The position numbers and the translations under genes are program-made. Shown here piece by piece: positions 1 through 64,000 of a stretch of 64,000 nt of DNA (the first letter of the stretch is position 1; the number at the start of each line of letters is the position of its first letter). The stretch lies in contig LR990055.1 in NCBI GenBank assembly GCA_905147135.1, forward strand, positions 3,845,001 through 3,909,000. The letters are read 5' to 3'. The notes under the pieces were generated by a model. It did no database searches, was not told where the DNA came from, and saw only the letters and a list, made by a program, of their open reading frames with translations. This stretch comes from Blastobasis lacticolella. Taxonomy: Eukaryota > Arthropoda > Insecta > Lepidoptera > Blastobasidae.

Positions 1-9
1 CATATTAGT

Positions 10-117
10 GTGCCACAAATTTATCTGATCCGGTGGCCAAAACAGGAACTAAGTGACGCCATTTTGAATTGTCATGTAAATGTCAACAACAGCGACGCTG
101 TGGATAAGTTTATCACA
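10..117. mobile_element. MITE-F copy 1
   Basis: First of five related stretches of about 110 bp. It opens with GTGCCACAAATTTATCTGAT and closes with a degenerate inverse (GGATAAGTTTATCACA). The middle has the family core with CAACAACAGCGACGCTGT. Other copies lie at 5585-5690 (half), 23802-23918, 29078-29189 and 29519-29632. No coding capacity. The superfamily is not clear from the ends. Confidence 0.6.
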
Positions 118-201
118 AATTAATATGAAACGCAAATGTGGCCTTTTTAGATCCCCTGTACTAATATAGCTACTCCTAAAACAGTATTAGTGTCAGTATT
201 T

Positions 202-411
202 ATCATCACAGCCCATAACAGTCCACGAAAGGACTTAGGGTCTCTCCCACGAAGGAGAGATTATTGCCATAATCTCTGCGCTTGGCAGGCGAGTAGGAGA
301 TCGCAGTCTTATAAATATAACAATGGTAAAACATTTTCTAGCCTACGGGGATATTTTATCTCGAAAATATTAATCGCCTTACACCCACGAGTGTAAAGGG
401 TTGATGCTATT
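202..411 (-). repeat. Repeat C copy, minus
   Basis: Reverse-oriented copy of the 256-bp family whose boundaries are fixed by the insertion at 10313-10568. It contains the markers CATAACAGTCCA, GGACTTAGGG and GCTTGGCAGGCG, with internal decay. Noncoding; the open frame over it is incidental. Confidence 0.7.
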
Positions 412-680
412 CTTCAATAAAACAATTCTTTCATTATCAGCATTCTTATTAGGCAAGCATGCCTTCGAAATGCGAAAATGTTCGTATAATATGCCTAGTT
501 CAGTTGTGTCGATAATTGGAAGAGCAAATAAAAAAAGCGAACGCCAGCCGTGGATAAATTAAAAAAAATCAACAACCATAATTAACGTCGTGTAAATATT
601 ATTGTGCGTAATCAAAGTGAATGCACTGTTTTATTGGATGCCACTTTGTGGTTAGTGTTGTTAATAACGAACTATTACGA

Positions 681-948
681 CGACCTGAGTGGTTCAATGG
701 CCAAAAACCGGTCTGCCACGCAAGAGGTCCCGGGTTCGATTTCCGGCCGGGCAGAAATTGAAATGATGAATTTCAATTTCTGTTACGGGTCTGGGTGTTC
801 TATGTATAATAAGTATGCATAAAAAAAAAGTATGTATGTAGTATATCAGTTAACTAGCACCCATAGTACAAGCTTTGCTTAGTTTGGGGCTAGATGGCGC
901 TGTGTGAACTAGTCCACGAATATTTATTTATTTATTTTATTATTTATT
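681..948 (+). mobile_element. SINE-A copy 1
   Basis: tRNA-derived SINE. The head has an A-box-like TGGTTCAATGG and a near-perfect B box (GGTTCGATTTCC), both expected of an internal RNA polymerase III promoter. The body runs through TGAATTTCAATTTCTG, a CTGGGTGTTCTATGTATAAT segment and GGGGCTAGATGGCGCTGTG, and ends in an ATTT-rich tail. At least ten full or long copies and three fragments lie in this window on both strands. The tail sequence is probably shared with a partner LINE, as is usual for SINEs. Confidence 0.85.
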
Positions 949-1968
949 ACATCAGCATTTTCTTGTCATAATTTGTGTAATATGCGGATTATCCGGGGTC
1001 TGTTTGAACACCCTAGGGCGGTTAGGATTCCGCCTTGGATGGGGTCTACTCCTCAATTGGGAGTACTTCCGAGGGGTTGGAAGGGGCATAAATTCAAACG
1101 CAGCTCTACAAGAGATAATGATGTACTGATGCTAGATACGCGCTGTCTTGGTCAGACCGGCGAGAGAAGACCTAACTATCGCGTCGGTCGAGCATTGAAT
1201 CTAGTCTTTACGACGCAATAGTTCTAGAAACGGCCAAGCCATACTTTCTGACCAAAACGTAGGACTTGTAGAGTTAGGAGCTTGGCCCTTTATGAGATCT
1301 GAAAACTTTTTCTCAGTGAAACCGTTAAGAGCTTACGATGCTTGGCCAACCAATTTTTTCTCTTCCAAACTCTACACCAATATAGTGAAATAATAATCAC
1401 GATGTACCCAGATCTCTGTCTTAGGGAGATTATAGGTGATACTTTTCTGTGATACTTTGATGAAAGATGGTTATCTTTCAAAAATGATGAAAGATACTCC
1501 TGACTACTAATAATATAATCAATACATATTGAAGATCTATGTATAGATACGTATATGTATACGTAGGTAGCCAACAACTCGGTATGTCAGGCAGAGGTAA
1601 AAGGTTCTGATTGTGGTTGAGCGGGTATCCATTATTTTATTAGTACCTACTTAACCGCTCTAAGAATAAAGTGATCTGATCACTGGCCATCGCTCCTATA
1701 TAGACCTTTATTTATTTCAGGGGCTACGATAACACGATAAAACCTTTTAAGTATTAAATTTCTAACGATTCCAGCTACAAATAAAATAACAAATCGGAGC
1801 GAGCTGAAAATGTCACGAATTCACCCTTGACATACTTGTATCGTTAACCTCGGCTACCAAAAACATTACACATTTTTTAAAACCAATTTGTTACGAGTAT
1901 TCTGTGTTTGGGACAAAGGGAGACAAGTCAAGTTTTAACAATAATTTCGAAGTGATTCTGCAATGTGA
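949..1968. other. Unassigned stretch
   Basis: No gene or recognised transposon seen. The interval 990-1230 is GC-richer than its surroundings and has an 82-codon open frame without a recognisable domain. The rest is AT-rich and intron-like. Confidence 0.5.
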
Positions 1969-2393
1969 GTGAATGAGGAGTTTTCCAGTAGGTATTGATA
2001 GTTTGTTTCAAAAAGGATCAATAGATGGCGCTCCTACAATTTTGGTAATCTTCTTTAAATCTGTAAGTTGGTGGCAGTGATTTCATGCAGCCAAGTAAAA
2101 CTAAACTTGAAAATAAAGTTTTTATTAATATAAACATAACTGTTAAAGGTTGAAACGAAGTGTAAAAAGAAATATTTATATAAGTTGGCACTATGTTCCA
2201 TTATTATTACAACCTCTAAAATGGCTGAAAACTATTGACAAATATAATATTATCCAATACAACGTACCCAGTGTTTATATCCTGTTTGCTAAGAACCTAT
2301 TTCAAGCGATTATCAATTACCAAAATTGTCGGGGCGCCATCTAGTGAGTGGTTGGGAATGCCTTAAATACCTATTGGAAAACTCCTCATTGAC
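1969..2393. mobile_element. 425-bp palindromic MITE
   Basis: Terminal inverted repeats of about 28 bp: left AATGAGGAGTTTTCCAGTAG, right the inverse of AATGAGGAGTTTTCCAATAG. Subterminal inverted segments follow, ATAGATGGCGCTCCTACAAT near 2020 against ACAATTTTGG/GGCGCCATCTA near 2320-2345, so the whole unit could fold back. No transposase frame. Target duplication not clear. Confidence 0.7.
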
Positions 2394-2519
2394 AATAATG
2401 ATTATGGTAATAAATTTTAATGTATTCTGTTTTAAATCTCTATTTCTGAGTTAGTTGATTGCACTTAGTTGATTTTTGCATGTCTGAAAGACTGTAAGTA
2501 ACATCTTGAAGGGATCACA

Positions 2520-2802
2520 TATTTATTTATTTATTTAACAATTTATTGCACACAATAAAGAAATACAGAGATATAACATAGATATAACTGACACAACAGG
2601 CACTACTTATTTCTAAAAGAAATTTCTTCCAGCAGGCCTACAGAAAGAAAATGTTTAGCTAAGAAATGCAGATACGACGCGCACAATTAATGAATAATTA
2701 TAAAATACATATGAATATGACTAATTTTTATATACTATATCAATAAATACATACATACTATACACTTAAATACTACTACATATCAATACAAATAGATAAA
2801 AT
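2520..2802 (-). repeat. LINE 3' untranslated tail
   Basis: Directly downstream (minus sense) of the reverse-transcriptase remnant at 2803-3800. It ends with an ATTT-type tail and contains AACAATTTATTGCACACAAT and TTTCTTCCAGCAGGC. Related tails without coding sequence are at 18590-18720 and 47040-47165, showing 5'-truncated copies of the same or a related LINE. Confidence 0.65.
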
Positions 2803-3800
2803 TTATGGACTAGACAGGGACAGGTAGTGGTCTTTTACTCGCTTTTTTAATATAGGCAGTGACGGACTGTCACGCACCACATGCGGGAGAGAGTTCCACA
2901 GTCTCGCAGCATGAACAGTGAAGGAGTAGGAAAAGAAATCGGAATGATGGATGGGGATGGCTAAAGACGATCTTACATTTGAGCGACAAGGTTTATCTTG
3001 GGCCCGGGAGAAATTGAAGTTGGTGCGGAGATATGAGGGAGCAGAGGGATTGTGGAGGACATTGTAGAGCATAGAAAGGACATGAGCGTTCCTGCGATAG
3101 CGAATGGGAAGCCACTTGAGCTGAGATCGAAAATCGGAGACATGGTCATATTTACGCAGTCCAAAGACAAACCTTATGCATACGTTTTGGAGACGGTCTT
3201 ATTTATTTAATACCTCTTCGGCGGCATCCAAATAGCAACAGTCAGCGTAGTCTAGGATGGGTAAAAGGAGTGTTTGTACAAGGGAGATTTTAGTTTGCAA
3301 TGGCAAGAAGCCTTGGAGAGATTTGAGCGAGTGCAGTGAAAAGTGTAATTTTTTGCTGACCTCATTGACGTGAGGGACCCACGATAGACTAGAGTCAAAG
3401 ATTACCCCGAGATTTCTAGCGGATTTACTGAATGGGATTGGGATGTCGTCATAAAACAGCTGAGGGATAACAGTATCAGCGCCAATTCGCCTCTGCATGT
3501 AAGAGCTTCCAATAAGCAAGGCTTGAGACTTCTTAGGATTGACTAGGAGCCCAAAGGACCTAGCCCAAGAGGAAACACGTTTCAAATCAGCATTCATGAG
3601 AGCAATAGCATCGCCAACTTCAGAGAGTTTGAAGTGTCGATAAATCTGCAGATCGTCTGCGTACAGATGAAAGTTGGAAGCTATGACAGAGGTGACAGAA
3701 TTTATAAACACGGAAAATAGAAGTGGTGAAAGTACTCCGCCCTACGGTACGCCCGCAACGAGATCACACCAGTCAGAGCAATACCTATAAGCAAATAAAA
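2803..3800 (-). pseudogene. Decayed non-LTR (LINE) reverse transcriptase, C-terminal half
   Basis: Read on the minus strand in one frame, this encodes the C-terminal half of a LINE ORF2 protein. The catalytic box LYADDLQIY lies near 3640-3670, preceded by the motif VP-stop-GGVLSP where the normal glutamine of VPQG is a TAG (3742-3744). A second in-frame stop, TAA, is at 3199-3201. Past it the frame continues through WLPIRYRRN and ARLWNSLP, as in the thumb/C-terminal region of CR1/Jockey-type LINEs, and ends at TAG 2803-2805. The endonuclease and fingers are missing, so this is a 5'-truncated dead copy. The clade (CR1, Jockey or a relative) is not certain. Confidence 0.85.
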
Positions 3801-3885
3801 ATATCTTATTCTATTCAGTTTCGAAGTGTTGTCATATCAAATGTAGACAGGTTTTATCTACGGGCAACGCGTCCTTGTTGTTGCT

Positions 3886-3958
3886 GATGTCCATAGGCGG
3901 CGGTGACCACTTTCCATCAGGTGGCCCGCATACCGGTTTGACTGCCGTATTACATTAA
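3886..3958 (-). repeat. Repeat D fragment
   Basis: Short copy of a LINE 3'-end family marked by CACTTTCCATCAGGTGGCCC (inverse of GGGCCACCTGATGGAAAGTG), ending in a run of A after ATTAC. Other copies: 4905-4990, 38553-38910, 42900-43200, 58852-59030, with a weak one near 61375-61440. Confidence 0.65.
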
Positions 3959-3963
3959 AAAAA

Positions 3964-4316
3964 ACGTCGGTAGCCGGGCGGTTGAGTATCCGACTCGTAA
4001 GCGAGAGGTACCGGGTTCAAATCCCGCTGCGGCCATGTACCAATGACTCTTTTCTGAGTTATGTACATTAGTTGAATACTAACCGATGCTCTTACGGTGA
4101 GGGAAAACATCGTGATGAAACCCGCAAATTCAGGCAACTGAATTTGTAACCATTATCCTATCTGGTCAGGTTCCCCTGGTAGAAGGGTCATGGAGGTCAG
4201 ATGGCAGTCGCTCCACTGTAATTACCTGATCGCCAAATCCTGGATCATGGTCAAGGCGGACCCCGGGCCCTCGTTCTCGAGAGCACAACTGGGACATTAA
4301 CGCCAAGATGATTATT
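3964..4316 (+). mobile_element. SINE-B copy 1
   Basis: Second tRNA-headed SINE family. The head reads CGTCGGTAGCCGGGCGGTTG, then TAAGCGAGAGGTACC and a B box GGTTCAAATCC. The body includes TTTTCTGAGTTATGTACATT, GATGCTCTTACGGTGAGGGA, CAGTCGCTCCACTGTAATTA and a 3' end CAAGATGATT. This is one of the most complete copies. The family also occurs at 13099, 34180, 35627, 43258, 47530, 49078, 49303, 57630 and 60369. Confidence 0.85.
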
Positions 4317-4325
4317 TTATTACAT

Positions 4326-4659
4326 TAAAAAACAACAATTTGATCGAGATTTTATAGTTTTAATTGAGTGGCTTTTACCACTTATTACCATGTCTTTTAC
4401 ATTTATGGGTAAATATTTCGTTTAAAATTATTGCTTATTTGTGATATTCTCCCTTTTTCAGCGTCCTTCGCAGTCGGGCTATGTCAATTTGCACAGTACA
4501 AATGACTGCTTAGCAATTCCAGACGGAAGAAGACTTATCGGTCTGTTTTATTTGCAGACTCCTAGTCAGAGTTGGCGCGAGGCTATTTATTGGGCAATAA
4601 ACAACAGTAACTGTACCTTGTTTGACAACAAAGTAGGCAGTTTACTTTTTTAGCGTGTT
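4326..4659. other. Unassigned stretch
   Basis: AT-rich, no repeat family recognised. A 70-codon frame at 4441-4653 shows no known domain, splice context or codon bias, and I do not call it a gene. Confidence 0.4.
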
Positions 4660-4860
4660 TCCTAGCCATTTATAGGCTGATCGACCGGTCAGAAGGCTCC
4701 CGGAGAGCGCTCCCGGTGAGAACGTTCAAACGGTCAGAAAGAGGCGAGGCTTGCGTATTATTTTCTTATAACGGCACATAAAGCCCGGTGCACTCCGGGC
4801 CGGGCCGTAGAGGGAGATTATCTTAGAGCCGGGTCGATCCGGGTGGATCTGTCATCATTG
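4660..4860. repeat. GC-rich repeat fragment with CCGGT motifs
   Basis: A GC island in AT-rich DNA with GACCGGTCAGAAGGCTCCCG, then GAGAGCGCTCCCGG, then GTGCACTCCGGGCCGGGCCG. The composition and CCGGGCC motifs resemble the arms of the element at 24548-25718, so it may be a decayed relative. No ends could be set. Confidence 0.35.
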
Positions 4861-4904
4861 TGTCATCATTTGCAGTGTATTAGTAATTTGTACGTTTTTT
4901 TTTT

Positions 4905-4990
4905 TTTTTATGTTATCCGGGAGACAAACAGGCATGCGGGCCACCTGATGGAAAGTGGTCACCGCCGCCTATGGACATCAGCAACACCAG
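4905..4990 (+). repeat. Repeat D fragment
   Basis: Opens after a T run, with GACAAACAGGCATGCGGGCC and ACCTGATGGAAAGTGGTCAC, ending near ATCAGCAACACC. Same LINE 3'-end family as 38553-38910. Confidence 0.65.
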
Positions 4991-5252
4991 GTAAGTACTG
5001 TAACGCTGTACATTTATGATAATGAAATAAATAAATAAATCAGCACGTAGGTACGGCGTAGTTGCCATTTTGCTGTGCGCTTTAAACAAAATGCCGGATT
5101 CTGTTGACACTGAGCCCATTATTTTGGCAGGATTTTCCGATATTTTCCTTTACTTTCTGTGTCAGAAAATATGCTGAATAATAAATATTAACACATTGAA
5201 AATAAAAATTGATTGATTTGGTTGATGGTTTAACCCAAATATGGAATATTGT

Positions 5253-5523
5253 GAAGAGCTCGTCAAATCTAAAATGACGCGCCCCACTATCGCATTACCG
5301 CACACAAGCAAGTTTAAAATATGGACGCAATACATATACAAATGCCGTTGTAATTGGTCATTCAGTTGTCGGTGATACTCAAACGTAGGAGTACGCGTCG
5401 TTCATTGGCTCCCACACAGATGAAGTGTCGTTATCAATATTTGCACTCACACATCGAAATCAACTAACTAAGTAGTGGGGCGCATCATTTTAGACTAGAG
5501 ACTAGAGACTAGACGAGCTCTAC
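5253..5523. mobile_element. MITE-G copy 1
   Basis: Inverted termini of about 35 bp: left AGAGCTCGTCAAATCTAAAA then TGACGCGCCCCACTA; right TAGTGGGGCGCATCATTTTA ... GACGAGCTC. The right arm carries a short tandem duplication of GACTAGA. A second copy is at 32923-33191 with near-identical interior (ACACATCGAAATCAACTAA). Noncoding. Confidence 0.8.
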
Positions 5524-5584
5524 CCCAAGTGGACCCCAGTGCCGTATTTGGAATTTATGAAGAAAGTATTGTCAATGGTATTTG

Positions 5585-5690
5585 TCACTTTGTTCCAGTA
5601 TTGACCACGGGATCAGATAAGTTTGTGGCTCTATCACATGAATCATAATATGAAACGCTAATGTTGCTTTTGTAGACCCTCAGGAGCAGA
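5585..5690. mobile_element. MITE-F fragment
   Basis: Right half only: GGATCAGATAAGTTTGTGGC followed by ATATGAAACGCTAATGTTGC. The latter flank is also found after copy 1 at 118-150, so the repeated unit is longer than the palindrome in these two places. Confidence 0.55.
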
Positions 5691-5699
5691 GCGAAAGTA

Positions 5700-6301
5700 G
5701 CGAGTTTTGAATGAGAGCCGTGAACGTTGTAGGTAGGAATTAAATATGTAAGTAAGTAAAATGCACATTAAATATAATGTACTCCTTTTATCTCTAGAAT
5801 ACCTCTATAGTATGATTATTTTATTTCTTTACACCAATTTGCAGCCTCATATAATATACAGGGTGTCTTTACGCTCTGGACAAAGCCGAATACTATTAGT
5901 TGAATAGGGTATTTGAAACAAAACTGCAAAGTATCACAACAATCAGTCCAGTATTCACCGAATAATCAACGATTTTTTATTTATCACTCAGGTCTAAGAA
6001 GTACCCTAAACATTGCAAACTCTTTAAAATTTAATTACCAAAACAAAACGTCATTAGCTTTTCATGTGTCATGTCATGAGTGTCAATAATTAATTTTAGA
6101 TCAATTATTACGTGTTGTCGTGATACAGTGTGTGGAAATTGTCGCCGATTAAGTTACAATTTAACTTGTTTCTTTCTTTCAATTTTTTTTTTAAAATTCC
6201 ATGAACTTTATTTATTTTTAGTTTTGTATGTATGCATACATATATTGCATGGTGCCATTAAATAAAAAATACTTGCAATTAAAGTCAAGTTTTGTTAATA
6301 T
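5700..6301. other. Unassigned stretch
   Basis: AT-rich with short A and T runs. Nothing recognisable except ACAGGGTGTCTTTACGCTCTGG near 5858, a phrase of the kind found at transposon ends, without a visible partner. Confidence 0.35.
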
Positions 6302-6390
6302 AAAGGGCATGCTTCATCTTGGGCCGCATCGTCACTTACCAACAGGCTAAGCCAACAGGTGAGATGGCGGTCAAATGCATGTCTTGTCTA
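6302..6390 (+). repeat. LINE-E 3' coding tail, decayed
   Basis: Contains GGGCATGCTTCATCTTGGGC, then CGCATCGTCACTTACCAACA and GGTGAGATGGCGGTCAAAT. It matches the coding tail and stop of the LINE-E copies at 11952 and 60496 but has a short internal duplication around CCAACAGGCTAAGCC that breaks the frame. Confidence 0.65.
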
Positions 6391-6889
6391 ATATAAAAAA
6401 ATAAAATAAAATCAAAACCACAGTATGTTAAACTTTTATTTTATTTGAATAATTAAAAATCCGATAAATCAAAATAGAATCCAGCCACACATCTATTCTT
6501 ACAAAGTTTCGCATCGCAATATTCTAGTAGGAAATATGATACTAATACAAAGAATAATTTGTGTTCGCCCGCGACTTAATTCACTTGGACCAGTTTTTCC
6601 GTGTCTCTCCCGTCCCGATTACAGAAACGGCATAACCTACGTGATTGCAATTTTCAATAATATACATACATATATAGTTACATACATGTATACATACATG
6701 TATATTTATCATCTCTTTTTTTGTATGCCTGCTGGAAGAGAATTATTTTTAGAGATAAATAGTGCCTGTTGTCTAATATCTAATTTGTACTATCTCTTTA
6801 ATTTTCTTGTGTACAATAAATTGTTAAATACATAAATATAGTGATAACCCTATGGTAACATTTGGTTAAAAAAGTATTTATATATTTAC
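6391..6889. other. Unassigned stretch
   Basis: AT-rich. Includes a run of ATACATACATGTATAC-type simple sequence near 6660-6710 and a 99-codon chance frame. No domain seen. Confidence 0.4.
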
Positions 6890-6970
6890 CTATAACACAA
6901 GCTTTGCTTACTTTGGTGCTAGATGGCGCTGTGTGAATTTGTCCAAACATTTTTTTTTTTTTTTTTGACA
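6890..6970 (+). repeat. SINE-A 3' fragment
   Basis: Only the tail of SINE-A is present (CACAAGCTTTGCTTACTTTG, CTAGATGGCGCTGTGTGAAT), ending in a long T run. The tRNA head is missing, as expected of a 5'-truncated copy or of the LINE that shares this tail. Confidence 0.65.
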
Positions 6971-7056
6971 TAGATAAACATTTATTTAATTTACATTACT
7001 TCAGTCAGTTAACATATAAAAGAATATGTGTATGAGTATGATTAAGACGGTTTTGA

Positions 7057-7640
7057 TAGAGATGTCAAGAATAGTGATTTGCCCAGGTTCTCGGCCAAAG
7101 CCAAATATTCGGCTCCTTGAAATATATTTAGCGCGAATAATTTACTGGTATTTTATTTATCTCCTGTAGCAGTAGTAGCACTGCAGACTAGTAAGAGGCT
7201 ATTTTCAGAAGAAAGTTTTATTTATGACAAAAAGCTAAGCTATCATCAAGGATATGCTGAAAAAATTGCTTTTGATATCGTACCACAGACAGAATCTCAC
7301 TACGATATCACCAGTCCATAACAGTCCTCTGCTGGACTACAGTTTGTTCAATATAATAAAGAGAATTGCCACAGTATCCAAGCTTGATACCTAGGCAGAT
7401 TGAATATCGCAGTGTTGATAATACTCAACAATAACGCTACTATGGAGATAGCCTATACGAGGTATGTATTTGTTTTATACTATGTATAGATAACCATAGA
7501 ATGTCTGATTAGTGGTTAACATAGTTTAAGTACAGCTTTGAATAATATGTTTTCTTTATTTTCTGCGAATACCGAATATTAGAAAAAGTGTCCGAATAAG
7601 CCAAATGCCGAATTGTGGCCGAATATTCGTGGCATCTTTA
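7057..7640 (+). mobile_element. hAT-type deletion derivative
   Basis: Left end TAGAGATGTCAAGAATA, right end the inverse of TAAAGATGCCACGAATA (14 of 17 match). The flanking 8-mers are GGTTTTGA (7049-7056) and GTTTTTGA (7641-7648), differing by one base, as expected of the 8-bp target duplication of hAT elements. Both ends also carry CCAAATATTCGG/CCGAATATTCG motifs. The interior holds only the last 60 codons of the transposase (7142-7321), so the element is an internally deleted, nonautonomous copy. Confidence 0.8.
7142..7321 (+). pseudogene. hAT transposase C-terminal remnant
   Basis: Sixty codons open from TTA to TAA give a C-terminal dimerisation-like segment with SKRLFSEESFIYDKKLS, then AEKIAF. 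This fits the hATC pattern in which S.RLFS is followed by a KR/KK and then an AE.L.F block. The start of the protein, including the BED finger and DDE residues, is absent. It sits inside the inverted-repeat unit 7057-7640. Identification is by motif, from recall of the family. Confidence 0.75.
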
Positions 7641-7648
7641 GTTTTTGA

Positions 7649-8726
7649 GATTAGCGTGCACAAACATACAGACAAACAGATCAGATAAAACGTTTAAAAT
7701 GCGTTCTGTAGTTTCATAATATTAGTTACGCTTAGTATGAAATAATTTGTACACCACGCTTTTCTTTTAATTTAATAATCATACATATTTTTGTATTATG
7801 ATAAATGACGGTGTAATATTTTACTGAAATAAATGAATAAGAATATTCATATAATTTAGAAAGTACCGCGGAAAAACTAGAAGCCTGAAGTATTTCGAAT
7901 TCTGCTAGGGAGGGTAAGATTCTTTACGCATATACCTAAAAAATAATGTGCTTGTTTGTCCCGTATGCGCTCCTAAACGCTGCTCATTCGATTACGATAG
8001 CGAAACTTTGGTGATTTACAGAGGGTACGCAATGAAACCTTTTTAAATGAAAACGAAAAATGAAGTCACAACGAACACCGATCAATAGCCATTTCAAGTA
8101 AATAAAGTAAAGTAGAAATACCTATACAATTGTATAAAAGATGTATAAAATCCTCCGACATAGCTAAAGCGCTGAACCTATTTTAATGAAACGGAAAACC
8201 TCAATTAACCTGAATTTCAAAATAAAGAAACACATGCGAATCGGTCTATCCGGTAGGGACGATGCGCCAGACAATCACACTGATACGTAGACGAATACAC
8301 TTCAATCTTATAAATAATCGCACAAACATTAACGTAACAACCCACTCTGGGGAATTACGGAAAACATCTTCGGTATCTCAGCTTCGTTCTCGGCCTAAAC
8401 AATCTGGTACTAGCTAACTGGATGCTAGGTAAATATAATTACTGGCTCTAAAATACTCTAAATAACGCGCGTTCAGAGTTAGGACCGTTTGTTTCTGGCT
8501 GTGGGGTGGGGCAGGGTTTGCCCCGGCTGTATTTATCGGCCACTAAACAACGCTGAGCAGTGGGTATTAATTAATTACAGACTTGTTTGCGGGGAAATGT
8601 TACTACATAAATGACTTACGCATTTTACGGGTTTCCTACTGCGACACCGCACTGGTCTAGTGGCAGCGTGCTTGCGATAAGCAAGGTTAAGCAAGTCCGG
8701 GAACTGGGTGGCTGTTTAGTACTTAC
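7649..8726. other. Unassigned stretch
   Basis: No gene. Composition changes from AT-rich to a GC-richer patch at 8460-8540. No inverted termini or coding remnant found. Confidence 0.4.
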
Positions 8727-8882
8727 TTACTTACTGCGCTGGCTCAGCGACCCAAAGCGGATCTTGGCCTCTGACACCAGAGATCGCCACCTCTTCCTAT
8801 CCTGTGCCATCTCCTACCAATCGAATATTCCCAGTGCGTGCAGGTCTTTCTGAACTTCGTCTATCCAACGATATCTGGGTGT
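8727..8882 (-). pseudogene. LINE ORF2 C-terminal tail
   Basis: The minus strand reads RYRWIDEVQKDLHALGIFDW, one TAG stop, then EMAQDRKRWRSLVSEAKIRF and a TAA at 8727-8729. The pattern (W-x-D-D/E-V-x-x-D-L ... A-x-D-R-x-x-W-R-x-L) is the C-terminal tail of RTE/I-type LINE reverse transcriptases. It is a 5'-truncated remnant of 52 codons with one stop. Confidence 0.75.
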
Positions 8883-9060
8883 AAGTATTTTGACACTAAA
8901 CGAATTTCAGCACCGCAACGAGATCGCCACTCGTTAGGTGTGCCTTCAAATCTACGCCAAGATTTTTTCGCGTTACTACGCACGAGATCACCTCATTTTG
9001 GGAGCGTATTCATTGCTAGAATAACGAGATTCTCCGCACCATAGGTGAGAACCTGGACAC
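8883..9060 (-). repeat. Transposon-derived segment beside the LINE tail
   Basis: GC-richer stretch with CCGCAACGAGATCGCCACTC, CACGAGATCACCTCATTTTG and AATAACGAGATTCTCCGCACC. Read in minus it joins the LINE tail at 8727-8882 and is probably the same insertion. Frame is not maintained. Confidence 0.45.
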
Positions 9061-9649
9061 CGCTATAGCTGGCTCTCTGCACACAGCAGTGCGAATCGAA
9101 AATGATGAGTGATTGACGAATAATATAACGGCTATTAGTGAAGTTTCAATTGTGTTTTATTACTGTATTTTAAATTTAAAGGGGCCTCTCCACTGCCAAA
9201 GTCGGTCCATCCGTTCGGATAGTAAGTAGGTAGTATAAGATGCCCATACACGATGACGATGATACACACATACACAGAGCTACAAATACACACGTCAAAC
9301 ACCCCTATTTTTTTCGTCGGGGGTTAAAACAGCTTAGTGTTGTGGAGGCTTCAATTCGAACCAGATATCCCGTTATTATATGCCTACCCGTACCTCTTTG
9401 AAATATCGTTTGTTTACTTCTAGTAAGATAAGGCTTTCTGTCCATTTTGCTTATGGATACCGTTTGACGCTTAGTGTACAAGTAAAAAAATATGCAAAAA
9501 AAAAACAAAAAAAAAAAACGCTTGGACAAATTAACTCAGCGCCATTTATACGCAAAGTTAGAAAAGCATGTATGTATGTATGAATGTTATATACAACTCT
9601 TTATTGCGTAATAAGTACAGAAATGACTAAAGTATAATGTGTAATGAAC
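9061..9649. other. Mostly unassigned; decayed repeat D piece
   Basis: At 9335-9400 the text TTCAATTCGAACCAGATATC and CCTACCCGTACCTCTTTGAAA resembles the end of repeat D (compare 38845-38905). The remainder is A-run-rich simple sequence around 9485-9520 with no gene. Confidence 0.4.
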
Positions 9650-9870
9650 TAATAAATAAATAAAAATAATTTTACAAAGCAAAGGCCCCACAGCGGATTT
9701 GTTCCATGTTTCATGAGTGCTAGATATCTGATAAACTACTTATATACTTTTAAATATATACTTATACATACATAGGTACCACACTCAAACCCGTAACATA
9801 AATTAAAATTAAACATTTCAATTTCAGCTCGGCCGGGAATCGAACCCGGGACGACCCAGACGACTCGAGT
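9650..9870 (-). mobile_element. SINE-A copy
   Basis: Reverse orientation. The ATTT tail comes first, then decayed body with GTGCTAGATATCTGATAAAC and CAAACCCGTAACATAAATTA, then the inverse B box GGAATCGAACC at 9837. The head past the B box is altered (ACGACCCAGACGACTCGAGT), so this is an old or recombined copy. Confidence 0.7.
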
Positions 9871-10127
9871 GGCAGCAGAGGCTGAGTCAAGTCGTCTGGT
9901 ATTGATACATTGTCACACGACCTTTACTCCTTAACGCCCGTCTCGCGTCGCCTCTACGAGCAATATATCCCGACGCCAGTCCATTGCCACTTACCTTTGA
10001 CATATTCTTAAGGACCCTTTATGTAGCGAGCCGATGGATGAAGGTCAACCTCTACGCGTCGCCCTTTGATCCTTGTTAGTGACACAGAAATATTCCGTTA
10101 CAATGTTAACAAAACAAGTGTGTAAAC

Positions 10128-10640
10128 TAGTAGACTTGGCCCGACTTCGTTCGAGTGGTGCCCTACCCCTACACTATCCTACCCCTACTCCTATACTAAC
10201 CTACCCTACACCTACTTTACCCCTACCTACCCTTTTTTTCTTGCTTATAAACCTTCCTCTTAAATCACTCTATCTATTGCTAAAAACTGCATTAAATGCA
10301 GTTGTGAAGTTTGGCCGTGCGGTGTCCGGCAGAATAGAATAGCACCAACCCCTTACACTCATGGGTGTCGTACAAGGCGACTAATGTTTTCGAAGCAAAA
10401 GATCAAGAGTCTCCGTAGTCTGGAAAATGGGCAGCAGCATTTTCCATTGTTATATTTAAACACTGCGATCTCCAACCCGCCTGCCAAGCGTGGAGATTAT
10501 GGCAATAACCTCCCCTTTCGTGGGAGAGGCCCTAAGTCCTGCAGTGGACTGTTACGGGCTGTGATGATGAAGTTTAAAAGATCTAAGCGTACATAGATAC
10601 ATATGGACAGATGGCGGGAAGCGATTTTGTTTTATATTAT
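10128..10640 (-). mobile_element. Helitron-like element interrupted by repeat C
   Basis: Reverse copy. The 3' terminus in minus sense reads GAACGAAGTCGGGCCAAGTC then TACTAGT, fitting a CTAG (CTRR) Helitron end. The body shows ACCTACCCTTTTTTTCTTGC, TCTTAAATCACTCTATCTAT, then is split by repeat C at 10313-10568 and resumes with AAAAGATCTAAGCGTACATA and GACAGATGGCGGGAAGCGAT. Related copies: 13335-13571, 37935-38075, 39676-39830, 48068-48272. No Rep/helicase coding, so nonautonomous. Confidence 0.7.
10313..10568 (+). mobile_element. Repeat C, complete copy with target duplication
   Basis: The 256-bp unit starts GGCCGTGCGGTGTCCGGCAG and ends with CTGTGATGATGA. It is flanked by TGAAGTTT on both sides (10305-10312 and 10568-10575, sharing the final base) inside the Helitron-like host. 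The GATGAT-type tail and target duplication make it a retroposon and fix its sense: GGCCGTG is the 5' end. I see no clear A/B boxes, so SINE versus LINE 3' end is undecided. Confidence 0.75.
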
Positions 10641-11361
10641 GTATACTCTTATTAATAACTACTTACACACATTTTAAAAGTCGTACTGTGCCCATGATGC
10701 ATGCAACTGCGTCGAAACGACTCTAAATCGAGGTATGTCGAAACTCCGGAACACAAATTCTAAAAGGTGTGACAGTGATCGTGAAATTTTAGTTTCAGTT
10801 TAAATTATAACGCTATCCTACTTACACTTGGTATCCTATTATACATTTACTATAATGTTTACACGTTACCGCGCATTACTATTAAACTATACTAAACATT
10901 AAGCTTTTAATGGATTCATAATTAAATTACTTCCATTATCTCCCTACTCCACCTTATCCCAACACATACGTCGTTACATACCCGCATATAGTACCCACTT
11001 TGATCCAAACTAAAGTTTGAATTATCAACTATGCATATATAGCATTCACCACAGCGAAAACTATCTATGAGATCCTGTGGTGTTCCGATAAAAAGCGGCT
11101 GTGGATACATAGAGGGGTTTTAGTGGGTACGGTCCATTTTCGGGCAATCCCACATGTTCACGTCATTCCTCCGATTTTCGAAGGTTTCCTTGGGGTCTTC
11201 AAATCAAGAGTATCTCCTAGGCACGCATGCTACATCTTCGACCTCTTCGTCGCTTTCCATCACGTGAGTTAAGATCCAATGCAAGCTTATTGATAATAAT
11301 AAAAAATAAAATATCCACTTTAAAGAAAAGGCATACCATCTATTACCTCCATGAACCAGAT
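10641..11361. other. Unassigned stretch
   Basis: AT-rich, no gene or repeat family identified. The 62-codon minus frame at 10922-11110 and the plus frame at 11227-11517 show no domain. Confidence 0.4.
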
Positions 11362-11424
11362 GGGCAGCAGCATTTACTGCTGAGTAGATTCAAGTCCAGC
11401 AGTGGACTGTTGTGTGCCGTATAT
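11362..11424 (+). repeat. Repeat C fragment
   Basis: TGGGCAGCAGCATTTACTGC followed by AAGTCCAGCAGTGGACTGTT. Internally deleted copy of repeat C. Confidence 0.5.
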
Positions 11425-11951
11425 GTGATACATAGAGGTACTATCCAATTTTTGTTGCTGACAAGACGGCCTCTCACGAATTTCATTACGAATAACTGCG
11501 TGGGAAGAGATGGGTGATAAATAACGTCACTAATATTGGCGGCATTTTAGTACCTATTTACGCCAAATTCATTATTGTCCTACCATGCCGCCGATTGGGA
11601 AACTACTGATGGAAATACACTGACGCCCTTTTACCGGCACAGTCCTTATTATGCAAACAATGGGTACGTCTCTACCTGTTTATGTATACTTGTTCAGTAA
11701 GGATATATGCATAACTGTTTGATCTAATGAAGTTGGTAAGTTGTTGTGCGCGCTAGGGCTGGGCTTCACTGCTGGGCTATGACTTCTAAACATGTAGACA
11801 AAATTTATAAACAGAATAAATAATCTACATTTTATTTGTTTTCATTAACTTTCTAGCGACACACACTCTACTTTCGAAATCTATGATAAATTTTTAAATG
11901 TTACGTAAAATTAAAAATTGTTAGCAAATATAGGTATAATGGACGAAACAA
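11425..11951. other. Unassigned stretch
   Basis: Nothing recognised. Ordinary AT-rich noncoding sequence. Confidence 0.4.
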
Positions 11952-12072
11952 TTTGACGCTTTCAAGGCTGGAGTTAATAAGCTGTTCCAAGACGGGCATG
12001 CTCCATCTTCGGCCGCATCGTCACTTACCAACAGGTGAGATGGCGGTCAAATCTAGTCAGTCTTGTTTATAA
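11952..12072 (+). pseudogene. LINE-E ORF2 C-terminal tail
   Basis: Codons 11952-12038 read FDAFKAGVNKLFQDGHAPSS then AASSLTNR and TGA. The same peptide tail with the same stop is at 60496-60603 and, on minus, at 48953-49042, and a decayed copy is at 6302. Conservation of the frame and stop shows this is the true C-terminus of a LINE protein, here 5'-truncated to about 30 codons. Confidence 0.75.
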
Positions 12073-13098
12073 AAAACGGCAACTTCTATTAATACAGAAC
12101 TGAACACACACCTACTTATAAAACACGCTCTAAAGCCCGGATTTAATTTCTTGAGCGCGAAACTTAATAACGCACACAGTTCCCACATTAAACGAGATTT
12201 AGAATTAAATGCGCTTTAAAATTGGCGCTCCAATAATTTCCCATTAAACAGGAGATAAATATTTACGTAAACATTGAAATGGCTATACGGATAGGGAGCA
12301 GAGGCTAATGTCGCGGTTAAACTATAAAAACGGTTGGAACGAGAACCAGACCGTTCGGACGGCCGTAAACTGTTATTCGATTGGCAATTTTAAATCCGCT
12401 CGTAAATATGGCTCCCCGTGGACATGGCACGGGCTGAAGCGTAATTATGACTTGACCTAGAATGGAATATACAGTGTATAACAATTTAAATAAACTTCGA
12501 ACTTAATTAAAAGTGTATATGATATGGATTTCTATCTGTAGAATATAAAGACAGTTTTTGATATTTAAAATTAGGTGAAAATTCGGCCGAAGACAGATGT
12601 AGTGCGTAGAAGCGCTGATAGTTTTCAAGTAACAAAAATTAAAAGCGGCAGATGCGTTGTCATGCTTGTATTTGTGCTGGCTACCTGGCTTTCTTCGCAT
12701 ATATTTTTAGTAGACATTTAATCCTTCATGCTGGAACACAAGGCCATTTCATAGAGGGAGGTGGACTCCAGCCATGGAGTGCCTAAGGCTCAAGTCCTAT
12801 CGATACCTATTCGTTACACGTACATATGTTTGTGCTTGAAATTTGTTCACATACCTAGGATTATACCATGGGTTAAATCTGTACTAATATAATTAAAACC
12901 CTCCCAAGATTAGGAGGTTATTTAATTTACATGGTTCGTCAATTATTGCGAATGGCCGCGCTCTGACATACAAAACATCTACCACGAACCAATATCCTGG
13001 TTGTAACTTTAAGATAAATAACTGTGAGATCTTTTGTAACCTCATGAATGCAATAAATACATTGATTGATTGATTGATTGGTTGTGTTCTAGCACACA
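12073..13098. other. Unassigned stretch
   Basis: Intron-like sequence. 13064-13081 is a GATT microsatellite. No gene, and no inverted termini seen. Confidence 0.4.
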
Positions 13099-13310
13099 GT
13101 TACCTGACTAGATTCGGTCACGGTTACGCATTCCGTGGCCTGAATGTGAATGCAGGTTTCAGGACGATATTTTCCCTCAACGTAAGAGCATCGATTAGGG
13201 TTCAGCTAATGTACATAACACAGAAAAGAGTCATTGGTACATTGCGGCACTGGGTCTCAAACCAAGTACTTCAGGGTGCGAGTCGAACCCGTTAACCATT
13301 AGAGGGTCCG
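13099..13310 (-). mobile_element. SINE-B copy, 5' two-thirds
   Basis: Reverse copy: TGAATGCAGGTTTCAGGACG, TAAGAGCATCGATTAGGGTT, CAGAAAAGAGTCATTGGTAC, then a mutated tRNA head (GGGTCTCAAACCAAGT). Lacks the 3' third. Confidence 0.65.
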
Positions 13311-13334
13311 AACAACAAATTAGTTTATCTATGT

Positions 13335-13571
13335 TCGTACATAGTATAAAACAATGTCGTTTCCTGCCGTCTATACCGATGTATCTACGTATGTATGTAT
13401 ACGTTTAGATATTTTAAACTACGCATCGGATTTTAATGCGGTTTTCAATCATAGACAGATTGATTCAAGAGAAAGGTTTATAAGCTAGAAAAAAGAGTAA
13501 GTAGGGGCAAAGCGCGAACGAAGTCGCGCTACGAAGTCTTCTACGAACAAAGTCGCGCTGGGTCCACTAGT
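13335..13571 (+). mobile_element. Helitron-like element, 3' end intact
   Basis: Opens with AGTATAAAACAATGTCGTTT, continues with TACGCATCGGATTTTAATGC and AAGCTAGAAAAAAGAGTAAG. The terminus has GCGCGAACGAAGTCGCGC (a perfect 6-bp stem with a 6-base loop), a second partial repeat of the hairpin, then GGGTCCACTAG followed by T. A 3' CTAG preceded by a short hairpin is the Helitron signature. Confidence 0.75.
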
Positions 13572-14532
13572 ATAGAATATTACGCAAACAGAAATCGAAT
13601 TGAATTCATAAAAGGTTTGAACAGCTTTGTCGAATTACGCTGAACGACTGAACTAGAACACTTAAAACGAAATTACATTTTTCTTTTAAGAAAAACGAAA
13701 TACAAGTGTATCTAATGTGTTATTATAGTGGATCCCTCCCTTTATGAATCTCCATTAACTCAACAAATGAACCAAAATGTAGGCTGAACGCTATATGAGG
13801 GTTCAAAGGCTTGTTCTTTCTCCATTTCAAGTAAATATAAAGGAGTGATTATAAAGAGACTGGATGAACGTTTGTGACACGGCTTTTCTCAAACTGTCGG
13901 TTGTCTGAATTGTTGCATGTCGCCTGGAGAAATAAGAACGGTACTTGATATCTTTACACAAAGAAACCGACGTTGTAAAAGACTCCTTGACAGATATTTC
14001 TTTACGATGATTATCCATTTATATAAAGTCAATCAGGGATTTATACATGTAAATCTATGTACGTATTATTCTGTTGATCGTTGATTGGTGTGTCTCGCCT
14101 TGACGATTAGTTGTTTTTTTATTGAGTTAGTTGGGGTACATAGGATATATTTTTGTGAGTTCATACTCTATGTTCTAATGCGTGCTTCTATATTTATTCA
14201 TATACCTAAAAATTTATTTCGGATTTAGGATCATACAATGTTATCGTAAGTCATATACTTGATTCCTACTACAAGATACTTGTCAGCTGGTAGGGGACTG
14301 AATGTATGCGGTATGGAACAGTCTTAGCCATTCTTTCGATGTACGCATTGTATTTTTATATCACTTAATCGTTATTATCCTTGCTATTAAAATAGTACAT
14401 TTGAATCTACTTGCACTCATGCCTATTGTATTGAATGAAAGATTAATTTCTTACCGCTGCCTTATGTATATTATTTCTCAGCAGTGCATGGTTTCACAGA
14501 GACAGGTTTTAGTATTGGTACCGAAGCTCATA
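13572..14532. other. Unassigned stretch
   Basis: AT-rich, no recognisable repeat or gene. A 63-codon and a 78-codon frame have no domain. Confidence 0.4.
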
Positions 14533-14797
14533 AAATAAAATAAATAAATAAATATTCGTGGACAAATTCACACAGCGCCATCTAGCCCCAAACTAAGCAA
14601 AGCTTGTGCTATGGGTGCTGGATAACTGATATACTATTAAATACTTTTTTTTAAATACATACTTATTATACATAGAACACCCAGACCCGTAACAGAAATT
14701 AAAATTCATCATTTCAATTTTTGCCCGGCCGGGAATCGAACCCGGGACCTCTTGCGTGGCAGACCGGCATGTTGACCATTGAACCACTCAGGTCGTC
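14533..14797 (-). mobile_element. SINE-A copy, near complete
   Basis: From the TAAATAAATA tail through CACAGCGCCATCTAGCCCCA, CACCCAGACCCGTAACAGAA, the inverse B box GGGAATCGAACCCGGGACCT and the inverse A box CCATTGAACCACTCAGGTCG. Little decay. Confidence 0.85.
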
Positions 14798-15103
14798 AAG
14801 ATCTAGAATCTACAACCAGATATTCCTGAGAGGTTATCACTGTACCTTTTATCATAAATCATATAGCACTAGATAGAATGCGTCAAGGGAAGGATCATAA
14901 ACCAGATTCAAATAGGATTTCCTTGTAGATAATACCGATAGCGTGTTAGTGTTATTCCTCGAGAAATGTGGAATATGCATATGTATATCTAGGTGACTAG
15001 TCAGTTGGCCGGTACGCCTGAGACTACCGAAGTAATTTTTTTTATTAAATTCTTCTTGAAAATGTATATATTCATTCATCATCACAGACTCTCATCCACT
15101 GAG

Positions 15104-15366
15104 AACCTAAGTGGTTCAATGGTCAACATGCCGGTCTGCCACGCAAGATGTCCCGGGTTCGATTCCCGGCCGGGCAGAAATTGAAATGATGAATTTTAAT
15201 TTCTGTTACGAGTCTGGGTGTTCTATGTATAATAAGTATGGATTTAAAAAAAAGTATTTTAGCAGTATATCAGTTGTCTAGCATCCATAGTACAAGCTTT
15301 GCTTAGATTGGGGCTAGATGGCGCTGTGTGAATTTGTCCACGAATATTTATATATTTATTTTATTT
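15104..15366 (+). mobile_element. SINE-A copy, near complete
   Basis: ACCTAAGTGGTTCAATGGTC opens the head, the B box GGGTTCGATTCCCGG is intact, and the tail GGGGCTAGATGGCGCTGTGT ends in an ATTT run. It lies about 300 bp from the inverted copy at 14533-14797, making a head-to-head SINE pair. Confidence 0.85.
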
Positions 15367-15600
15367 ACTGCAGGACTTAAGGCCTCTCCCATGAGAGGGG
15401 AGGTTGTTAATTGTTATCATCTCCACGCTTGGCAGGCGGGTTTCAGATCGCAGTGCTGTAAATATAGAAATGGAAAACGCTGCTGCCCATTTTCCAGCCT
15501 ACGGATACTCTAGATCTTTTGCCTCGAAAACAATAGTCGCCTTGTACGACACCCACGAGAGTAAGGGGTTGGTGCCATTTTACTCTGCCGGATGAAATTT
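15367..15600 (-). repeat. Repeat C copy
   Basis: Reverse orientation, joined directly to the end of SINE-A at 15104-15366. Contains GGACTTAAGGCCTCTCCCAT, GCTTGGCAGGCGGGTTTCAG, GCTGCTGCCCATTTTCCAGC and CTCTGCCGGA. The GATGAT end is lost. Confidence 0.75.
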
Positions 15601-16906
15601 TTTCTAGATCCAATTTATTTATAATACGATTTGAAAAACAAGTATTTATGAATAGAAATCCGAAGAAATTAAACAAACAGAATTTTATAGTTATCGTGCA
15701 CAAACGCGGCAGTCTTTTACTTTTCTCTTCGTTATATTTCGTCTATTCGAGTTTTGAAAAGTTGCGAACTATAGGTGAATAATGACTAGGAAATATGTTG
15801 CTAGACTAGTTTGATCAACAGCTGCCTTCTGAATTGAGAAATCTAGCAATAGTCAGATCAGAAGTTCTCACGTACCTGATTAGTTTTCCCACGTTTCTCT
15901 CTCTCGAAAAAAGAGAAGAATTTTCCCGAACCGCTTTAGCAATTTCTCAAACTACACCTAAGTTTGATTTTTATGTTTCTACGTATAAAGAAACGGTATT
16001 GTAACCGACGGTGCATGGGGTACAAACCTCCTTGGTTTTTACGTAATTGTAGTAGTATAAGTGTTTATAGAAAATGTAAAAATAATAATAAAAAAAATAT
16101 ATATATAATTGAACACAATACAATACGAAACCATTTATTCAAATACAAAATGTAGCATGTGAGTAAGTTTTTAGGTAATATTTGGTAGTAATAGGTTCTG
16201 ACACGATCATACAATCAGTAGAGACCACAAAAATCATAAAGAATTACAGCATAAACCCTACGAATGTAACAAGCAGACATTAGGTACTATCTTCATAGCG
16301 CACAAGGTTCATCACACTATTTTGATAATCCCATTTTGCTCTCACCAAATATCTGAATGCACCCATCTGCGTTGTTTCACATTACAATAAACTGTAAATG
16401 CATTCAGAGCGAAGACAAAACGATCGATTCATGCATACAAACAAGTCAATACAGACATACAGTATGCAGTCTTCCAGAAATAGTGCAGAAACATCGCTGA
16501 AGTCAAGGTGCGATCTTATGGGCATTTGATCAGGAGCCAAAGTAAACATTCTCGTTTGCACTACAGTCGGTGTAATGTACACTGAAGATTTAATCATTCT
16601 TCTCAATCGTGCAATGAATCTACTTGAACTGCGTGGGTGTATAGTAAGTTATTGTTTCCTAGCTGTGTTTTTCAGTTTATCGTAAATTACAGACTTTATA
16701 GCAGCTTTTGTAAAGTGCAAGTGCATTACTCTCTCATAGAGCGTCTCTGGAGATAAAGTTCCGTTAAGACAAGAAATCTCTTCCTGTTCTTTATTGTCAT
16801 AACCTTGAATCCCGGTGATAGGGTGTAGAGACCTTCCACCAGCCAAAGTAGTAAGGTAGCTCGAATCTCTGACTACAGAGGTGAAATATTTTACATGATG
16901 TACTTA
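15601..16906. other. Unassigned stretch
   Basis: No gene. Short TA and A runs near 16080-16110. The minus frames at 16382-16606 and 16649-16846 show no known domain. Confidence 0.4.
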
Positions 16907-17280
16907 CACCCGGTTTCTGAAACGCTTGTCAAATAATTGATTAGCTAACAGACTGTCACATTTAACAAGTTGTTAAATCACTGTGGGTTTCTGAAAGGCC
17001 AATCAATCTAAAATTAGCTAACGACCATTAACAAGAGATCAATTTTTTCGTCTGGCTACCCCTGCTAAAATCAGTCACATTCATTCACTCATATATGTTT
17101 TGTTTCTGTCTAACGAATTGATTTGTCTCTGTCCCTGGCGGCCTTTTGATAGCGGCGGGATATTCAACTTTTAGATGAAACTGATAGCGATTGTATAGTT
17201 TTCGTGTAAAATCGAAAATTATCAAAAAATTTACAGAGCGAGAAAAGAGAACTTATAACAATATTTATGTTATAGGGTCA

Positions 17281-17520
17281 CGGGTTCCAGTGGGTCAGTA
17301 ATCCCATCATCATCTTTAGGCAGTTAGGTAGGTCCCGGTCCACTGCTGAATACAGGCCTCCCACGGCTTACACTCCCGGTCGACTCTGTTATTTTGCATC
17401 CACCGACTTCCTAGGACCTTAAAGAGGTAGTCCTCCGTCTATCTCTTGGGATCCAGAGTTCGCCACTCAACAACATCCGCCCCATCGGCTATTGATTCTG
17501 TGAGTTTCTCCCAATAGTCC
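17281..17520. repeat. LINE-like patch inside the TTA-flanked element
   Basis: Text such as CCACTGCTGAATACAGGCCT and CTTGGGATCCAGAGTTCGCC resembles the 3' coding region of arthropod LINEs. No frame survives over the whole patch. Orientation and clade were not determined. Confidence 0.4.
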
Positions 17521-17526
17521 CATTAG

Positions 17527-17808
17527 TTAAATCCTGTTTCGATTCCTGGACACGGACCGGTTCGTGATTCAGGTCCAGGTCCTGGACCTGAATCATGTTC
17601 GGGGTCAGGGTCTGGACCTGAACCAGGACCAGGGCCGAAGCCAGGACCTGGACCTGAACCACGAACTGGACCGGGTCCAGGACCTGGTCCAGCTAATGTT
17701 TATGGTCTATGTGCTGGCACTGGTCTAGGTCCTGGTTCTGGTTCAAGCTCAAATTGTAATCAAGGTTCCAGTTTTGGTCATGGTCCTGGACCAGAACCTG
17801 GACCCTAG
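17527..17808 (+). other. Gly-Pro-rich open frame (hexamer repeat)
   Basis: Ninety-three codons run from just after a TAG (17524-17526) to TAG 17806-17808 with no start ATG. The reading is dominated by GP, GPGP, PEPGPGP and GSGS units, built from imperfect GGTCCA/CCTGGA hexamers. The second half has spacers (ANVYGLCAGTGLGPGSGS, NCNQGSSFGHG). It resembles a silk- or collagen-like low-complexity segment. A pyrimidine-rich TTTCTCCCAATAG lies just upstream and could be a splice acceptor. It sits wholly inside the element 16907-18141. It may be a minisatellite that happens to stay open or a captured exon; I cannot decide. Confidence 0.45.
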
Positions 17809-18178
17809 ACCTGGACTTTGTCATGGACCAAAACTAGAACCGGGGGGGCAGGACCAAGACCTAGACCAAGAAAATCGGATATAATTTCTTTTGACAATCG
17901 GTTAATTGGTCGATTTTCGCTAATTAAAATAACAAGACGATAACATACACTTAACATGAGAAAAAGCTTTCCGGAAACCCAAAATTACATTCTTCAGCCG
18001 TTAATTGGAGATTTGACAATCCGTTGACAAGCTGTTAACAAACTGTCAATTGGCCCTATCAGAAACCCAAACTGCATTTAATCAGAGTTCAACAAGCTGT
18101 TACGTAATTTTTGCGTTGACAAGCGTTTTAGAAACCGGGTGTTAGTCGCTCAACCGATTCAAACTATTTTTTTATTGG

Positions 18179-18430
18179 CTAGGGACGCACACTGACGGAC
18201 AGTCCACCTGATAAAAAGTGGCCACGGTCCAGGACATCTACCATGTACTGGGAACGGGTGCGGTGACGGTCTTTGAGGTACCTATAGACAAGCTTTTTGA
18301 AGGACCCTATGTTATAGTGCAAAGCAAAGATTTCGGGAGAGAGCTCACTCCATAACTTGTACAACTTGTACATACAATGCCACAACACAACGTCCAACAG
18401 ATTAAGTGAAAAATTTAGTGCGTCACCCAT
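18179..18430 (-). pseudogene. LINE ORF2 C-terminal fragment
   Basis: Minus reading includes LYKLWSELSPEIFALHYNIG, then FKKLVYRYLKDRHRTRSQYM and DRGHFLSGG before the stop. The LW.ELPPEIF..HYNI..FK pattern is the C-terminal tail of CR1/Jockey-like LINEs. The last residues are encoded by the same DNA that forms the ACCTGATggAAAGTGG core of repeat D, which suggests repeat D is the end of a related LINE. Confidence 0.65.
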
Positions 18431-18589
18431 GAGCGGTGTATATGCTAGTAGTTTGAAAATTGGTTTGCATTAGATGTAATACGACGATGACAAATGATGA
18501 GGCTGATGATGGAGAAGCTTTTTTTATAGGTAGGCACAGTCAAGCACATATTATGCCCATCCACTTATATTATTTATTACTATTTATTT

Positions 18590-18720
18590 ATTTAACACTT
18601 TATTCTACATTAACAGTATAATTATCACAGATTCTGCAAGATTATGACAAGTACAAGGGCGGTCTTATCGCCAATAGCGATCTCACCAGACAACTTATAT
18701 CGTTTAAGTATAATATTACT
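18590..18720 (-). repeat. LINE 3' tail fragment
   Basis: TTATTTAACACTTTATTCTA then GACAAGTACAAGGGCGGTCT and AGCGATCTCACCAGACAACT. Same type as the tail at 2520-2802 and at 47040-47165. Confidence 0.55.
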
Positions 18721-18781
18721 TTCCCTGTACTATAGGTACTGACAAGTTTTACATTCATTATAAGGCCCGGATTATATCAAG

Positions 18782-18880
18782 CGTCGGCGACGCACCTTGC
18801 GTCGCCGACGCAACCTGCGTCGCCGACGCACCATGCGTCGCCGACGCAACCTGCGTCGCCGACGCAGGTTGCGTCGGGCT
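18782..18880. repeat. GC-rich palindrome array, left arm
   Basis: Tandem units of about 20 bp built on the near-palindrome GCGTCGCCGACGC joined by ACCTT, AACCT or ACCAT. At least five units. Each unit can form its own hairpin as well as pair with the right arm at 25780-26045. Confidence 0.85.
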
Positions 18881-19099
18881 GTCAAACGCTAGACTTCAAC
18901 AGTTTAAACGCACTGCTTTGACTAAAATCGGGCAGAGCGAGAGTCACCATCGATAGTCCTGTGTCCCTTTCTAGTGTTGCCACCATTGTTGATGCAAATT
19001 CCGAATTACTTTTACTATTTGGCGCGGACACCGACCTCAGGGCCAGGCAGAGCCGGACCGGGTGCAATCTGAAGTTTATATTTTCACCAGGGTCCAGCG

Positions 19100-20030
19100 C
19101 AAGCTAACCCTGCTACTCGGAAACTATTAGCCCTAGAACACTAGTTCCTAGAGTGAAATGATAGCATTCCTCGAGATCATCATTTCGTATGACAGCTGTT
19201 AATGTTAAGTATTTTATAAATCGGTACACATTGGTCCTAAAACACTAGCTTCTAGAGAGAAATGATAGTACTTGTTGAGATCTACATTTCGAATGACAGC
19301 TGTCAACGTTAAATCTTTTATAAATCGGTACCCATTGGTCCTAAAACACTAGTTTCCAGAGAGAAATGATAGTACTTGTTGAGATCTACATTTCGAATGA
19401 AAGCTGTCAAAGTTTGAACTGAAATAACTCCTAAACTATTGGTGCTATAACACTCGTTCCTAAAGAAAAATGATAGTGTTCGCCGAGATCTACATTTCGA
19501 ATGACAGCTGTCAATGTTAAATCTTTTATAAATCGGTACCCATTGGTCCTAAAACACTAGTTTCTAGAGAGAAATGATAGTACTTGTTGAGATCTACATT
19601 TCGAATGACAGCTGTCAAAGTTTGAACTGAAATAACGCCTAAACTATTGGTGCTATAACACTCGTTCCTAAAAAAAAAATGATAGTGTTCGCCGAGATCT
19701 ACATTTCGCATGACAGCTGTCAAACTTAGAACTGTTGTAACTCGGAAACGATTGGTCTTAGAACACTAGTTCCTTGAGCAATACGATAGTACTCATCGAG
19801 ATCTACATTTTGGATGACAGTTCTAAGTTTGACAGCTGTCATACGAAATGTAGATCTCGACAAGTACTATCATATTTCTTTAGAAACTAGTGTTCTAGAA
19901 CCAATGGGTTCCGAGTTATAACACATTTAAGTTTGACAGCTGTCACCCGAAATGTAGATATCGACGAGTACTATCACTTCTCTTTAGAAACTAGTGTCAT
20001 AGGATAAATGGTTACCGAACTCTTTTATCT
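19100..20030. repeat. 104-bp satellite array with inverted end
   Basis: Seven direct copies. The CTAG/CTCG landmark recurs at 19141, 19245, 19349, 19453, 19557, 19661 and 19766, a spacing of 104 bp (once 105). Then two copies follow in opposite orientation (about 19815-20030). The unit includes AACTATTGGT, AGAGAAATGATAGTACT, GAGATCTACATTTCGAATGA and the palindrome GACAGCTGTC. Alternate copies differ in the linker (AATCTTTTATAAATCGGT versus TTTGAACTGAAATAAC), pointing to a two-unit higher-order pattern. Confidence 0.9.
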
Positions 20031-20309
20031 GTTTTGTGGAACAAAAAGTCGTAGGTTAATAATTATGTCGACTCGACGTTTGTCGGAGAAACGTTCAGTC
20101 ATAGCCTCCTTCATTTTACAAGCCATTCGCAGAAGTTTGACAACGTCGCATTTTTTAATTTTAGTGAACCTGAAAATTACTGTAAAACTTTCTTCGCGGT
20201 CGTCGTCGTTTAATGTTATTAGTTATTTAAGTGATTAAATATATGCAATAGTTAGATAATATGAAACTGGATAGATTACTGAACTATTTACCTATCTATT
20301 TACTTGCAA

Positions 20310-20570
20310 TAGTATTATGCTACTATTATAAATGCGAAATACAATATGTATAATGCATGTTTGGTTTTGTATGTAATGGATGTTTGTTACTCCTTCACGC
20401 AAAAACTACTGAACGGATTTAAATGCAATTTGGCAGTTATATAGAATATAGCTTAGAATAGCACGTTTGCTATAACTTTTCCCGAAATTTAATGTGATTC
20501 CCGGAAACGGGTACGGAACGTTATAACAGAATTTTATGAGGACGCAGTCGCGGCCAAAAGCTATTATGAA
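20310..20570 (+). repeat. Lepidopteran Helitron-like repeat, decayed
   Basis: CTACTATTATAAATGCGAAA, then ACGCAAAAACTACTGAACGG, ATATAGCTTAGAATAGCACG and CCCGGAAACGGGTACGGAAC. The same order of blocks occurs at 30780-31035. Similar blocks occur in the last part of 51425-52431. The 3' CTAG end is not recognisable here. Confidence 0.55.
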
Positions 20571-21574
20571 ATGAAATAATCTATGCCAGCCAAAATATTG
20601 CCCAATTTATTCACTATTAGGTATAATACATTTTAAACATTCTTATTTAAGTATCTAAGTATATGAAAACTAACTACTTACTTACCTATTGTACCTATCT
20701 ACTTTTTCAACGGTCACATCATCGTCGACAATCAAATGTAACACATGGAATGCGAAATAAAGAAATTTAAATTGAAAGATCGTGGTTTAAAGTAGTTGTA
20801 ATAACTTTCACACTGCGAAAATGTTTGCTGCACGCGAAGGATCCTTCGATGGGACTCCAGCATGCTTGGGGAATAGCAGAAGTCCATTTGTTTAATAGAA
20901 TTACATCTTTTGGAAAGCAAAACTTCGGCACAGCTTCTTGCTCATTTTTAAGGATTAATCATAATTATACTTGCATTTTTCAAATGCTACAACGCCTTTG
21001 CATCTATTAGAGAATGATTACGATTATAAAACAGAATTTGATTTATGAAATAAGTAAAAAACGAACAACAAAAATAGTGAAGGGTTGTTTTTTAAAAATC
21101 GTATTTATCCTATTTTGGCGCAATTATGAATATTTTTGCTTTTATTTACCTTCTTATATGGTCCATACAAACGCGTTTATTTACAGTTTCACCAATATAT
21201 TTTTAATTTATCATCATAAAATTCATAATTTTCCCGCACATTGACATGTAAACAATGAGTAAATCGGTTCACAGCGACGTTGTCGTTCCGTGCTACAGCA
21301 TGGCTTGTAAGATAAAGGAGGCTATGGTTCAGTAGATCAAAAGGTATTTTGACAACTACTTTTCGGATTGTACGGATTACCTCATAATAATACCAAATTT
21401 ACGGTAAATATATTTCTCCAATAATGGCAACACCAAACACAACACTTGTCAATTTAGAATGACGGTGATTATGCCAATAACATTGTGTTTACACTGTTAG
21501 AAAGGGACAAAGGACTATCGATGGTGACTCTCGCTCTGCCCGGTTTTAGTCAAAGCAGTGCGCAGTGGGTAGTA

Positions 21575-21670
21575 AGTCCATGGTTTAAACAGGTATAAAC
21601 GTTCAGATGTCAATAGTCTAAAAGTCCATGGTTTAAACAGGTATAAACATTCAGATGTCAATAGTCTAAA
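21575..21670. repeat. Two-copy 48-bp tandem repeat
   Basis: AGTCCATGGTTTAAACAGGT is repeated after exactly 48 bp, followed each time by ATTCAGATGTCAATAGTCTA (one C/A difference near GTTCAG). A recent small duplication. Confidence 0.9.
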
Positions 21671-21909
21671 GGTCTATATGCACTTGTGCTGCAAAACGCA
21701 GAGACAGGTTTGATGATGGCGTGCACCGTCCATACGAGTGGGTAGCACCACCTGCACCGCATTCAGCCGAACCGGTGCGATGCATAATAAATAATAATAT
21801 TGTTCCGGTGAATCATGTGTTACATGCTGAACATGGTTCGATTTTGATAATATGAATATTTCAGCTTTCAGACATAGGTGTATGAGATTTAAAAAGTAAT
21901 ACTGTCTTA

Positions 21910-22194
21910 GCGACACAGGGCTAGGACAGGGCGAGGACGCGTCGCAGACACGACTTGAAACATACAGAAAAGACGAGGCAAGGGCGCGCCGCGGGCGAGA
22001 GCAGGGGTGCGGGCGGGGCGCGGGAGCCGGGCCTCGCCCGCAGCGCTTGCTGTCCTTGTCTTGCCTACGCTCTTGACTTATCCGCGACGGCGCCGCGTCC
22101 TTGCCCTGTCTTTTCTGTATGTTTTAAGTCGCGTCCGCGTCCCGTCTGTGCCCTGTCCGCGACGTGTCTGAGTCTTTTCTGTGTGGCCGCTCGC
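21910..22194. mobile_element. 285-bp GC-rich foldback unit, possible TTA duplication
   Basis: TTA lies on both sides (21907-21909 and 22195-22197). The outermost inverted match is only GCGA. Inside, CTTGAAACATACAGAAAAGAC at the left and GTCTTTTCTGTATGTTTTAAG at the right pair with two mismatches, within arms rich in GGACAGGGC/GGACGCG and their inverses. Very GC-rich compared with the flanks. Nested in the 7.3-kb element. Confidence 0.55.
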
Positions 22195-23098
22195 TTAGGT
22201 ATGTGTTTGTTGACGCAATTGATTTCATACAAGGAAGAACGCTTTATCGCAAATGGTTACGTGTATGAATAAAAAAAGTCATTTATCTTCGAACTGTGAC
22301 GAACTGTTTCTTAGACTAACATATGGGGTCGGCTTAAAAAAATAATATGACATACAAACTCTATTTAAAGCCTTGTCCTGCCTAACACTACACATCTTTG
22401 ACTGAAGTAACGCGCAATATCGCGTCGCAGCAGTGCGTTCAGAATAGACGTTGCAGTGCAGTTGCCGTGCCGCTGCCGCGTCGCGCAGCGTAAGTGCGTG
22501 TTCACCTTTATTAGCACTTTTGAATCCGCGACCCTAAGAAGATATGCTGTACATCCATTTAACACAGAAAGACATTTGTATGGCCAATTTCATACCCATT
22601 TTAACAGACTCAGAAAGTACCTATTTTATATCCGCTTTTATAAAAGCTACAGAAAGTACACAATTAGAAAAGATAACCTAAATCTACAAATAAAAAAAAT
22701 TCTCAACACAAAAAACTGTAGAATATTATCGATGAAAAACCAACCATCTGAACATGTTACCTAATGCTGTCTGTTTGTCAATGCGTTTGTGCGCGCTTAT
22801 CTCAGGAACGGCTTAAATGATTTAAGTGCAGTTTCAATAATGTATAATTGTTGTAAGCTTCACTTAAATGTAGTGTTTGTGAAATGTTTTATTTAGATAA
22901 AAAGTAAATTAATAAAGATATATCAATTTAAACTCATTTTGTTCTATAAAAATGCTGTTTTGTTAAATTGGCTGAAACTTTAGGCATCTAAGTAGATGTT
23001 GACTGAAAATTTAAATATAAACAAAAAATGACTGTTTCAGAGATTTTGACTTTTCCGATATAAGTTGATCTCAGCTCTATATTATCAATCAAAAATAT

Positions 23099-23300
23099 TA
23101 AATAAATATACTTGAACAATTCACACAGCGCCATCTTGCCTCAAAGTAAGCAAAGCTTGTGTTATGGATGCTAGATAACTAAACTTACTTACATATTTTT
23201 TAAATACATACTCATGATAAGTACATATAACACCTAGACCCGATAACATATATTAAAATTCATCATTTCTGAATCGAACCCAGGATCTCTGGGTGGCAGA
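23099..23300 (-). mobile_element. SINE-A copy, decayed head
   Basis: AATTCACACAGCGCCATCTT, AAGCAAAGCTTGTGTTATGG, CACCTAGACCCGATAACATA, then a damaged B box (TGAATCGAACCCAGGATCTC). Confidence 0.7.
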
Positions 23301-23699
23301 CAGAAACAGGATTTAACTTAGTGATGCTGATGTTTTGTGGCGTTTCAAATCCACTTAAAAAGAAGTCAGTCAGATCAAGGGGGATGAGGTTATGTAGAAG
23401 ACTACCATAGGCCAGCGCCAGCGTATACTCCTTTAAGATCTAAACTTTTAAGTGAACATGGCCTACTAGCGCAGTCTTATAACCAGTTACAATGAGTGCC
23501 TTTTATGCTTTTTGCGGAATTTGACCCCATAGAAACTATGTAACATATTCAGCAAAATAAATCTGAACAGTAAAATATAACCTTGAAAGTCATTACCTGT
23601 GGAACCAGTGTAGAACCAGTTCACCTGATATCCTTTTAAGTTTATCACAGATTTAAGTGTGATTATTTTCATGGGGAATATTTTTGCATATGATAGAAT

Positions 23700-23749
23700 G
23701 AGTTGAAGATGAGTATTTAACGCGAACAAAGTCGCGGGCAACCGCTAGT
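23700..23749 (+). repeat. Helitron-like 3' terminus
   Basis: CGCGAACAAAGTCGCG can form a hairpin and is followed by GGCAACCGCTAG and T, i.e. a CTAG end after a short stem. The start of the element was not found. Confidence 0.55.
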
Positions 23750-23801
23750 AATTAAGTTGGATATTTTTGCAAACTTTTTACTTTGCAATACTCAATGGTA
23801 G

Positions 23802-23918
23802 GTGCCACAAACTTACCCGACACGGTGACGGCGTCGCTGTTGTTGACAAACAAAATGACATTTTTAAATGGCGACACTTAGTTCAGCTTTTAGCCACCGG
23901 GCCAGATAAGTTTGTGGC
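23802..23918. mobile_element. MITE-F copy, full length
   Basis: GTGCCACAAACTTACCCGAC at the left, GGGCCAGATAAGTTTGTGGC at the right, with GACGGCGTCGCTGTTGTTGA and AATGGCGACACTTAGTTC inside. The best-preserved terminal inversion of the family together with 29519-29632. Confidence 0.75.
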
Positions 23919-24194
23919 GAAATTTTAGTGACAATGACTTGTCACTAAAAGCTTCCTCCAAACAGGGGCGATCTGTAGTTCTTAAAGGGAACACAGCAGA
24001 AAACCCACGACGCGTTCTGCAAGGGGCTGGCCGTGACATCCCCCTTCGCTGCACAGGTCATACATGTGATTATTATTATGATAGGCCAGTGCGTTGACTA
24101 TCTTTCGGAGGTTGGGCATACCTCTGACCGGTGTGACTTGGGTGTAGTTTATTATTATTAAGTATAATTATTTTCTTTTTTTTTTGTCAATGGC

Positions 24195-24340
24195 TTGATC
24201 TAGAGGCGACTGTTAACTATAAATCTGAGGGCGATAGCTGCCAGCCGGATGCGGAAGCACAGGACAGGATGTTGTGGAGATCTCGGAAGGCGGCATATGC
24301 TCAACATGGGTGTCTTTTGGCTGATATGATGAACGTCTGT
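24195..24340 (+). repeat. LINE 3' end fragment
   Basis: GCCAGCCGGATGCGGAAGCA, GACAGGATGTTGTGGAGATC and CAACATGGGTGTCTTTTGGC. It parallels 33648-33745 (CAGCTGGATGCGGAAGGTAC ... GGAGATCTCTGG ... GCAGTGGGCGTCG). This is the 3' end of a LINE, not held in one frame. Confidence 0.5.
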
Positions 24341-24547
24341 ACGCGGGCGCATTCAGTCCAATAGTACGCGACCGCATCGCCCACGCCTGTGTGGGGTCAG
24401 GGTCTATTATGGATAGCCCATAGAGTTACTATACGAGGTATATAACTCTATGGATATATCTTGTGATATCCAGTCTCCCAGTCTCTATCCAAACTCATTT
24501 TGCAGTATATAAACTCCTTGTCTTGTTGATATAAAAACCCTGCTTTA

Positions 24548-25718
24548 GTGCGGGCACAGACCTATGGAAAAGGTCAGGGACGGGCCCAACCGGCACACCT
24601 ACCGGGCCGGACATTCTTAAAATTTTCTTAGTCGTTATCAAGCGCTTGCCGGGAAAGGTTAACGGGTAGAAATAGATGACGAATTAATGTGCATCGCCTT
24701 ACTGCTTGGCGCTGAAAACCTACAAAAAAGGGAAAGATGGTAGGTTGGATGAGGAGAGGAAAAAAATTCGGGTAGGCAGTATCAGTCTACTGAACTACTG
24801 TACCTACTCGTCCATATCTACATTTCGAATGACGGCTGTTAAACTTAAAGCCGTTATAACTCTGATTCTATTGGTCTTAGAACACTAGTCTCTAAAAAGA
24901 ATTATATCACTCGTCGAGATACACATTTAAAGTAACTGTTGCAAATTGAAAACTGTTATAACTTGAGAACCATAGGTCCTAGAAGAATAGTTTCTATAGA
25001 AAAATGATATTAGGTACTCGTCGAAATCTACGTTTTGTGAGAGAGACGTTAAATTTAAAACTGTCATTCGAAATGTAGAATTCGACGAGTACTATCATAT
25101 ATCTTTAGGGACTAGTGTTCCAGGACCAATAGTTTCCGAATAGAAAGAGTCACCTTGGGGCTGGACCCAGTTCAAGCCTCAGGCTAAACAATTCATGTAT
25201 TCACGAAGACTGATGACAGTAGACTGATACGTATTTTTTTCTCGTCTTCATCTAACATTAAACTTCACATCAACATATCTATTTACTTCTTGCCACGCAA
25301 TGTCTTTGAGATTACGGTTGTGATAATCCTTGTTTTTTATGTTTCAACATAGAAATTTTTGCCCTGCCAAAGTAATGGACTCAGGGTCAACCATAGAGGA
25401 ATATACCTTTCCCAGGTATACCAATCTCTTTGATAATTACAGATCCGCCCCAATGTCCACGACGATTCCACGAATGGGCCCGGCCCGGAAAGCTTACGGT
25501 CTGTATATGCCGATTATAAGAAGATTATATGCAAGGACGGTTCGGACGTTTCAGGACGGTTGAAAGTTTTAACCGGGTGCGCTCTCCGGGCGTCTATATG
25601 TGTGTGACGGCTAGTACATTTTCGATGAAAATAATATGGCCTTCACGTTAAACCCGGCCCGGCCCTGATCGGCAGGTCTGGCCCGGCCCGGCCCTGACCG
25701 GTAGGTCTGTGCCCGGCC
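24548..25718. mobile_element. 1.17-kb GC-armed element with TTA duplication
   Basis: Left end GTGCGGGCACAGACCTATGG, right end inverted GGCCGGGCACAGACCTACCG (15 of the first 17 match). TTA precedes the left end (24545-24547) and follows the right end (25719-25721). The right arm is a tandem of GGCCCGGCCCTGACCGG and GGCCCGGCCCTGATCGG units. A part of the 104-bp satellite (24810-25145) lies inside. Nested in the 7.3-kb composite. No coding remnant. TTA suggests the PIF/Harbinger type. Confidence 0.65.
24810..25145. repeat. Satellite (104-bp family), palindromic arrangement
   Basis: About two diverged direct units (CATATCTACATTTCGAATGA, CTATTGGTCTTAGAACACTA) followed by one inverted unit (CGAAATGTAGAATTCGACGA, GGGACTAGTGTTCCAGGACC). 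More diverged than the array at 19100-20030. Confidence 0.8.
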
Positions 25719-25735
25719 TTAGAATTCTTGACGCA

Positions 25736-26045
25736 TCTTGTCAACTTAAAATTATATGAACTTCTAATGCGCGCGCCGACGCAACCTGCGTTTTACCTGC
25801 GTCGCCGACGCAACCTGCGTTTTACCTGCGTCGGCGCGCGCATTTGAAAATCATACAATTTTGAGTTGACAGCTTAACGAAAGATGCGTCGCCGACGCAG
25901 GCAGCGTCGATAACGCAGGTTGCGTCGGCGACGCAGGTAAAACGCAGGTTGCGTCGGCGCGCGCATTAGAAGTTCATACAATTTTGAGTTGACAGCATAA
26001 CGCAAGTTGCGTCGCCGACGCAACGTGCGTCGCCGACGCTTGATA
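25736..26045. repeat. GC-rich palindrome array, right arm
   Basis: GCGCGCGCCGACGCAACCTG with GCGTTTTACCTGCGTCGCCG units, then the same text inverted around 25840-25990. GCATTAGAAGTTCATACAAT at 25964 mirrors AATTATATGAACTTCTAATG at 25750. The arm is therefore itself a foldback of about 300 bp, more complex than the left arm. Confidence 0.8.
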
Positions 26046-26056
26046 TAATCCGCGCC

Positions 26057-26800
26057 TAAGTCACATAACAAACATCAGTTTAGTTAATTACTTTAGTTTA
26101 AATTCTCCGCAAAGTAGACTAAACAAGTAAATGAATTGGCAAGGGTAACTCCCAAGCCCTGGATTCTAATGGATTAGTCCAACATTTACAGGACGTGACC
26201 TCTGCGCTCTTTGTGACTATTGTGACTAACCTAGGCACAGACGCAGGGTTAGTGCTAATGTACAAGTTTCAATTCAGTTCGTTCAATTGTTTACTTCAGT
26301 CAAAACCATTCGAGCTTAGTAAGGTTTTGTTCTAGAATTTTTATTAGAAATTAAATATTCAGCTCTTGTATTCTACATACATATTTATATGCAGTCACGC
26401 CTTTTTCTTGTCTGGGTACGCAGATATAGCATAGTTCCACTTGCTACGGTCCTGACATATTATCTCTCTCGCCTCTTCCGAATTCTCGAACGGTTTATTA
26501 GGGTAGATACTTTTGACCAAAGGCCCTATTTTTGATGTATGACACTGATTTTCCATATTTTTCAACTGTTCGCTTTTTAATAGTAAAATATATGATATTG
26601 AAAACCGTTCGATTCGAGGGGAGCGGTTCAAAAAATAAACCCCTGATCCTCGATCGTGATACATACGTCTCGTAACGTTGTTTTTAATCGATCCCTATGG
26701 CAATTAAAGAACGATACTGAACACAGACTTCAATAAAGTTTTTCCATTACTCTGTTGAAAGTATTATTCCAAGGATTCCCTGATCGCTAATACCGCTGCA
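26057..26800. other. Mostly unassigned; possible LINE tail at 26395-26500
   Basis: The minus strand near 26395-26470 reads EEAREIICQDRSKWNYAISA, a pattern (A-x-D/Q-R-x-x-W) reminiscent of LINE tails. GTTCCACTTGCTACGGTCCT recurs almost exactly near 41765. Everything else is AT-rich and unassigned. Confidence 0.4.
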
Positions 26801-27840
26801 GCTAGCCGTAAACTATTTGGTCTTGAAACTTTATACTACTTTCGGTTTGCCAAGAAGCCGATAAAAACAATCTCAGTGGATTACGGTCTACGAACTTTCC
26901 ACAGGGTTGCTATTCTTTATAGTAATACGCATATTTCTACTCTACAGGTACAGTAAAAGTTAGGCTACATTAACTCAAAACGGAAAAAAAATACGTGTGG
27001 CACTCGGGGACTGCCGCGGTAAAGCTTTTGCATAGCATTTTTTAAATATGGATGAAATAAGTGAACACGTGCCAATTGAAGATAATTTAGTTGCGCAGCA
27101 ACAAACTCTTTTGTGGAATGATGATTGTACTATATACCTATATACTTTCTCACAAACAGCTGCTTACGTATTCATCCAATTTCGGAGCAGCTCGTCTCGA
27201 TCCGTGCGAGCTTCGTACAGTCGTACCATATACATACACGTTAAGGTTCAACTAGTCGCGGGCTCGAACTCACTCGTGGACGCGGCCAAAAAGCACGCTG
27301 TCTCACCTAGCATTGTGTCTAAAAGATATAGAATCAGTTATGAGCAGTTAGCAGCTAGTCTACACGCATACGTCTAGTCGCACGCACACAAACACCATGC
27401 CGAAGTCTGCCGAACTAAAACGACGTTAGACGATGCACGGCTTTCAACGCACCGCTGTGCCGGTCGGAGTGGGGGGTGTTAGGTTATTTTCGTTACGGAA
27501 TTTCTTTATTCGGTCGCCGCGCTCAATGCCCGCGATAAAAGCTATGCAATAGCTTAATAAGTTTTGCTTTTGTGTGGACGTGTAAAGCATGCTAGCGGTA
27601 TATGAAATAGAATACATTTATTTACATACAACAATACCACAAACACATAATATAATGGCTTTAAAAGAGTTTGAATCACTGACCTCCAATAATATATATG
27701 GTACATACTATGGCACCGGTGCCGATGGTAGAAAATGCAAAGAACCAGATTTTGTGTTGTTACTTATTCGAGAGATATATTTGCAATGCTAAAAACTCTA
27801 GACTAAACAGAAAGAATAATATGAAATGGAACGCATTTTG
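26801..27840. other. Unrecognised, moderately GC-rich stretch
   Basis: Contains GTGGCACTCGGGGACTGCCG near 26997 and a 109-codon plus frame (27048-27377) starting MDEISEHVPIEDNLVAQQ and ending NSLVDAAKKHAVSPSIVSKR. A second frame is at 27589-27792. I do not recognise a domain. The mix suggests a decayed DNA transposon or an unrecognised exon, but no termini or splice sites could be set with confidence. Confidence 0.3.
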
Positions 27841-28160
27841 AATATTATACCAACAATTTTAAAAAGACAATCAACAGACGCTCCGGCCTCCCATAGCGCA
27901 AAATTTACCTAGCCGTAGACCAATCACGACAAGCGAGCGTACCAGCAAGCGGACCTAGAAGCCAATACCTAAATCCTACCTAAACATATCAGAACAGTGG
28001 CTTCCTTGCCCAAACGAAGCCTATGCCTAACGATCCCAACCTACCTAACATAATCCCAATAGAGCCCCGGCCATACTGTAGAACAAGAACCCACCCTAAA
28101 GGCCACCAATATACCAATCCTAAAGCCTAGCCTAGACTAAAGCTTTGCCAGGACACACAT
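27841..28160. other. A/C-skewed stretch
   Basis: The plus strand is strikingly rich in A and C (CCTAAC, CCTACC, CCAATA motifs) with few G runs for 300 bp, unlike its flanks. No frame of note, no tandem period that I can define. Confidence 0.5.
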
Positions 28161-28639
28161 ACATAGTAGACACAGAGTACATAGTAGTCGTACATACATG
28201 GTATTCTGCCGTACAAAAGTAAAATGGAGTGAGTGCATTTATCAAGTTTTGAGAAAAACGTGTTTGCAGTACAGGTTTTTATTTTTTTGTAACAAATTTT
28301 TTTTTGACAAAAAGAACATATTAGGTATCATAAAACGGGTCTCTGTTTCGAGTAGATTTCGTTTCCTGGATTCCGAAAATAGAATAAACACAAAAGTGAA
28401 TAAATGCACTCACTGCATTTTAAAGGATAGGGTCTATCGGTTCATACAATGTGTTCACTAAGATCCAGCCGGTACAAAGTGAATGAAAAACGGAAGTATG
28501 TAAAATACGAAACTCTAATCAGTTGAAAAAAGAAATCTAAGTCTAGCCAATTCTTCACAATTATTTTTTGAAAACTTTATATTTTTATCAAAACTGCAAC
28601 ACTCACGCGACACTCATGCAACACTGGAACAAGCCGTAG

Positions 28640-29290
28640 AGTAAACGATGAAAGAAGAAACTCCTTCTACGCCCGGAGTAAGAAGTTTTTATCGCCATAG
28701 CCAAGAGAAATCAATGAGGAAAGAAAAAACTCCTTTCAAGTGGAGAGGGCACTATGTTCAATAATGCGTGTAATGCTCTCGCTTTGAGAAAACACTGGTA
28801 ATGCGGCGTGCCACGTGACATACCTTTTGATGTTACATAAAATAGCTGACGGATGTGCCCAAAATCAACTAGCACAAGAACTAGATTTCCTTAGAATCAT
28901 GGTATGTACAACACCTCGGTCGACCTCGGGGTACACATAACGAGTAGGGGGCACACATAACGAGTTTCCAACTCGTTGCGGTGCTAACGTTTGACTACCC
29001 TCAAATACGAAATGGTCACCCATCCAGCTCCCCTGCATTACTAGTATTGCTTAACCTTGGTTTTTACTACATAATAAAAAACTTATCTGACACAATGGCC
29101 AAAACTAGAATTAAGTCTCGTCATTTTAAAATGTCATGCCAATGCCAACAACAGCGACGCTGTCACATGGTCTGACAAGTTTATGGCTCTGTGAGAAAAC
29201 TCCTTTTAAGGGGCTCAACGGCAAAAATGCGTACAATGCGTGACACACACCTTTTGATACATAAAATGGCCGACGGATGTGGCCAAAAAG
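28640..29290. repeat. Diverged duplicate segments around MITE-F
   Basis: The segment 28720-28870 (AACTCCTTTCAAG, AATGCGTGTAATGC, CCTTTTGATGTTACATAAAA, GACGGATGTGCCCAAAA) recurs at 29195-29290 (AACTCCTTTTAAG, AATGCGTACAATGC, CCTTTTGATACATAAAA, GACGGATGTGGCCAAAA). The copies flank a MITE-F (29078-29189). Confidence 0.6.
29078..29189. mobile_element. MITE-F copy
   Basis: AAAACTTATCTGACACAATG and GCCAAAACTAGAATTAAGTC on the left, CAACAACAGCGACGCTGTCA in the centre, GGTCTGACAAGTTTATGGC on the right. In the opposite sense to 29519-29632, 330 bp away. Confidence 0.7.
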
Positions 29291-29518
29291 AAACTAAAAT
29301 AATAATTACAATTCCCCAGCATCATAATACATATTATTATGGCTAATTAACTCGCTCACAGCCTATCATCGCCATAGAAATTACAACCACAGGGCAGGTC
29401 TTCCTAACGGAGTATGGAGTTTCATTCGTCATTAGTGGCTGTGTATGACAAAGACAATGACATGCCTGTCATTGTCAATGTCCAAACCTAGGATTTTTTT
29501 ACCTGTCTGTCTATGCAG

Positions 29519-29632
29519 TGCCACAAACTTAATCTAACCCAGTGACAGCGTCGCTGTTAATGGCATTGACATGACATTTCAAAATGGCGACACTTGGTTC
29601 CAGTTTTGGCCACCGGGTCAGATAAGTTTGTG
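29519..29632. mobile_element. MITE-F copy
   Basis: GTGCCACAAACTTAATCTAA at the left and CACCGGGTCAGATAAGTTTG at the right with CAGCGTCGCTGTTAATGGCA and AATGGCGACACTTGGTTCCA between. Noncoding. Confidence 0.75.
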
Positions 29633-30025
29633 CATCCATAGCTTTTTTCGGGTGTGTTCCTAATTTCATGCCAAGAATGCGTTCGTTTCATAGCAAATTA
29701 GTAATATTTTAAACATTAATATAAATAAATTGGCTAGCTAAAGAATTTAAATAATAACGAGAAGACATTACGTTTTATAAGCTTTATCCATTACAACTCT
29801 CATTATGCCGGCTGGTGGTCAGGAAAATTTTAGACTGTCTCCTTTGTACGGCAGTATTACAGTTTCTGTTTTATTATGGTTGCATTTTAAAACTCACGTG
29901 ACGTACGAAATGGCAAACATTTTTGCTGTGCAAATTTTAAATAGAATTTGTATTGGATTTGGGTTTGACGCTCAATTAACTTTAAAATATCGTGATATTT
30001 TTCAGACCTGTCTCTGGATGTGAAG

Positions 30026-30052
30026 ATAGATTCTCTAATTCATATTAGAGAA

Positions 30053-30128
<76 letters not shown>
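30026..30128. repeat. Hairpin followed by a long TA microsatellite
   Basis: ATAGATTCTCTAA (30026-30038) and TTAGAGAATCTAT (30045-30057) form a perfect 13-bp stem with a 6-base loop. A pure TA run follows directly to 30128 (about 37 units). The open frame with repeated YI over this is meaningless. Confidence 0.95.
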
Positions 30129-30130
<2 letters not shown>

Positions 30131-30779
30131 TCCTGTAGTGTAGGAAATATTTCAATCAGCGTCAGGAATAGTGGCCACAATATCGCTTTGCAACGAAAGT
30201 GTCATTAGGTATGCTTGATATCCTCGGCGCGTTGATACAACAGAACTTACTCGCAGCTTACTTCCAGCAAAGTTGAGAAAATTATAGGTACGATATTTTA
30301 ACATAAAAATATGAGTGTAGATAAAGTAGTGTATGCAACTGCATATAATTAGGTATTAAAAGCACTCGTGTCAAACTATTATCATACTCGGTCGTATGAT
30401 AAACAGACACTCATGTTTTGATACCCCCTTTTATATGCTAGTTGCATAAAATACTATTTCGATAGTCTCCGCCTACCCCTGCAGGATACAGGCGTAAGTA
30501 TATGTTCATTGGTTTTTCTATTTCGACAAAGAATAAAAATGATTAATAAACTTAAAAGTATTAGGTATGTACTGTATCTGTTGCTTTACAAGTTTTGAGT
30601 ATGGGGGTAGATGACCTTGTGTTATGAATCTACTACTTACAAGAAACTATTTGTCTATCAAGAAGGTCGAGAAAAGGAACTACTGCTCTTCCAACAATGA
30701 ATTCTTGTCAAATTGAGTACTTTAGCTGTCAAGTGGCGCCCTCAAATTTTCACGATTTTCTTGCCAGACTGTAATTCTA

Positions 30780-31035
30780 CTAATATGCTTACAACTAATA
30801 TTAATAATGCGAAAGTTTGTAAGGATACATGTACCTATGTTTGTCACTAATTCATGCAAAAACGGCCTAGACCGCCAAACGAGATTTGGCAGCAATATAG
30901 CATAGAATATACGAGTATAGCACTTAGGCTAAAATTTATTCCAAAATTCAATGTGGTTTCCGCGGGAACGGGTCTTGAACATCTTAATCGAATTTTACGA
31001 GGATGATGTCGCGGGTGATAGCTAATTACTGCTGT
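30780..31035 (+). repeat. Lepidopteran Helitron-like repeat
   Basis: ACTAATATTAATAATGCGAA, GTTTGTAAGGATACATGTAC, ATGCAAAAACGGCCTAGACC, TATAGCATAGAATATACGAG, TTTCCGCGGGAACGGGTC and a 3' end GTCGCGGGTGATAGCTA. Same block order as 20310-20570. Confidence 0.6.
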
Positions 31036-31330
31036 AAATTCCAAATTATTAGGTTAGGTCCACGGCTCCTTTGGCTTTGCTCTAGATAAGCTTGGTTTGG
31101 TAGGTATAACTTTGTGTCTATTGAGTTAAGCATATCAAAGAGATTCCTTGTCAGATCTAATATTCGACCAATAAAAGTGTTATCTCTTAGCAAGTTTATT
31201 TCCATAAACGCATTGAACTATCGTTATTCTATAGTAATATTCTGTTCTGCATATCTCACAAACTCAAATATAGAAATTGTCTCTCTCTCTCTCTCTTCCC
31301 GGTTGATAGTCTCACAGATTTGTCTCTCTA

Positions 31331-31490
31331 TCATCATCACAGCCCATAACAGTCCACTGCAGGACTTAGGGCCTCTCCCACGAAAAGGGAAGTTATGGCC
31401 ATAATCTCCACGCTTGGCAGGCGGGTTGGTTCAGCCTACGGAGACTAGATCTTTTACCTCTAAAACATCAGTCGCCTTGTGCGACATTTA
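31331..31490 (-). repeat. Repeat C fragment
   Basis: ATCATCACAGCCCATAACAG, GCAGGACTTAGGGCCTCTCC, CCACGCTTGGCAGGCGGGTT, then a deletion and GTCGCCTTGTGCGACATTTA. A CT microsatellite (31280-31297) lies just before it. Confidence 0.7.
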
Positions 31491-31499
31491 CGAGTGACA

Positions 31500-32922
31500 C
31501 CACACATCCAATATACTCGTATATGTCTCTCTATATTGTGATTATTTTCACACCGTAGCAGGGCCAGCCCCACACACCTCATAAATGTAATGAGTAGAAG
31601 TCTTCACAATTGATTTACTTAAGTACATAAGTACAGACTTAAGTCATAGGTATGAGAAGAATTTTTTAATCGATGGAAAAATGTAATAACTTGAACACCA
31701 AGTTTATAACAATAGAAAAGTTTTTGTTTGTTTCCAAAAGGAGCACCTGGCGGTCAATGTATTTTACCGTTCCCTTCTATGTATATTAAGTAAAAATCTT
31801 TGTCCATTCCTATCTAGCTTTTCATCTGTGTAAAGTTTTTGCTTTTTAATTGTGTTAAAGGTAAGAAGACCTAGGTAGGTTAGGTTAGGGTAGGTACTGA
31901 GAAGATACACATCCGGGCCTCAATCTAAGCGGTTGCAATTTCCCAACATCGAATCCGATGATCATAATCAGGGATGCGATTTTCTAAAAAATCATGCTTG
32001 ATCGCAACGATGTGATGTTGTGTTGGATGATAACAATATTTCAATAGAAATTTGCGCGTTGCTTGGCAACGTGGCCACATGTGTCGCGTTTCATCGTTGC
32101 GTTCACGGATTTTGTATTAGAGAATAGCATAGTAGTTGTCAAAATTCCTCATGTTGACAAGATTGTGAGAGTCGAAAAACACTGTCTTTTTGTTTCTTAT
32201 CCATCCTTGTTCCTTAAATAACAGGCCTCATTTTCCTTTATTTTCGTGAGCTTTAGTTATCAATATGATACTCTCGGAGGTCGGAAACTGACCCCGGCCC
32301 ATCCTCACAGATTTCGTATCGTTCAATCTAGCTACGCAGGATGTCCTATACTTACAGGCCCAATCGAAGTTTTCGTAATATCCAACGATTATCGGTTCTT
32401 AGATCAATGTGATCAGTCCACTGCCTCTTCAGCTTGTAAATACCCTGAGGTATTTCGAAATTTTTGTTTTCAGATTTTGAAATTTGGGAAAAACCGAGCA
32501 TAGCTTTACCTACACTACACAAGTACATGTACACGTTTAAGGCCCGGTATTACAATTTCTTTTCAAACAATCTGAGACATACAATATAGCGTTTTAAATT
32601 CTCAAAAAATATATGAACTAGTTAAAGATTTAATCTAGTCAAAATCACTAAAATATATCCCAACGTTACCCCTTTTTGCAATGTACAAACAAATTCGCTG
32701 AGTTAGACTTTTATTTGGGGTTAGTTTTTTAATAACCAGCAAAAATGTATCAGAATTAGCACTTTTTCGCACTTACGCATCGCTCCGCGTTCCACAATGC
32801 GTGATACGACAATGGCGCTTATTCCATGAGAAACGCGTTCCAGTTTGGATTGTCAGTGTAAATAAACAAAAGACAAACGGGCCATCTACCCTTAATGAAT
32901 ACTAAGTGTTTGGGGAATGTAG
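31500..32922. other. Unassigned stretch
   Basis: No gene identified. TTAAGGCCCGGTATTACAAT near 32538 resembles the outer end of the 7.3-kb element (GGCCCGGATTATATC) but no right end was found. The 85-codon frame at 32246-32503 has no domain. Confidence 0.4.
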
Positions 32923-33191
32923 GTAGAGCTCGTCTAAGCTGAAATGACGCGCCCCACTATCGCATTAACGCACACAAGCAAATTTAAAATATGACCGCAA
33001 TACATATACAAATGCCGTTGCAATTGGTCATTCGGTTGCCGGTGAGACTCAAACGTAGGAGCACGCGTCGTTCGATTGGATCAGTCGACGCTCCCACACA
33101 GATGAAGTGTCGTTATTAATATTTGCACTCACACATCGAAATCAACTAATTAAGTAGTGGGGCGCGTCATTTCAGCTTAGACAAGTTCTAC
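32923..33191. mobile_element. MITE-G copy 2
   Basis: Left GTAGAGCTCGTCTAAGCTGA then AATGACGCGCCCCACTA; right, inverted, GTAGAACTTGTCTAAGCTGA then AATGACGCGCCCCACTA (35 of 37 match). The interior is nearly identical to copy 1 at 5253-5523 and has an extra GGATCAGTCGACG block. Confidence 0.85.
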
Positions 33192-33565
33192 TTGCAGTGA
33201 ATCGCTAAATACATTCGTAAATCTAAAAATACATTTGGTTTTAGTAACAACTGAAGTTGGTATAAGAAGTGAAGTAGGCAATCGTAAGAAAACGCGATCG
33301 CGTGATATGTTGTACTTCCAGTACACTTTCGCACTGGAAGCTGATGAAAGCACCTTTTTATGGGATAAATGGCTTTTTAACGGATAAAAGCCAGCCGCCG
33401 AGCTTACGCTCATGATCGTTATGAAGGTACACGATTGTCGTAAAATACAAACGAATACACTATTACTTTCGGTAAAGAACAAATTGTCTAATGCCATGCT
33501 ATTATTTACGTTAACACGCGTCCGTTTCTGTGAATTGTGTATTAAGTTTCTAATACCTATATCTA

Positions 33566-33622
33566 AGGAAGTAAATATTTTGTACAGGTATCTTAATATA
33601 CCTGTACAAAATAATTACTTTC
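33566..33622. repeat. Perfect 16-bp stem hairpin
   Basis: TATTTTGTACAGGTAT (33576-33591) and ATACCTGTACAAAATA (33598-33613) with the loop CTTAAT. The outer bases GAAGTAAA/ATTACTTTC extend the pairing imperfectly. Possibly a tiny MITE. Confidence 0.85.
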
Positions 33623-33647
33623 TTTTCTTACTAGTGAGCATTTAACG

Positions 33648-33745
33648 TGATCGTGGCAGCTGGATGCGGAAGGTACAGGACCGGCCTTTGCGGAGATCTC
33701 TGGAGGATCTATGCCCAGCAGTGGGCGTCGTTGGTTTGATTTGAT
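33648..33745 (+). repeat. LINE 3' end fragment
   Basis: A frame with GDLWRIYAQQWASLV and a TGA, followed by GATGATAATGACG. The (E/W)..YAQQW tail and GATGAT-type 3' end are typical of 5'-truncated arthropod LINE copies. Parallel to 24195-24340. Confidence 0.55.
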
Positions 33746-34179
33746 GATAATGACGATTTATTATTGACTGATTATAAAAATGATTTAAAGTTTTTAGATC
33801 GAAAGTAAGTAAGTATTTATCCATAGGTGCATTCGACGGTCTTTTATGCAGTAAATAGCAACCTTTCGTGCAAATAGTTTACATGACAGATTATCCATAC
33901 AAATAAAATAAATGACCTCATTGTATGAATGCTAGTATGTTTTCTTACTAGGGCAAGAAGAAGGAGAGCAAGAAAAAGTCAATCGATGCAGAAATCAGGC
34001 TGTTCAGGTTCTATACGCACCCGAATAAGATGAAACATAGCTTACATTTTAACTTGTGCGCTAAGCAACTAAACTGTAAAAACCCCCATGAAAATCGGTT
34101 CAGCGGTTATTACGTAATGGGTGCACTGACTGTGCCAAGCAGACGAGCATAGAACTCTTTTAGCTTGTGCCACTCCAGT

Positions 34180-34430
34180 GCCGCTTTTTCTGAGAAAACG
34201 TCATTGGCTTAGTTGAAAACATCGCGAGGAAACCTGCACATTCAGGTGACAGGTGGAATGTCTAACCATGATTCAATCGGGCCAGGTTCCACTTCTATCA
34301 GGGTCACGGACGTCATATGGCAGTCGCTGTACTGTAATTACTAAAGATCTGCTAAACCCCATGTCAGGTGAAGGCGGAGCCCGAGCCCTTAGCACAACCA
34401 GGATGGTAACGTCCAGATGATTATTTCATT
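34180..34430 (+). mobile_element. SINE-B copy, head missing
   Basis: TTTTTCTGAGAAAACGTCAT, GAGGAAACCTGCACATTCAG, CAGTCGCTGTACTGTAATTA and GTCCAGATGATTATTT. The tRNA-derived head is lost and the body is decayed. Confidence 0.6.
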
Positions 34431-34987
34431 ATTATGTTCTTTGCTGTCAATAAGTCGTTCAATCATTCCCGGCCTTAAAAGGTGTCCATTCTCCATTTCA
34501 ATTTAGTTGTAACGTATTAGAATAATAATATAGATTGGGTTTAGTTAGAACAGTATTTAAAATTCAGAGGAGTTATGAGAGTTTTAGCTTACATTTGGTT
34601 TTTATAACCAGCTCCTAGAAAATAAACCACTTATTTTTTATCTCTTTGCAGTACGTACCTACTCGTGATATCTAAATAAAACATTCGCCATATTACACAA
34701 AACTTTATTTCTAGGAAGATTAATTTGCCCGAAGGAGCTTCGAAGTTTATGTTATACCGACATTAACTTGAGCATTGCAGCGCGACTTGATGATGACTTA
34801 GGAAACTTCTTAGAAAACCTTATCAGTGACACGTCACTCTAGCTTGTGCGTTTTACTTCATTAATATATTTTTGTAAAATATTCCATAAATATAAGCGAG
34901 GAAAAACGTTAAATAAAGTTGGTCAAAATTCGTCCATTAAGGGGGAAAGTTAAATCGTCAATTAGGTGGAAGTTTTGATATCTGACT

Positions 34988-35075
34988 GTCGGCGACGCGC
35001 ATTAGAAAATTTATATAATTTTGTGTTGACAAATAACACCGTGTTGCCGACACTTCATAACCATAATCCACACCT
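34988..35075. repeat. Decayed terminus related to the 7.3-kb element
   Basis: TGTCGGCGACGCGCATTAGA, ATTTATATAATTTTGTGTTG, then GTGTTGCCGACACTTCATAA and ATAATCCACACC. It aligns with the right end of 18764-26056 (GCGCGCATTAGAAGTTC, AATTTTGAGTTGAC, ATAATCCGCGCC), showing the family is present elsewhere. Confidence 0.6.
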
Positions 35076-35131
35076 CATAACGTACAGCCAAATGACTTGC
35101 CTTGCCATAAGGAAAACATCTGGGTCTATAA

Positions 35132-35319
35132 TCTGTCCAAACTGACTTGTCTTATTTGGATAAGGAAATTATGCAGCAATATTCGTTGAAATTCACATAC
35201 TATGGGTTTCGTGTATAATTCTCGACATCTATATACAATATACGTAGCGTGATTGATACGGCAAGTCGTGATTTTGGGCATTGTTTGTTCACCAAATAAG
35301 ACAAGTCAGAATAAACAGA
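35132..35319. mobile_element. MITE-H copy 1
   Basis: Left TCTGTCCAAACTGACTTGTC then TTATTTGG; right, inverted, TCTGTTTATTCTGACTTGTC then TTATTTGG. The interior (ACGTAGCGTGATTGATACGG) is shared with the copy at 44235-44435. 188 bp, noncoding. Confidence 0.7.
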
Positions 35320-35626
35320 TCATAAAAGCATGAAGTTTGGTGTATAGGTTCATTTTCAGGCGCGAGCAAAATTGAAATTGATTTATTTATAAATAGATGG
35401 CTTTCGACTTACAATACTGACATGTCGAGTCATTAGACATTCGAAGGGTATATCGTTGCAATGGCTATTTAGTGAATCGGATGCTCGGTTTAACATGACT
35501 AATCGAAATTGTGCACGGTACCTACATCGGTGCTTTAGAATATCGGCAATTCAGTCGCTCGAGCTATTGTCTGCGGGGAATTAGCCATCGTGCACATTAT
35601 ATTCGAAATCAAGCAACCGTAATAGA

Positions 35627-35942
35627 GCGTCGGTAGCCGGGCGGTTGAGTATCCAACTCGTAAGCGAGAGGTACCGGGTTGGAATCCCGCCCTTTTCTGA
35701 GTTATGTACATTAGTTGAATTCTTACCGATGCTCTTACGGCGAGGGAAAACAACGTGATGAAACCTGCAAATTTAGGCAACTGAATTTGTAACCATGATC
35801 CAATCTGATCAGGTTCCCTTGGTAGCAGGGTTACGGAGGTCAGATGGTAGTCGCTCCACTGTAATTACCTGATCGCCAAATCATGGATCATGGTCAAAGC
35901 GGACCCCGCGCCCTCGTTCTCGAGGAGTATGCCAAGATGATA
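35627..35942 (+). mobile_element. SINE-B copy
   Basis: GAGCGTCGGTAGCCGGGCGG, B-box region CCGGGTTGGAATCCCGC with a deletion just after it, then TTTTCTGAGTTATGTACATT through CCGCGCCCTCGTTCTCGAGG to AAGATGATAA. Confidence 0.8.
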
Positions 35943-36079
35943 AGCAACTCAAAAATGTTTTATACTATCAAGGTGACATATAAGCTTATGGCCTTATGTT
36001 AAACATGGTCACCGCAGCCTATGGACGTTTGCAATACCTGGGGTATCACCCAAGCGCTATCGACCCCGTAAAAATCTTA

Positions 36080-36480
36080 TCATTTCGTTCGTTCGTTTAT
36101 TGTGCACAGGAAAAGCATAGTGATAAACAAACTAAATAATAAATGGTACAACAAGCGCTCCATTTTGTATTCTTCAGGAAAAACCTCTCCAGGCAGCTCA
36201 TTCCATAACCTTAGTATGTATGGGAGAAAGTTTCTTTGGGAAGTGTGAGGATGTCGATGGCGAGCGGTGCGAAGCTAAAATGTAGCTGTAGGCATCGTGT
36301 CAAACAGTTCCTCAGAACAAAGACCATTGTACAAGCGATAGAACACACAAAGGGAGGCGAAATCCCTCCGCTGACTTAGCAACTCAGTCCCATTTATAAG
36401 CATGGTATCATCGACAATTCTCACAGCGCGTTTTTGAATCGAGTCACAAGGACCAAGCTGATATGCCGATGCTCCCGCTC
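36080..36480 (-). pseudogene. LINE ORF2 C-terminal region
   Basis: One minus-strand frame of about 133 codons reads YQLGPCDSIQKRAVRIVDDT, then SQRRDFASLCVFYRLYNGLC, one TAG stop, RTARHRHPHTSQRNFLPYIL, RLWNELPGEVFPEEY and ends at TGA 36080-36082. These are the conserved C-terminal blocks of CR1/Jockey-like LINE proteins downstream of the reverse-transcriptase core. 5'-truncated and with one stop, so dead. It is a different LINE from 2803-3800, and its VFPEEY block matches the start of the LINE-E tail at 60496 (VFPDHYN). Confidence 0.8.
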
Positions 36481-36930
36481 GTAAATGAAATTATCTAGCC
36501 CGCACTCTAGCAGCTTGTTATATGTGGCCTAGTTTCAAAAGTTCCACATGTGTCCGCGATACATCAATCAATTATCTTGGAAACTACCAACCTTCCCCAT
36601 ACCGTGTAATTTTCTGTGAAAGATTTGTTAGCAAGTGGAATGATTTACTATGGGAAAAAGACGGGATGTCATGTATTTATGTAAGTCTTGTAATGGACAA
36701 AAAATATCATAAAAGATTTTAGTTACTTCCTAGAGTCCTATACCGACAATTTTTTCTGATATATCTTCAATGTACAGATACGGCTTTTTTAGTTTTATAA
36801 AAGCATATATATATTAAAACTGGAAAAATGTAGTTCCGTTAAGTGGACCTCTTGCCTTGATTGCAAACCGAATAACAAAAAAAACAAGCAGAGAGCTCAA
36901 GGGAATTCATATACCTATATTTAATTTTTG

Positions 36931-37155
36931 ACAACCTGAGTGGTTCAGTTGGTAAACAGACCGGTCTACCACACAGAGGTCCCGGATTTCATTTCCGACC
37001 GGGCAGAAATTGAAATGTAAATTTTAATTGTACAATAACTATGTATTTCAAAATATATATGTACTTTATCAGTTTTCTGTAAGTTAAAGTAGTTTTCAGT
37101 AAGCCTTGCTTAGGTACTTTGGGGCTAGGTGGCGCTGTGTGAATTGTCCAAGCGT
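36931..37155 (+). mobile_element. SINE-A copy
   Basis: ACAACCTGAGTGGTTCAGTT opens the head, B box altered (CCGGATTTCATTTCCGACCG), tail TTGGGGCTAGGTGGCGCTGT. Moderately diverged, with a deleted middle. Confidence 0.75.
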
Positions 37156-37348
37156 AAGAAAAATTTGTAAGAAGATAAGAGTCGTGAGTACTAAGCTGCA
37201 GTGCATCATTAATACAATGCTAAGTTTAACCCGGAACATGACACTGCAGTAAGGACATAGAACAATTCTCCTACAGTGATAAATTATGAACTTTACAAGC
37301 TGCAGTGCCTCGTTAATAAAACGCTAGATTTAAACCGGAACATGACTT

Positions 37349-37629
37349 GGCCGTGTGGTGTCCGGCAGAGTAAAATAGCACCAACCCATTTCACTCGCGA
37401 GTGTCGTACAAGGCGACTAATATTTTCGCAAATGACAATATGACGTTTTAGGCAAAATATCTAGTGTTCGTAGGCTGGAAAATGGGCAGCAGCGTTTTCC
37501 ATTGTTACATTTACAACACTGGGAACTCCGACCCGCCTGTCAAGCACGGAGATTATGGCAATATCCTCCCCCTTTCGTGGAAGAAACCCTAAGTCCTGCA
37601 GTTGACTGTTATGGGCTGTGACGATGATG
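37349..37629 (+). repeat. Repeat C copy
   Basis: GGCCGTGTGGTGTCCGGCAG to GGGCTGTGACGATGATGA. Full length with an insertion near GCAAATGACAATATGACG. Its flanks carry a second local repeat: GAACATGACACTGCAGTAAG before and GACATCGCAAGGAGATAGAA after. Confidence 0.75.
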
Positions 37630-37934
37630 ACATCGCAAGGAGATAGAACAATTAATCTAGAGCGATAAACCCTGTAACAGTATCACACAAAGGGGTGAGA
37701 CTCAAAGAAAATTCGCTCGTACGATTCGGAGGTGGAATGAGCTCCCAGCCACAGTGACTATGACTAGTGACACGGCAAGTCGGTTGACAACCGCATTGAA
37801 ATCGGTCGCGTGGTTTTAAATATGTAAGTCTACATTTAGTCAATTTTTTTTGCTAATAGAACGGCCTCACACGAACTTCACTCGAAATAAGTGCTAGAGA
37901 TGGGTGATACTTTGTTATACAATTATGTAATTAT

Positions 37935-38075
37935 TGGACCCGGCGCGACTTCGTTCGCGTACACCTACTTTACCCCTACCTACCCTTTTTTTCTTGCTTA
38001 AAAACCTTCCTTATGATAATAAGGAGGTAAATAGATACATACATTTATACGTAGGGACAGACGGCAGGAAGCGAC
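37935..38075 (-). repeat. Helitron-like fragment
   Basis: GACCCGGCGCGACTTCGTTC, CGTACACCTACTTTACCCCT, CTACCCTTTTTTTCTTGCTT and GACAGACGGCAGGAAGCGAC. Internally deleted relative to 48068-48272. Confidence 0.6.
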
Positions 38076-38552
38076 TTGTATACTATTTGTATTTGTATTT
38101 TAAAGATAAATCTTACAATTTCAAATTAGCGTATTTTACTCACTAAAGGAGCAAGTAAGTATCCATGGTAGAAGTATTAGAAGTGTATACTAAACGCTAA
38201 AATAAAAGTAGAAAAAATAACTACTTAGACATTTTTATACTCTTGTAATACTTTCTATGACATGATTAGGCATACACGAAATCGAATTCAGTTTTAATAA
38301 CAATGATTATATTAGCCTCACAAGTCGACGCTAACACGAAAATATTTGTCCACAAAACACTGCGCATAAGCCTTTTAATTATCACAATCACACCTTATAA
38401 ATCAATAAAATGTAAAATAACTAGTCAGACAGTCAGAAAAACGCATCCGGGTATCGCGTTGGTGTGATAATTACCTCTGTTCAAGGAATACCACCGTAGT
38501 ATGAGCATTCCGTTGTCTAACATAGTATGGAACATTTAATAATTTAATCTTT

Positions 38553-38910
38553 TTTTTTTTTTTTTTAATGTCATACGGTAGGCAAACAGGCAAGCGGGCC
38601 ACCTGATGGAAAGTGGTCACCACTGCCTATAGACATTAGCAACACCAAGAGTATCGCTAATGCGTTGCCCACCTCTATAACACGTTGCTCTGGCAGCAAA
38701 AAGCAAATGCCACTCCACTGCCAAAGCCACGGTTCCCCAAATCCCCACCCCATGGAGCACTGGAAACCTTACTCACCGGCAGAAACACAACACTATTTAA
38801 AAGAGTATTGTTTAGCTGCGATATTCTGTAAGGTGGAGGTACTTCCCCAGTCGGGCGGCTCCAATTCGAACGAGATACCCCGCTATGCCCTACCTCTCTT
38901 AAATTCTTAA
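38553..38910 (+). repeat. Repeat D, longest copy
   Basis: After a T run: TGTCATACGGTAGGCAAACA, GGGCCACCTGATGGAAAGTG, CTCTGGCAGCAAAAAGCAAA, CCACTGCCAAAGCCACGGTT, CCCCAGTCGGGCGGCTCCAA and a final CGCTATGCCCTACCTC. The reverse copy at 42900-43200 contains all of these blocks. This is a LINE 3' end or a LINE-derived retroposon. Confidence 0.7.
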
Positions 38911-39055
38911 ATTAAATTCTCTTTTATTTCTTATATCAACATTTGTAGTGGGTACATCAGGTTGAACACTCCCAGTAGACAAGTATTATTGGTCTGTGTT
39001 GGGATAGTTCGCTCCTCCTTATCGCTGTCTTACATTTCTTTTACGTGATTCAGAA

Positions 39056-39432
39056 TGTATACAAATAAAAATATGAATTTAAAGTGGGACGCCACATGCG
39101 TCAGCACCTTTGCGCCCTCACACCTCAGTCGCACAGTCAGGGTGGCGGGAGCGGCGGCGGAGTTTGCGGCCCTAAGAAAAAGGGACAAATATTCGGAGTT
39201 GCAAGGCCAGTATTTATTCATCCCACTCGCCGCAGAAACAACAGGTTGCTGGTGTAAGGATGCGAGGATTTTCTTTAAAGAGGATGGCCGTCGAATGAGG
39301 GAGAGAGGCGGCGATCCTCGCTCTGGATCATTCTTGCTGCAGAGGCTGTCCATTGCTATCCAGCGTGGCAACGCTGCTAGTGTTATGGGCACCTTTGCAT
39401 CGGGAGTGGCCAGGAGTGGAGCAGAAGTTTAG
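39056..39432 (+). pseudogene. Retroelement C-terminal domain, truncated copy
   Basis: From about 39079 the frame reads LKWDATCVSTFAPSHLSRTV, then AGAAAEFAALRKRDKYSELQ, FLLQRLSIAIQRGNAASVMG and stops at 39432. It is collinear with residues after the PDG motif of the longer copy at 44991-46028 (LVWDATCVDTLAPSHI, ISLAIQRGNAASILGT). The zinc-binding part and the PD motif are missing because of 5' truncation, and the start codon upstream is fortuitous. An uninterrupted 112-codon stretch suggests a fairly young copy. Confidence 0.75.
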
Positions 39433-39639
39433 ACGAAGTGCTTTTTGTTACGGATGTTTAGTTTATAATTATATGATATGACTTTCGGGACTGTAATAAA
39501 AACTAAATAAATGATGTATAAATTTAAAGTTACAATAAAATCAAATTAATTAATTAATGATACATTATACTTGCTTAATTTACAAAAAGTTTAACGTGTT
39601 TTTAAAAGACTGTGTCGTGTACAAGTCATTCTAAATGTA

Positions 39640-39675
39640 CGCGCGCGTGTGTGTGTGTGTGTGTAAGTGTGTGTG
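39640..39675. repeat. GT microsatellite
   Basis: GCGCGCGTGTGTGTGTGTGT-type run with one interruption (GTAAGTG). Confidence 0.95.
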
Positions 39676-39830
39676 TTTTAACACATAGTTGCTTCCCGCC
39701 GTCTGTCCCTATGTACGCTAAGATATTTTAAACAATGCATCGGATTTAAATGCGGTTTTCAACAATAGCTAGGATGATTCAAGAGGAACGTTTACAAGCA
39801 AGAAAAAGAGTGTAGGCAGCCTGGTACTGT
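39676..39830 (+). repeat. Helitron-like fragment
   Basis: GTTGCTTCCCGCCGTCTGTC, TACGCTAAGATATTTTAAAC, AATGCATCGGATTTAAATGC and GCAAGAAAAAGAGTGTAGGC. Same body as 13335-13571 but without the 3' CTAG end. Confidence 0.6.
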
Positions 39831-40252
39831 ACTAAGAATCATTCTTTCTTTGCGCAATACCAGTTATGTACAAGAAAATCCTACCTTATTCGGTCCTACT
39901 TTGACGTTCTTTTTTTCCGTTGGAAAGCGGCCACCGTCGACGAGGACATTTAAAATCCCAAGTGGAACGGATGCCGTGCCGGCCCTTGAAATGCGGTGCG
40001 GTGCCCGTGCGGTGATGTCGTGATGAACGCACTTTAATTTACTTGGATGCCAGGCATCATATTATAGATGATGGATGGATGGAGTGCGATGGCGGAAAAG
40101 TGAAGGTGGTACCAACCTAATTAGCTCGTCGGATCATTTCCCGTAGAACTGACCGTAAATGAACACACAGAGAGACTTCCTTCGGCCGTTTACGTAACTG
40201 CGATTCGCAACCAGTTGCGAACCATGAGAACGTTCACCTTATCTTGAACGCA
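39831..40252. other. Unassigned stretch
   Basis: No gene. A GC-richer patch at 39960-40020 contains AAATGCGGTGCGGTGCCCGT, which echoes the tgcggtgc motifs of the following element. Confidence 0.4.
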
Positions 40253-40774
40253 CACTCATGCAGTGCGCTGCGCAGTGCACTGCACGATGTGGCAAAACTT
40301 GTTACACGCCGAGCAATTTGTATGCAAGTACATTGACAGATGGCGAAATGTCCCACTGTGCAGCGCGCCGCGCGGTGCACTGCATGATGGGGCAAAACCC
40401 GCAATCCAAGCCCGAAATGTCAGTTCTGTATGAATTTTGTCTACGTTTTTCAATTTGGCCCCATCGTGCAGCGTGCGGTGCGATGTCAGTAGATGTCAAC
40501 ATGAAACGTCACATCTGACTGTTTCTTTTTACCAACAGTTCGAATCTTTCCTCTTTATGTGACACAGTTCACACACATATATCTGTCTACTTTTTTTAGT
40601 ACAGATACAACGCGTGTGAATCAAATAGGAAACGGACCTTGTCAAAGAAAGTTTGACCGCTGATGCGTAAGCCCCTCCCCTTTTTCTGATTCTTTAACAT
40701 TATCGAAGTTGTTTCGCTTTCGTGATCCTGTCGTCATTCTCTTCTCAGTTCATCCCGAATTATAAATAAGGCAT

Positions 40775-41300
40775 GTTTGGTTCTAGAACACTAGTTTCTA
40801 AAAATAAATGCTGTTACTCGTAGAAATCTACATTTTGGATGGCACCTGTCAAACTTAAAACTGTAAGAACTCTGAAACTATTGGTGCTAGAATACTAATT
40901 CCTAAAGAGAAATGATAGTACTCGTCGAGATCTACATTTTGGATGGCACCTGTCAAACTTAATACTGTAATAACTCTTAAACTATCGCTTCTAGAACACT
41001 AGTTACTGAAGAGAAATGATAGTGCTCGTCGAGATCTACATTTCGGTTGACAGCTGTCAAACTTAATACTGTAATAACTCTGAAACTATCGCTCCTTGAA
41101 CACTAGTTCCTGAAGAGAAATGATAGTCGAGATCTTCATTTCGGTTGACAGCTGTCAATCTTAAACCTGTAATAACTCTGAAACTATAGGCCTTAAAACG
41201 CTTGTTCCAGAACAGCAAATACTTATAGATATCGACGGGCACTATCATTTCTTTTTAGGATCTAGTTTTCTAAGAGTAATGGTTTCCGAGTTATTTAAGT
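40775..41300. repeat. 104-bp family satellite, second locus
   Basis: About four direct copies (AGAACACTAGTTTCTAAA, AGAAATGATAGTACTCGTCG, GATCTACATTTTGGATGGCA, GTTGACAGCTGTCAAACTTA) and then one inverted copy (CGGGCACTATCATTTCTTTT ... GTAATGGTTTCCGAG). Same unit as the array at 19100-20030 in a different host element. Confidence 0.85.
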
Positions 41301-42337
41301 TTTATACACTCTCTTTATACTTACTACTGATGTTATACTTTGTAGTTATAATTTTGAATGAGCCACCGTGGTATACTTAAAACATTCGTAAAAGACAGAA
41401 ATAACTACGTTTTAAAACATTTTGTCGTAATATTGTCCGAAAATCATGTCTTCAACCAGTTGAGGACAAATTTAAGCAGTGCGGTATATCCCACAACAGA
41501 ATCAACCAATGTGAATAAAAATTCCCAACATGACCGAATCAATCTTCTGAATTGAAATATTTTGAAGTTTTTAGGTTCTTATATCCTCAACATAATATGT
41601 ATATTGAATGTATTATCATAGAGCCTGTAACCATCGGACAATCAATACGCTTTTAACAAAAATCGGCCAAGTAGTTTTTGAGCTAGAATTAACATCCATA
41701 CAAACATTCATATCCACATACATACATACAAACCCCTTTCGCAAGAGTAGGTAGAGACGACATTGTTCCACTTGCTATGGTCCTGACAAATCTCTGTCGA
41801 TTCTTCCACGTTTATTAACTTTACATACATAGATTGTTAACTTCATTACCCTCCTTTAGCTCCATCGTAGTCGGGTAAAAAGTAACAGTCATAGTATAGT
41901 ATTCGCGGAAAATCAATCGAGGTGGTCCAATTTCTTGACATATTTCTTTTGTTATACTTTTTAGTTAAAAAAAAGCTACATTCGCGTTTCATACATTTTT
42001 AGATCAAAAATTTAAGTGTCGGCCAGAACAAAATTATTAGTTTCCAATAGAGAAAACAGTTCTTAACATTGTTTACTGTGACGTCAAATCCGCATATCCG
42101 ACGGTCGATTGTTATTGGCTTTTAGAAAAGCGATACTTAGTACCTACTGTACGCCCGGTGGTACATAGTGGTGGTGGTGGGCGTACTGGTTTGGTACTAT
42201 AGTAAGAAATAATAGAACCTGTCTCTGAAAATTGCATAATATTTTTCTGACCGGCACTTTCAGCGTTTTAATCTAAAATGAATGACATCCATTTCGTAAG
42301 TTTCTCTTGGTTGCATTTGAGACAGTTTCTTGGTTGC

Positions 42338-42372
42338 AAAGTGACTGGAGATAAAAAATCTCCAGTCACTTT
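42338..42372. repeat. Perfect 15-bp stem hairpin
   Basis: AAAGTGACTGGAGAT and ATCTCCAGTCACTTT around the loop AAAAA. No mismatches. Followed by TT, so it superficially looks like a terminator, which has no meaning here. Confidence 0.9.
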
Positions 42373-42899
42373 TTACGCCTGTGTGTGATCAGACAGTCGG
42401 AGACATATAGTCAATAATCATGCGAGTCGTTTAAAATAACGCGCGTAAAAGCGTCGAAAAAGCTCTTGTGCAAACGTTGCCTAACTCACAATCATTCGAA
42501 AATCTCTCGTGCGAACGTTGCCTAACTTGAAAAACCAGAATAACACCACCGTTTTCTTTGTTGTCACCGTGACGTGGCACTGCGCGGTGCGCCGCGCAGT
42601 GCACTGCACTGCATGAGTGGAGCTAGTCGCTTAGCGTCGTCACGTTGATTCAAAATACAGAATATACTAAAGTAAAAAATATGGAAACGCAAGTAGTTCC
42701 GTTCCGGAGCACTACATTACAAAGCGCCAACATTTTGTAAGTAAGACGTCTGAGACGCTGTTTTGTAAAAAGTATCGCTTCCACAATCCGCCTAACAATA
42801 AACTCGACACTTTTCAAAGCGCCAGTGCTGGTAAAAGCCTGTATTAAAAGGTAGTAAGGGTCGATCATTACGACCATCTAGAAAATATGGAAAATGCAA

Positions 42900-43200
42900 G
42901 CAATTTCCAAGAGAGGAGCGACGAATCTATTTCGTTTGAATTGGAGCCGCCCGACTGGGGAAGTACCTCCACCTTACAGAATGCCGCACCCAAATTGTGT
43001 TCCTGCCGGTGAATAAGGTTTTCAGTGCTTCGTGGGGATATGGGAAACCGTGGCTTTGGCAGTGGATTTTGCCTTTTTGCTGCCAGAGCAACGTGTCCTG
43101 AGGTTTTAGAGGTTGGCATTGGATTTGTGATACGCCAGGCGTTGCTGGCAGCGGTGACCATCTACCATCAGGAGACCCGCATGCCTGTTTTTCCACCGTA
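42900..43200 (-). repeat. Repeat D, reverse copy
   Basis: GAATTGGAGCCGCCCGACTG, GGGAAGTACCTCCACCTTAC, AACCGTGGCTTTGGCAGTGG and CAGCGGTGACCATCTACCAT. Collinear in reverse with 38553-38910. Confidence 0.7.
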
Positions 43201-43204
43201 TCTA

Positions 43205-43250
43205 TATAGATAGTATAAAACAAAGTCGCTTTCCGCAGTCTGTATCTACC
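43205..43250 (+). repeat. Helitron-like 5' fragment
   Basis: TAGATAGTATAAAACAAAGT then CGCTTTCCGCAGTCTG. Matches the beginning of 13335-13571 and is cut by the SINE-B that follows. Confidence 0.5.
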
Positions 43251-43257
43251 ATACCGA

Positions 43258-43547
43258 CCATGATCCAGGATTTGGCGATCAGGTAATTACAGTGGAGCGA
43301 CTGCCATCTGACCTCCGTGACCCTGATACCAGGGAAACCTGACAAGATTGGATCATATTTACAAATTCAGTTGCCTGAATTTGCAGATTTCATCACGATG
43401 TTATTCTTCTCCTTAAGAGCATCGGTTAGAATTCGACTAATGTACATAACTCAGAAAAGAGTCATTGGTACATGGCCGCAGCAGGATTTGAACCCGGTAC
43501 CTCTCGCTTACGAGTTAGATACTCAACCGCTCGGCCACCGACGCTCC
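43258..43547 (-). mobile_element. SINE-B copy, near complete
   Basis: From CATGATCCAGGATTTGGCGA through CAGTGGAGCGACTGCCATCT and TTTGCAGATTTCATCACGAT to the inverse head CTCTCGCTTACGAG and CGGCCACCGACGCTCC. Confidence 0.8.
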
Positions 43548-43911
43548 AACAAGCAATATTCAACATTAATGATAACAAACTAAAACAGTGGTTGGCATTT
43601 GTATAATTTCTCAGTTACTATGTAGATACACCGACATAACTCGTTACCGGCGGCCACTCAGTGTAAAAGCCTTCTGTTAGCAAGGAATGGTACGTAAATA
43701 AAATGAAAAGGAAAAGCGCCATAGCGAGCTGTTTATTGGCAAGGAAAGTAGTAAATTTCTTGTAGAACTTATGGCCAATAGATTTTTCGTGCATACTTGT
43801 ACAATCGGTCATGGCGGTAGCTGAACCATACTACTTGTGACGTCAGAGCCTATGTGCAACCTGCAGCGCAAAAAAGGATTTTGCGACATTTTCCGTGCTT
43901 TGTACCCATAA

Positions 43912-44165
43912 AGACCTGAGTGGTTCAATGGTCAACATGCCGGTCTGCCACGCAAGAGGTCCCGGGTTCGATTCCCGGCCGGGCAGAAATTGAAATGATG
44001 AATTTTAATTTCTGTTACGGGTCTGGGTGTTCTATGTATAATAAGTATGTATTTAAAAGTATTTTAGTAGTATATCAGTTATCTAGCACCCACAGCACAA
44101 GCTTTGCTTAGTTTGGGGCTAGATGGCGCTGTGTGAATTTGTCCACGAATATTTATTTATTTTAT
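43912..44165 (+). mobile_element. SINE-A copy, best preserved
   Basis: AAGACCTGAGTGGTTCAATG, GTCAACATGCCGGTCTGCCA, B box GGGTTCGATTCCCGG, CTGTTACGGGTCTGGGTGTT, ACAAGCTTTGCTTAGTTTGG and an ATTT tail. Likely close to the family consensus. Confidence 0.9.
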
Positions 44166-44234
44166 TATTATTATTAAAGATTGGAAAGTTAGCTACCTTC
44201 AGACTGGTATTTTTTCTGCTCTGTGTTTGTAAAA

Positions 44235-44435
44235 TCTGTTCAGACTGACTTGTCTTATTTGGTCATGGAAATTATGTATTTAAATGGATAATTTGTATGA
44301 ATATTCGTCGAAATTCACATTCTGTGTTTCTTATATAATTCAAGTCATCTATACACCATGTACGTAGCGTGATTGATACGGCTAGACGTGATTTTGGGTA
44401 TTGTTTGTTCACGAAATAAACCAAGTCTGGACAGA
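44235..44435. mobile_element. MITE-H copy 2
   Basis: TCTGTTCAGACTGACTTGTC at the left; inverted right end TCTGTCCAGACTTGGTTTAT. Shares ACGTAGCGTGATTGATACGG and GACGTGATTTTGGGTATTGT with 35132-35319. Confidence 0.7.
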
Positions 44436-44990
44436 ACATACCTAAAAATTGATAAAGTTTATTATATAGCTACAAACAAAATATTTACGGAAACTAATGC
44501 TCAAACTAACACCAACCTATAAATTGATTTATGTTTTAGGTAAATTACATAATATCAAACACTGCCTGCGGAGGTATCAGATGGACATAATATTTCTAGT
44601 TTGTGGTTTTTGTGCTTTTCTGCTGTACCTATACGATTTCCAAATTAATTTAAAACTATAAATATTATTCCCTTTTGATATTCAGATAGAAATTACAATA
44701 AAATCAATTTAGCAACCGAAGAAGGCAAGTACACCTCCAAAGAAATAGTCACTCTACTAGAGCCTCCCTTCCGAACGTGCCCATGATGAGTCCAGCATTA
44801 CATTTTGGTATTTCTCTTTCTCTTTTATGTTCTACAACATTAACAACGGGTAATATTCTTACTTATTCTAAATGAAAAACGGTGTGCCTTATCGATTTCT
44901 CAGAAATACATAGGAACATAGGAACTTGGCGGTCGAAATAGCGGACAAAACCTGTCTTTACAAAGATTATACAACACATCAATACATCAC

Positions 44991-46028
44991 ATTTTTAGTT
45001 CATGGACCCAGGCCTCACTGCCCATCCGGTTTGGAGGCCTGGGAATCCGTAAAATTTTAGATTTATCTCTACCTGCCTTCCTGTCCTCCGTACATGGCAC
45101 GCGCACCTTGACAATGAAAATAATCACTCCGTCCTTGTGCGGCGTCGAGGTGTCGTGCCTGTCGGAGGCCAGGAATACTTGGTCTATCATGTGTCCTAAC
45201 GCCAATTTTCCCGCCAACAACAACACCCAAAGGCTTTGGGATGAGCCGCTCTGCAGACTGGCTTTTTCTAAACCTTTAGAAAGCACGGGTAATTCTGCAG
45301 ATCGAGCTCGTCTTCTTGCCGTTTCAGAGAAGGAGGCGGGATATTGGTTACATGCCATTCCTTCACCCAATACAGGTACTCTTCTCACGGGAGCTACACT
45401 TTCTCTTTCAGTGTGCCTGCGCCTTGGTATGAAAATTAACGAACTACATCGCTGCCATTGCGGAAGCATTGTAGATACCCTTGGGCACCATGGCCTGTCG
45501 TGCCAGCGTAGTGCCGGCCGCTTGTCGCGCCATGCGAACCTTAACGACGTCATCCGCCGTACCCTTGCCACCATCAACGTGCCAGCTGTATAAGAACCCA
45601 ATGGGCTGGCTCGGGATGATGGCAAGAGGCCCGACGGCATGACGCTCGTTGCTTGGTCACAAGGGCGGCCCCTGGTGTGGGATGCGACCTGTGTAGACAC
45701 CTTGGCCCCATCCCACATAAGGGCTACCTCGGCTAACGCTGGCGCAGCTGCATCAACGGCGGAAGACCTTAAGCGGCGCAAATATGGTTCCCTAGGTCAG
45801 GGGTATTTATTTGCGCCGTTTGGGGTTGAAACTCTAGGACCATGGGGCCCTAGTGCTAAAAAGATTTTTCAAGAGGTATCTACCCGGTTAATAGAGGCAA
45901 CCGGAGATCGTCGTGCTGGCGCGTACCTCGGAGAACGTATTAGTTTGGCTATTCAACGGGGTAACGCCGCCAGCATTCTGGGAACGCTTCCGCTTGGCAG
46001 CGATCTAGAATCAGTTTTTTATATGTAA
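44991..46028 (+). pseudogene. Retroelement polyprotein C-terminal region (one stop)
   Basis: A single frame of about 346 codons with one TAA at 45591-45593. In order: LPIRFGGLGIRKILD and PAFLSSVHG (about 45018-45095, a post-RT motif of LINE-type proteins); a Cys/His cluster CHCGSIVDTLGHHGLSCQRS then AGRLSRH (about 45455-45530); DGKRPDG with WDATCVDT after it; and the tail SLAIQRGNAASILGT. The CxC..H..C cluster followed by a R-PD-x(n)-WD(A/V)T block resembles the zinc finger plus restriction-like endonuclease (PD-D/ExK) at the C-terminus of RLE-type non-LTR elements, but I cannot confirm the family. 5'-truncated. A shorter sister copy lies at 39056-39432. Confidence 0.7.
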
Positions 46029-46151
46029 TTTTTTCTTTTTGTGTAAAATTTTTATTTTGTTCGGTAGTTTTAAGTTTGTACATATTGTAATGTAACTATG
46101 TATATAATAAGAATATATTTATGTGTACAACACATTGCATTAGGGTGAACT

Positions 46152-46446
46152 TTACTCATTAATCATCATCATAAATAAATAAATCAACATCTTCAAGGTT
46201 AGTCTGGATTTCTGCCAGGGTCCATTATTTTCCACTTTGCTCGGTTTGGTATCCTCGCGTAGTAAGCCATTGGCTTTCGTATTCGATTCGGCGATGTCAA
46301 TCCATCGCTTCTTAGGCCTTCCGCGGGATTGCTTTCCTGATGCAGGCTGTATTAGGTACATATTGCCCACGTGTGCCTCGGGCTTACGCAACACGTGACC
46401 AAACCAGCGCAGGTGAGCGTCTATCTTATCCGCGATATCACGCCAA
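46152..46446 (-). pseudogene. LINE (RTE-like) ORF2 C-terminal tail
   Basis: Minus reading: KIDAHLRWFGHVLRKPEAHV, then QPASGKQSRGRPKKRWIDIA and, after a frameshift, the ending. GHVLR..., GRPKKRW(M/I)D is the hallmark C-terminal block of RTE-type LINE proteins. Ends in a TGATGATGATTAATG tail in minus sense. About 90 codons, 5'-truncated. Confidence 0.8.
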
Positions 46447-46732
46447 GTCTGTCACAGATATACCTACTCGTTACGTACTCGGTGATGTCGCGTAATTCCG
46501 CACATACACGGCAGCATTTTCATTTCGCACATTTAAATATTTATGAGTATTTCTAACCATTATTCCAACTTTGTGAGTTTACCTAAATTAGTCCCGGCTT
46601 TGGAAAGCATAATTAATTAGCATTCCACTCGAGAGAAGCAAAAGTATTCGAGCTTCGCGGCTTGTTTTGTTGTGCTGTTGAAATAATCATTAGTATGAAA
46701 AACATGAATTTACCGTTTTTACTGGGTCCTCT

Positions 46733-46960
46733 TGGCCGTGTGGCGTCCGGCAGAGTAGAATAGCACCAACCTCTTACACTCGTGGGTGCCGTACAAGGCG
46801 ACTAATGTTTTCGAGGCAAAATATCTAGAACCTCCGTAGACTGGAAAATGGGCAGCAGTTTTTTCCATTGTTATTTTTATAACACTGCAATCTCCAACTC
46901 GCTTGTCAAGCGTAGAGATTATGGCAATAACCTTTCGTGGGAGAGGCCCTAGATTCAGCG
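46733..46960 (+). repeat. Repeat C copy, 3' end lost
   Basis: TTGGCCGTGTGGCGTCCGGC, GTACAAGGCGACTAATGTTT, GACTGGAAAATGGGCAGCAG and TTTCGTGGGAGAGGCCCTAG, then leaves the family before the GATGAT tail. Confidence 0.75.
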
Positions 46961-47039
46961 GTCTTAGTCACGCACATCCCTATCTGATTAAAAACTACAA
47001 AGACTTTAGACTAGACTTTACAAAGACAAAGACTTTAGT

Positions 47040-47165
47040 TAGATAGATAAACACTTTATTGCACACAACATTTCAAGAAAGAAAACTTATCAAGTTTCAA
47101 ACATTGAGGACAAAGACAGCCTTATGGCTACAAGCGATCTCTTCCAGGCAACCTTTGTCTAGAGA
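47040..47165 (-). repeat. LINE 3' tail fragment
   Basis: TAAACACTTTATTGCACACA, CAAAGACAGCCTTATGGCTA and CAAGCGATCTCTTCCAGGCA. The same kind of tail as at 2520-2802, without coding sequence. Confidence 0.6.
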
Positions 47166-47529
47166 AAGAGAAAAAGAAAACATGAGTCAGGCAAGCACCA
47201 AAAATGTATTTATTACTCTAAGCTAAAAACTTTAGGTTACTAATTTGAATTCATCTAATTGAGCGAAACGTACATGGAATACCTGCCTGGATGAGCATAA
47301 TAATTGATTCCTTTGTTTTCCCGTAGTTAATTTTACGTTTGATGAGAGATTTATTATGAATTAAATCACTTAATTTTTAGAGATTTAATTAGATTTATTA
47401 GATAATCGTATTGGAATGAGTTTATAATACAGAAATGACTTCGTCTTTGCCGTCACATATACTATTGATACTGATACTGATAATGTTGAATATCAATATC
47501 AAAATGATCATCACAACAGTGCCAACATA

Positions 47530-47672
47530 ATGCAAATTATTGGTTTTATCACGATGTTTTTCTTCACCGTAAGAGCATAGGTTAGTGTTTAACTAATGTA
47601 CATAACTCAGAAAAGCGTTATTGGTACATGGTGGCAGTGGAGTTCAAACCACCAGGCCATCGACGCTCTCTG
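47530..47672 (-). mobile_element. SINE-B 5' half
   Basis: TTTTATCACGATGTTTTTCT, TAACTAATGTACATAACTCA, then a head with GGAGTTCAAACCACCAGG and CATCGACGCTC. Confidence 0.65.
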
Positions 47673-48067
47673 GTACACACGCTACACGTGTCCAAACCAG
47701 TGCTGACAAAGCTCTTCGATCCTATCCGCGATACCATTAACGCCAAGGCAGCTAAAGCGGTGAAAGCTACAAAAAACACGGGAAATAGATCTTCTCGCTT
47801 ATATTTGTTCATCGCGAGCCTTTTTTAATTAAAACTTGGTCAATTACTTGTTTGGAGCGCCTACTGCGGACTGTGGCATTTTGAGCTTGATTTATTTCGC
47901 CAATCGTTTCAGACTCGTTTGCTCTACCACTTCAAAGTTAGGGTTTCGTTTATGTTAGACCGATATTTTCTACGCAGTCTGGGAGTTTTATAACACTATT
48001 CAGAGGAGCGGTTAACAGCATGATTACGTAAGATTTGCCGCAATGAAATCCACAATAATTTAGCAAT
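47673..48067. other. Unassigned stretch
   Basis: No gene. Short opposing frames of about 65 codons over 47618-47828 show no domain. Confidence 0.4.
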
Positions 48068-48272
48068 GACTAGTTAACCCGGTACGATTTCGTTCGCGTA
48101 AACCTACATTATCCCTATCTACTTACTTTTCTTGCTTATAAACCTTCCTCTTGAATCACTCTATCTATTGTTTAAAACGGCATTAAAATCTGTGGCGTAA
48201 TTTAATAGATTTAAGCGTACATCGATATACACTAGATGATACATAGAGGTAGACGGCTTGAAGCGACTTTGT
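48068..48272 (-). mobile_element. Helitron-like element, short intact copy
   Basis: Minus-sense 3' end CGCGAACGAAATCGTACCGG then GTTAACTAGT (CTAG end). Body: TTTTCTTGCTTATAAACCTT, CTTGAATCACTCTATCTATT, TAAGCGTACATCGATATACA, AGACGGCTTGAAGCGACTTT. About 205 bp, which looks like a minimal nonautonomous form. Confidence 0.7.
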
Positions 48273-48450
48273 TTCTGAATTGACAAAATAATGCAATAAT
48301 TCTACCTTTTTTCGCGAAATTTATTGTTTATTTCCTAAAAGAATAACAGCGTAAATGTGAATGGCGTTTTTGGTCAGAACATTCATAAGCTTGTAATGAT
48401 GTTAGAGGTCTCGTTGTTTTGATTAAATGTAGGAAATATAAATATAACAG

Positions 48451-48638
48451 AGGGCTTAGTGTGAGTTTCGCTTGGATTTTACTTTACTATCGCGTTTGCG
48501 TTTACGTCGAAATTAGTATGAAGAAAAAACTTCATTAACGTACCACTAGACGGCGCTATACATTTTTTCATACAAATTTTCACGTAAACGCAAACGCGAT
48601 AGTAAAGTAAAATCGAAGCGAAACTCACACTAAGCCCT
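48451..48638. mobile_element. 188-bp MITE with about 58-bp inverted termini
   Basis: Left arm AGGGCTTAGTGTGAGTTTCG, TGGATTTTACTTTACTATCG, CGTTTGCGTTTACGT; right arm its inverse with few differences (ACGTAAACGCAAACGCGATA ... CTCACACTAAGCCCT). CAG borders both sides (48448-48450, 48639-48641), perhaps a 3-bp duplication. The central 70 bp has ACTAGACGGCGCTATACATT. Confidence 0.85.
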
Positions 48639-48934
48639 CAGGTAGGTGGTAGTATTCCGATAAGCCTGAGTACCATTGCCTTATCTTTTTCTGCCGCCAA
48701 GCAACAATGCTTATATTATTGTGTTTTGGTTTGATGGATAAGGTAGCCAGCGCAATTACAGGCATGAGGCATTACATCTTAGTGCTCACAGTGACGGTGA
48801 GATGTTATGGGCGACCAGGTGGGTTGTGTGCTCGTTTGTGATTGCGAAGCATAAAAATATTTGCCGATACAACATTTTTTACTATTGTAAAAGTAGGTCA
48901 GATTTTTTTTTCTTTTTTTACTTTTTGACTAGCC

Positions 48935-49045
48935 AGGCATTTGACCGTCACCTCACCTGGTGGTAAGTGACGATGCGGCCGATGATGGAGCATGCCTGTC
49001 TAGGAACAGCCTATTCGCTGTAGCCTTGAAGGCATCCAGATTGGG
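48935..49045 (-). pseudogene. LINE-E C-terminal tail
   Basis: Minus reading FKATANRLFLDRHAPSSAAS then SLTTR and TGA at 48953-48955. Third coding copy of the LINE-E tail. Confidence 0.7.
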
Positions 49046-49077
49046 GAATTGAGACATAGACGAAATAAGTACGGTGT

Positions 49078-49215
49078 GGTCATATTGAGGAAACCTGTAC
49101 ATTCAGCCGACGGAATGTGTAACCGTAATTCAACCTGGTCAAAACCTTAACAAGGTTACTATACTACTATTACTATAATTACTAGATATGTCAAAATCCT
49201 GGATCATGGTGAAGC
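49078..49215 (+). repeat. SINE-B fragment, decayed
   Basis: GAGGAAACCTGTACATTCAG, GTAACCGTAATTCAACCTGG, CAAAATCCTGGATCATGGTG. The middle has been replaced by ATACTACTATTACTATAATT. Confidence 0.5.
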
Positions 49216-49302
49216 GTGACGGGAAAGCGCACGGGCAAGCGTATTCACGTCATGAAAAGGTCACGATTACACAAAAACAGACATCACCATATATTTAGTG
49301 CG

Positions 49303-49651
49303 TCGGTGGCTGGGCAGTTGAGTATTCGACTCGTAAGCGAGAGGTACCGGGATCGAATCCCGCTGCGGCTATATACCAATGACTCTTTTCTGAGTTATGT
49401 ACATTAGTTGAATTCTAACCGATGCTCTTACGGTGATTGAAAACATCGTGATGAAACCTGCAAATTCAGGCAAATGAATTTGTAACCATGATCCAATCTG
49501 GTCAGGTTCTCCTCGAAGCAGGGTCACGGAGGTCAGATGGTAGTCGCTCCATTGTAATTACCTGATCGCCAAATCCTGGATCATGGTCAAGGCGGACCCC
49601 GGGCCCTCATCCTCGACAGCACAACCGGGACATTAACGCTAAGATGATTGA
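49303..49651 (+). mobile_element. SINE-B copy, near complete
   Basis: CGTCGGTGGCTGGGCAGTTG, CTCGTAAGCGAGAGGTACCG, B box GGATCGAATCC, then the full body to ATTAACGCTAAGATGATTGA. About 90 bp downstream of another SINE-B fragment. Confidence 0.85.
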
Positions 49652-49659
49652 TTTTTTTA

Positions 49660-50331
49660 GCCATCATCATATAATTATCACAGGACCACAGGGTCCTGTA
49701 TAGCCAGGGAAGAAAAATAATCACCAAGAACCTTCTTGAATTAGTAGTCAACAGAAGTCTGTGTTAATAATCACCACATCGGAAAACCTCGCTCAGAGCA
49801 AGCAATGTCCTAGTACAAGAGCTTCATAAAGGTGAACGTCAAACTCGATTGGCGACTATAGTCTTGCAGCAGACCAACTGCATCTCCGTATACTATAAAA
49901 TGGAAAAAGCTAAGGAGTTAAACAACTTTTTCATAAATACCTATCTCTTTTGCAAATTATAGTTTACATTTAAATACTTAATACCCTAAAAATACTGCAG
50001 TCATTTTCTCAACATTGTTTAAATATATATAACGAGATGGATTAGTTTAAACGGGTTTTCTGTACTCCTATAAAATAAACTTTTTGCGTACGTCTTTGTA
50101 CGTCTTTATTCGGTAAGGGCGTCGAATTGATAATCAAAATTGAACCTTGTGGAGTCAAATCCCACTTCAGGGCCATTGCGTCGGACCTTTTGACTTGGTC
50201 GTATTCTATCAAATCGGTTTATGTTGACATTAATTGGTAATTTACCGTGTTTAGTAAGCGTCAAGCTAAACTGTGGTCACTTGAAAACGTTTCATTGCAG
50301 TAAATTCGGTTATAGCACAATTAATGCATTT
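49660..50331. other. Unassigned stretch
   Basis: No gene, no recognised repeat. AT-rich. Confidence 0.4.
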
Positions 50332-50597
50332 GGAAATAAATAAAAATAAATGTGCTCGGACAATTTACACAGCGCCATCTAGGCCCAAAGTAAGCAAACC
50401 TTGTGTTATGGGCTTTAGATAACTGACAAACTACTTACTGACATAAATTTTTAAATACATACTTATGATACTCACTACGCTCAGACCCGTAACAGGAATA
50501 AAAATTAATCATTTTTATTTATGCCTGGCCGGGAATCGAACTCGGGACCTCTGCCTGGCAGATCGAATTTGACCAACCGGACCACTCAGGTAGTCAG
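50332..50597 (-). mobile_element. SINE-A copy
   Basis: TACACAGCGCCATCTAGGCC, GCAAACCTTGTGTTATGGGC, AGACCCGTAACAGGAATAAA, GGGAATCGAACTCGGGACCT and ACCACTCAGGTAGTCAGG. Moderately diverged. Confidence 0.8.
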
Positions 50598-51149
50598 GAA
50601 ATACAAATACAAATAAGTTTATTGAAATCGAATTAAGTACTTATGTTGTTACACGTTCCCTTTACAGAAAGATAGAGAGGTTAATATGGTTATAAATTAT
50701 AATGATTAGGTAAAATATTTAATGATGATTAATAAATAGTTTATTACAGAGAATACACGTACGCTTGCGAATTCCAATGTAGTTTATCTGTAGTTTATGT
50801 TTTTTTTTGTTTTCTTTTATTTATCTAGTCGATACCTGCGTGAATACAGAGGGCAGTACATCAACCTACCCACCACCAGGATAAAATGAGGTTATAATTT
50901 AGGCCATAATTCCTAACTATGTCGACGGATACAAACCGGAGCCGGTTCAAGTCTAAACAGAGTATACTATTCTATTCTAGTCTAATTGAGATAGATAGTT
51001 GGTAAGCTATTGAGGGAAAGTTACCTAAGGAATAAAAAAAATTTAACACAGTCGCCTAATTTGAAACAAATTAATTATTAGTGTAATATGAAACAAATTC
51101 CACGATTAAGTACATAAGAAAAAATACATAAAATAGCTGAGCTGCGGGC
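50598..51149. other. Unassigned stretch
   Basis: AT-rich. AAATACAAATAAGTTTATTG near 50610 looks like the 3' tail of a LINE in reverse, but no coding part follows. Confidence 0.35.
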
Positions 51150-51262
51150 CTTCGAAAGTGACTGGCAGACAATGGTACTTGATCGTGAAGAGTGGAAGAA
51201 TCGGGGAGAGGCCTTTGCCCAGCAGTGGGATGATTATATAAATATATATAAGGAACTGAAAA
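51150..51262 (+). pseudogene. LINE ORF2 tail
   Basis: Frame ESDWQTMVLDREEWKNRGEA then FAQQWDDYINIYKEL. D-R-E-x-W followed by FAQQW is the extreme C-terminus of an RTE/I-type LINE. 5'-truncated. Confidence 0.6.
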
Positions 51263-51424
51263 TTTACCTATACATGCGATCATATAATAGGAAATTCTTT
51301 TCATGAAGCCATAATAGCAATAATATAATTAGATACCTTGGTATCTAATAATCTAGAAAATGGTAGTATCTTGATACTACCAGTTACTACGTGTACTGTG
51401 AGGACGTTTCAAATATTTGTTTGT

Positions 51425-52431
51425 CTATATCTATACTATATACTATAATAATAATAATAATAATATTATAAAGAGGAAATGTTTGATTTTTTGTTTGTTT
51501 GTTTGTTTGTAATGAATAGGCTTCGAAACTACTGGACCGATTTCAAAAATTCTTTCACTGTTGGGTAGCTACACTATCCCCGAGTGACATAGGCTATATT
51601 ATATTTTCTAAAAAATTACGGATAATTAATAAAACTCCAATAATGTAACCCAAGGTGTAAAAAAATACCGAAAAAATTTCTTACATCGCGTGTGCTGCGA
51701 AAACTATTGATGATAGTACAAAATAATGTTCAACGACTTTGCAGAACACATCATTATCTACAAAAAATGTCGCAACAGTATATGTCTAACTATTATAGTT
51801 ATGTCACAATAAGTGTTCTTTTATTTTCAAAATTAAATTAAAATGCCGCCGCTAAAAAACGCTCTTTATTTGTACCTTGGTATTAATCCTTATCAAAATC
51901 AATTACTTCATATTCACGACTGCTTCAATACCTTTATATAACTTTTTGAATTATTCAATTCAGACATTCCATTCGAAAGATATCAGTTTAAAAATGTGAA
52001 TATTAGAAAAAAGTCGCGTGTTCGCCGCTCAGTCCGCTCGGCTATCTAGGCAGCACGGGGTACGTACGGGAGGGGAGTCAATGTCAAGAAATACGGCCGT
52101 CAGGAGCCGGGTCGCCCCCTTCCCTCTAAAATGGTTGAGGAGACGGTTGGAACTTTTGTGATCGTAATATGGTGTCCTGTTTGTAACGGGACACTACTCA
52201 GTACATACTTAAGTATAATATAATTACTTCATATTATAAAACGAAGTCCCACGCCGTGTCATACTGTCAGTCTGTTCGCGATAAACTCAAGAACTACTGA
52301 ACGGATTTTCATGCGGTATTCACACACAAACTACATAGTGCGGTTTTTGACAACGTGATTCATGACGAAGGTTCAGGTGTATAATTGGTTAAGGTTTACT
52401 ACCCGTGCGAAGCCGGGGCCGGCCGCTAGTT
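51425..52431 (+). mobile_element. Helitron-like (Lep1-type) composite
   Basis: Begins in CTATACTATATACTATAATA with an ATA microsatellite, then AATATTATAAAGAGGAAATG, GTTTGTTTGTTTGTAATGAA, CGAAACTACTGGACCGATTT and CACTATCCCCGAGTGACATA. A second start-like block lies at 52225-52320 (ATTATAAAACGAAGTCCCAC, ACTACTGAACGGATTTTCAT). The 3' end is CCCGTGCGAAGCCGGGGCCG then GCCGCTAG and T. The CTAG end and GC-rich stem are Helitron features. It may be one element nested in another. No Rep/helicase frame. Confidence 0.65.
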
Positions 52432-52727
52432 ACTTATAAAGACAAATGTCACTCTACCCGTGACCATTCGACTTATAAATCGCTGTATTGCATAAAACAT
52501 TACAGTAAATACACAAAAAAAAAACAATTTATAATGCAAAGGCGAGCTTATCCCAACGGGATTTCTTTCAGCTACTCTTTGATAAGCCGAGAAGACCTTT
52601 GGTGAGCGGTGAAGGCAATAATGAATTTAAACAATCTAATAATCGCTTAAAATACTATATAGATGAGATGCAAATAGTTAAAAGGTTTTATCTTTTATAC
52701 CTGCCGCCAAATTAATTATATTTCTGT

Positions 52728-52758
52728 AATGCTATGTACACACCGTGTACATAGCATT
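52728..52758. repeat. Perfect 14-bp stem hairpin
   Basis: AATGCTATGTACAC and GTGTACATAGCATT around the loop ACC. It lies immediately before the 5' end of a repeat C copy. Confidence 0.9.
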
Positions 52759-53010
52759 GGCCGTGTGGCGTCCAGCAGAGTAGAATAGCAGAAACCCCTT
52801 ACACTCTTAGGTGTCGCACAAGGCGACTAATGTTTTCAAGGCAGAAGATCTAGTGTCTCCGTAGGCTGGAAAATGGGCAGCAGCGTTTTCCATTATTATA
52901 TTTACAACACTGCGATCTCCAATCCGCCTGCCAAGCTTGGCGGTTATGGCAGTAACCTATATAGGGAGAGACCCTAAGTCCTACAGTGGACTGTTGTGGG
53001 CTGTGATGAT
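52759..53010 (+). mobile_element. Repeat C copy, near complete
   Basis: GGCCGTGTGGCGTCCAGCAG, GCACAAGGCGACTAATGTTT, GGCTGGAAAATGGGCAGCAG, CCTACAGTGGACTGTTGTGG and CTGTGATGATGATG tail. Confidence 0.8.
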
Positions 53011-53472
53011 GATGTACACACCGGTCCAACGAACTGCAATAAAAGAGTATCGTTGTCCTTCGTTTGTCCTATTTGGACGGGTTTCCTACGTAATTCCGTT
53101 TGATCGATTTACATTTCAACGAAAACTAATAATCGATCACTCAATTAGACGATGCCTCATTTCGGCGAAGCTTTTATAATCCGATGTAACGACTTATCGA
53201 AAGACCTAATCAAAGCTTCGTAGAAATGTGGTATCATTCAATTAATAGTTTTCGTTGAAATGAAACCCAAACGGCTTTCGGAATTACGTTGATTTTGGAC
53301 TGATTAGCGAGCCGAAGCGTAGCGGTAACATCAAATGGATTAAAGCACTCAACAAATCGCAGTGTGAACGGCGTTCGTTGGGCCTTTGTGTACATCGTAA
53401 TTAGCTTAATACCGTATATTGCATGGACTAAAGTAATTGTGGTCGTAGTTTAAAAAAAATGTTGTTCATCCA
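53011..53472. other. Unassigned stretch
   Basis: No gene. An 80-codon frame overlapping the end of repeat C has no domain. Confidence 0.4.
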
Positions 53473-53530
53473 GTTATCTAACTTACCTAACACAAGCTTT
53501 GCTTACTTTGGGGTAATATGGCTCTATTAT
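53473..53530 (+). repeat. SINE-A tail fragment
   Basis: AACACAAGCTTTGCTTACTT then TGGGGTAATATGGCTCT. Only the 3' part of the family. Confidence 0.55.
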
Positions 53531-54180
53531 ATTGTTTAATGAATATTATTATATAAACTCAAGAAACAACCATTGGATTCTAATTTCGTGTTAAGTTAAA
53601 CACCCGTAATTGGGTCAGCATTCCAGATATCGACGTCAAGGAAAAGACACCCGAAATTCCTAGAGGTGGTGGGTGAGGCGGAATCGTTTGTTTTTTGTTT
53701 AGGAAGGAGTTTCCAATTTTGTTGAAAGTAGTCTGCTGCTTTCTAAACAATAAAGTTTTGCTAAACCACTTAAATAAAGCATTATGTTATAAACTATAGC
53801 GGTTGTTATCACACATTTTAATGGTATGTTTCGGGTCAAATCGTCAACCTGGAACATACCTTTAAAATGGTAAAATAAAGCATGTAAGATCTGAAATTAA
53901 ATTTTATTGTACTTCATTTTTTACTATCTCTACTCGTCCGATGTATTTGTTTGTTTGTTGGGAAATATAAAGTTTTTTCAATCGGCACAACATTTTCATC
54001 GGTCCAGTTGAACGGAATAAAAAATGAGTTTTTACATTCACTTGCCTTAATTAATACATTAAAGTAATAAAACTTTCAACGTGGACTTACCTTGTATTTG
54101 TATTTTATCTAGTTACAAAGTTCTGGTGCCCTATTTATGAACCACTTGTCTAGTAATGCCTGTGTCTACTGCCAGGTTTA
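53531..54180. other. Unassigned stretch
   Basis: AT-rich, intron-like. Nothing recognised. Confidence 0.4.
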
Positions 54181-54408
54181 ATAATAATAATATGCTTGGA
54201 CAAATTCACACAGCGCCATCCAGCCCCAAACTAAGCAAAGCTTGTGTTAAGGGTGTTAGATACATACATAATTTATATACTATACCCAGATTATACATAC
54301 TGGACCCGTAACGGAAATTAAAATTCATATTTTCAATTTCTGCACGGCCGGTAATCGAACTCGGGACCTCTGCGTGGCAACCGGCATGTTAACCAACTGA
54401 GTCAGGTC
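54181..54408 (-). mobile_element. SINE-A copy
   Basis: CAAATTCACACAGCGCCATC, AGCCCCAAACTAAGCAAAGC, TGGACCCGTAACGGAAATTA, CGGTAATCGAACTCGGGACC, CATGTTAACCAACTGAGTCA. Head and body present. Confidence 0.8.
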
Positions 54409-54801
54409 AGGGTTGACTTAGTTTGTATTTGTATAGAGTTTTCGTTGAATTTTATCTATTTACAAAATTTAGCTCAGATTCAGCAGCGTGTTCCATAATA
54501 AGTTCTCAAATGAAAAATATATAGTACCTACCTACTCATTAAGATCATTCCAAGAGCTCAAAAACTTTAAGGTACACTATCTTATTGCGTTCATTAGTTC
54601 CTATGACCACCTTCCGACTTCGTCATCAGACCAGCTCCATGATACCATGATACACATGATATGCATTGTCACCCAAGTTAATAGGTATCCCAAATTTCAG
54701 CTCAATGGTATACCGCCAAATGGTCGAAACATAGTTTGTAAATGTCGGACAACTTACATACGAACGGTGCAAATTAAATAAAAGCTTGTAAAAATAAACC
54801 A

Positions 54802-55055
54802 AATAAATAAATAACTAACCGTGAACAAATTCCCACCGCGCCATCTAGCCCAGCATCTAGCAAAGTAAGCAAAGCTTGTGTTATGGGTGCTAGATAACTG
54901 ATAAACTACTTATATACTTTTAAATACATACTTATTATACATAGAACACCCAGACCCGTAACAGAAATTAAAATTCATCATTACAATTTCTCCCCGGCCG
55001 GGATTCGAACTCTTGCGTGACAGATGTTGACCACTGAACCACTCAGGTCGTCAAA
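54802..55055 (-). mobile_element. SINE-A copy
   Basis: TAAATAAATAACTAACCGTG, CACCGCGCCATCTAGCCCAG (with a small duplication CATCTAGC), ACCCAGACCCGTAACAGAAA, GGGATTCGAACTCTTGCGTG (B box region with deletion) and CCACTGAACCACTCAGGTCG. Confidence 0.8.
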
Positions 55056-56701
55056 TAGATATCTTATTTTATCTACCCCAGTTATAGAAGTAACAAATAC
55101 ATGTTCAAAGCTTGCTCGTGCTTTTATTTCTCTAGAGCCGAATTCACAAACGAAGTAAGTAGATATACTGTAGTATGATGTACCTACTAATCTCTGCGAG
55201 GAAATTTAAACATCGTCACGCACATAGAGACCACAATGTTGTAATATTTGTCACTTCCTGAGATATCACTCTCGCTTCTTCCACATTGAACGTTGGTTGG
55301 GTTTTTGGCGAGGCAGTTAATTTAATTAATTGTGAAAAAAAAGGTGGACTTCGGACTGGAATCGCTTAAATCCGATGCCCAAATACTTAAGAATTACTTT
55401 AGACAAAAAAAATACGTTTCACCAACCGCTAGGAAATCACGCTTAACGTTAAGTATCGCTTAAAGTTAGGAAGTGGATTGGGCGGTGCTTAGTCCATAGG
55501 CATCGGACATTGATCTCTTGCTCAGAACTTATTTGCAAGCGGTCAAGGCGATAGCTGTAACACTTTAAGTAGTATTAACGGACTAGAAAAGTGTATAACA
55601 ATTTTTCATGATAAAAACACGACCATGGCTATAGCTATTTTTCATAAAACCAGTAGTTGACCGAAAGATCAAGGCACGTGTATACCTAAAATCAGAATCG
55701 AAAATCGTTCGATTCGTAGAGAGTGTAACTTTGCTATTTAAATATAGTTCATTGCTATTTCTTGACATTAAATTGAATAGATTTTTTATCATTACCGTAG
55801 TTAGCGAGAATTAATTTTACCCTTTAAGCGACAGCACTTTCACACCTCTTATGGGCTTAAAGGGCTAAGTACAAAATTCAAGTGTAATCAATCACTAGAT
55901 ACCACCAACGCCTTAGATCGATCATCGGGAGCCAGCCTGTCGCGGTCGCGAACATATAATGATAAATTAAAACCATAAAAGCCCGCAATAAACACGATGA
56001 AGAGTTACAAGGAAGGTACAAACTGAAGTGTTGTAATTCAAAAATTAATTAAAAAGGGAGGGTACAATGTGGAACACGCTTTTTGTGAAGTTCTTTGGTG
56101 TTTTTAGGTGTTATAACGTGTGATTGTTACGCTGTGGAAAATATTTTTTTATGATTCCAGTATCCGGAATATAATCTAATTAAGTACAGTGTGTAGGTAT
56201 GTAATTCATATGAGAAGATTAGAATAAAATAGGATTTTAAATGATAATTTTTTATTATAACTTGTCCGTTATCAAATCTCATAATATTGCCTTGAACTAA
56301 CATATCTAGTTGCATAATATCAGCTCAATCAGATGTCAAGAAGTGATTCTAAATCAGCTTGCAACACATAAACGTACTACCACGGCAAGCTTATACAAAT
56401 CGGAGTAGGTATAATGGTATTATAGGTACATGATTGTGATTTTCATAAAATGCGCAAACGAAAAATGTTTCTCAGATTATAACTAGTATAAAGGTTTAAT
56501 GAAATTATTCACAATTTCATTGAGATTTTTTTTAATTATACAAGAAATTATAACTAAGTTACACAACAGAAGGTAGTGCCATCTGCGGCGAATTGTCACC
56601 TTCTCAAAACCCAAGCCCTTAGGCACTATGAGTAGGTTGCACACTCGACTAAGAATTGTAGACCTAAGATATAAAACTGGCCACTCATAACAGTCACTAA
56701 C
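55056..56701. other. Intron-like stretch next to the GPCR exon
   Basis: The minus-strand donor at 56700-56701 opens an intron that runs into lower coordinates. No further GPCR exon was recognised in 55056-56701. The small palindrome ACCCTTTAAGC/GCTTAAAGGGCT at 55820-55866 could be a tiny MITE. Confidence 0.5.
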
Positions 56702-56928
56702 CTGTAGCATGCAGCTTCCTTAGCGGGTCGACGATAGCGAAGTATCTGTCAGCCGAGAGCGCCATCAGCGTGAACACTGACACTCCGATGCTGACGTCCT
56801 TAGCCGCTTCTGACACCCGGCAGACGGTCACGCCCCAAGGCCAGGACTCCACGGTGTAGACGATCGAGGTGAAGGGCACACACGTGATGATTACCAGGAG
56901 GTCTGCCAGTGCCAGCGAGAGGATGTAC
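56702..56928 (-). CDS. Neuropeptide GPCR internal exon, CCHamide-1-receptor-like (TM2-TM3)
   Basis: A 227-bp internal exon of a class A (rhodopsin-type) receptor acting at the plasma membrane. Translation: YILSLALADLLVIITCVPFT (TM2 with the LALAD aspartate), SIVYTVESWPWGVTVC (first extracellular loop with its WPWG and the TM3 disulfide cysteine), then SEAAKDVSIGVSVFTLMALS (TM3) and ADRYFAIVDPLRKLHAT, which contains the DRY motif and the start of the second intracellular loop. The acceptor is a pyrimidine-rich tract ending CTCTTCCAG in front of G-TAC, and the donor is CAG-GTTAGT, giving a phase 2 start (the first G would complete a Thr codon in the conserved NTYI) and a phase 1 end. Coding GC is well above the flanks. 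The KDVSIGVSVFTL and DRYFAIVDPLRK blocks are, from recall, those of insect CCHamide receptors (bombesin-receptor relatives, Gq-coupled, gut-brain peptides), with CCHa1-R favoured over CCHa2-R. Other exons were not found here. Confidence 0.87.
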
Positions 56929-56999
56929 CTGGAAGAGAGGTGTAGGTGAATTTGGTGTGGACTCGGTGACAGGGTCAAATCAATCATCATCAACATTTC

Positions 57000-57115
57000 T
57001 GTTCAGTATCATCATCTTAGCGTTTATCCCGGCTTAAGCCAGGGTATGCTTTTCTATTTATCTTCCCCAACTTCGAGCAGTCTTCAACATCCTTACGCCA
57101 TCGTCTCGACATACA
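57000..57115. repeat. LINE-like repeat fragment
   Basis: ATCATCATCTTAGCGTTTAT, CCCGGCTTAAGCCAGGGTAT and CAACATCCTTACGCCATCGT. It has the look of the 3' part of a LINE in reverse. Lies in the intron upstream of the receptor exon. Confidence 0.35.
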
Positions 57116-57629
57116 TTCTTACTCTATACAAACTTTTATACTTTCACGTTCACATTCTGGAGGATAAATAAAAATAAACACCCACGATGAGTAGGTATAG
57201 GGGAAAACATTAACCAATTATGAATTTTTGGCCAAACGTAGTATTTACCAATTAACTGTGGTGCGTAAGGGTAAATTTTTTACCTGCAGACACTCTAAGT
57301 ACATAAGTATTACATATGTGTATTCTTTACCTCCGCCATCAGGATTTATTAGACATATCCATAGCTAGCATTTGTAAATAAGATACTAGTTACAGTTTTA
57401 CAATTCAATCCCAGAATTTACTGCTAGAAATGTAAGTCCTTATAAAAAAATTTGCAATTCTTCCGCATTGAAACGTATAAAAGATAATTTACATTTAAAG
57501 CGCCGGTATCTCCGTCGATAGTGGCATGCGAATTTACACCGAAATTCCAACGGTGTTGGAACTACGAATTGCTTGAAATCGATACGAAATTCTACCTCCA
57601 ATTTGCTCTAAATGATTAATATGCAACTT

Positions 57630-57903
57630 GTCCCGGTTGTGCTCTCGAGCACGAGGGCCCAGCATCAGCTTTGACAATGATTCAGGATTTGGCAGATCAG
57701 ATAATTACAGTAGAGCGACTGCCATCTGACCTCCATGACGGTGCTACCATGGGAACCTGACCAGATTGGATCATGGTTACACATTCAGTCGAGTGAATAT
57801 GTAGGTTTTATTACGATATTTTTCCTCACCGTAAGGGCGTCGATTAGCATTCAACTAATGTACATAACTCAGAAAACAGTCATACGTACATGGCCGCAGT
57901 GAG
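57630..57903 (-). mobile_element. SINE-B copy in the receptor intron
   Basis: GTCCCGGTTGTGCTCTCGAG, GATTCAGGATTTGGCAGATC, CAGTAGAGCGACTGCCATCT, CGTAAGGGCGTCGATTAGCA and TACATGGCCGCAGTGAGAT. The tRNA head is truncated. About 700 bp on the 5' side of the receptor exon, same strand. Confidence 0.75.
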
Positions 57904-58036
57904 ATATTTATTTACTGCGTCGAAGAAAAATTCGTCAATACGAAAGTGGAGTTTACTTGAATTGCAAATTCATCCTAAACAAAAAGTTCCCTTTCAGTTT
58001 AAGTTACGAAACGAAAAAAAATATTTTGTAAAGAAT

Positions 58037-58174
58037 GGCCTTGCCACATACAAAGCTCGGCGCGAGCGCGGCGCGTTATTTGCTAGGCAACCATCGCGCG
58101 GCGCGATAGTTGCCTAGCAAATATCGCACCGCGCTCACGCCGCGCTCGCGCCGAGCTTTGTATGTGGCAAGGCC
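58037..58174. mobile_element. 138-bp GC-rich hairpin MITE
   Basis: Left arm GGCCTTGCCACATACAAAGC, TCGGCGCGAGCGCGGCG; the right arm is its inverse for about 37 bp. Then a 9- to 12-base indel, then a further paired block TTTGCTAGGCAA/TTGCCTAGCAAA. The centre CATCGCGCGGCGCGATAG is itself near-palindromic. Whole-unit foldback, GC-rich in an AT-rich intron. No target duplication recognised. Confidence 0.9.
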
Positions 58175-58851
58175 TTTTTTTTAAATCGTTTACTAATTAA
58201 ATGTCTGCCTGCAAAGTTTCCATTGGATTGTTTTATACAGACTGTTTTATTTATTTTAAATTTGGCATCCAAATAGTTTGGATATTGGTGATAAAGGAGT
58301 AGTCGAAATTTCCAATTATTTTATGTAAATTTCTTGTTCAGATCAACAATTGTTCAAGTGAATTTTTATTTGTTGTTTAACTGAACTGGACCTGACAATA
58401 CTGCTGAGAATTTTTCGTATCAGAGTTTGATAATTTCATTACAAACTTATGACAATCCAATAAGATAACAACTAAAAAGTCATCTTCATAGAAACATCCG
58501 ATTCAGCTTCGCTTATTTGGATGGGTTTCCTTTCGCTTTTGATAACAAAAACAGAGGAGATACGTTACATATCATAATATCGTTACCAATAGTTACCTCC
58601 CTCATTATGGTTTTATCAATATCAGATCAAAGAAATTTCGCCACAATTCCGAGAATAGGGCTGTGATGCTATACTATTGGATGAAGCCGTTCTTCTTCTT
58701 ATTACATTGGTCATGTATTTAGCGAAGTTGATAAGTATAGAGAGTAAGTAAAAAAATGTAGATTGATGGTAGCGAGTCAAGTTGGCTTGCAAGCAGCCTT
58801 GCAAGTGGCAAGTGCACCCCTCGCTCGCTCGCTCGACCAACGCGCGGCACT
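58175..58851. other. Unassigned stretch
   Basis: AT-rich, no gene seen. CTCGCTCGCTCGCTCG simple sequence near 58823. Confidence 0.4.
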
Positions 58852-59030
58852 TTTTTTTATGTCATACGGTAAGCAAACAGGCAAGCGGGCCACCTGATGG
58901 AAAGGGGTCACCACTGCCTATAGACATTAGCAACATCAATCTCCTCTACAACACGGTGCTCTGGCAGCAAAGAGGCAAATGTTCCTCCATTGCCAAAGCC
59001 ACGGTTCCCCAAATTGCATTCATTTGTTGA
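58852..59030 (+). repeat. Repeat D copy
   Basis: TTTTTATGTCATACGGTAAG, GGGCCACCTGATGGAAAGGG, TGCTCTGGCAGCAAAGAGGC and CATTGCCAAAGCCACGGTTC. Ends earlier than 38553-38910. Confidence 0.7.
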
Positions 59031-59252
59031 CATTGCTCGTCCATATCGACAGAAAAATGGCACTGGACTCGCTGTGGTGTAAACAATCTGTCTGGGCGCT
59101 CGCCAGGCAACATGTACTTGTACTCGCCACTGTCCTTGACCAATGAAAACCGGGCATTACATGCAGACCAGTTAGACCCAGTCCAGAGTAGAAAATGGGC
59201 TTTTTTTTGTAATGCAAAGCGTGGGGATTATGGCGTTCGTCATTTAAAATTT

Positions 59253-59323
59253 TGCCTAGCCGACAATTAAACCCGGAACCTCTGTGCGGCAGATACATGT
59301 TAAACAACTGAACCACTCAACCA
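59253..59323 (-). repeat. SINE-A head fragment
   Basis: CCTAGCCGACAATTAAACCC, GGAACCTCTGTGCGGCAGAT, ACAACTGAACCACTCAACCA. Just the tRNA-derived head, diverged. Confidence 0.5.
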
Positions 59324-59713
59324 CTTTTTAAATATTATATGTATTGTGTGTGTATATTCTGTTATTCTTGTAGTATTAGTGTTTATTTCGTATGGTCTCT
59401 GTAAATATTTTGTTCTTTAATAAATTTATTCTAGTCTTTATAACATTATGATACAGATGTTGGCGATATACATATAATATACACGGGCATATTTCAGTTT
59501 CGTAGTGCATCGCCTGTCACGCGTGTGAGCAAATAATATGCATTATTTACTAACGACTAAAATTACGCGCATCGGTATAATATTCAGATTCGATTGTATC
59601 TATAATCTGAAATTACATACAAAAAGCTGCACGTAAGCCACATAGAAGGTTGCATTTGTTGCATGTGAAACTAGCTACGTGAACAACTGAGTTTTCCGAT
59701 ATTATCCGCAAAG
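59324..59713. other. Unassigned stretch
   Basis: AT-rich, no gene or repeat recognised. Confidence 0.4.
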
Positions 59714-59968
59714 GCCGTGTGGTGTACGGCAGAGTACAATAGCACCAACCCTTTACACTCGTGGGTGTCGTACAAGGCGACTGATATTTTCGTGGCAAAA
59801 GATATAGAGTCTCCGTTGGAAAATGGGCCGCAGCGTTTTCCATTATATTTATAACACTGCGACCTCCAACCCGCCTGCCAAGCGTGGAGATTATGGCAAT
59901 AACTTCTGCTTTCGTGGGAGATGCCCTTAATCTTGCAGTGGACTGTTATAGGCTGATGATGATGATGC
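59714..59968 (+). mobile_element. Repeat C copy, near complete
   Basis: GGCCGTGTGGTGTACGGCAG, CGTACAAGGCGACTGATATT, GGGCCGCAGCGTTTTCCATT, GCCTGCCAAGCGTGGAGATT and the GCTGATGATGATGATG tail. Confidence 0.8.
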
Positions 59969-60368
59969 ATTTAGCCGTAAGCGAAACTTAAGGCTGCGTA
60001 GGTTTGTTTTACGTTGTTCTCCCCACAACTAGGTCTTAGAGAGGCATACTATCACAAAAAAGTAAGAAATATGTACCTTAAATGTAAATCTACGATTGCT
60101 TTAATGGTAATGCGGGGTGAAGTTAGTATGCACTACTCAATAAATTAGACCTAGGGAAAAACGTAGCTCGTAGCGTGTGATGTCGTAGACACCGCGTAGG
60201 CCGCGTGATTAATGTTAACTGCTTTGCTACGGCCGGCGTAGCTGTACTTGTTATTTAAATACCTACCTCACTTTGTACTATTTACGGTATGTCAGAGATT
60301 TTAAATACTTCCACATCGAATGGTAGTTATCCACAGGTATTAAAATATTGGACTATACTAAACTATGA
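59969..60368. other. Unassigned stretch
   Basis: GC-richer patch at 60160-60240 (GTAGCGTGTGATGTCGTAGA, CTGCTTTGCTACGGCCGGCG) with no known identity. Confidence 0.4.
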
Positions 60369-60812
60369 GAGCGTCGGTGGAAGAGTGGTTAAGGTATTCG
60401 ACTCGTAAGCGAGAGGTACCTGGTTCGAATCCCACTGCGGGCATGTAATAATGACTCGAGAGTTATGTACTATAGTTGAATGCTATAATGCGAGTGTGTT
60501 CCCTGATCACTATAATCTGGACGCCTTCAAGGCTAGAGTGAATAGCCTGTTCCTAGACAGGCATGCTCCATCTTCGACCGCATCGTCACTTACCACCAGG
60601 TGAGATGGCGGTCATATGTCTGGAGAGTCTATAATTAAAAAAGAAATGCTAGCCGATGCTCATACAGTGAGGGAAAACATCGTGATGATATATGCACAGT
60701 CAGGCGATATATTGTGTTAAAATTATTTAATCTGGTCAGGTTTTCTGGCAGCAGGGTTACCCAGGACCTCTCGCTTACGAGGCGGACTCCTTAACCAAAA
60801 GGACACCGACGC
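60369..60812. mobile_element. SINE-B composite: split copy with an opposed second head
   Basis: A plus-strand head (GAGCGTCGGTGGAAGAGTGG, CTCGTAAGCGAGAGGTACCT, B box GGTTCGAATCC) is cut after AGTTGAATGCT by the LINE-E tail (60496-60632), then the body resumes at GCTAGCCGATGCTCATACAG and GAGGGAAAACATCGTGATGA. The unit ends not with the usual 3' end but with CAGGACCTCTCGCTTACGAG and GGACACCGACGC, the inverse of a SINE-B head. So two heads face each other across the body. Confidence 0.7.
60496..60632 (+). pseudogene. LINE-E C-terminal tail nested in SINE-B
   Basis: Codons 60496-60603 read VFPDHYNLDAFKARVNSLFL, DRHAPSSTASSLTTR and TGA. The longest LINE-E tail in the window, and the best guide to its C-terminus. 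Followed by GATGGCGGTCATATGTCTGG. Confidence 0.8.
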
Positions 60813-60815
60813 ATG

Positions 60816-61608
60816 ACACCGTTACACACAGTAACTTTCATTACACAGAGTATAATTTTCGTTACACTTTTTAAGAGACAAAGTAGTAAGAAGCTGTATC
60901 CGGTTTATGTACACAGACAAAGACAATTACGTACTTCCGGTTTGGTAGTATCCCTTTGACCCGGAAATATAGCACCTCCCGCCAATCTGCCCAAAATGAG
61001 GTCATGATAGCTGGCACGGCACGTACCAGAAAACTCAGTCTGGTAGCATACTTAGTAATTTCCCGCCCATTTTCCTCAAACTAAGGATAAATTTCCCCTC
61101 CAAATTGGTCAAACAAGATGCTTTTGTTCACCGTAACTTGATAACAGATTTCGCTTTAACAATACAGTGTTGCGAGGTTTTGTATCAACAATTATGTTAA
61201 GCCTATTGCTTGGAGTATATAATTGAAATTAGTTACAGACAATGGGAGGTACTTAGATTGTTTTAATATGTCAATGATGTCTCCCAGGAGAGGTTTTCCC
61301 TGGAGAATACATAATAGAGTTCTTCAATATAGGTGTGAAGGGTTTTTACAAGGTCGGTAACACGGGAGTAATACCCCAGGTATTGCGATAGTCCATAGGC
61401 TGCGGTGACAGCTTACTATCAGGCAGGCCTGCCTATCCTGGTAATAACCAAAATTCATATAAGTAATATACATCTAAAATGATTGTCAACGAAATTGTAT
61501 TTGCCAATGGCGTATTAAAGTTATGATAAATTAAACATATTGTACAGTCCTTATAGCTGAAAATGGAATATTTCGTTTCATATTATATAAGCTTTATTTT
61601 CACCATAA
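60816..61608. other. Unassigned stretch
   Basis: No gene. A weak repeat D echo (CCATAGGCTGCGGTGACAGC) lies at 61395-61420. Confidence 0.4.
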
Positions 61609-62487
61609 CTACGTAATTGGAGTAGTCGAAAATCCAGCTAATTGGATGTTGATTGCGTTTCTGATATCGGTTGCAATTCTGCAATAGTAAGATTTTATGT
61701 GTAAAACTGAATTATAATATTCATTTGTATCATCAAAATACTTAAAATTAGATGATTTCTCTATAATGTTATTTCTAAAATTGTTTAGACGGTTGTTGTT
61801 AATTGGTACAAATTTAATAGTATTTTTTGTTTCTTTCCTCATATTAACATTAAACACAGCTAATTGACCACAATGATCGGATTGCTATTTGTTTATTACA
61901 GACTGGCTACATGCCTGGATATCACAAAAAATGTTGTCTAGACAAGTTGATGTAGTACTTGTTATTCTAGTGGGCTCTAAAAATAAGTTGATTAAATTAT
62001 GACACTCAAATAATGATATTAGCCTACCAGTATATTTACAAGATACGTCTAATAAATCTATATTAAAATCTCCACAAACAACAATATTTTTATTACAATT
62101 GCTAACTTTAATAAGGCCTTCATCCATAATTTTCTCGAACAAATCAAATGATGAAGCCGGAGGTCTGAATACGCTCATTACAATAAGTCGCTCAAGTTCT
62201 ATACAGGCAATTTCAGCAGTTCGTTCAACAGACAGCTTAACAATATCAGTGCGTTCCTTGCATTTTAGGCAATTACGAGCAAGTATTAGGGAACCTCCAT
62301 GAATTGCCTGCCCTCTTGTAAACGAACTTGCAAGTTTATGGTTGTTAAAGCCAAATATGAGCTGGTGATCTTTTAACCAATGTTCAGTAATGCAAAAAAT
62401 ATCAACATTCTCACCGTTCATGAGTAGCTCAACTTCCAATTCTTTATTCGTCATGCCTTGGATATTTTGATGTACTAAGTTAATTAG
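61609..62487 (-). pseudogene. LINE ORF2 N-terminal endonuclease (APE/EEP type)
   Basis: One minus frame opens after a TAA with LINLVHQNIQGMTNKELEVE, then ICITEHWLKDH, FRPPASSFDLFE and VVCGDFNIDLLD, where GDFNID carries the catalytic Asp-Asn of the exonuclease-endonuclease-phosphatase fold. A TAG at 61885-61887 interrupts just before QSDHCGQLAVF, whose SDH is the catalytic Asp-His. The frame then continues to a stop at 61609. The domain nicks target DNA to prime reverse transcription. The reverse transcriptase that should follow is missing, so only the 5' portion of ORF2 remains. Jockey/CR1-like by motif. Confidence 0.85.
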
Positions 62488-62507
62488 TTACAATTTTGTT
62501 TATTATA

Positions 62508-62729
62508 TTAACATTTTACTTTACGTACATCCAAAAGCTTATTACCACTATTTACTAATGACTTTATGCCAGAGCAGTCCTGTATATTCTGAACAATATC
62601 AAAAGATTTACTGTTCAAGTCTAACAGTAGACTGTTATCTGCTGCTGATATTATACAGGACGGCTCCTTTGTCTTACATACTAGTTTAAACAGTGACCCT
62701 TTTTGTTTATTAACAAATCGGCACTCTGG
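62508..62729 (-). pseudogene. Probable LINE ORF1 C-terminal remnant
   Basis: Seventy-three codons (PECRFVNKQKGSLFKLVCKT, LLLDLNSKSFDIVQNIQDCS, to TAA 62508-62510) end 21 bp before the ORF2 frame. The position and spacing suggest the end of ORF1 of the same LINE. No domain recognised. The upstream part is lost, with a TGA immediately before it. Confidence 0.45.
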
Positions 62730-64000
62730 TCATATCTACCTACGGTAGGAGAAATCAATAAATTAATATGGTACGCTAACATTGTAGCCAGTTTGACTTT
62801 GTACCTACGTCGAAGTTACATAGTATTTTCTGTTAAAACTACTTGTTAAACATGTTTTGCTTATACTAGTAATTATGATTGTAAATAATTTATTGTAACC
62901 ATACATAATTCTTTTATAGGAATGACACTATGAAGTTAATTAAAGCATTTTATTTCTTATTGTAAATATTTTGTCTGTAAATAAATAAATGTACTATTTA
63001 ATATTTCTTCAAGCTCTCAACTAACTTCTTATTTGCAAATTTAGGTCCTGTTTAGTAATTTTAAATACTGATTCATTCGGTACGGTGTTTTATAGCTGAA
63101 TTTCGCCGAAATAGTACATGTGGTACATGGCTTGCTGCAGCACGGATCTTGCAAACCATATAAATGGAATGAAGCTGCATTTAATTAGGCACTTAAATGA
63201 GGTAGGTACCTCGGATTCGTGCTGCACGAATCCGGAGATATCCTTTACGATGTCAAGTCCCGTATCGTTGCAGCTTGGGTCTAATGGAAGGAGCTCACTC
63301 AGGAGAGAAAGGGAATAAGTGACTGATTAGTATTGACAAATACCAAAAATACTAAACAAGTCACCATGATCATCATCAACGTCATATCCGATTTTGTTAT
63401 TTTGTAATATCAATTTTTGATTCTTTTAGATCCAAATAAATATTGGGCCAAATAAAGTTTTATCTTTGTCGTCTATGTCTATGCCATCATCACAGCCCAT
63501 AACATTGAATTCAATGGAATTATGACATTAATTCATAAAGTGATTTTAATAATTTCAGGTAATTTCAAGTAAATGTTTTAATAAAAAAGTTTTAATGTTT
63601 TAATAGGAGTAAATTGTTTAATGTACGCAAATTTGTTATTTTAGGGTGCTATCAGACAGAAGGCAGTCACGCGTTGGGGCGTTCCGCGTTCGTGTTCTGT
63701 GTTCTTTGTTTTGAATTACGTTACATAGATATACCCACTGTAACGATCACTATGTACCATGAGCTCGTCACTGTACAATTTATTTATATATCATATGATT
63801 ATAGTTGATAGACTTCGAAATGAATACGCATAACATACACAGAGCAATGTGTGGTTCAAATATAGTTTGCTTATCATGATTTCTTTTACAAATGCTCTCA
63901 AATACTTAACCAAAACTTGGTTTTGTAATAAACTTAAACGATTTATTTGACGATAAGAGAAATATTTTACTTCAAAAGCACGTAATAAATTTACGCTATT
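62730..64000. other. Unassigned end of window
   Basis: AT-rich. A scrap of repeat C (ATCATCACAGCCCATAACA) is at 63484-63503. CTCGGATTCGTGCTGCACGA then ATCCG near 63210 is a short palindrome. The 64-66-codon frames show no domain. Confidence 0.4.

What the first reader, a model, noticed from the sequence alone, without database searches (positions are those of the whole stretch)
18764..26056. 7.3-kb inverted-repeat composite with TAA duplications and GC-palindrome arms
Two ends more than 7 kb apart match in 30 of 31 bases when inverted, and both are flanked by TAA. The termini run straight into tandem near-palindromes (GCGTCGCCGACGC). Such near-identity suggests a fairly recent event, yet there is no transposase. 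Foldback-like architecture combined with a PIF/Harbinger-type 3-bp target duplication is unusual.
Basis: partly seen in the sequence, partly recalled or inferred. Interest (0 to 1): 0.75.

Follow-up and report, generated by a model that had tools for sequence, protein, structure and literature searches.

The report
Large non-coding jumping gene, repeatedly copied
The 7.3-kb stretch is one copy of a young, high-copy mobile DNA element with mirror-image ends and no detected gene for its own movement enzyme, an unusually large example of a known class of borrowed-enzyme transposons.

Summary
Window 18764-26056 (7293 bp) is one transposition unit flanked by TAA, with inverted ends matching 30 of 31 bases. 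It is not a coincidence of neighbours: in its 577-Mb genome, 257 exact TWA-flanked ends form 72 facing pairs (67 left-right, 5 right-right; random placement 0.75), and 64 of 72 carry the same 3-bp duplication. Lengths cluster at about 6.6, 7.3 and 8.05 kb. Four of 19 insertions tested have related empty sites with a single TWA. Twelve copies of the 7.3-kb class differ by 0.58% on average, though they were picked for identical left ends. No DDE_Tnp_4 transposase was found in the copies read. Best reading: a large non-autonomous, PIF/Harbinger-type DNA transposon moved in trans, with arms of tandem GCGTCGSCGACGC palindromes. Short relatives exist, including a 318-bp element that is little more than arms. 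No autonomous partner was found: of 269 mapped ends, none has a listed DDE_Tnp_4 match on its inner side within 15 kb. Harbinger membership therefore rests on duplication and ends. New variant of a known kind.

The parts
18761..18763 (.). left copy of 3-bp target site duplication, TAA
   Evidence: sequence; equal duplications in 17 of 19 copies read with both ends, window included, and in 64 of 72 facing pairs genome-wide
18764..26056 (+). whole transposition unit, 7293 bp
   Evidence: 18 of 20 fetched copies show both ends within 10 kb
18764..18820 (+). left terminal inverted repeat (GGCCCGGATTATATCAAGCG...), 53 of 57 bases match the right end
18781..18876 (+). left arm: five GCGTCGSCGACGC near-palindromes at 18-bp spacing
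18909..18973 (+). left arm of an inner 65-bp inverted repeat (63 of 65), possible older nested element
19117..20018 (.). about 7 direct and 2 inverted units of a 104-bp repeat; unit number varies between copies
21498..21562 (-). right arm of the inner 65-bp inverted repeat
24805..25139 (.). further 104-bp-related units
25739..25994 (.). hairpin within the right arm (83-bp arms, 98% complementary); with the right end it aligns, with gaps, along most of the 318-bp short relative L047
26000..26056 (-). right terminal inverted repeat (GGCGCGGATTATATCAAGCG...)
26057..26059 (.). right copy of target site duplication, TAA

Best explanation
A non-autonomous cut-and-paste DNA transposon of PIF/Harbinger type. 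Shown: fixed paired ends, 3-bp TWA duplication on insertion, empty sites, near-identical copies spread over many contigs, no coding capacity found. Inferred: a PIF/Harbinger transposase with its Myb/SANT-like partner, encoded elsewhere, recognises the 20-bp ends and perhaps the palindrome arrays as multiplied binding sites, and moves the whole 6.6-8 kb unit in trans. The interior is passenger DNA (nested repeats, 104-bp arrays). The 7.3-kb and 6.6-kb classes look like two internal-deletion derivatives of an about 8.05-kb form, each amplified (inference).
For: Left 85 bases: 40 of 532 candidates scored, all 40 (the window among them) at 99-100%. 714 ends at up to 2 mismatches, reversed-pattern control 0. 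72 facing pairs among 257 exact ends, 64 with equal TWA; random placement mean 0.75, maximum 6; left-right pairs on 25 contigs. 17 of 19 copies read with both ends have equal duplications (16 TWA, one CAA); the two exceptions are explained by their empty sites. Related empty sites with a single TWA for 4 of 19 insertions tested: L009, L011, L014, L019. Mean pairwise difference 0.58% among 12 copies, almost unresolved tree. The same genome holds two fetched DDE_Tnp_4 loci with TTA on both sides, L041 and L042; L041 also has a MADF/BESS protein and ends that begin GGCCCTCC.
Against: No transposase-bearing element with these ends was found. Of 269 distinct ends, one lies within 15 kb of one of the 150 listed DDE_Tnp_4 matches and it faces away; chance alone would give about 2. 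Of the 257 exact TWA-flanked ends, one (C24:8610812) is that close, also facing away. Eight DDE loci lack these ends at up to 5 substitutions in 4-6.5 kb. 113 of 257 ends have no exact TWA-flanked partner, 83 of them right-type. Eight of 72 pairs have unequal duplications. The ends searched genome-wide were required to carry TWA, so cannot show how often other duplications occur.
Confidence: 0.82

Rival explanations
1. Composite origin: two neighbouring short palindrome-armed elements (MITEs) were mobilised by their outer ends, carrying the DNA between them; this composite then amplified. A sub-hypothesis about how the unit arose, compatible with the best explanation.
For: A 318-bp relative with TAA on both sides consists of little but arms (L047). 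Bases 1-273 of it align with 317 bases of the unit's right end: 140 of 157 aligned bases match in its first 160, 56 of 74 in 161-235, 35 of 38 in 236-273. That right end contains its own 83-bp inverted repeat. Short right-right elements of 318-1135 bp exist with equal duplications (4 of the 5 right-right pairs).
Against: The middle of that alignment is gapped and weak. No second recognisable end remains on the inner side of the right arm; the left arm is only about 115 bp; growth of one element by nested insertion explains the same data.
Confidence: 0.3
2. Foldback/Galileo/Tetris-type element: long arms of tandem repeats are the defining machinery, moved by a transposase of another superfamily.
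For: Palindrome arrays (4-5 per arm) in both arms of all 19 copies read with both ends, strong folding, z -20 for the right arm and -8.6 for the left; variable tandem units resemble Tetris (PMC4079207, passages read).
Against: Terminal inverted repeat only about 57 bp; the TWA duplication points to PIF/Harbinger.
Confidence: 0.1
3. Coincidence of two neighbouring short elements, each with its own partner.
For: Short relatives with the same ends exist.
Against: 67 left-right pairs, 53 of them at 6.2-8.5 kb, near-identical interiors in the fetched copies, empty sites.
Confidence: 0.01

Closest known systems
PIF/Harbinger non-autonomous elements (mPing, Tourist-like MITEs, Harbinger3N_DR)
   Same: 3-bp TAA/TTA duplication, terminal inverted repeats, no coding capacity; mobilisation of mPing in trans by two proteins (PMC2836001, search listing and passages read)
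   Different: 6.6-8 kb, where mPing is well under 1 kb (recalled); GC-rich palindrome arrays and 104-bp arrays inside; no autonomous partner identified here
Tetris / Galileo foldback transposons of Drosophila
   Same: Tandem repeats inside the arms, variable unit number, no transposase copy found for Tetris; extra transposase binding sites discussed for such repeats (PMC4079207, passages read)
   Different: Short terminal inverted repeat here; 3-bp TWA duplication; many near-identical, structurally complete units (three complete Tetris copies were reported)
Helicoverpa PIF/Harbinger MITEs (HelPIF families)
   Same: Non-autonomous TWA-duplicating elements in insects (PMC9033116, passages read)
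   Different: Those were sought only up to 800 bp, so a large element like this would be outside that survey

Membership tests
PIF/Harbinger superfamily (non-autonomous member) | 3-bp TWA target duplication | tested here: met
   Of 19 copies read with both ends, chosen without regard to flanks, 16 have equal TWA, one equal CAA, two unequal; 64 of 72 facing pairs equal (only TWA-flanked ends were searched there); single TWA in the 4 empty sites found
PIF/Harbinger superfamily (non-autonomous member) | terminal inverted repeats | tested here: met
   53/57
PIF/Harbinger superfamily (non-autonomous member) | ends shared with an element encoding DDE_Tnp_4 transposase and Myb/SANT protein | tested here: inconclusive
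   None found in 8 fetched DDE loci or on the inner side of 269 mapped ends against 150 listed matches; 358 first-look candidates, 150 scored, and 714 ends exist at up to 2 mismatches, so the search is not exhaustive
PIF/Harbinger superfamily (autonomous) | encodes DDE_Tnp_4 | tested here: not met
   tblastn of 8 DDE domains against L009-L036 and the window: no hit at E 0.01; L045 and L046: one hit, E 0.052; L047: none at 0.1
MITE | short length (up to about 800 bp) | tested here: not met
   7293 bp; but the relative L047 is 318 bp
Foldback transposon | long terminal inverted repeats | tested here: not met
   ungapped inverted match of 57-58 bp; arms are palindromic rather than long inverted copies of each other
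PIF/Harbinger superfamily (non-autonomous member) | mobilised by Harbinger proteins | not testable with these tools
   needs an excision assay

The most novel reading that the evidence does not exclude
A composite ('macro') Harbinger-type transposon: outer ends of two palindrome-armed MITEs became a unit able to carry 6-8 kb of passenger DNA and amplify, because arrays of palindromes multiply binding sites for the transposition proteins. This would show that MITE pairs can mobilise multi-kilobase cargo at high copy number in an animal.
Probability: 0.22. Interest if true: 0.6.

Novelty: new variant of a known kind. Interest (0 to 1): 0.4.

Why it matters
MITE success is often credited to small size. 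Here a family without detected coding capacity has 53 left-right pairs of 6.2-8.5 kb with exact TWA-flanked ends and recent activity in its 7.3-kb class, so length has not prevented amplification. The family offers a graded series (318 bp, about 1 kb, 6.6, 7.3, 8.05 kb) with the same ends, in which the role of arm repeats and interior length can be tested directly.

Tried and rejected
ORFs of 377 and 367 aa in the long copy L021 and 788 aa in L025 look like reverse transcriptases of nested LINEs (RVT_1 confirmed for the 377-aa one; the other two judged by eye). L032 was a candidate for a different, perhaps coding, element with the same end: three of its ORFs have no meaningful Pfam match (best E 0.062, below cut-off) and the sequence next to its end is a dispersed repeat, so it looks truncated. 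The same query for L033 did not complete. Rfam: no match at gathering score in window 18700-26100. Papers: the end and palindrome sequences are not printed in the held library; searches for Harbinger with Myb-like protein, subterminal and TWA, and for Harbinger MITEs with internal tandem repeats in Lepidoptera, gave nothing; a search with foldback and tandem repeats gave one paper, on a mosquito Mutator-like element, seen as a listing only; the search for nonautonomous Harbinger, terminal inverted repeats and insect showed no hit for the first term in the 10 papers listed of 379. The 12.6% distance of L018 is probably inflated by misalignment of its rearranged segment; its local matches are 91-99.6%. 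Six of 18 aligned copies (L010, L013, L017, L018, L020, L028) were left out of the 0.58% figure as other size classes or more diverged; L027, kept, is a 7.3-kb-class copy with a nested insertion. The fetched copies were the best matches to the window's left end, so 0.58% is biased towards young copies. The species was not identified; 'insect, perhaps lepidopteran' is inference.

Full report
The unit. Window 18764-26056 begins GGCCCGGATTATATCAAGCG and ends with the inverse of GGCGCGGATTATATCAAGCG; TAA lies directly outside both ends. The inverted match is 30 of 31 and 53 of 57; chance expectation in 64 kb about 1.8e-7 on an independent-base model. Both arms carry GCGTCGSCGACGC near-palindromes, ten in the window and all in the unit.

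It is a repeated family. Of 532 candidate places for the left 85 bases, 40 were scored and all 40, the window among them, matched at 99-100%. The 20-base end occurs 714 times at up to two mismatches, the reversed control pattern never. Eighteen of 20 show the opposite end within the fetched stretch, and interiors match the window, mostly at 97-99% over kilobases.

Pairs and duplications. Exact ends preceded by TAA or TTA were mapped in four searches (76, 84, 49 and 48 places). Among these 257 ends, on 30 contigs, 72 adjacent facing pairs lie within 20 kb: 67 left-right (on 25 contigs), 5 right-right, no left-left; 500 random placements gave 0.75 pairs on average, at most 6. Duplications are equal in 64 of 72 (59 of 67 left-right, 5 of 5 right-right). 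Of the 67 left-right pairs, 53 are 6.2-8.5 kb long: 18 at 6585-6709, 14 at 7202-7390, 5 at 7959-8076 bp, the rest between; the extremes of all 67 are 170 bp and 11,971 bp. 113 ends have no exact partner (83 right, 30 left). Ends with mismatches or other duplications were not in these searches, so partners can be missed.

Empty sites. Joining the flanks of 19 copies and comparing with all held sequence gave related unoccupied copies for 4 of 19: L009, L011, L014 and L019, each with one TWA. The other 15 gave no spanning match, as expected where flanks are not repeated in the held sequence. The empty sites also explain the two unequal duplications among the 19: L019 by a base change, L014 by a lost T.

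Age and subfamilies. Outside the tandem regions, 12 copies differ by 0.29-0.88% (mean 0.58%), with an almost unresolved tree; these copies were selected by identical left ends, so older copies are under-represented. With a butterfly mutation rate near 2.9e-9 per site and generation (recalled, not looked up) this is of the order of a million generations. Five fetched copies carry about 775-800 further bases (about 1.6 kb in L010) around window 24329-24337, with the short stretch AACGTC on both sides. The 6.6-kb copy L045 has that segment but lacks element positions 1337-2563. The simplest order is an 8.05-kb form with two deletion derivatives (inference).

No transposase found. The unit's longest stop-to-stop frame is 149 codons, within the range of single-base shuffles. 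Eight of 13 frames of 75 codons or more were scanned, without a Pfam match. Eight DDE_Tnp_4 domains from this genome have no tblastn match in the window or L009-L036, nor at E 0.01 in L045-L047. Large ORFs in L021 and L025 are LINE-like nested insertions. PF13359 gives 152 matches from 150 scored candidates of 358; the 150 listed were used here. Of 269 mapped ends, one lies within 15 kb of a listed match, against about 2 expected by chance, and it faces away. With the ends added, the 257 TWA-flanked ends include one so close, C24:8610812, also facing away.

Relatives. Short elements with the same ends and equal duplications exist: L047 (318 bp, little more than arms), L029 (995 bp), and two of 1.1 kb not fetched. 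A 728-bp one, L030, has GTA on one side. Some contain 104-bp repeats. Bases 1-273 of L047 align with 317 bases of the unit's right end, well at both ends of that stretch and weakly in the middle, and the right arm is itself a strong hairpin (z -20), so a short element may be the origin of one or both arms. L046, a right-right pair of 7857 bp, has the large interior with right-type ends on both sides.

Mechanism. Movement as a unit with a 3-bp TWA duplication is shown by pairs, duplications and empty sites. That a PIF/Harbinger transposase does it is inferred: the superfamily makes a 3-bp duplication, usually TAA for mPing, needs ORF1 plus transposase and mobilises mPing in trans (PMC2836001, passages), and this genome holds a two-gene Harbinger with TTA on both sides and ends beginning GGCCC, L041. 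That the palindromes are binding sites is inference, by analogy with extra binding sites discussed for Galileo and Tetris (PMC4079207, passages).

Verdict. A real, young, large non-autonomous Harbinger-type family with foldback-like arms; membership is provisional until the partner is found.

Noticed in passing
contig C8 of the window's genome: 79 of the 150 listed DDE_Tnp_4 matches lie on this one contig, 3.8% of the genome, whereas only 8 of 269 ends of the present family do. Possibly a sex chromosome or a TE-rich chromosome.
   Followed up: no
L041:1721-4433: Compact two-gene Harbinger: DDE_Tnp_4 and MADF/BESS proteins, stop-to-stop frames of 302 codons each on opposite strands with overlapping ends, between inverted ends of about 32 bp that begin GGCCCTCC, TTA outside.
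   Followed up: partly
window 40777-41300: A second array of the 104-bp repeat, outside the element; no match to the element's end there.
   Followed up: partly
window 18909-18973 and 21498-21562: Inner 65-bp inverted repeat, 63 of 65 complementary, starting CGCACTG; may be an older nested transposon. The same stretch occurs in L034.
   Followed up: partly
window 23092-23269 (element 4329-4506): SINE-like dispersed repeat with about a dozen further matches elsewhere in the window.
   Followed up: no
window 48448-48642: Palindromic repeat of about 195 bp; a relative of it was the target of L009.
   Followed up: no
flanks of 19 copies: Weak bias beyond the duplication: G in 10 of 19 and T in 10 of 19 at the third and fourth bases to the right.
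   Followed up: no
C9:14718707-14722963 and C9:14740389-14744683: Two left-right pairs of about 4.25 kb, 21.7 kb apart, with the same unequal duplications, probably a segmental duplication.
   Followed up: no
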